Positions 1 to 27,115 of a DNA stretch of 27,115 bases are shown piece by piece. Each line of letters begins with the position of its first letter. Positions within the stretch are counted from its first letter, which is position 1. The notes below the pieces were generated by a model. It searched no databases, was not told the origin of the DNA, and was given only the letters and a program-made list of their open reading frames with translations. A program made the translations under genes and the position numbers. Origin of the DNA: a virus; IMG/VR virus record IMGVR_UViG_3300004805_000029, positions 1-27,115 of that record. One strand, given 5' to 3'.

Positions 1-2
1 AC

Positions 3-74
3 CTAAGACAGTATAGATATATTCATATCACATACGGTCTTTTTGACTTTAATTCTAGCGATACCTATGACTAA
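3..74 (+). CDS. possible C-terminal end of an upstream gene (partial)
   Basis: One forward frame is open from the left edge of the window to a TAA at 72-74. The last A of this stop is the A of the ATG of the next gene, a TAATG junction also seen at 8199-8203 and 10065-10069. Only about 23 codons are visible and no family can be recognised. The junction pattern, and the lack of any ribosome binding site in front of the next ATG, are the only support, so this could be chance. Confidence 0.3.
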   Translation, partial: LRQYRYIHITYGLFDFNSSDTYD

Positions 75-1276
75 TGAATATTGAAATATCTAAAATTAAA
101 ATAGGCAACAGACGGGCGCTTGGTGATTTAACCGATCTGGCATCTAGCATAAAAGATATTGGCTTACTTAATCCGATAACCGTCACCCAAGATTTTAACT
201 TGATTGCAGGACATCACAGGCTAAAGGCTTTTGAGTTGTTAGGCATTGAATTGATCCCCGTCCGGATTGTTGATTGCACAGCCTTGCAAGCCGAACTAGC
301 TGAAATTGATGAAAACCTAATACGCAATAACTGCACCGAGTTGGAGCAAGGGATAAGTTTAGCGCGGCGTAAGGTGATTTATTTGGAACTGCATCCTGAG
401 ACAAAAAACGGGGCGCAAGGTGGTGGTGGAACAATAAGAGTTAAAAAAGCGAAGAACGACACCGTGTCGTTCTGTTCTGACACAGCAAACAAAACAAACC
501 AATCCAAACGAACCACCGAGCGCAAAGTATCAATAGGCGAAAAGCTGGGCGGTATGCAGGATGAAATCAAAGCCGCTGGTATTGATGACAGCCAAAAAGA
601 TTTAACCGAACTGGCAAAGCTAAAAGATAAAGCGCCTGAGCAGGTTCAAGCAGTTTTAAACATAGTTGCGAGTGAATCGTTAAGTGTTAAGTCAGCCATT
701 CGCCAGATTAGCCTTAATAACCAAAAAGAGGCCATTGAAAGCGGCAACATAGAGAAACCTACAGGGTTATTCGATGTTATCTCTATCGACCCGCCTTGGA
801 AGTATGAGCAAGGGGAATCGAACAGTTATAACGAAGATGGTCGCCGCGTTGCTAATCCTTATCCTGAGATGACGCTAGAACAAATAAAGGCATTAAGCCT
901 GCCTGTTAAAGATGATTCCGTGATGTGGCTATGGACTACCCAAAAGTTTTTAAATGATTCATTTTCATTGCTGGAAGAATGGGGCTTTGAGCATAAAGCG
1001 ACGATGGTATGGGATAAGGAACAGATGGGCATGGGGCACTGGCTACGAATGCAGTGCGAGTTTTGCCTATTGGCCGTAAAGGGCAATCCAGTTTGGAGCA
1101 ATACCCATGTTAGAGACATTTTAAGAGAAAAGCGCCGAGAACATAGCAGGAAGCCAGAAGAATTTTACAAGATCGTTAATGAAATATGTGCTGGCGACAA
1201 GCTAGATTATTTCTCAAGAGAGTCGCGCGAAGGATGGGTTAATTTTGGAAACGATAAGGAGTTATTTAATGCCTGA
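74..1276 (+). CDS. ParB-like domain / MT-A70 adenine DNA methyltransferase fusion
   Basis: A 400-residue protein with two recognisable parts. Residues about 1-110 look like a ParB/sulfiredoxin-type N-terminal domain, with the conserved box IAGHHRL at 44-50. The C-terminal half carries the DPPW catalytic tetrad (239-242) of the MT-A70 family, whose members methylate the N6 of adenine. The middle (about 110-230) is hydrophilic and Lys/Thr-rich, probably a linker with helices. Family knowledge predicts methylation of phage or host DNA, often as protection from restriction; the target site cannot be read from sequence. No clear Shine-Dalgarno precedes the ATG, so translation may be coupled to an upstream gene. 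The end overlaps the next gene by 8 bases. A second, differently built ParB/methylase fusion lies at 8405-9610. Confidence 0.85.
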   Translation: MNIEISKIKIGNRRALGDLTDLASSIKDIGLLNPITVTQDFNLIAGHHRLKAFELLGIELIPVRIVDCTALQAELAEIDENLIRNNCTELEQGISLARRKVIYLELHPETKNGAQGGGGTIRVKKAKNDTVSFCSDTANKTNQSKRTTERKVSIGEKLGGMQDEIKAAGIDDSQKDLTELAKLKDKAPEQVQAVLNIVASESLSVKSAIRQISLNNQKEAIESGNIEKPTGLFDVISIDPPWKYEQGESNSYNEDGRRVANPYPEMTLEQIKALSLPVKDDSVMWLWTTQKFLNDSFSLLEEWGFEHKATMVWDKEQMGMGHWLRMQCEFCLLAVKGNPVWSNTHVRDILREKRREHSRKPEEFYKIVNEICAGDKLDYFSRESREGWVNFGNDKELFNA

Positions 1277-1772
1277 ATTATTTGAAAATAAATTAACTAC
1301 AAAGAAAGGCGACGTAGGTGAGTCCCTAGTAGACAAAATGTTAAGGGAAAAGGGGTTTGTTATCTATAAGCCAGAAGGCGGTCAGGCTCATGCGTTTGAT
1401 CGTTTAGCTATTAAAGATAAAGAAATATTAATGATTGCAGAAGTTAAGGCAAAGGCAAAAAGAAAATATTTTCCGGACACTGGAATAGATTTTAGGCACT
1501 ACAAAGAATACAAAAATATTATGAAAAAACATAATCTTGAGGTGATTTTGTTTTTTGTCGACGAAGAAATGGGTAAGATTTACGGAGGAAAACTAAGCGA
1601 GATAGAGGTTATTAATAATTTTAAAGTTAATAACAAGGACGTTACTTACCCAAAAATTGAGAAAAATATTATTTATTTTCATATTGAGAAGATGAATGTT
1701 TATGCAGAACTAGAAAAGGCCGATGTGATTAGCCTTGAAGCATTAACAACAAAAAAACAAGCATACAAATAG
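1269..1772 (+). CDS. PD-(D/E)XK nuclease-like protein
   Basis: A 167-residue protein. I chose the ATG at 1269 because AAGGAG (1256-1261) sits seven bases in front of it; an earlier TTG in the same frame (1245) has no such site. The N-terminal half has the outline of a PD-(D/E)XK nuclease core: GES near the start, then a basic stretch with an Asp in AFDRL, then EVKAK after a hydrophobic strand. No other domain is recognisable and the C-terminal third is Lys/Asn/Ile-rich. Codon use is more A+T-rich than in the helicase that follows. It overlaps the methylase gene by 8 bases, so the two are probably co-translated. It could be a resolvase or repair-type nuclease, or a nuclease working with the methylase. 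The nuclease assignment rests on motif layout only. Confidence 0.6.
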   Translation: MPELFENKLTTKKGDVGESLVDKMLREKGFVIYKPEGGQAHAFDRLAIKDKEILMIAEVKAKAKRKYFPDTGIDFRHYKEYKNIMKKHNLEVILFFVDEEMGKIYGGKLSEIEVINNFKVNNKDVTYPKIEKNIIYFHIEKMNVYAELEKADVISLEALTTKKQAYK

Positions 1773-1779
1773 ACATGAA

Positions 1780-1815
1780 AAAGCCCACGCACTCGCGAAA
1801 GTAACTGTGGGCTTT
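1780..1815. terminator. hairpin, possible terminator between nuclease and helicase genes
   Basis: A perfect 9-base stem, AAAGCCCAC (1780-1788) pairing with GTGGGCTTT (1807-1815), lies in the 72-base gap after the nuclease gene. The loop is long (18 bases). Read on the + strand the stem is followed by only TTTA, while on the - strand it is followed by a run of five T, so it would work better against leftward transcription. No leftward gene is seen here. It may attenuate, protect mRNA ends, or be a weak bidirectional terminator. Confidence 0.45.
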
Positions 1816-1844
1816 ACTGAACTTAACCAGCAAGAGAATTATAC

Positions 1845-3308
1845 ATGAAACTTAGAGACTACCAAAACCAGATAATAACAGACACCCGACAATCCTATGG
1901 TAAGGGCAATCGGCGCATTATTCTGCAAATGCACGTCGGTGCTGGAAAAACCGTAGTGGCGGCTGAAATAGCACGTTCATCGGTTGCTCAGCTAAAGAAA
2001 GTTTTATTTTTAGTACCACGCAGACAGCTCGCGTACCAAGCGGTGCAAACATTCACGAATTACGGCATTAACACCGGCTTAATCATGGCAGGTGAAAGGC
2101 CTTTCGGTATGCCACTGCTACAAGTGGGTAGCTTTGACACCATTACCACCCGCGTGTCATCAGGTGCAATGCAGTTACCGGCTGCTGACGTGGTTATGGT
2201 AGACGAAGCGCATGCCTGTTTTAGTCAAGCACGTCTTGCCTTGCTCGGTCATTACCCGTTAGTGATCGGCATAACCGCAACACCGGCACTGGCAAACGGT
2301 AAAGGTATGGGCGCGTTTTATAGCGATATAGTCGAAGGGCTATCTATGGCGGCTATGGTGGATCAAGGTTATTTAGTACCCATGAAATACTACGGGGCTG
2401 ACGCGCCTGACTTGGCACTGGTAAAGCTTAACGCTGACGGTGACTATCAAGAGAAAGGATTGGCTGAGGCTACCGATAAACCGGAGTTAATCGGCTCAAT
2501 CTATGCGAACTATAAGCGCATAGCTGGCGATAGAACCACGTTGATATTTGCGGTGAATTGCAAACATGCCCAACACATTCATGACGAATTTAAAAAACAT
2601 GGTGTTGCGGTGGAATATATCGACGGTAGCACGCCAACCGAGGACAGAGAGGCGATTAAAACGCGCGTCATGGCCGGTAAAACAAAAGTTATAGTGAATA
2701 TAGGGGTTATGGCATTTGGTACTGACTGGCCGATTATTTCTTGCGTCATTATTGCCAGGGTAACAAGGAACATTTCAAGCTGGATACAAATGATCGGGCG
2801 CGGCTCTCGGCTGCACCCAGGCAAAGAAGATTGCTTGGTGATTTATCACGGTGACAATTTCGAGGACTTGGGACGTATTGATGATGCAATCGAATGGACG
2901 CTAGATGATAAGTCAACGATACGCGAACGCAAAGAAGCCGCGAAGAAAGCCGCTAAAGAACCTAAAGATATTAAATGTAAATGTGGTTATGTGTTTCGCG
3001 CGTCCAGAGTCTGCCCGTCATGTGGTGTGGCCATGATTCAAAAAGGCGAAGCAATACCCTTCCACCAAGCCGATTTAAAAGAATTAGTAAAAGCTGAAAA
3101 GTTTAGCAGTGATTACAAAGAAAAATTCTACCAAGAATTATTAGGCTATTGCAGGCGGCACAGCAAAAACGACGGCTATGCCTTTCATTTGTACATTGAG
3201 AAATTCAAAGTACAACCGGCATGGCGAAAAATAGCCGCTGATCCCACACCCGAAGTGATTGGCTTTGTACAGCACCGCCAGATTGCAAGATCACGGGCGG
3301 CAGCGTGA
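1845..3308 (+). CDS. superfamily 2 DEAH-box helicase with C-terminal zinc motif
   Basis: A 487-residue protein with the classic SF2 helicase motifs in order: Walker A GAGKT (32-36), DEAH (120-123), TAT (144-146) and motif VI QMIGRGSR (315-322). After the helicase core there is a Cys cluster at about 378-393 (CKC, then CPSC), consistent with a small zinc ribbon for nucleic-acid binding. The family unwinds duplex DNA or RNA using ATP; many phages carry such a protein beside a primase. The stop codon overlaps the GTG start of the primase gene (GTGA), so the two are very likely made together and form the replication initiation or fork set. No restriction-enzyme nuclease domain is visible, so this is not a type I/III restriction subunit. 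Confidence 0.9.
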   Translation: MKLRDYQNQIITDTRQSYGKGNRRIILQMHVGAGKTVVAAEIARSSVAQLKKVLFLVPRRQLAYQAVQTFTNYGINTGLIMAGERPFGMPLLQVGSFDTITTRVSSGAMQLPAADVVMVDEAHACFSQARLALLGHYPLVIGITATPALANGKGMGAFYSDIVEGLSMAAMVDQGYLVPMKYYGADAPDLALVKLNADGDYQEKGLAEATDKPELIGSIYANYKRIAGDRTTLIFAVNCKHAQHIHDEFKKHGVAVEYIDGSTPTEDREAIKTRVMAGKTKVIVNIGVMAFGTDWPIISCVIIARVTRNISSWIQMIGRGSRLHPGKEDCLVIYHGDNFEDLGRIDDAIEWTLDDKSTIRERKEAAKKAAKEPKDIKCKCGYVFRASRVCPSCGVAMIQKGEAIPFHQADLKELVKAEKFSSDYKEKFYQELLGYCRRHSKNDGYAFHLYIEKFKVQPAWRKIAADPTPEVIGFVQHRQIARSRAAA

Positions 3309-4252
3309 GAACCGACATAAAACAAGAATGTCAGGGCAGATGGGCGCCAATTTTGACAAATTTGGGCATAAATGCGGAGTTATTTAGCGGAAAGCATCAA
3401 CCTTGCTTATTTTGCGGCGGTAAAGACAGAGCGCGCTGGGATAGGCAGAAAGAGTTTTACTACTGCTCACAATGCGGATCCAAGCAGCCCATTGACATGG
3501 CGATAGAACACACTGGATTGTCATTTAAAGAAACCACAAACCTAATCAGGCCGAATGTAATGAACAGCCCACTAAAAATAGTTAAGCCAGTCGACACGCA
3601 ACAAAACGAATTACGCATTAAGAAAATACATGCAGGGCTAAAGCGCATTACACCCGATTCAGTGGTGGCGTTATATCTGGCTAAACGGGGCATTAAGATT
3701 CTACCGGATGCCGATTGCTACCAGCATAACGCTGTTGAATATTGGCAGGATGGCGAAAAGAGTCTGCACCCAGTGATGGTGTCAGTATTTCGCACACCCA
3801 CAGGCGAGGTGTCTACTTATCACATTACTTACTTGAGTGAGGACGGCACGAAAGCCGATGTGCAAACGCCTAGAAAGGTATTGCCGGTCATTCATTCATT
3901 GGCTGGGGCAAGTATCAGACTGTTCAAACATGAAGATGTGCTGGCAATAGCTGAGGGCATAGAAACCGCGTTATGTGTTACAGAAGATTCAGGCGTTCCC
4001 TGTTGGGCAGCAGGATCAGCCCAAGCCATGAATAACATTGTCATTCCTGAGTCAGTTAAAACAGTCTGGATTTATGCAGACAGTGACGAAAGCTTTACCG
4101 GCCAGAAAGCCGCTTATGATTTGGCTAACCGGCTAAAAGTGAAAGAAGGTAAAACAGTGCGAGTGGTTACGTTGATCGACCAACGACCAGTCGAAGATTA
4201 TGGCGTTAAGTATGACTTTAACGACTACGCCATTTTGAAAGCAAATTCCTGA
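3305..4252 (+). CDS. P4-type primase: zinc ribbon plus Toprim domain
   Basis: A 315-residue protein beginning at a GTG that overlaps the helicase stop. The N-terminus matches the zinc-binding domain of phage P4-type primases: a GRW motif near residue 11, then paired cysteines C34/C37 and C54/C57. The C-terminal part has the Toprim signature: AEGIE (Glu217) and, after a strand, ADSDES with Asp259 and Asp261, the metal-binding acidic residues. It should lay RNA primers at the replication fork. Unlike P4 alpha it has no fused helicase; the separate SF2 helicase immediately upstream probably supplies that function. The GTG start is supported by the standard distance between the family N-terminus and the first zinc cysteine. 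Confidence 0.88.
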   Translation: MRTDIKQECQGRWAPILTNLGINAELFSGKHQPCLFCGGKDRARWDRQKEFYYCSQCGSKQPIDMAIEHTGLSFKETTNLIRPNVMNSPLKIVKPVDTQQNELRIKKIHAGLKRITPDSVVALYLAKRGIKILPDADCYQHNAVEYWQDGEKSLHPVMVSVFRTPTGEVSTYHITYLSEDGTKADVQTPRKVLPVIHSLAGASIRLFKHEDVLAIAEGIETALCVTEDSGVPCWAAGSAQAMNNIVIPESVKTVWIYADSDESFTGQKAAYDLANRLKVKEGKTVRVVTLIDQRPVEDYGVKYDFNDYAILKANS

Positions 4253-4258
4253 CTGAAA

Positions 4259-4375
4259 ATGCTGGATTTTATAGACATGATAGAAAGCAGTTTCACGGTG
4301 AAAGCTAAAGCCATAAAAATTAACGACAAGGTAGTTATGCGCGAAGGTGAATTTCAACAAAGGAGAAAATGGTGA
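4259..4375 (+). CDS. small hypothetical protein, 38 residues
   Basis: This ORF starts 6 bases after the primase stop and ends within the first codons of the next small gene (overlap 4369-4375). The peptide is basic and ends in a cluster of Arg/Lys/Trp; no domain is recognisable. Its support is positional: it fills an otherwise empty gap in a tightly packed operon, and the AAGGAG ribosome site of the next gene lies inside it. It could be a real micro-protein or a translational leader for the next gene. Confidence 0.4.
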   Translation: MLDFIDMIESSFTVKAKAIKINDKVVMREGEFQQRRKW

Positions 4376-4488
4376 TTGCTGAAATGTTAGAAAATATGAC
4401 GCATGGCTTAAAAATGATATTGGCAGGTCTATTTATTATTATTGCCGCACCGTTTGCAGCCTTACAAGATTGGTTGTGGCCTGAATGA
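4369..4488 (+). CDS. small membrane protein, 39 residues
   Basis: The ATG at 4369 is preceded by AAAGGAG (4359-4365) at good spacing, and the stop overlaps the ATG of the NinB gene (ATGA, 4485-4488). The peptide has a short polar N-terminus and one hydrophobic stretch (residues about 17-32, Ile/Ala/Phe-rich) ending in a Trp-rich tail, so a single-pass inner-membrane protein is likely. Role unknown; similar tiny membrane proteins occur at 5713-5906 in this phage. Confidence 0.55.
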   Translation: MVIAEMLENMTHGLKMILAGLFIIIAAPFAALQDWLWPE

Positions 4489-4910
4489 GAGTCACTTTTG
4501 TCATTGATGAACGCGGGGCTTTTCATGCCAAGAAAACTATAGGTGATTTGCCCACTGATAGAAGCATGATTGTATCAATTCAAAAAGTAACGCGAACACT
4601 GGCGCATAACGCTGTCCAGTGGCCTATTTTAAACGCATTTAGCCAACAGCTACTATGGCCGGTCAATGGCGCTATGTGCAAACTCACAGGCGAGGAGTGG
4701 AAAGATATTTTAACAGCCGCTTATCGCCAAGAAACAGGACGCATTGCTCAGGGCTTAGATGGTGGCATGGTTATGCTAGGTCACAAGACACGAGAGTTTA
4801 AAGCGGCTGAATGGTCGGATTGGATGGCGTTCTTAGAGTCTGTAGCGGCTGATCGAGGCGTGAGGGTTCCGATGTCAAAAAGCAGATGTGAGGCGATGGG
4901 TTATGAGTAA
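4485..4910 (+). CDS. ninB: NinB-family recombination protein
   Basis: A 141-residue protein that aligns by eye with lambda NinB (Orf): a strand ending in VSIQ, then polar residues and a conserved Asn-x-x-x-Trp, the LTGEEWKDI block, the GMVMLGHKT block and the C-terminal ERG-type turn (here DRGVRV). Length is near the lambda protein's. NinB/Orf helps load recombinase on SSB-coated single-stranded DNA in place of RecFOR. The gene sits beside a DUF1364 gene and a RusA-type resolvase gene, the same company it keeps in lambdoid nin regions. The start overlaps the upstream stop (ATGA). Confidence 0.85.
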   Translation: MRVTFVIDERGAFHAKKTIGDLPTDRSMIVSIQKVTRTLAHNAVQWPILNAFSQQLLWPVNGAMCKLTGEEWKDILTAAYRQETGRIAQGLDGGMVMLGHKTREFKAAEWSDWMAFLESVAADRGVRVPMSKSRCEAMGYE

Positions 4911-5187
4911 TTTAAGAAAAAGCGCACGCGATAAACCCTGCTTTGTAAGAATTGAAGGTGTGTGTAATGGCAACTCTGAAACGGTGGTGCTGGCTCATCT
5001 AAACGGCGGTGGTATGGGCATGAAAAAGCACGACTTACACGGGGCTTTCTGCTGCTCAAGTTGTCATGACGAGGTAGACAGGCGCACGATGATAACCGAC
5101 AAAGACTATGCAGAACTGGCACTCAGGCAGGGCGTCGAGAGAACCCAGAATTATTGGCTGTCAATTGGGATGGTCACAACAAAATGA
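4903..5187 (+). CDS. DUF1364 family protein, putative nuclease
   Basis: A 94-residue protein. The ATG at 4903 lies inside the end of ninB (8-base overlap), and gives the family-typical N-terminus SNLRKSARDKPC. Seen: a first pair of cysteines (Cys12 and the Cys of GVCNGN), the block VLAHLNGGGMGMK, and a CCSSCHDEVD zinc-like motif. DUF1364 proteins in lambdoid phages resemble His-metal-finger nucleases such as Ref and are encoded next to NinB and RusA. A role in recombination or processing of branched DNA is inferred from that context. The stop overlaps the start of the resolvase gene (ATGA). Confidence 0.82.
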   Translation: MSNLRKSARDKPCFVRIEGVCNGNSETVVLAHLNGGGMGMKKHDLHGAFCCSSCHDEVDRRTMITDKDYAELALRQGVERTQNYWLSIGMVTTK

Positions 5188-5531
5188 TAATCGAGTTTGA
5201 TTTACCAGACAAAAAGCTTAGTCCAAACAATAAAAACGGCAAGCATTATCAAGCTTATCGGGCGGCTAAAGACAAGGCAAAGGAAACAGCCAGATTGTTG
5301 ACTTTAGCGGCTTGGAACAAAAACCCGCACACAATTTATATTGAAACACTCAGTATTACTTTTATTTATCCAACGCTGCATAACCGAGATTTAGATAACG
5401 CAGTTGCTTCATGCAAGGCACACATAGATGGAATGTGTAGCGCGTTTGGCTTTGACGATGGGAAATTCACAACCATGATTTTGAAAAAAGAATATCAAAA
5501 GGGTGTTAGTAAAATGATTTTTGAGATTTAG
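5184..5531 (+). CDS. rusA: RusA-type Holliday junction resolvase
   Basis: A 115-residue protein from the ATG at 5184, which overlaps the previous stop (ATGA). The diagnostic block is NRDLDNA (Asp69, Asp71), then a Lys and HIDG (Asp82), then FDDG (Asp91/92). These are the acidic residues that bind metal in RusA enzymes, in the spacing of the phage variant with a DG turn. RusA dimers cut four-way junctions symmetrically; in a phage this resolves recombination or replication intermediates before packaging. A TTG further upstream (5154) extends the frame, but the ATG fits the family N-terminus better. Confidence 0.85.
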   Translation: MIIEFDLPDKKLSPNNKNGKHYQAYRAAKDKAKETARLLTLAAWNKNPHTIYIETLSITFIYPTLHNRDLDNAVASCKAHIDGMCSAFGFDDGKFTTMILKKEYQKGVSKMIFEI

Positions 5532-5539
5532 GAAATTCG

Positions 5540-5713
5540 ATGGCAGATGACTTATACCCTGTATTTGAGTTGCTTCAAACACGCCTAGAGCAAGGTTTTT
5601 ACATAGCCAAGTGTAATGGCCGGTGGTGGTTGTATGATTTTGACGGAGAGGGCCACTGCTCAGGTTTAACAATACGAGAAATGCTCACTAACTTAATTTT
5701 TACGGATTGCTAA
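5540..5713 (+). CDS. small hypothetical protein, 57 residues
   Basis: The ATG at 5540 follows AGGAAA (5530-5535), and the TAA shares its last base with the ATG of the next ORF. The peptide is acidic at the start and has a compact aromatic block (GRWWLYDFDGEGHC) that looks like a folded beta-hairpin; two further cysteines follow. It reads as a real small cytoplasmic protein, but I recognise no family. Confidence 0.55.
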   Translation: MADDLYPVFELLQTRLEQGFYIAKCNGRWWLYDFDGEGHCSGLTIREMLTNLIFTDC

Positions 5714-5799
5714 TGACTGATTTTATAACGATAGGGCCCTTTTATGCAGCGCTGTTAATAGGCGCTTGGGCAATCTATGAAGCAACGAGGTGGAAATGA
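5713..5799 (+). CDS. tiny membrane protein, 28 residues
   Basis: This ORF starts at the last base of the preceding stop codon (TAATG) and its own stop overlaps the next ATG (ATGA, 5796-5799). Almost all of it is one hydrophobic helix (residues about 5-22, FYAALLIGAW core) followed by a basic end. Chained overlaps on both sides and a clean membrane helix support it, but length is minimal and the function is unknown. Confidence 0.42.
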   Translation: MTDFITIGPFYAALLIGAWAIYEATRWK

Positions 5800-5906
5800 A
5801 ACATTTTATTGAAATGATTATCATCCGTTTTTTATTAACGATAGTTTTAATTATTGCCTCACCAGCAATATTATTTGATTTATGGAGGAAAACGCATCGT
5901 GGCTGA
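5796..5906 (+). CDS. tiny membrane protein, 36 residues
   Basis: It overlaps the previous ORF by 4 bases and the following zinc-finger gene by 8 bases. Residues about 8-27 form one hydrophobic segment rich in Ile/Leu, flanked by an N-terminal Lys/His and a C-terminal basic WRKTHR tail, which predicts a single-pass protein with a cytoplasmic C-terminus. No family recognised. It may be a small anchor or host-membrane modulator; the ribosome site of the next gene lies inside it. Confidence 0.42.
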   Translation: MKHFIEMIIIRFLLTIVLIIASPAILFDLWRKTHRG

Positions 5907-6576
5907 AAAGAAATGTAGTAAATGCGGCGAGGTTAAATTAATTGATTTATTTCCGATATCTACGCTCACTAAGAGTGGTCGGCAAAGTTATTGCAAGGCC
6001 TGCAAAGCAAAAGATCAAAAGGTTCGGGATAAACTCCCAGGGCAAAGAAAAAAACGTAATGAGCGCCAAGTAATTCAATATCACAGAAACAAGGATATAA
6101 ACCAAATGACCAATAAATTTAAAGAGATTTACATGGATTTAGCGCCCAATTATAAAAAGGTTTATGACGTCGTGCCAAAGCATGAGAATTGGAATATTCA
6201 GCAAATAGGCAGGGAAATAACTAGGTCAACGGGCGTTAATTTAACAGCCAACATTGTACAGGTAGGGCTAAATACAATGGTATCTAATGGCTTAATTGTA
6301 GAAACAAAGCGTGGTTTATTTTGTCGTTCAAAAGAAATTTATGGGGATACTATGCAAGTTAAAAAAGAAGAAAAAACAAACGATATTTTTAATGATTTGC
6401 TTGCCCTAATTTCAGATATTACAACAAAAGTATCAACTCTTAAGGAAACCGCAGAACTTGCTTACATCGAGTTTGAGGAACAGTTAAAAGATAAAGCTTC
6501 AATTTCAGAAGATGAAAAGAAGATGATCGAGTTAGAGCGTCAAATGTCGGATCTCCGCCAAAACATGAGAAAGTAA
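5899..6576 (+). CDS. zinc-finger / winged-helix / coiled-coil protein, unknown role
   Basis: A 225-residue protein. I chose the GTG at 5899, which has GGAGG (5884-5888) ten bases upstream and starts right at the zinc motif; the frame extends further 5' but with no ribosome site. Domains seen: an N-terminal treble-clef-like zinc motif, CSKCG near residue 6 and CKAC near residue 33; a basic linker; a middle block (about 80-150) resembling a winged helix (QQIGREITRS, then VSNGLIVETKRG as the wing); and an Asp/Glu/Lys-rich C-terminal coiled coil. Together these suggest a DNA-binding protein. The zinc motif alone is also common in phage HNH proteins, but no HNH catalytic core follows. Base composition is A+T-rich compared with neighbours. 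Confidence 0.6.
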   Translation: MAEKKCSKCGEVKLIDLFPISTLTKSGRQSYCKACKAKDQKVRDKLPGQRKKRNERQVIQYHRNKDINQMTNKFKEIYMDLAPNYKKVYDVVPKHENWNIQQIGREITRSTGVNLTANIVQVGLNTMVSNGLIVETKRGLFCRSKEIYGDTMQVKKEEKTNDIFNDLLALISDITTKVSTLKETAELAYIEFEEQLKDKASISEDEKKMIELERQMSDLRQNMRK

Positions 6577-6780
6577 ATGATAGATATCATCAACAACCCC
6601 AAGCATTACACACATGGCGGCATTGAAACCATCGACTTTATCGAAGCCAAAGCATTGGGTTTTAATCTGGGCAATGTAGTCAAATACATTAGCCGGGCAG
6701 ATCACAAAGATAAGCGCCTAGATGACTTGGAAAAAGCCCGCTGGTATTTGGATCGAGAAATACAAAACGCTTACCGATGA
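6577..6780 (+). CDS. DUF3310 family protein
   Basis: A 67-residue protein that starts on the base after the previous stop. It has the DUF3310 pattern: NNPKHY at residues 6-11, GIETIDFIEA, the block LGNVVKYISRADHK and the KARWYLDREI helix. The family is widespread in phages and its helical core resembles nucleotide-handling MazG-like folds, but no activity is settled. The stop overlaps the start of the small Cys/His ORF that follows (ATGA). Confidence 0.85.
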   Translation: MIDIINNPKHYTHGGIETIDFIEAKALGFNLGNVVKYISRADHKDKRLDDLEKARWYLDREIQNAYR

Positions 6781-6953
6781 CGTGTTGGCCGATGCTTAAA
6801 TTTCCACCCGTCAATCTGTTTAGCGCACCCGTTCGGGTGGCTAACTGTAAACATACCCACTGGGCGGTTTATTTCTCGTTTAATAAACGGGTCTGTATAG
6901 ACTGCAAACTCGAACAGCCCTTGTTATCAATCGCACCGGAACATCAACGATGA
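6777..6953 (+). CDS. small Cys/His zinc-knuckle-like protein, 58 residues
   Basis: This ORF is locked to its neighbours by ATGA overlaps at both ends (6777-6780 and 6950-6953), which is strong evidence for translation. The peptide has a CxH motif (CKHTH) followed about 14 residues later by CIDC, a spacing that could bind one zinc ion, with Trp and Tyr between. Such small zinc proteins are common next to phage regulators. Function unknown; it could assist the Mor-like activator encoded immediately downstream. Confidence 0.6.
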   Translation: MTCWPMLKFPPVNLFSAPVRVANCKHTHWAVYFSFNKRVCIDCKLEQPLLSIAPEHQR

Positions 6954-7165
6954 ATGAATTAATTGAATTGCTTGGATTTGAGGCTGTGTTGAAGCTATGC
7001 AACGCATACGCTGGGTGTAGCTTATACATTCCAACCGGCAAAGCTCTCAAGTTGGCACAACGTAAGCAATTAATAAAAGCGGATAGGCTGGAAGGTGCAG
7101 AAATTAAAGCCATTGCAATTAAGTATCAATTAACCACGCGGCAGATTTTCACCATTCTTAAGTGA
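6950..7165 (+). CDS. Mor-family transcription activator
   Basis: A 71-residue protein that fits the C-terminal part of the Mor/C family of phage Mu: the YIPTG block, a Lys/Arg-rich helix, then AIAIKYQLTTRQIFTILK, a helix-turn-helix ending where Mor proteins end. It lacks much of the N-terminal dimerisation region of Mu Mor, so it is a short form. Mor and C activate middle and late promoters by binding a dyad next to a poor -35. Here the gene lies last in the early block, and a perfect 14-base dyad overlaps its own stop codon. An almost identical element precedes the scaffold gene. The inferred role is switching on late genes. Confidence 0.75.
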   Translation: MNELIELLGFEAVLKLCNAYAGCSLYIPTGKALKLAQRKQLIKADRLEGAEIKAIAIKYQLTTRQIFTILK

Positions 7166-7215
7166 AGCGCTTCACCTGCCAATTAAGGTCTATAAAACAT
7201 AAACTAACCCCAAAT
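7162..7215 (+). promoter_or_regulatory. candidate late promoter/operator, copy 1
   Basis: A perfect 14-base palindrome, GTGAAGCGCTTCAC (7162-7175), is followed 27 bases later by ACTAACCCCAAAT (7203-7215). The same two blocks with the same 27-base gap occur at 15175-15228. The TTCAC arm of the dyad could serve as a poor -35 (TTCACC, 7171-7176), with an A+T-rich stretch (TATAAAACAT, 7191-7200) where a -10 would lie. The lysis and packaging genes follow. It overlaps the stop codon of the Mor-like gene. Confidence 0.6.
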
Positions 7216-7231
7216 AATATGGGTGAGGTTT

Positions 7232-7693
7232 ATGGATCAGTTAATCGAACAGATAAAGCGGCATGAAGGCTATAGGGCGCATACCTACCGCTGCACAGCA
7301 GGCAAGAAAACGATAGGCTATGGTTACAACTTATCAGCTAATCCGCTTAAATTGTCCAGCCTCGAACTCTACCACGCTCAACTCGTTGGCATGGGTGAGT
7401 ATGAAGCTGAAAGATTGCTAAAACTCATGATTGCAAAGATTACCGACCAACTCGAAGAAGCCCTGCCAGTGATTAACCGACTCGATACTGTACGCCAAGA
7501 CATAATCATAAACATGACGTATAACTTAGGCATAGTCGGTCTGCTCAAATTTAAGAAAATGATAGCGGCTCTGGAAAAGAAAGATTACCAAAAAGCCTCG
7601 ATTGAAATGCTTAACAGCAAATGGTCAAGCGATGTCGGTGAACGCGCGCAAGAATTAGCCACACAGATGATTACGGGGAGCTATGCAACATGA
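7232..7693 (+). CDS. endolysin, GH24 lysozyme
   Basis: A 153-residue phage lysozyme from the ATG at 7232 (GGTGAGG just upstream, short spacing; the GTG at 7223 has no site). The active-site region reads HEGYR (Glu12), YRCTAG (Cys21), KKTIGYGYN (Thr27). The spacing Glu-9-Cys-6-Thr equals the Glu11/Asp20/Thr26 triad of T4 lysozyme, with Cys in place of Asp, a variant common in phage lysozymes. It cuts the glycan strands of peptidoglycan. There is no signal peptide or N-terminal anchor, so export to the periplasm should depend on a holin; two candidate membrane proteins follow. Its stop overlaps the next gene (ATGA). Confidence 0.9.
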   Translation: MDQLIEQIKRHEGYRAHTYRCTAGKKTIGYGYNLSANPLKLSSLELYHAQLVGMGEYEAERLLKLMIAKITDQLEEALPVINRLDTVRQDIIINMTYNLGIVGLLKFKKMIAALEKKDYQKASIEMLNSKWSSDVGERAQELATQMITGSYAT

Positions 7694-7875
7694 AAGATTA
7701 TTTTTTATCACGACTCAAAGAACCTTCAACCTGGCGGTCTGCTATTTGGGTAGCCACTTCCTTCGGCCTTATTGCGCTACAAGGTGAGCAAAAAGAGGCG
7801 ATTATTGCCCTCGGTATGTGTCTTAGTGGTGCTGTGGGTGTCGTTACTCCTGACAAACTGCACCATGATAAATAA
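7690..7875 (+). CDS. small membrane protein of the lysis cassette (holin or antiholin candidate)
   Basis: A 61-residue protein overlapping the endolysin stop (ATGA). A polar start with KEPSTWRSA leads into a hydrophobic stretch (residues about 18-28), a short charged turn (GEQKEA) and a second hydrophobic, Gly-rich stretch (about 33-51), then VTPDK. Two short membrane segments with a charged turn are typical of small phage holins, and the KEPSTWR...TPDK frame is seen in proteins next to phage lysozymes. The protein at 8201-8404 is the better holin, so this may be a second holin or an antiholin. Confidence 0.65.
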   Translation: MKDYFLSRLKEPSTWRSAIWVATSFGLIALQGEQKEAIIALGMCLSGAVGVVTPDKLHHDK

Positions 7876-7969
7876 ATGCGAAGTCATGCCTGAACCTATA
7901 GCTCCTATAGGCTGGTCAACAAACATCATTGACGGTGGTCAAGCCGTCCTGTCCTGCGAAGTGGAATAA
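7784..7969 (+). CDS. overlapping out-of-frame lipoprotein, outer-membrane spanin (Rz1-like) candidate
   Basis: In the frame shifted from the membrane protein above, a 61-residue ORF runs from a GTG at 7784. It has a textbook lipoprotein signal: SKKRR, then about 18 hydrophobic residues, then LLTNC as lipobox with Cys at about residue 25. The mature part is short, has two more cysteines and a Pro-containing MPEPIAPIG stretch. About half of it overlaps the preceding gene, as Rz1 genes overlap Rz. A weak point is the start: GTG with only AAG in front, and Asn before the lipobox Cys is unusual. If the signal is not used, a 34-residue peptide could start at the ATG at 7865. No Rz-type inner-membrane partner is obvious. 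Confidence 0.45.
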   Translation: MSKKRRLLPSVCVLVVLWVSLLLTNCTMINKCEVMPEPIAPIGWSTNIIDGGQAVLSCEVE

Positions 7970-7970
7970 T

Positions 7971-8201
7971 ATGAATGTAAAAAATATCGTAATCAGTAAT
8001 TTCTCAGCATTGATATTGGGTGGCAAGCTTTGGACAGATGCTAGGCATTTGGTATCGACAATCAATGGCAACAATAAATTAAGCGGTACAGAGAAACGGG
8101 CAGCGGTCTTTAAGGATTTACAGATTCTAGCCGGTGACGCAACCGCATTGATTCTAAACGTAGCGATTGAACTCGCCACGCTTTGGGTTAAGGGGTTGTA
8201 A
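7971..8201 (+). CDS. hypothetical protein of the lysis region, 76 residues
   Basis: The ATG at 7971 begins right after the lipoprotein-like ORF, and the TAA shares a base with the ATG of the holin-like gene (TAATG). The middle (KLSGTEKRAAVFKDLQ) is a polar helix, and the C-terminus (about 53-73) is a hydrophobic helix that could be a membrane segment or a buried amphipathic helix. I recognise no named family. Its position between lysis genes suggests a helper role, for example tuning of holin timing, but this is inference. Confidence 0.65.
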   Translation: MNVKNIVISNFSALILGGKLWTDARHLVSTINGNNKLSGTEKRAAVFKDLQILAGDATALILNVAIELATLWVKGL

Positions 8202-8404
8202 TGGCATACTCAGAACATATCGAGAAAGTCGCGTCAGTCTTACAGACAAGCACCTACACAATAAGCGGAGGTCTAGTGGCGGGTGATTGGTTATCAGTAT
8301 TAGACAGTCATGCAGCGGCTTTCGGTGTGGTCTTGGGTCTATGTACATTCTTAACTAATTTGATTTTTCAGTGGTTGAATCATCGAGTAGTTGTAAAGAA
8401 ATAA
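8201..8404 (+). CDS. holin, likely class II
   Basis: A 67-residue protein with a polar N-terminus (SEHIEKVAS), a first weak membrane segment (about residues 17-32, Gly/Ala/Trp), a short polar turn containing DSHA, a strong second segment (about 38-58) and a basic C-terminus ending VVVKK. Two membrane segments with both ends cytoplasmic and a charged tail define class II holins, which form the pores or trigger that releases the endolysin. It lies in the lysis cassette 500 bases after the endolysin and starts in a TAATG overlap. Little other than topology can be seen, so holin is a context-aided call. Confidence 0.7.
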   Translation: MAYSEHIEKVASVLQTSTYTISGGLVAGDWLSVLDSHAAAFGVVLGLCTFLTNLIFQWLNHRVVVKK

Positions 8405-9610
8405 ATGAAAATCATACAAAGAAACGTCCTAGACCTTATCCCCTACGTTAATAACTCGCGCACTCATAGCGAAGCCCAAGTTATACAAATCGCGTCCAGC
8501 ATCAAAGAATTTGGCTTTACTAATCCCATACTGACAGACGGTGACAATGGCATTATTGCCGGTCATGGGCGCTTAATGGCAGCCAAGAAGATCGGCATGG
8601 AAGAAGTGCCAACCATTGAGCTAAGCCATCTATCCGAAGCGCAGAAGAAAGCCTATATCATCGCAGACAATAAGCTGGCACTGAATAGCGGATGGGATGA
8701 TGCCATGCTTGCCATTGAGTTTGCAGAGCTTGAGGATTTCGGGTTTGATTTGGAGTTGACGGGGTTTAGTCTGGAAGAAATAGCCGCGTTTGATGTGGAA
8801 GAAATACCCGAAGGATTGACGGATGAAGATGCGGTGCCGGAGTTACCTATTGAGCCTGTCACTAAGCTGGGCGATGTGTGGTTATGCGGTAATCATCGGG
8901 TCATGTGTGGCGATAGTACCAGTATTGATGCTGTTGATAAGCTGATGAATGGCAATAAGGCTGATATGGTATTTACTGATCCGCCGTATGGGATGTTTCT
9001 TGATGCAGATTATTCAGATATGGATAGCAAATTCAAAGGCCCTGCTGGTGGTAATAAATACGATCAAGTTATAGGTGATAACAACGACTTCTCGCCAGAG
9101 CTTATAAATACCATATTTGCAAACTTTTCATATTGCAAAGAGGTTTTTATGTGGGGAGCTGATTATTATGCAGAGCATATTGACAATAAAAATAGTGGTT
9201 CTTGGGTTGTTTGGGATAAACGCGGTGACGAATCAGCCGATAAGATGTATGGAAGCACGTTTGAGCTTTGCTGGAGTAAAGCTAGGCATAAAAGAATAAT
9301 GGCTAGAGTTAAATGGGCTGGAATATTTGGAATGGAAAAGGAGCATGATAAAAAACGATGCCATCCAACTCAAAAGCCAGTTGCACTTGTGGACTGGTTT
9401 ATGGATTATTTTAGCTTACAAGATGCGGTTAATGTAGTTGATTTATACGGAGGATCAGGAGCAACGCTCTTGTCATGTGATAAGCATAATAAAAAATGCT
9501 ACATGATGGAACTTGACCCAAAATACTGCGATGTTATCGTCAAACGCTGGCAAGACTTCACGGGCAAACAAGCCACATTAGAATCAACAGGCGAGTTATT
9601 CAATGGCTAA
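8405..9610 (+). CDS. ParB-like domain / beta-class DNA methyltransferase fusion
   Basis: A 401-residue protein starting on the base after the holin stop. Residues about 1-110 form a ParB-like domain with IAGHGRL at 51-57. The methylase follows: TDPPYG (191-196, motif IV), HPTQKP (320-325) and the SAM-binding DLYGGSG (346-352, motif I). Motif IV coming before motif I places it in the beta class of N6-adenine or N4-cytosine methylases. The order of parts matches many phage ParB-MTase fusions. It sits between lysis and terminase genes, so it should be made late, when new genomes are packaged. This suggests marking of packaged DNA against restriction, an inference. It overlaps the small terminase gene by 8 bases. 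Confidence 0.9.
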   Translation: MKIIQRNVLDLIPYVNNSRTHSEAQVIQIASSIKEFGFTNPILTDGDNGIIAGHGRLMAAKKIGMEEVPTIELSHLSEAQKKAYIIADNKLALNSGWDDAMLAIEFAELEDFGFDLELTGFSLEEIAAFDVEEIPEGLTDEDAVPELPIEPVTKLGDVWLCGNHRVMCGDSTSIDAVDKLMNGNKADMVFTDPPYGMFLDADYSDMDSKFKGPAGGNKYDQVIGDNNDFSPELINTIFANFSYCKEVFMWGADYYAEHIDNKNSGSWVVWDKRGDESADKMYGSTFELCWSKARHKRIMARVKWAGIFGMEKEHDKKRCHPTQKPVALVDWFMDYFSLQDAVNVVDLYGGSGATLLSCDKHNKKCYMMELDPKYCDVIVKRWQDFTGKQATLESTGELFNG

Positions 9611-10067
9611 AACCATCGACGAAGCACTGGCCTTATTTGCAGCCGGTAAGAGTCCTCGTGAATGTGAAAAGCTGACCGGAATACCTGCCACCACTATCAA
9701 TCGTAAAGCTAAAGAGCGCGGAATTATCAAGGGTTCAGTGGCGCGGTTAATTACAGACGCGGTAAGAGTTGGCGCAGAATTTGGCGCACAAAGTGGCGCA
9801 GTTCAGGAAGTGATCCAAACCGAAGTTAGTAAACAACTCGAAGGTATGGAGTTTTACGCCACCAACGCGCGTAAAGTAGCCAAGATGGGCATGGTTGCAC
9901 TGAGTAAAGATAACACCCCGTCTAACTCTAAAGTCGTTATGGAGATGATGAAAACCGGAATGCAAGTGGAGGGCATTGTGCCTTATTATCCTAACGCGGT
10001 TATAAACAACACCAACGCCCAACAAAACGTCATTGAGCCGGTAAGATTCACACGAGCAGCTGACTAA
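9603..10067 (+). CDS. terminase small subunit (candidate)
   Basis: A 154-residue protein directly upstream of the large terminase, sharing a base with its ATG (TAATG). The N-terminus holds a helix-turn-helix (AAGKSPRECEKLTGIPATTINRKAKERGI), typical of small terminase subunits that recognise the packaging site. A helical middle (GVRVGAEF to KVAKMG) would form the oligomerisation core; the C-terminus is Asn/Thr-rich and probably flexible, where it would touch the large subunit. The small-subunit call rests on HTH, length and position. Confidence 0.75.
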   Translation: MAKTIDEALALFAAGKSPRECEKLTGIPATTINRKAKERGIIKGSVARLITDAVRVGAEFGAQSGAVQEVIQTEVSKQLEGMEFYATNARKVAKMGMVALSKDNTPSNSKVVMEMMKTGMQVEGIVPYYPNAVINNTNAQQNVIEPVRFTRAAD

Positions 10068-11299
10068 TGGATTATGAGTTGCTCAGTTCACAATATGACT
10101 TCGCATTTAGCAAGGCGCTATATCCTGCCATTGTCGGTGGCCTTGGTTCGGGCAAGAGTCGTGCTGGTACAATTCGCCTAGTCACCTTAATGCTTGAAGA
10201 TCCGGGCAGTAATGGCGCGTATTACATGCCGACTTATGACTTGATTAATTTGCGGGCCATGCCTGGTGTTGAAGCGGACTTGGCACTATTAAACATTGAG
10301 TTCAAAAGTAACAAATCGAACTACACCATCGAAGTCATTAACTATGGCACCATCATATTCAGGTCTTACGATAGGCCAGAACGTATCATCGCTTATGAGG
10401 TCGCTCACTCTATCGTTGATGAAATAGACACGCTCACCAAAGACAAAGCCGCGTTAGTCTGGCGCAAGATTTCAGAACGTAACCGACAAAAGCGCGAGAC
10501 TCCCAACACCATAGGCGCGGTAACTACGCCCGACCAAGGTTTAAATGGCTTTGTGTATGAGAAATGGGTAAAGAAGCAGCAAGCCGGTTATGTGCTATAT
10601 AAAGCCAGTACCTTCAAGAATAAACACTTGCCCGCAGGCTATACCGATCAAATACTAGCCAACTACGACCCCATTCTCGCCCAACTGTATTTAGAGGGTG
10701 AGTTCGTCTCGCTCAATCAAAACAAAATATATCATTTCTTTGATAGGACTAAACACCATGTTGCTCGATCTCTTACGCCTAATGATAGCGTTATTCATAT
10801 CGGCCTTGATTTCAATATCGGTGGCTGTTGTGCTGTAGTTTTCGTCATTGAAAACAATAACCCGATAGCAGTGGACGAGTTTACCAGTCATGACACACAG
10901 GACTTTATCAACAATCTAACGCGCTATGAAGGCAAGACGTGCATCATTTACCCAGATGCGAGTGGCAAGGCGGGGCGTACTAACTCGAGTCAGTCAGACA
11001 TCAGCATGATTGCCCAAGCGGGTTATCAGCTTCAATACAAGCCCAGCAATCCAGCGGTAAGAGATAGGATTAACGCTTATAACGGACTACTCAGTCATAA
11101 CCGGCTAATGATTAACACGGACACCTGCCCAAACTTAACCAACGCACTAGAGACGCAAGGTTATGACGATAAAGGCGATCCTGAGAAATGGAACACCCAC
11201 CCGGCGATTGATGATTGGGCAGATTCCAGCGGTTATTTTATCGCGTTCAAATATCCGGTTATCCGGTCTATGGTTACTACACAAATACTAGGATTTTAA
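10067..11299 (+). CDS. terminase large subunit
   Basis: A 410-residue packaging motor. The ATPase half has Walker A GGLGSGKS (24-31) and Walker B IVDE (Asp118, Glu119). The nuclease half has the RNase H-like acidic residues: Asp248 in GLDFN, Asp297 in YPDASG and Asp382/383 in AIDDWADS. The enzyme threads DNA into the prohead through the portal and cuts the concatemer. Length is on the short side but both domains are complete. It lies between the small subunit and the portal, the usual order. Whether cutting is at cos or headful cannot be told from the sequence. Confidence 0.92.
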   Translation: MDYELLSSQYDFAFSKALYPAIVGGLGSGKSRAGTIRLVTLMLEDPGSNGAYYMPTYDLINLRAMPGVEADLALLNIEFKSNKSNYTIEVINYGTIIFRSYDRPERIIAYEVAHSIVDEIDTLTKDKAALVWRKISERNRQKRETPNTIGAVTTPDQGLNGFVYEKWVKKQQAGYVLYKASTFKNKHLPAGYTDQILANYDPILAQLYLEGEFVSLNQNKIYHFFDRTKHHVARSLTPNDSVIHIGLDFNIGGCCAVVFVIENNNPIAVDEFTSHDTQDFINNLTRYEGKTCIIYPDASGKAGRTNSSQSDISMIAQAGYQLQYKPSNPAVRDRINAYNGLLSHNRLMINTDTCPNLTNALETQGYDDKGDPEKWNTHPAIDDWADSSGYFIAFKYPVIRSMVTTQILGF

Positions 11300-11300
11300 G

Positions 11301-12683
11301 ATGAACGGTGAAACCGCCAAGAACGTAAACAAAAGACACCCAGACAGCGAAGAAATGTTGGCAGCGTGGCAGAAATGCGAGGATGCCAGAGAGGGCCAGA
11401 CAGCAATACATGAAGCTGGACGAACTTATCTGCCAGCGCTATCAGGTCAAAGTAATTCAGAATATCAGGCGTATAAACGACGTGCTGTCTTTTACGGGGC
11501 TATGAGTCGAACGGTTGACGCGTTCGCCGGTATGATTATGAGAGTGCCACCCAGTGTTGATACTCCATCACCTTATCTGGATGATGTAACCGGCCATGAT
11601 TGCAGTCTGTCAGAGTTTGCCGGTGAGGTATTGGAAGAAGTCTTGGTCACTGGCTTCGGTGGTATCTTTGTCGAACACTCACCAATGGCACAAGCGGTTA
11701 CACTCGCACAGGCTCAGGCTTTAGGTGCGCGTCCATACCTGGCGTTATTCGATGCTGACTCGATTATTAACTGGCGTAAAGACGGTAAGCGACTGACTCA
11801 ACTCATACTCGAGGAAGAAGAATATATCGCAATCTCAGAATTTGAGGGCGAGGAGCAGTGCTTTTACCGGGTGCTGGACTTAGATGACATGGGCAACTAT
11901 CGGCAACGTAAGTTTATCGAAAAAGATAAATACTTTGTGCAGGTGGGTGATGATATTTACCCTCTAATGAATGGCTCAACGCTTAAAGAAATACCATTCT
12001 ACTTTCTGGGTGATGCGGACGAACTGCCATTGCTGATTGATTTGGTGGACTTGAATATCAGCCATTATATGACAACCGCTGACCTTGAGAACGGCTGCCA
12101 TTTTACGGGTATTCCTCAACCTTGGCTTGCTGGTGTGCAATTACCGGATGGCGTGACTCTTTCGGTGGGTGGTGTTAATGCTTGGGTGTTTCCCGATCCA
12201 CAAGCGAAAGCACAATATCTTGAGTTTAGCGGTCAAGGCTTGGGCGCATTAGAAAAACGTCTTGAACTAAAAGAAAAACAAATGGCGGCGCTTGGGGCCA
12301 AGATGCTCAGTGATTCAGTCACAGCAGAAACCGCCACAGGGGCAAGTCTACGCAGTACGGGCGAGTTTAGCGTACTGGCTCAACTATCGGGTAGAGTCGG
12401 CAAGGTATTATCAAGGGCGTGCAGCTTTATGCACCAATGGGCAGGATTGCCAGAGGTTGCCATTAAATTGAACACTGATTACCTACCAGCAAGAATGTCG
12501 CCCCAAGAATTGCAAGCCCTCGTTGCCGCCTGGCAAGCTGGAGGTATATCTTCAATGACGCTATTCAATAACCTACAACAAGGTGAATTGATAGCAGCAG
12601 AAGTGACGTTTGAGGATGAGCAAGCAAATATATTAGAGCAAGCACCTGTATTGGTTGCGCCGGTGGTGCCAATTGCCGCTTAA
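11301..12683 (+). CDS. portal protein, DUF4055 type
   Basis: A 460-residue protein whose N-terminal half has the pattern of DUF4055 portal-like proteins: YLPALSGQ, YKRRAVFYGAMSRTVDAFAGMI, a VPPSVDTP turn and the block LEEVLVTGFGGIFVEH. The middle has a beta-rich wing; the C-terminal half has the long helix block KRLELKEKQMAALGAKML and an Ala/Gln-rich end, consistent with a stem and crown. It forms the ring at one capsid vertex through which DNA enters and the tail attaches. It lies between terminase and MuF genes, as expected. The final 11 codons overlap the MuF gene. Confidence 0.85.
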   Translation: MNGETAKNVNKRHPDSEEMLAAWQKCEDAREGQTAIHEAGRTYLPALSGQSNSEYQAYKRRAVFYGAMSRTVDAFAGMIMRVPPSVDTPSPYLDDVTGHDCSLSEFAGEVLEEVLVTGFGGIFVEHSPMAQAVTLAQAQALGARPYLALFDADSIINWRKDGKRLTQLILEEEEYIAISEFEGEEQCFYRVLDLDDMGNYRQRKFIEKDKYFVQVGDDIYPLMNGSTLKEIPFYFLGDADELPLLIDLVDLNISHYMTTADLENGCHFTGIPQPWLAGVQLPDGVTLSVGGVNAWVFPDPQAKAQYLEFSGQGLGALEKRLELKEKQMAALGAKMLSDSVTAETATGASLRSTGEFSVLAQLSGRVGKVLSRACSFMHQWAGLPEVAIKLNTDYLPARMSPQELQALVAAWQAGGISSMTLFNNLQQGELIAAEVTFEDEQANILEQAPVLVAPVVPIAA

Positions 12684-14604
12684 TAAGGTCTTATTTGATT
12701 CAACTATCGAGCTTCATTTAGATATGGAGCGCGTGGCTATTGAGTCACGGGCAACCATCGTCAAGCTATTGCAGGATCTCGAAAAAGAGTTAATCGCAAA
12801 AGTATCTGATGGCGTTTCAGATTGGAGCAAGGCGAGGATTGCCAAACAACTCAGTGAAGCGGACGCAATTATCAGGCAGTATTACGATGATGCGGCAGGC
12901 ATAGCCAGAGATACGACTACCAGCGTGGCGCAAGTATCAGCCAGTGCCACAGCTACCTCGTTGAGTGCAGCGGTAGGCGGTCAAGTGGCTATTGGTGTAT
13001 TGCCAACAGCCTCATACCTTGAAACCCTAGCCGGTAACACAATCATTCAGGGCGCAGTTCAGGCCGATTGGTGGGAACGTCAGGCCGGCGATACCCAATT
13101 TAAGTTTCAGTCAGCGGTTAGGCAGGGTTTGGTCGGTGCTGAAACGACACCACAAATAGTTAAGCGTGTGCGTGGTGTGATGGACTTGTCCAGGCGTAAT
13201 GCGGAAACATTGGTGCATACTTCGGTCCAGTCGGTTGCCAATACTTCAAGGATGAAAGTGTTTGAAGATAACAGTGATGTTATCAGTGAGTTTGAGTATT
13301 CCAGCAGTTTGGACAGAAAAACTTGCCCTACCTGTGGGATATTAGATGGAAAACGATGGGTAAATGGCACTAACAAGCCAGTCAATCACAGCATGGTGTA
13401 TCAGATACCACCCAAGCATTTTAGATGCCGGTGTTCTATGGTGCCGGTCTTAAAGACATGGCGTGAACTGGGTATTAACATGGATGAGTTGCCAGAATCA
13501 ACTCGCGCCTCGATGGACGGTCAAGTGACTGATAAGACGTTTGCTGATTGGCTCAAGCGTAAGACTGAAACAGATCCTACCTTTGCTGATAGAACACTTG
13601 GTAAGGGTAGGGCTGAGTTATGGCGCAATGGCAAGATAACAATGGATCAAATGATTCAGGGTGGAAAGCCATTGTCGTTGGCGGAGTTGAACGCGAAGTA
13701 TGGAGCGCCTGATTCTTTTTGGGCCAAAGGAACACAGCAAGCACCTTGGCATGATGCCAGTTTTGCTAATAGTCCTGAATGGATAAAGCAGGTTATTAAA
13801 AAGAATGACGATAAGTGTTTAGGATTGCATACAGTAGACCTAAACGATGGAGCGTATTATCAATCAAGCAAAATACACATGAAGGACTATGATATAAATG
13901 ACCCTAAGAGACAAGCGACTTGGCGGCATGAATACGGACATTTTTTAGATGATAATATGTCTATTAACAAGAATCGATTCAGAAGCAATGAAAACGATTT
14001 TATTAATGCTGTTAATAGTGACGCAAAAGCCATAAAAAGCAAGTCAGGCGAGGGATTAAGCCAAGCAAGCATAAAAATAAAGGATGCTCAAGACGTAAGA
14101 TTTAACTCAATTATTGATGATATAAGATCATTTAGCACTACTGGAGAAATAGATTCATATTTAACTATAAAGGCTAAAGATATTGGCGTATCATTAAGCG
14201 ATATAGAGAAATTCTTAACTGATGAAACAATGTTAAACGATGGGTTAATATCAAGCAAGTTAAGAATTGCACAACTAATCGATGCAGTAAAAAATAAAAA
14301 TATACTTGGTTTTTCAGATTCAATAAAAACAGGGTGGCCATCAGTTGACCATGTTTTAGAATCGAAAGGCTCGGCTATCTTTTTCTCTGATTTGGTTGGA
14401 TCAGCAACAAGAAATGAATTTTTAGGGGTAGATAAGGGTTGGGGTGGTCATAGTAATGATTACTATAAATCTTACTCAGGCGCAGCAGAAACAGAAGTTT
14501 TTGCCAACCTTACCGCACTATATGGGAATGACAATCCATTTTTCCATAAGATTATTGAAGTATTTTTACCAAAAACAACAACATTATTTAAAGGAATAAT
14601 TTAA
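12673..14604 (+). CDS. MuF/SPP1 gp7-like head protein with C-terminal zinc-metallopeptidase domain
   Basis: About 643 residues from a TTG at 12673 that gives the family-like start PLNKVLFDSTIELHL; a TTG at 12655 and an ATG at 12724 are alternatives. Residues about 1-260 are the MuF head-morphogenesis domain, ending in a zinc-like block: CPTC (218-221), then HFRCRC (249-254). A linker (about 265-360) follows. The C-terminal part (about 370-643) is different: it carries HEYGH (419-423), an HExxH zinc-peptidase site, and ETEVFANL, whose Glu608 could be the third ligand of a gluzincin. This part is visibly more A+T-rich (line 14281-14340 is 18/60 G+C, against 28/60 at 12241-12300). MuF proteins of temperate phages are known to carry variable C-terminal toxins, so this may be an injected effector. 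It could also be a structural protease domain. Confidence 0.8.
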   Translation: MPLNKVLFDSTIELHLDMERVAIESRATIVKLLQDLEKELIAKVSDGVSDWSKARIAKQLSEADAIIRQYYDDAAGIARDTTTSVAQVSASATATSLSAAVGGQVAIGVLPTASYLETLAGNTIIQGAVQADWWERQAGDTQFKFQSAVRQGLVGAETTPQIVKRVRGVMDLSRRNAETLVHTSVQSVANTSRMKVFEDNSDVISEFEYSSSLDRKTCPTCGILDGKRWVNGTNKPVNHSMVYQIPPKHFRCRCSMVPVLKTWRELGINMDELPESTRASMDGQVTDKTFADWLKRKTETDPTFADRTLGKGRAELWRNGKITMDQMIQGGKPLSLAELNAKYGAPDSFWAKGTQQAPWHDASFANSPEWIKQVIKKNDDKCLGLHTVDLNDGAYYQSSKIHMKDYDINDPKRQATWRHEYGHFLDDNMSINKNRFRSNENDFINAVNSDAKAIKSKSGEGLSQASIKIKDAQDVRFNSIIDDIRSFSTTGEIDSYLTIKAKDIGVSLSDIEKFLTDETMLNDGLISSKLRIAQLIDAVKNKNILGFSDSIKTGWPSVDHVLESKGSAIFFSDLVGSATRNEFLGVDKGWGGHSNDYYKSYSGAAETEVFANLTALYGNDNPFFHKIIEVFLPKTTTLFKGII

Positions 14605-14606
14605 TT

Positions 14607-14831
14607 ATGGAAAAAAATACAGTTTATAAGGATAAATTAGGACAGGAGCTTATTATTACTCCAGAGATGCAAATATTTGACGATGCAGCAAAAGCATATA
14701 AGGATAAATTTGGGGTTAAATATCCGTCCTATATTGGCGGGGACGATATAGCAACAGATATACTGTTAAAAGCTGTTGCTGAAAATAAAGAAATAGAAGA
14801 ACCGCCAATTCCTTATGGCGCTGTTTCATAA
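14607..14831 (+). CDS. small acidic protein, candidate immunity protein for the MuF C-terminal domain
   Basis: A 74-residue protein starting 3 bases after the MuF stop, with AAGGA (14591-14595) upstream. It is mixed-charge with an acidic C-terminus (KEIEEPPIPYG) and shows no known domain; a repeated KDKLG/KDKFG motif lies near residues 8 and 33. Its A+T-rich composition matches the MuF C-terminal part and differs from the next gene, so the two look acquired as a unit. In MuF toxin systems the immunity gene is directly downstream, which makes this the obvious candidate. It could equally be an unrelated small virion protein. Confidence 0.6.
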   Translation: MEKNTVYKDKLGQELIITPEMQIFDDAAKAYKDKFGVKYPSYIGGDDIATDILLKAVAENKEIEEPPIPYGAVS

Positions 14832-15106
14832 TGACAACCATTACATTTGACACCTTAGAGCTGGTAGACAAACTCAAAACCGCAGGCATACCACAAGAGC
14901 AGGCCGAGGCTATGGTACGTGTTATTGCTGATGCTCAAGAAACATTAGTATCTAACATTACACTGGATCACCGATTAAAAGAGACTGAACTGCGATCAGA
15001 TGCCAGATTCGAGCGCATTGATGGGGAATTAAAACTTAATAGATGGATGCTAGGTATTATCATTGCCGGTGTTATGTCTCTAGTCTTGAGAACATTCTTC
15101 GCCTAA
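14831..15106 (+). CDS. DUF1640-like coiled-coil membrane protein
   Basis: A 91-residue protein beginning in a TAATG overlap with the preceding gene. The N-terminal block TTITFDTLELVDKLKTAGIP followed by QAEAMVRVIADAQ is the typical start of DUF1640 proteins. A helical, charged coiled coil (HRLKETELRSDARFERIDGE) leads to one C-terminal membrane helix (residues about 72-90). Such proteins are common in proteobacteria and their phages; function is not known. It is the last gene before a strong terminator. Confidence 0.7.
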   Translation: MTTITFDTLELVDKLKTAGIPQEQAEAMVRVIADAQETLVSNITLDHRLKETELRSDARFERIDGELKLNRWMLGIIIAGVMSLVLRTFFA

Positions 15107-15128
15107 AACCCACGAACACCCACATCCC

Positions 15129-15155
15129 AAAGCCAGCTTAATCGCTGGTTTTTTT
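15129..15155 (+). terminator. Rho-independent terminator closing the packaging block
   Basis: CCAGC (15133-15137) pairs with GCTGG (15144-15148) around a TTAATC loop, and the stem is extended by A/T pairs from AAAG. Seven T (15149-15155) follow immediately. This is a standard intrinsic terminator for transcripts coming from the lysis/packaging block, 22 bases after the DUF1640 gene. Confidence 0.85.
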
Positions 15156-15174
15156 ATGCCTGCCACTTTTGCTA

Positions 15175-15228
15175 ATGAAGTGCTTCACATTCGTTTATCC
15201 ATCCTAATTTAATACACTAACCCCAAAT
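15175..15228 (+). promoter_or_regulatory. candidate late promoter/operator, copy 2
   Basis: The second copy of the dyad reads TGAAGTGCTTCAC (15176-15188; the dyad has one mismatched pair at its centre). It is followed after 27 bases by ACTAACCCCAAAT (15216-15228), identical in sequence and spacing to copy 1. Here TTCACA (15184-15189) is a 5-of-6 match to a -35 and TTTAAT (15208-15213) a reasonable -10 with an 18-base gap. The element sits between the terminator and the scaffold gene, so it very likely restarts transcription for the head and tail genes. Confidence 0.65.
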
Positions 15229-15276
15229 CGTTAGGCGATTAACCGGGCTAAGCCTTCCAAATCCCAAGGGGACACA

Positions 15277-15864
15277 ATGGACATTACACCAGAATTACAA
15301 GCGGCTATAGATGCAGCAGTTGAAGCAGCGACCAGCGGACTAAAGACTAAAAACCAAGAGTTGCTCGATAAAAACAAGAAGCTCATGAAAGGTCAAGAGA
15401 TTGACCCGCAAACGGTGGTTGATCTTGAGGCGCAAGTTGACAAGCTACAAGGCGAACTCCAAGCCAGTCAGAAGTCGACAAAAGAAACAGGTAAAAGCCT
15501 GGAGACTTTGCAGGCACAGTTAAAAGCAGAAACTGGGTTCACCCAGAAGCTTTTAATCGACAACGGCTTGACTGATGAACTTGTAAAGAATGGTGTAGCA
15601 CCGCAATTTTTACCGGCTGTGAAAGCCATGTTTGCAGGACAAGCGCAGATCGTAGCGGAGGGAGATACACGCACCGCCAGAATTGGCGATAAGTCGGTGT
15701 CTGATTTTGTGAAGGAATGGGCAGTCTCAGACGATGGTAAGCACTTTGTAAAGGCACCGGAAAACAGCGGTGGTGGCTCACAAGGAAGTGGGAACGGAAC
15801 AACGAATCAAATACCGCTAACGTCCACGCAGAAAATAGCGGCGGGGTTAGCTCAACAAACTTAA
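15277..15864 (+). CDS. scaffold protein
   Basis: A 195-residue protein with AAGGGGA (15266-15272) before its ATG. It is acidic and Gln/Lys-rich with a long coiled coil (residues about 20-90, heptads such as LEAQVDKLQGELQ), a globular middle (LLIDNGLTDELVKNGV) and a Gly/Ser-rich flexible tail. This is the make-up of phage scaffolding proteins of the gp20-like type, which guide capsid assembly and then leave. Its position just upstream of the major capsid gene agrees. Confidence 0.85.
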   Translation: MDITPELQAAIDAAVEAATSGLKTKNQELLDKNKKLMKGQEIDPQTVVDLEAQVDKLQGELQASQKSTKETGKSLETLQAQLKAETGFTQKLLIDNGLTDELVKNGVAPQFLPAVKAMFAGQAQIVAEGDTRTARIGDKSVSDFVKEWAVSDDGKHFVKAPENSGGGSQGSGNGTTNQIPLTSTQKIAAGLAQQT

Positions 15865-15879
15865 AACTTAGGAATAACA

Positions 15880-16818
15880 ATGGCAACTCAAACACTCGCA
15901 GAAGCAGCAAAACTTATCCAAAATCAGATCGTTGTTGGTGTGGCTGAAGATATTATCACTACCAACCCCATGTGGTCGGCAATGCCTTGGACTGGCTATG
16001 AGGGTCAAGCGATCTTAGTTAACCGTGAAAACGCTTTAGGTGACGCGCAAAACTTGGCAATCGGTGGCACTATCACAGCAAAAGCCGCTGCAACTTTTAC
16101 ACAAATCCCATTCTCAGCCACTACTACCATCGGTGATGCTGAAATAAACGGTTTGGTCGCTGCACAGTCAAGTGCTGCGGGTGTGAATCAGTTAGCCATT
16201 GAAATCAGCTCTAAAGCTAAATCAGTAGGTCGTTTATTGCAAGCTGGTGTTGCTACTGGAACAGGTACAGCGCCTGCATTGAACAGCTTACACAGCTTGT
16301 GCGATGCCACTCAATACACTACAGCTTCAGCCGGTCAAGCGATCAGCTTATTGTTGCTCGATCAACTGTTGGATCTAGTTAAATCAAAAGACGGTCAGGT
16401 TGATTGGATCATGTTACCGGGTAGAACTCTACGCAACTATAAAGCATTGGTTAGGGCTTTGGGTGGTATCACTGAAACAATGGCTTTCACTTTACCCAAT
16501 GGCACTCAACGTACTGTATCTGTGTATGAGGGTATCCCAATGTTCCAAAACGACTACTTATCTATTGCTGAAACCGCAAACGGTGCAGCTTTAACTGGTG
16601 GTGCTTTGGCTTCTGTGTATGCTGGTTGTTGGGATGATGGTAGCAACAAGGTGGGTGTTTCAATGATTCATCCAATCAACGTGCCAGCCGGTATTGCTAT
16701 TGAAACAGTGGGTGTGGCTGAGACTAAAGACGAGGTTATCACTCGCGTTAAGTCTTACTCAAACTTTGCAAGTTTTAACCGCAAAGGTATTGCTCGCTTA
16801 ACGTCTATCAATAATTAG
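15880..16818 (+). CDS. major capsid protein
   Basis: A 312-residue protein with TTAGGA (15868-15873) before its ATG, directly after the scaffold gene. The features fit a HK97-fold capsid protein: an N-terminal arm, a long helix block (SAAGVNQLAIEISSKAKSVG, the spine-helix region), a P-domain-like stretch around DWIMLPGRTLRNYKA, and a conserved-looking C-terminus (VGVAETKDEVITRVKSY) typical of the A-domain strand. No protease gene is seen nearby and there is no evident pro-region, so maturation cleavage is doubtful. Identity rests on order, size and fold-like pattern. Confidence 0.85.
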   Translation: MATQTLAEAAKLIQNQIVVGVAEDIITTNPMWSAMPWTGYEGQAILVNRENALGDAQNLAIGGTITAKAAATFTQIPFSATTTIGDAEINGLVAAQSSAAGVNQLAIEISSKAKSVGRLLQAGVATGTGTAPALNSLHSLCDATQYTTASAGQAISLLLLDQLLDLVKSKDGQVDWIMLPGRTLRNYKALVRALGGITETMAFTLPNGTQRTVSVYEGIPMFQNDYLSIAETANGAALTGGALASVYAGCWDDGSNKVGVSMIHPINVPAGIAIETVGVAETKDEVITRVKSYSNFASFNRKGIARLTSINN

Positions 16819-16827
16819 TCTATAAAC

Positions 16828-16857
16828 GATGCCCATTTTAACGAGTGGGTATTCTTT
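16828..16857 (+). terminator. hairpin after the capsid gene, possible attenuator
   Basis: ATGCCCA (16829-16835) pairs with TGGGTAT (16846-16852), with one G-T pair, and can extend into the loop with further weak pairs. TCTTT follows. It is a weak terminator shape in the 61-base gap between the capsid gene and the next virion gene. It could lower readthrough so that the capsid is made in excess; mRNA end stabilisation is an alternative. Confidence 0.4.
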
Positions 16858-16879
16858 AAAACACTAACTCAGGAATTTT

Positions 16880-17296
16880 ATGGCAGCTTACGTTAAATAT
16901 ACAGCAGCAGTTGAACCACTAGCAGAAGGTGTAAACGCTGGAACGGATGCGTGGAAAGTGGCACTGGCTTTAACGGTCAACATAGCCGATACAGCATTTG
17001 TTGCAGGCACAACCGACCTTGCAACAGCGGCAGGCTATACAGCAGGCGGCAATGCTTGTGCAACGACCACATCAGCACAAACGGCAGGCACTTATAAGCT
17101 CGTACTGGCTAATCCAGCAGCATGGACAGCCACAGGCGCTGGCTTCACTTTCCGTTATGCAATCTTGTATAACTCAACGACAGGCGTTCCATTTGGTTAT
17201 TGGGATTATGGCAGTAACGTCGTTATGAACGGTACAAATGCCGATACTTTTACCGTCAACCTTGATGCCACGAATGGCGTGTTTTCAGTCGCCTGA
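16880..17296 (+). CDS. virion protein, capsid decoration candidate
   Basis: A 138-residue protein with AGGA (16871-16874) before its ATG. It is Ala/Thr/Gly-rich and beta-strand-rich throughout, with a compact C-terminal block (FRYAILYNST, FGYWDYGSNV, DTFTVNLDATNGVFSV) that recurs in phage head or fibre-associated proteins. Its place right after the major capsid gene is the usual place of a decoration or cement protein. I recognise no named family. It overlaps the repeat-protein gene (TGATG). Confidence 0.6.
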   Translation: MAAYVKYTAAVEPLAEGVNAGTDAWKVALALTVNIADTAFVAGTTDLATAAGYTAGGNACATTTSAQTAGTYKLVLANPAAWTATGAGFTFRYAILYNSTTGVPFGYWDYGSNVVMNGTNADTFTVNLDATNGVFSVA

Positions 17297-17925
17297 TGGA
17301 TGATTATGTTGTAGCGGGCTATTGGGTAGCGGGCTATGTCGTCAGCTCGAATACCAGTTACAGCTTAACTGGGGCAGCAGGCGCGTATTCGGTTACTGGT
17401 CAATCTGCAACATTAAAACTAGCGCACAAGCTAACAGCGATAAAGGGAAGTTATGCGCTAACAGGTTTGCCGGTTACTTTTTCAATCGCTCGAAAAATAG
17501 CCGCAGCAACAGGCGTTTATTCGGTCGCTGGTCAGTCATCAATATTATCGGTTGCTCGGAAGCTGAGTTGCTCACCAGCAACGTACACACTAACCGGCAA
17601 AGCATCATCGTTCGTTTACTCGCGCAACCTTAACGCAAACTCAAGCAGTTATTCAGTATCAGGAAAAGCGGCTGCATTAAATTACCTAGCAGGGCGTGCC
17701 AATTATGCAATGGCCTGTGCGAATGGCGTTTACAGATTAACTGGATTAGATGCTGCTCTGGCAATCCAGAGCATCATCAAATACCCACTCGCAGGCATAA
17801 GCAGAGCATTTGAGTTAAACGGCATTGCTAGAGGCTATGAGTTAGCAGGATTAACGGACACCATGCCGTTAAGTGGCGTTAGTAACAGCTATCCGTTATC
17901 AGGCATTAGCCGGAGTTATCCATGA
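17296..17925 (+). CDS. tandem-repeat virion protein (22-residue and 9-residue repeats)
   Basis: A 209-residue protein built almost wholly of repeats. Residues 29-116 are four 22-residue units (pattern G-x-Y-S/T-L/V-T-G, then a hydrophobic strand and a basic K/R-K/N), followed by a longer and a shorter degenerate unit to residue 162. Residues 163-209 switch to five 9-residue units of the form Y-P-L-S/A-G-I-S-R-x, ending the protein in YP. Regular strand-turn repeats suggest a beta-helix or beta-spiral rod. It lies between the decoration-like gene and the fibre gene and overlaps both (TGATG, ATGA). Function is not known; a stalk or carbohydrate-contacting appendage fits. Confidence 0.65.
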   Translation: MDDYVVAGYWVAGYVVSSNTSYSLTGAAGAYSVTGQSATLKLAHKLTAIKGSYALTGLPVTFSIARKIAAATGVYSVAGQSSILSVARKLSCSPATYTLTGKASSFVYSRNLNANSSSYSVSGKAAALNYLAGRANYAMACANGVYRLTGLDAALAIQSIIKYPLAGISRAFELNGIARGYELAGLTDTMPLSGVSNSYPLSGISRSYP

Positions 17926-18857
17926 GCACCATCGTTACGCGTACCGCAAACGGATCGCCGCTAACTATCTTGCAACTCGATGCCAACTTCACAAACTTAA
18001 ACACAAACAAGGCGGAAACGGCAAACCCAACTTTTACGGGTGCGGTTAAGATTGACTATGGAACAGCAGCAGCGCCTGCACTAGCGTTTTCAGGCTCAAC
18101 TAATACGGGAATTTACGGAAGTGGTACTGGCTTAACGTCATTAATTGGCTTTAGCATTAATGGCACAACCGTAGCGGAAATTGATAGTAGCGCAAGATTT
18201 TTTAGCGCAACGACCAAAATAGCAGGAAGCTTTAATTTTCAAGTAGGCGCAGTTAAAGCAGGGAGCAGCGGCAGTAATGCTGTGAGTATTGGAAACAACA
18301 ATACGATGTACGGGGCGTTTCCTATAGCAATCGGTGCTGAAAATATAGTCAATTCTCAATCGGTTGCAATAGGGGCGAATCATACGGTCAATACAGTTAG
18401 TTCAACTGCAATTGGCTCTGGTGTCACATCAGCGCATGATTTTCAAGTTTCGTTTGCAAACTGGGGGCTAGAAAGTGGACAACGCAGCGTTTATTGCTTA
18501 CGAGCCGACACATCAGATAACGCAACGCCAACATTAATGTCGATGTTCCCTGCTTATTTTGACGTGGCATCAATACCCGTTATTGCATCGCTTATATCCC
18601 TGAAAGGTCAGATTTTAGTCAGAGACACAACAACAGTTGGTTCGGCACTTTTTGACATAACAATTATGTCAACTAATCAAGTCTTACGAGGCGTAGTAAT
18701 CACCCCGATATTTGGAACTGGAACACTGACACTGGCTAATTTACCCGCAAGCAAAATACAAGTGGTTACGAGTACGGGAACACTAGCGATTAATGTAACC
18801 GGATTGGCAAGCAAGAACTTAGTTTGGCTGTCAACTTTAGACGCAACAGGGGCATAA
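17922..18857 (+). CDS. phage fibre/appendage protein with YadA-head-like repeats
   Basis: A 311-residue protein that opens like a tail fibre: TANGSPLTILQLDANFTNLN, then ALAFSGSTNTGIY (about 54-65), a motif common in trimeric phage fibres. Residues 119-168 contain four SIG/AIG repeats about 14 residues apart (VSIGNNN, IAIGAEN, VAIGANH, TAIGSG), as in the head of YadA-type trimeric adhesins. The C-terminal third is a beta-rich globular part (about 170-311) that may bind the receptor or cap the trimer. It is placed in the head gene cluster rather than after the tape measure, so a capsid-attached fibre is possible. Its start overlaps the repeat-protein stop (ATGA). Confidence 0.72.
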   Translation: MSTIVTRTANGSPLTILQLDANFTNLNTNKAETANPTFTGAVKIDYGTAAAPALAFSGSTNTGIYGSGTGLTSLIGFSINGTTVAEIDSSARFFSATTKIAGSFNFQVGAVKAGSSGSNAVSIGNNNTMYGAFPIAIGAENIVNSQSVAIGANHTVNTVSSTAIGSGVTSAHDFQVSFANWGLESGQRSVYCLRADTSDNATPTLMSMFPAYFDVASIPVIASLISLKGQILVRDTTTVGSALFDITIMSTNQVLRGVVITPIFGTGTLTLANLPASKIQVVTSTGTLAINVTGLASKNLVWLSTLDATGA

Positions 18858-18858
18858 C

Positions 18859-19119
18859 ATGGCATTGCAATTCAGCTTCGATAGTCAGTTCGATATTAAT
18901 TTTCCAACCGCCTATGCACGAGTTATTTCGTTTAATGGCGACAAGCTACAAGTTAATTTTTCGGTGGCTATTTATAAAGATCAACAGGCACGAGAAAGCA
19001 GCAAACAGCCGTTGTTATTTAGCAGGCACACCGTTGCATATATTGACGGAATGGCAATATCGTCGCTTTATGATTATTTAAAAACGCTACCAGAATTTAC
19101 CGGAGCGGTTGACGTATGA
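18859..19119 (+). CDS. hypothetical structural-region protein, 86 residues
   Basis: The ATG at 18859 follows the fibre stop by one base and the stop overlaps the next start (ATGA). The peptide has beta-strand-like stretches (FSFDSQFDINF, YARVISFNGDKLQVNFSVAIY) and a helical C-terminus (SLYDYLKTLPEF). I do not recognise it. Being between the fibre and connector genes it could be a fibre chaperone or an adaptor; no sequence evidence favours either. Confidence 0.7.
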   Translation: MALQFSFDSQFDINFPTAYARVISFNGDKLQVNFSVAIYKDQQARESSKQPLLFSRHTVAYIDGMAISSLYDYLKTLPEFTGAVDV

Positions 19120-19613
19120 GCTTAATCGTCGAAACCGGAACAGCCAGTTCAACCAGCGAAAGCCTATGCAGCGTTGCTGACTCACTCGCTTATCACTCAG
19201 CGCGTGGCAATGGCACATGGGCAACCATCACCACTACGCAGCAAGAGCAAGCACTACGTCGGGCTACTGATTATATGGAGGCGCTGTACTCGCAAAGATG
19301 GGCAGGCACGCGCACGACATCAACACAAGCCCTGTCATGGCCTCGTTACAGTGTCTTTGTAAATGGCTATGTCACGTCAAGTTCAGCGGTGCCAAGAGCC
19401 ATTGTTAATGCTTGCTCTGAACTCGCCTTGAGAGCCGCAGCCGGTGAATTGTTGAGTGATTCAACACAACAAAAGACCCGAACCAAGGTAGGTGACATTG
19501 AGGTTGAATTTGATAAATACTCGCCTGCATCTACGCAGTATTTAGCCATCACCGCCTCGTTAGCACCTTACTTCGAGTTGGCCTCTAGCTTAGAGCGTAA
19601 GGTCGTCAGGTGA
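19116..19613 (+). CDS. head-tail connector (adaptor) protein
   Basis: A 165-residue protein of the phage family often labelled DnaT-like. Seen: VETGTASSTSESLCSVADSLAYHSARGNGTWA (a YxxxRG type turn), the helix QQEQALRRATDYMEA, SWPRYSVFVNG, and the helix PRAIVNACSELALRAA. This is the helical-bundle layout of HK97 gp6/lambda-like adaptors that bind under the portal ring. It is the first gene of the neck series: adaptor, stopper, gp10-like, tail terminator. It ends in a GTGA overlap with the next gene. Confidence 0.8.
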   Translation: MSLIVETGTASSTSESLCSVADSLAYHSARGNGTWATITTTQQEQALRRATDYMEALYSQRWAGTRTTSTQALSWPRYSVFVNGYVTSSSAVPRAIVNACSELALRAAAGELLSDSTQQKTRTKVGDIEVEFDKYSPASTQYLAITASLAPYFELASSLERKVVR

Positions 19614-19969
19614 GCTTTTACGCTGACATGGCATTGGTTGCAGACAACACCCTGAAAGACTTGGGGCAGTTGGTCACGCTCACCACTAAAACGGTAGGCG
19701 CTTACAATCCAGCGACTGGCAATGCAGCAGTAACCGTATCAACGCAACAAGTCAAGGCAGTCGTGTTTCCTCGTGGTGCTAAGGATATTGACGGCACACT
19801 CATTCAACAAGGCGATCAAAAGTTATTACTGTCTATGGCAGGGGTAACAGCGCCGCATTTAGATGATACCGTTACGATTGGCGCTACCACTTACACCATC
19901 ACTTTTATCAAGCTACTCGCACCCGCAGGCGTTAACGTCTTGTGTGAATGTAATATCAGGGGCGTGTGA
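19610..19969 (+). CDS. head closure (stopper) protein
   Basis: A 119-residue protein starting at GTG 19610, inside the stop of the adaptor gene. A short N-terminal helix with LVADNTLKDLG leads into a beta-barrel-like pattern (LVTLTTKTVG, VKAVVFPRG, KLLLSMAGV, DTVTIGATTYTITFIKLL) ending with strand LCECNIRG. This matches small neck proteins that close the portal channel after packaging. It is positioned between the adaptor and the gp10-like protein, as in many siphoviruses. Confidence 0.72.
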   Translation: MSFYADMALVADNTLKDLGQLVTLTTKTVGAYNPATGNAAVTVSTQQVKAVVFPRGAKDIDGTLIQQGDQKLLLSMAGVTAPHLDDTVTIGATTYTITFIKLLAPAGVNVLCECNIRGV

Positions 19970-20451
19970 TGGCCGGTAACTTTGCACTGGATATATCACG
20001 CTTTGTTAATCGGACTCACAGCAATGTGGATTTAGTGACTAAGAAAGTCATCATTAATTTAATGCGCTCAGTAGTCAGAAAATCACCTGTGGGTAATCCT
20101 GAGATCTGGGTAACGATGCACAATGGGCAATATGTCGATTATGAATCGGTACACGGTATCAGTATCTATATAGGTGGACGCTTTAAAGCTAACTGGCAAT
20201 ATGAAAACGGCTCTATGCCTAGTGACACCCTAGATGGAGTTGATGCAAGTGGGGGCGCTACACTGGCTCGCATGATTGGCGAAATACCACAACAAGCATC
20301 AGGAAAGATTCACTACATCGTTAATAATCTACCTTATTCAATCAGACTTGAAAATGGTTGGTCATCACAAGCGCCATTAGGAATGGTGGGGTTGACCATA
20401 TCAGAATACCAAGGCGTTGTAAGACGTGCAGTTCAGGAGGTTAATCCATGA
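19969..20451 (+). CDS. HK97 gp10-like neck/tail completion protein
   Basis: A 160-residue protein. The ATG at 19969 has AGGGG (19958-19962) six bases upstream; a GTG just before it is in frame but less well placed. The pattern VTKKVIINLMRSVVRKSPVG, then GGRFKANWQ, later YSIRLENGWSSQAPLGMV and a final helix, is typical of the HK97 gp10/minor tail Z-type family (a helix, a P-V-G-x-x-x turn, and Y-x-x-x-L-E-x-G-x-S). These join the head neck to the tail terminator. The end overlaps the next gene (ATGA). Confidence 0.78.
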   Translation: MAGNFALDISRFVNRTHSNVDLVTKKVIINLMRSVVRKSPVGNPEIWVTMHNGQYVDYESVHGISIYIGGRFKANWQYENGSMPSDTLDGVDASGGATLARMIGEIPQQASGKIHYIVNNLPYSIRLENGWSSQAPLGMVGLTISEYQGVVRRAVQEVNP

Positions 20452-20840
20452 GTATTTCCGCTATTCGTAGCACTCTGGAATCAGCGCTTGACGGCATGAC
20501 ACCGGCACTGGCGACAGCATGGCAGAACGTGCCTTTTACGCCGGTAACGGGTACACCTTACCAACGTGCTAGTTTGCTATTAGCCGAACCCGACAACCAA
20601 GAGTTTGGGGCAAGCTTTCAGGAACAAGGCTTTTTGCAGGTGGATTTATGTTATCCGCAGTCGGTCGGCTCTAACGCAGTTGAAGCGCGTGCTGAATTAT
20701 TACGCACAACTTTTAAACGCGGAACCTCGTTGGGTGGCTTAACGATTACCGCTACACCAGAAGTAAAACCAGCTTACAACGATGGGGATAGATATGTGAT
20801 ACCCGTCAGAATTCGTTTTCACACTTACATTTCAACATAA
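20448..20840 (+). CDS. tail terminator protein, DUF4128-like
   Basis: A 130-residue protein beginning in an ATGA overlap. It shows IRSTLESALDGM at the N-terminus, VPFTPVTGTPYQRASLLLAEP, the G-F-LQVDLCYP strand, a helix with EARAELLRTTFKRGT, and a terminal strand YVIPVRIRFHTY. This alpha/beta order matches tail terminators of the gpU/DUF4128 type, which cap the growing tail tube and join it to the head. It lies just before the tail tube gene. Confidence 0.78.
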   Translation: MSISAIRSTLESALDGMTPALATAWQNVPFTPVTGTPYQRASLLLAEPDNQEFGASFQEQGFLQVDLCYPQSVGSNAVEARAELLRTTFKRGTSLGGLTITATPEVKPAYNDGDRYVIPVRIRFHTYIST

Positions 20841-20849
20841 GGAATAAAA

Positions 20850-22055
20850 ATGGCAATTGCACAGGGTATAAATAAAATCGTTGCGATTAAAAAGCAATCA
20901 GCACTTGGAACCCCTGCAACGGGCACAGGTGCAACTGCTCTGCGTCGCGAACAATCAAGTACGAATCTTAAAAAAGAAACGTACGCTAACAACGAGATTG
21001 CAACACATCAGCAAAGCACAGGCAAGACTCACGGTACACGCTCAGTAGACACCTCGCTAAATGGCGTGTTATCACCTGGCACTTACTCAGCCGTCATCGG
21101 TTCAATCTTGCGTCGTGACTTTGCAGCCGTAACCGCTTTATCTACGCAAACCCTAACTTTCGCAGGAGCTGCGGGTGCTTGGACTGCGACAGGAACGGGC
21201 TTTCTAGCGGGCTTTCTTAAAGTCGGTGGCGTGTTCAGAGTTACCACAGGCTCAGCGACTGGAAACAATGGACGTAACTTTTTAATCACTTCGGTTACTG
21301 CCACAGTAATTACATTTATTGCTTTAGATGGCGCAACTGTAACAGCCGGTTCAAGCACAACTTGTATTATCACTTTAACGGGTAAACGTACATTTGTACC
21401 AGAAACCGGACACACTAAAGACTATTACACGCTGGAAGAATGGTATGGCGATCTGTCAGTTTCTCAAACTTACACAGACATTATGTTTGGCAAGTTGGAT
21501 TTTGGTCTACCGGCTACAGGTAACGCCACTATTTCTATCACTGGTGCGGGTCTTGATCGTCCAGTCTCCACAGGTGTTCGTGTATTCACTACACCGACTG
21601 AGTCATCAACCAACCCAATCGCTGCGGTTAACGGTGTATTGATTGTTAACGGTGTCAAGGTGACTAACATCACTGGTCTGACAATTTCAGTTGACGGTAA
21701 AGCGGCAAGCATGGGCGCTGTAGTGGGTTCTAACGTATCACCTGATATACAACGTGGTGCCATTGAAGTATCAGGCTCATTCACTGCATTGTTTGATGCA
21801 ATGACTTTGTCTGACTTATTCAACGCTGCCACTCAGATCGCTCTAGTTGCTGTCATCACTGATGGCTCTGCGGCTACCGCTGATTTTTTCACTATCACTC
21901 TACCCAATATCACCTTAGACGGTGACAGCAAAGATGATGGCGACAAAGGCATAGTCGGCACTTATCCGTTCACTGCCCGTATTTGTGATAGCACAGTAGG
22001 TGGTGCAGCATTGGCTTATGACCGCACCATTATCTCAATTCAAGACTCGGAGTAA
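20850..22055 (+). CDS. major tail tube protein
   Basis: A 401-residue protein with AAGGA (20839-20843) before its ATG. The start (GINKIVAIKKQSALGTPA) and the block ETYANNEIATHQQSTGKTHGTRSVD are typical of siphophage tube proteins. Residues about 95-180 form a Thr/Gly/Ala-rich beta insert (FLKVGGVFRVTTGS, NNGRNFLITSVTA), which is a frequent extra domain on the outside of such tubes. The C-terminal half returns to the tube pattern (GLTISVDGKA, ISPDIQRGAIEVSG-like strand, PNITLDGDSKDDGDKG). It is the most abundant tail protein and forms the DNA conduit around the tape measure. Confidence 0.82.
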   Translation: MAIAQGINKIVAIKKQSALGTPATGTGATALRREQSSTNLKKETYANNEIATHQQSTGKTHGTRSVDTSLNGVLSPGTYSAVIGSILRRDFAAVTALSTQTLTFAGAAGAWTATGTGFLAGFLKVGGVFRVTTGSATGNNGRNFLITSVTATVITFIALDGATVTAGSSTTCIITLTGKRTFVPETGHTKDYYTLEEWYGDLSVSQTYTDIMFGKLDFGLPATGNATISITGAGLDRPVSTGVRVFTTPTESSTNPIAAVNGVLIVNGVKVTNITGLTISVDGKAASMGAVVGSNVSPDIQRGAIEVSGSFTALFDAMTLSDLFNAATQIALVAVITDGSAATADFFTITLPNITLDGDSKDDGDKGIVGTYPFTARICDSTVGGAALAYDRTIISIQDSE

Positions 22056-22061
22056 CAACAA

Positions 22062-22469
22062 ATGGAATTATCGGCACTAGATTTATCGACTACCTCAGAA
22101 CAAGGTTATGAGTTTGAGTTTATCCCTGAAGCGACTGGCATTGGTGAAGGTTTTTACATAACCGTACTTGGCAAACACGCGGACACAGTCAAAGAGTGGA
22201 CGCGCAAAGCAGTCAACAACATGCGTGATCGCGAACGTATGCTGGCGAAGAAAGGTAAGGACGACTATCGCAAAGTCGAAGAAGATGAAGCTTTCGGCGT
22301 ACAACTGGCAGCAACTACCATCATCGGCTGGAAAGGTCTGAATGATGGCGGTAAGCCGGTGGAGTTCAGCAAAGAAATGGCGCTGCATATTTGCAAAGTA
22401 AATCCTGAAGTCCGTGACCAGGTAAGTGCAGCCAGTGACTTAATGTCAAATTTTATCAAGAGCAAGTAG
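22062..22469 (+). CDS. tail assembly chaperone, upstream (gpG-like) part
   Basis: A 135-residue protein after the tube gene and before the tape measure, the standard place of the gpG-type chaperone. It is acidic and helical, with residues 1-35 beta-like and a polar middle (KEWTRKAVNNMRDRERMLAKKGK). In a fraction of translation events ribosomes should slip -1 at AAATTTT (22448-22454) near its end, reading on into the downstream frame, to give a gpGT-type fusion of about 253 residues. Both forms coat and fold the tape measure during tail assembly and are absent from the finished virion. Confidence 0.82.
   Translation: MELSALDLSTTSEQGYEFEFIPEATGIGEGFYITVLGKHADTVKEWTRKAVNNMRDRERMLAKKGKDDYRKVEEDEAFGVQLAATTIIGWKGLNDGGKPVEFSKEMALHICKVNPEVRDQVSAASDLMSNFIKSK
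22448..22454 (+). other. programmed -1 ribosomal frameshift site
   Basis: The heptamer AAATTTT is read in the zero frame as A-AAT-TTT and after slipping as AAA-TTT, an exact X-XXY-YYZ site. It lies 12 bases before the zero-frame TAG stop (22467-22469). The -1 frame is open from 22439 to the TGA at 22820-22822, and has no ribosome site and no ATG that would start it separately. This is the conserved layout of tail-chaperone frameshifting in siphophages. Confidence 0.8.
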
Positions 22470-22822
22470 AGGAGTTAATTCTATTTGCTGAAAATGAGTT
22501 GGCATTAGGTGAAAAACAGGGTGATGGCGTTTCATTGCGTCATCACCTTGAGGCTTTACAACGAAATACGGGAGTAACGCCAGAGCAGTTAATAACAGTG
22601 CCTTTTCCAGAGACACTGGAGTTTATCTGGCGGGATTTTCTCGAACTGAACGACGCAAGAACGAGTAACGGGTACACCGTTAACCCGATTAGTTTTACAG
22701 AGCTTGACGCATGGAATCGCTTAATGAATAAACAAGTGACAGCGCAAGAAATCAGCATCATGAAGCAGTTAGACGCTGTCTTTATGAACCATTACCAAAA
22801 GCAACAGGCGGCTAAAACATGA
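22448..22822 (+). CDS. tail assembly chaperone, frameshift extension (gpT-like)
   Basis: This is the -1 frame continuation, about 122 residues after the slip, and is expected only as part of the fusion. It is helical: an acidic QEQVEELILFAENELALGEK segment, then LRHHLEALQRNTG, TVPFPETLEFIWRDFLELNDA, and a C-terminal helix QEISIMKQLDAVFMNHYQKQQ. The most upstream start codon in frame after the gpG stop is a TTG (22499), more than 20 bases from the GAGGAG at 22469-22474, so separate translation is unlikely. Its stop overlaps the tape measure ATG (ATGA), so the tape measure may be translationally coupled to the fusion. Confidence 0.8.
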   Translation, partial: KFYQEQVEELILFAENELALGEKQGDGVSLRHHLEALQRNTGVTPEQLITVPFPETLEFIWRDFLELNDARTSNGYTVNPISFTELDAWNRLMNKQVTAQEISIMKQLDAVFMNHYQKQQAAKT

Positions 22823-25800
22823 CTATGGATATTGCAACGCTCGGTATTAGAGTTGACGCGACAGAGGCACGTCTGGCTACTGTTGAGCTTGACAGACTCG
22901 GTGCAGCAGGTGGACGTACTGCCACATCCATGTCGGCTGTTGAGAGGGCCACTAAATTACTGGCTGGGGCTTTTGCTGGTATTAGTGCGGTAGCTTTAGC
23001 GCGTGACCTTTTAAAAACAGTTGAGCAGGTGCAAAACCTTTCTATACGTCTTAAAGGACTAACAAAAGATGCAGACGATTATGCAAAAGTACAAGCGTAT
23101 TTAGTCGACATTTCCAACAAGCATCATAAAAGCAATTTAATACTGGCTGACTCATTTAGTCGTTTATTAACTTTAGAGCAATCTGGATTGATAACCCGCA
23201 AACAATCAACCGCATTACTTGAGGGCATGAGTAATGCCAGCAGTAAAACAGGCGCAACCACTGAGCAATTAAAACAGTCTATGTTTGGCCTGAGTCAAGC
23301 AATGGGATCTGGCGTAGTTCATATGGAAGAACTAAACCAAGTCACAGAACCCATGCCAGGCTTATTAAATAAAATTGCTGAAGCATCAGGCTATACGGTC
23401 GGAGAGTTTAGAAAGCTGATCGCAGAAGGGCGAGTAACTTCTGATGTATTCGGCAAGGTCATGGTAGGTGCTTTTGCAAGCTACCAAGGCTCAGCAGAAG
23501 CAGCCGGTGAAACACTCACCGCAAAATATGCCGATATTGGCAATGCGTGGACCGAATTAGCCAGAGCAATAGAATCGCCCGTTGTTAATACGATCTCGCC
23601 CATATTAGAGTTAATTACTGAGCAGATTAATGGACTGGCACAAGATTTAAAAGAGCTTAACGATTTTTATAATCAAATAAAATCAGCCGCAGGCTATAAC
23701 ACGGGGGGCGCTCCTGATAATGGAATGGCTGTTAATCTAACAGGTAGAGCAAAACCACCAGCACAAGCCGATCAATCAAAAACAGATTCATCCGCAATTA
23801 GGGCAGAGATAGAGGCAACCGCCTCAAGCACTAAAGGTAAAAAAGCGCACAAAGAAGCAATGAGCGAAGAACAAAAAGCCATTATTGCTTTGGCCAATGC
23901 CTATGAAAATCAAATAAGCACATTGCTACGGTCAATTGCTTTAGAGGGTAAATCAAGCGCTACAGCAGCCGCTGAATACGACGTACAGAATGGTGCATTA
24001 AAAGGCTTAACAGAAGCTAAAAAGTTGTATTTCTTACAACAAACAGCGATCTTGCAAAATAAACAGCTTGAAACAAAAGCCCATGAGTCTGAAAAGTCAG
24101 AACTTGACTCACTCATTGACAAATACAACCAGCTAACGCTATCAGCGCGTGATTACAAACTAACTCAATTAAACGCCCAAGGTATTACCGGCACCGAACA
24201 AGCACCGATCATGGCGCAGTTTGACAAGAACGCAGGCGCAGAAGTCGCCAAGAAAGCCAGTGAAGACGCAACGTCATCGCTCGATGCTTACAATAAAAAG
24301 CTGGATGATGCCAATACTAAGACCTCGGATTTAGGCGCGGTGACAAGTGCTATATTTGATGGAGCGCTAGGCGGAATTAATGCTATGGCGGGGGCATTCG
24401 ATTCGATGGTTACTTCAATGGCAAATAATACCAAGGCGCTTGAAGAAAATGCCAAAGCGCAAAAAATTAATGAAGCAACCGTTGACCCAGTTAAAAAAGC
24501 TGCAAATTTCAAAAAGTATGCAATAGAAGAAGCCAAGTTAAATAATGACAATACAAAAGCGGCTCTGACCGGAGCCAGTCAGATTGCCGGAGCAGCAGCA
24601 AACCTGTTTGATAAGAAATCTAATGCAGCGAAAGCCTTTCACAACATCGAGATGGGGTTATCAGTCTTACGTCTTGCGATGGATGTGCAAGAAATTGCAT
24701 CGTCGATGATGAAAACAGGGGTTAACGTAGGCGAAGGCGCTTCAAAAATGTTCGGGCAATCTGGATGGTACGGATTCGCAGGCGTAGCCGCAATGATGGC
24801 AGTCATGGCGGGGCTTGGCTTTGCAGGGATTGGCGGAGGTGGTGGTGGAATGTCCGGACCACCACCATCAAACAGCGATATGGGAACCGGCACAGTGCTT
24901 GGAGACCCTAACGCAAAATCTGAATCAATCAAGAACACCTACGATTTATTGCAAAATATCCACGCTGATGAATATGTTGAGTTAAGAGGAATTAACAAAG
25001 GCGTTCAGGCACTTAGCGGAAGCATTTTAAGTGCGGTGACTAAGCAATTTCAGCTCGGGGCGATTCAAGGCGTTAACGCGCCTAATCTCGGAAAAGCTGG
25101 ACACACAATGGTGGCTGGTGGATTACAAACTGGCGAGATCAGCTTGGGAGACCTGCTCAAAGGCAACAGCGTTTTCGGGCAAATGTACACCACCGATGCG
25201 AAAAAAGTCGGAACAAAAGAAAAACCGACTTACAAATACACCGATTATTTAAGCCCGATGGCGGCTGAATTACAGAAATCATTAACGGACGTTTTTAAAA
25301 ATATCGGTACAACATTTAAAGAACTTAGCTCGAAGCTCGGCCCAGAGTTTTCGAAAAAAATAAAAGATACAATTGTCCCAGCGTTAAAAATAGACACGAT
25401 GGGCTTGAGTGGCAAGGACGCAGTTGAAAAAGCTAACGCGGTTATTTCGTCAACGCTGGATAAGGTATCAGCCGTCGTGTTTTCTTCGCTGCTAAAGTAT
25501 CAGCAGCTCGGTGAGGGAATGTATGAGACAGCAGTTCGGATCGATTCAGAAAAAGCCATAATCAAAGATGCTTTCGCTCAGTCAGGCAAAGCCATGCCAA
25601 AAGTCGCAACCGATGCAATCGCAATGGCTGATGCGCTGGTTCAAGCAAGCGGTGGCCTTGAGAAATTCCAATCAAGTTTTGCAGCCTTTCTTGATAAGTT
25701 TACGACTGACATAGAAAAGCAAGCTAAAACTGAAACATTCTTGAAAGGCACAGGTAAAGGCAAAAAGTATGTGGCAGGCGCGTTGAATGAGGGTTTTAAC

Positions 25801-27036
25801 CAAGATTCTGTAAATCGGATGCTGAAAAGCCGCGATGCTTACGGTGATGAAGTTGATGCAGCCGCAGCAAGGGTAAGCAAGTACGCAGGAAAGACGAGTA
25901 AGAAAGACAAGGCAGCAGAAAAGAAAGCAGTCGATCAGTATTCATTGCTATTAGAAATGGCACCCAAGGTTGATGAATATCTCAGTTATAACGAAAAGCT
26001 ATCGAAAGACAGTCTCGATATGGACATTAAATTGCAGACTGCAAAAGGCGACGGCTTGGCGCTCAGCAAGCTAGTGCTTAAATCGCACGAAGCGGAATTA
26101 TTATTGCTGCCAGAGAAATTGAGAGTTACTCAGCAATTAATATGGAATCAAGAAACAGCCAACAAACAGGAAGCGCTCGACATCACACTGATGAAAGCTC
26201 AAGGTCTTACTGTCGAAGCATTAGCAGCATCAAGACAGAAAGAATTGGATGCAATGGAGCCAAGTCTGCAAGCCACTCAGCGCCAAATAAATGCGATGGA
26301 TGACTTAAACACCGCAATGACTAAGTCAACAAAGAATGTAAGTGCAGCAATTTCAAAGCTCACCAGCTTATCCGACAAACTGAAATCAACACTGGCATCA
26401 ACAAAAGTCGAAACCAATGCGAGCTTAAGAGCTGACAAGGTTAATGCAAACATTTTACTGAATTCAGCTTTGAAGATCGCCAAAGCGGGTGGTGCAATCG
26501 ACAATATCGCAGGGATGGACAAAGCACTGGCTGATGTCGCAAAACCTAGTGAGCAACTCTACGCGACATTTAACGAATACGCTGCGGCTCAGGCAGGAAC
26601 ATCATCAACGATTAGCCAACTGGCTGATTATGCCGATGCTCAAGTCAGCATAGCTCAGAAACAGCTTGACGCGATTCAAGGAACAACCACTGCCATTGTC
26701 GGCCTGCCACAAGCACTGGCTGAGTTGATGGGATTGGTGGCGCAAAAGAAAGCGCTAACCCCACAATTCGCATCAGGCGGCTATCATTCAGGCGGTTGGC
26801 GTGTTGTCGGTGAGAACGGCCCAGAGCTTGAGCATACCGGAGCCTCAAGAATATTCAGCAATCCACATAGCAAGGGGCTATTGAGTACGGCTGAATTGGT
26901 TGCAGAGCTTCAAGCACTCAGAGCAGAGGTTCGGGCAGGGCAGGAAGCGATTGCCAATAATACCCGCCAAACTGCGAAGATACTCCGTGATGTTACGCAG
27001 GATGGAACCTCAATTACAACAGTGGTGGCAGTATGA
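22819..27036 (+). CDS. tail tape measure protein
   Basis: A 1405-residue protein, the longest in the window. Residues about 30-240 match the tape-measure N-terminal domain (RLKGLTKDADDY, FGLSQAMGSGVVHMEELNQ, EPMPGLLNKIAEASG, EGRVTSDVFGKVMVGAF). Then come long Ala/Lys-rich helical stretches, a hydrophobic Gly-rich segment at about 645-680 that could insert in the host membrane, more coiled coil, and a C-terminal FASGGYHSGG (about 1317) followed by VGENGPE, a motif common at tape-measure C-termini. Length sets the tail: by the usual rise of about 1.5 angstrom per residue it would give a tail of roughly 200 nm. No lysozyme or peptidase domain is obvious. Confidence 0.92.
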   Translation: MTMDIATLGIRVDATEARLATVELDRLGAAGGRTATSMSAVERATKLLAGAFAGISAVALARDLLKTVEQVQNLSIRLKGLTKDADDYAKVQAYLVDISNKHHKSNLILADSFSRLLTLEQSGLITRKQSTALLEGMSNASSKTGATTEQLKQSMFGLSQAMGSGVVHMEELNQVTEPMPGLLNKIAEASGYTVGEFRKLIAEGRVTSDVFGKVMVGAFASYQGSAEAAGETLTAKYADIGNAWTELARAIESPVVNTISPILELITEQINGLAQDLKELNDFYNQIKSAAGYNTGGAPDNGMAVNLTGRAKPPAQADQSKTDSSAIRAEIEATASSTKGKKAHKEAMSEEQKAIIALANAYENQISTLLRSIALEGKSSATAAAEYDVQNGALKGLTEAKKLYFLQQTAILQNKQLETKAHESEKSELDSLIDKYNQLTLSARDYKLTQLNAQGITGTEQAPIMAQFDKNAGAEVAKKASEDATSSLDAYNKKLDDANTKTSDLGAVTSAIFDGALGGINAMAGAFDSMVTSMANNTKALEENAKAQKINEATVDPVKKAANFKKYAIEEAKLNNDNTKAALTGASQIAGAAANLFDKKSNAAKAFHNIEMGLSVLRLAMDVQEIASSMMKTGVNVGEGASKMFGQSGWYGFAGVAAMMAVMAGLGFAGIGGGGGGMSGPPPSNSDMGTGTVLGDPNAKSESIKNTYDLLQNIHADEYVELRGINKGVQALSGSILSAVTKQFQLGAIQGVNAPNLGKAGHTMVAGGLQTGEISLGDLLKGNSVFGQMYTTDAKKVGTKEKPTYKYTDYLSPMAAELQKSLTDVFKNIGTTFKELSSKLGPEFSKKIKDTIVPALKIDTMGLSGKDAVEKANAVISSTLDKVSAVVFSSLLKYQQLGEGMYETAVRIDSEKAIIKDAFAQSGKAMPKVATDAIAMADALVQASGGLEKFQSSFAAFLDKFTTDIEKQAKTETFLKGTGKGKKYVAGALNEGFNQDSVNRMLKSRDAYGDEVDAAAARVSKYAGKTSKKDKAAEKKAVDQYSLLLEMAPKVDEYLSYNEKLSKDSLDMDIKLQTAKGDGLALSKLVLKSHEAELLLLPEKLRVTQQLIWNQETANKQEALDITLMKAQGLTVEALAASRQKELDAMEPSLQATQRQINAMDDLNTAMTKSTKNVSAAISKLTSLSDKLKSTLASTKVETNASLRADKVNANILLNSALKIAKAGGAIDNIAGMDKALADVAKPSEQLYATFNEYAAAQAGTSSTISQLADYADAQVSIAQKQLDAIQGTTTAIVGLPQALAELMGLVAQKKALTPQFASGGYHSGGWRVVGENGPELEHTGASRIFSNPHSKGLLSTAELVAELQALRAEVRAGQEAIANNTRQTAKILRDVTQDGTSITTVVAV

Positions 27037-27115
27037 AAGTGATTAGAAGCACACGACTGGCTTGGAATAACCAGTCTGGTATATTGATGAACAATATGTC
27101 GGGTAGGATGACATC
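27033..27115 (+). CDS. start of a downstream tail gene (partial, cut by window end)
   Basis: An ATG at 27033 overlaps the tape measure stop (ATGA). The first 27 codons are open and run off the window; they begin MKVIRSTRLAW and contain several Asn/Met residues. Position right after the tape measure predicts a distal tail/tip protein, but too little is present to assign a family. Confidence 0.6.
   Translation, partial: MKVIRSTRLAWNNQSGILMNNMSGRMT

Follow-up and report, generated by a model that had tools for sequence, protein, structure and literature searches.

Many phage fibres are trimers, and the adenovirus-type shaft is a triple β-spiral of tandem short β repeats, with a unit of about 15 residues and a conserved turn glycine. 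The T4-type baseplate wedge domain (PDB chain 5iv5_BJ, which by its length we take to be gp7) is part of a 1004-residue chain in a contractile baseplate. Neck whiskers are described in Shigella phage Sf14, where they are gp30 and gp31, encoded after the portal gene gp29 (PMC11821841), and the structure of Ralstonia phage GP4 (8JOU), which includes a fibre-tail adaptor (chain 8jou_a), is treated in PMC13243795.

The locus described here, in which a tandem-repeat gene follows a relative of the protein family PHROG 644, compares with these systems as follows. The repeat protein has a unit of 22 residues with variants of 27 and 9, unlike the adenovirus-type shaft. Its upstream partner resembles in predicted fold the wedge domain, the GP4 adaptor over its full length, the connector of phage Bas63 (9mt4) and the Sf14 whiskers, but we found no contractile tail genes among the genes scanned in our DNA, no profile-level sequence relation to the GP4 adaptor and no sequence relation to the whiskers. 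The Sf14 whisker genes follow the portal gene, and the repeat cassette does likewise in two relatives (loci are denoted by L numbers; here L108 and L091). The whiskers, whose FelixO1 homologues have 110 and 166 aa, differ further in that they come without 22-residue arrays, as far as their description in PMC11821841 extends.

The repeat gene lies in a structural gene module

The window (the whole 27,115-base virus record that was analysed) encodes terminase, portal, an SPP1 gp7-like protein, scaffold and major head protein, and further head-tail connectors, tail terminator and tape measure. It also holds two separate genes (74-1276 and 8405-9610) with ParB-like and DNA-methyltransferase matches. 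The genes around the repeat gene are:

15277..15864, + strand, scaffolding protein (phrog_206, E 2e-20)
15880..16818, + strand, major head protein (phrog_212, E 2e-44)
16880..17296, + strand, PHROG-644 relative and proposed appendage adaptor, with a stop codon that overlaps the start of the repeat gene (TGATG)
17296..17925, + strand, repeat protein gene (open reading frame with ATG start, 209 aa)
17912..17915, + strand, GGAG within the last repeat-gene codons, likely the Shine-Dalgarno sequence of the gene that follows (from the sequence)
17922..18857, + strand, fibre-like protein, with a start codon that overlaps the stop of the repeat gene (ATGA)
19116..20840, + strand, head-tail adaptor, head closure, neck/tail completion and tail terminator genes (PHROG scan)

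The repeat gene belongs by position to the head/neck module and overlaps its upstream neighbour by one base and its downstream neighbour by four. No family match for the fibre-like protein was found in Pfam, PHROGs or NCBIfam.

The repeat protein has six long units and five short ones

Self-comparison of the repeat protein gave a period of 22 for residues 1-160 (mean BLOSUM62 0.83, against at most 0.22 in 2000 shuffles) and a period of 9, with its multiples 18, 27 and 36, for residues 160-209 (0 of 2000 shuffles as high). The parts of the protein are:

17305..17343, + strand, 5-residue steps YVVAG/YWVAG/YVV near the N-terminus, residues 4-16 (translation)
17380..17643, + strand, four 22-residue units, residues 29-116 (self-comparison and unit profile)
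17644..17724, + strand, unit 5, a 27-residue form, residues 117-143 (unit profile)
17725..17781, + strand, unit 6, continuing into the 9-mers, residues 144-162 (unit profile)
17782..17916, + strand, five 9-residue units, residues 163-207, followed by YP and the stop codon (self-comparison)

A unit profile was built from distinct 22-mers of relatives (193 counted), without the window or L003, which is closely homologous to it; the pattern of the profile is Y-x-V-T-G-Q-x-A-x-L...L-x-A-x-x-G, in tandem at about 22 residues. With this profile we found six long units in the window protein (anchors Y31, Y53, Y75, Y97, Y119 and Y146) that score 12.9-27.6 bits; shuffled proteins reach 9.6 at most, and their 99th percentile is 7.9. 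All six exceed the 7.9-bit 99% threshold, which places the protein in a 22-residue repeat family of phage proteins. The four clean units that the first-pass annotation had described at residues 29-116 are thus borne out by both methods. Its two degenerate units are present as well, but units 5 and 6 score above shuffled proteins on a profile made from relatives only; hence, they are real units rather than degenerate ones, and one of them has 27 residues.

The fifth unit reaches 27 residues by five extra ones, and 27-residue units also occur in L095, L101, L106 and L121. We collected 69 off-length units, of which the window and L003 supply two; in 48, the indel is best placed at unit positions 10-15. 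Such a clustering would be expected of length changes that sit in a loop. An internal stretch of L119 resembles the 5-residue steps at the N-terminus of the window protein.

The window units are imperfect (23-50% identical). The 22-residue unit has strongly repeated identical positions, and half of the residues of the protein are A, S, G or L. At the DNA level, the four clean units are pairwise 39-59% identical, and TRF found no DNA tandem array within the repeat gene. Hence, the repeats are old. Comparing the window with L003 gave a pN/pS of 0.39 for the repeat gene, 0.24 for the upstream gene and 0.13 for the downstream gene; the repeat gene is under constraint, yet is the least constrained of the three.

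The repeat family is widespread but undescribed among phages

The window protein lies below curated cut-offs in Pfam and NCBIfam and has no PHROGs match at E<0.001. In the open-access literature searched we found no description of the family, no paper with the repeat motif strings or 'phrog_644', and none on a 22-residue phage capsid repeat. Hence, the first-pass remark that no such protein is recognised holds for these databases and this literature, but there are many uncharacterised relatives, and the family is widespread among phages and, as far as that literature goes, undescribed. Relatives in IMG/VR carry from 2 to 22 long units by profile count, including:

2 long units: L013, L014 and L019, behind a different N-terminal domain
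6 long units: L091 and L092
11 long units: L108-L111, L114, L116 and L096
15 long units: L105 and L128
22 long units: L119

The comparison of unit number that the first reading had proposed shows variation over the family and constancy within one clade, in which 7 of 7 proteins have 11 units (successive pairs 67-99% identical). In contrast, L095 has 6 units and L100 has 12, despite 66% identity over 186 aligned positions. In L012-L019 and L099, two to five 22-residue units stand at the C-terminus and the N-terminal parts are unrelated to the array; their N-terminal start is mostly of RYWVGG type, which shows that domains are swapped ahead of the array.

Named-phage relatives are few: EBPR siphovirus 2 and four Manatee Spring phages that are nearly identical to one another. 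Gordonia phage matches are weak (E 0.1-0.2), and two scans of bacterial genome contigs for a host found no relative. Pfam and PHROG scans of ten relatives gave scattered weak matches only, apart from L119 and L100. L119 exceeds the curated cut-offs of Toast_rack_N (30.6 against 22) and NTF2 (21.7 against 21) with no single stretch significant, so we read these scores as sums over repeats. In L100, 22 residues match phrog_9515 (52 positions, function unknown) at E 2e-4.

A PHROG-644 gene precedes the repeat gene

From the repeat loci fetched, L001 among them, near-identical or re-fetched ones were removed by hand, and 43 were analysed. A PHROG-644 homologue lies upstream on the same strand, at a distance of 3-5496 nt, in 32 of these 43 loci, many of which are near-duplicates (L003 closely copies the window), and none lies downstream; the profile used holds 51 sequences, with eleven rows supplied by the repeat loci. 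The window's partner alone as a tblastn query found a homologue in 29 of 43. Since the repeat protein was the query that fetched the loci, the link to the partner is not built in.

Seven of the 11 loci with no partner match have <500 nt of upstream DNA; the other four (L106, L107, L126 and L127) have no match despite 1.6-5.9 kb. A second partner match in L100 lies on the opposite strand at the contig edge. EBPR siphovirus 2 (L021) carries a partner homologue too, and the partner profile found none in FelixO1.

The reverse does not hold. Partner searches fetched 65 loci, and among the 48 in which the next gene was read, only L026, a window-type copy, has a repeat gene directly downstream. In L071 the partner is followed by a long protein that has a single unit-like stretch, close to its beginning. 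The remaining partner loci have various next genes, a few groups of which share the N-terminal motif GSxLT..(E/Q)xDxN, found in 18 open reading frames (many of them copies), including the window's gene at 17922..18857. We read the partner as an adaptor with interchangeable cargo.

Two minor points concern the partner family. PHROG-644-like genes occur as tandem pairs in L038 (5001-5869), L039 (3204-4070) and L119 (2141-2988), and a PHROG-644 relative in MW202742 (L001, 1360-1785) is labelled 'general glycosylation pathway protein', a name that is probably wrong.

The partner is predicted to have an adaptor-type fold

The model of the partner is confident (pLDDT 88.9, pTM 0.84). Foldseek gave no match at E<=0.001. 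When candidates were aligned with VIA-align, the top seven (Z 10.7 to 4.2) were all virion proteins of tailed viruses, from phages or archaeal viruses, and the first unrelated row had Z 3.5:

5iv5_BJ: Z 10.7, 2.6 Å, 122 of 138 residues
9f4a_A0: Z 10.6, 2.7 Å, 125 residues
8jou_a: Z 8.2, 3.4 Å, 117 of 136 residues
9mt4_K: Z 7.0, 3.4 Å, 97 residues
9c39_K: Z 6.7, 3.4 Å, 100 residues
9h4p_BD: Z 6.3, 3.5 Å, 107 residues
9rkv_A: Z 4.2, 4.2 Å, 108 residues

The model agrees with an adaptor-type fold over the whole chain (8jou_a and 5iv5_BJ). Its profile found no relevant PDB chain and hence no detectable sequence homology to a whisker or fibre adaptor, and hhalign against the whisker protein gave a probability of 0.4%. 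Therefore, the likeness is one of fold and context, not of membership. Chain 9c39_K is a homologue of FelixO1 ORF55, and chain 9c39_I (PDB name gp127) of ORF54. Since a table of the Sf14 paper equates gp127 with gp30 (PMC11821841), ORF55 corresponds by gene order to the Sf14 whisker gp31. From the fold matches to neck-whisker, fibre-adaptor and baseplate-wedge proteins, appendage docking is a candidate function of PHROG 644.

The repeat protein is modelled as a β-solenoid at low confidence

The AlphaFold model of the repeat protein, from an alignment of 52 rows in which L001 is absent, has a mean pLDDT of 58.4 and a pTM of 0.63; blocks at residues 31-130 reach pLDDT 66-78, whereas residues 158-171 and 176-209 stay <50. 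Hence, the monomer prediction suggested by the first reading returned a low-confidence solenoid over the 22-mers and left the 9-mers without a regular fold. The model agrees with parallel coils, one per repeat, at low pLDDT and with the AlphaFold2 bias considered below.

Foldseek found no PDB match at E<=0.001 and, among predicted viral proteins, one match at E 9e-4, to an uncharacterised 841-residue phage protein. The weak top fold neighbours are all β-helices. Right-handed ones align at about 3 Å, compared with about 12 Å for LpxD and GlmU, whose folds we take to be left-handed; hence, the model is right-handed. Among right-handed β-solenoid adhesins, 4wa0, 4rm6 and 7qpk align at 3.0-3.4 Å (Z 12.5-14.4), but this low-confidence model has no significant Foldseek E-value and no sequence match to them. 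AlphaFold2 turns random perfect repeats into confident β-solenoids (PMC11795689). Because of this bias, we give a right-handed parallel β-solenoid for the repeat protein only about even odds; the imperfection of the units lessens the concern, which is still there.

A stalk carried by the PHROG-644 adaptor, and its rivals

The best reading, drawn from gene order and from the fold predicted for the linked upstream protein, is that the repeat protein serves a virion appendage as its stalk or whole shaft, interchangeable and carried by the PHROG-644 adaptor at the neck or tail; we put it at about even odds. What we observe is the repeat array, the family of 2-22 units, the overlapping genes on both sides and the linked upstream gene with its confident adaptor-type model; from these we infer virion location, partner binding, rod shape and a role in adsorption. 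The partner would be an adaptor at the neck or tail to which the repeat protein docks as one of several swappable appendages. Each long unit would add one β coil to a narrow rod, so that unit number would set its reach, and at its C-terminal end the 9-mers would make a thinner segment. Such a rod would keep adsorption elements at a distance from the particle, or itself contact host surface polymers. A more specific version, which we hold only tentatively, would make the protein a new class of whisker or fibre rod: a right-handed β-solenoid of 22-residue coils with unit number as length ruler, plugged into the PHROG 644 adaptor, swappable, common to phages with different head genes and having a recurrent tip of 9-11-residue repeats.

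The position of the gene in the window, two genes after the major head protein, suits a fibre or decoration protein of the head vertex or capsid surface, bound to the major head protein instead of a neck adaptor. The L103 repeat gene also follows the major head gene, from which several genes separate it, and in both loci the repeat gene comes before the head-tail adaptor. However, in L108 and L091 it is the portal gene that the repeat gene follows, and the best fold matches of the partner are wedge, fibre-adaptor and neck-whisker proteins, which makes the head placement improbable; L095 has it upstream of the major head protein, and L119 just upstream of a tail-fibre gene. Listed decoration proteins are missing from the partner's fold matches, an absence that excludes nothing. 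The earlier proposal of a β-spiral rod or stalk in the head-fibre cluster is therefore kept as to a rod or stalk in a fibre-type cluster, on gene order and the partner's predicted fold, and is altered as to β-spiral and head, since the model is a β-solenoid and the partner matches a neck whisker, a fibre adaptor and a baseplate wedge, not a head vertex protein.

An intertwined shaft, such as a trimeric β-spiral, would be impossible to model from the monomer alone and would make the solenoid an artefact. The trimeric nature of many phage fibres, the low confidence of the model and the bias described in PMC11795689 favour such a shaft; the identical positions repeated through the 22-residue unit, as in stacked coils, and the β-helices among the weak fold matches speak against it, each being compatible with a trimer too, and we consider it unlikely. 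The composition in A, S, G and L and the low pLDDT of the 9-mer region would also fit a flexible, largely disordered low-complexity linker, or a protein outside the virion, but unit number is fixed within a clade, selection is purifying and the gene overlaps its neighbours in a structural module, so that this is very improbable.

If the stalk reading is correct, the length of an appendage could be read from the unit number in metagenomic phages. Scattered unannotated phage proteins would be tied to one adaptor family, and PHROG 644, whose function is unknown, would gain a testable role in docking interchangeable neck or tail appendages.

Short-period arrays recur at the C-terminus

The first-pass annotation had reported five 9-residue units running to the C-terminus; we found them, followed by a final YP. 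The aromatic-x-hydrophobic-x-Gly core that it noted in both unit types is visible, but its suggestion that the 9-mer is a trimmed 22-mer is not supported, as 768 of 5000 column permutations matched the likeness to the 22-mer profile, and a register test gave it no support either. An internal half-unit duplication (22 = 13+9) as the source of the 9-mer was rejected, with the profile self-similarity matched by 2879 of 5000 position permutations.

RTX nonapeptide β-rolls follow the pattern GGxGxDxUx, and the five 9-mers have neither GG nor a conserved Asp. Significant short-period C-terminal tails also occur in L103 (period 9), L105 (10) and L119 (11), with 0 of 500 shuffles as high in each. Hence, a 22-residue array finished by a short-period array is recurrent. 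The tail of L140 has a period of 7 (0 of 500 shuffles) in a charged region and was left uncounted. A switch from 22 to 9 residues, or to 9, 10 or 11 in relatives, would be a natural case of coil-size change within one rod.

Many relatives of the repeat protein end in a conserved LRSFTERRRF. We rejected this motif as an anchor: its RRR codons contain the AGGAG of the next gene, so that the conservation of the C-terminal Arg residues is partly a DNA constraint. This likely Shine-Dalgarno sequence lies inside the RRR codons at the 3' ends of the repeat genes of L108, L091, L095 and L011.
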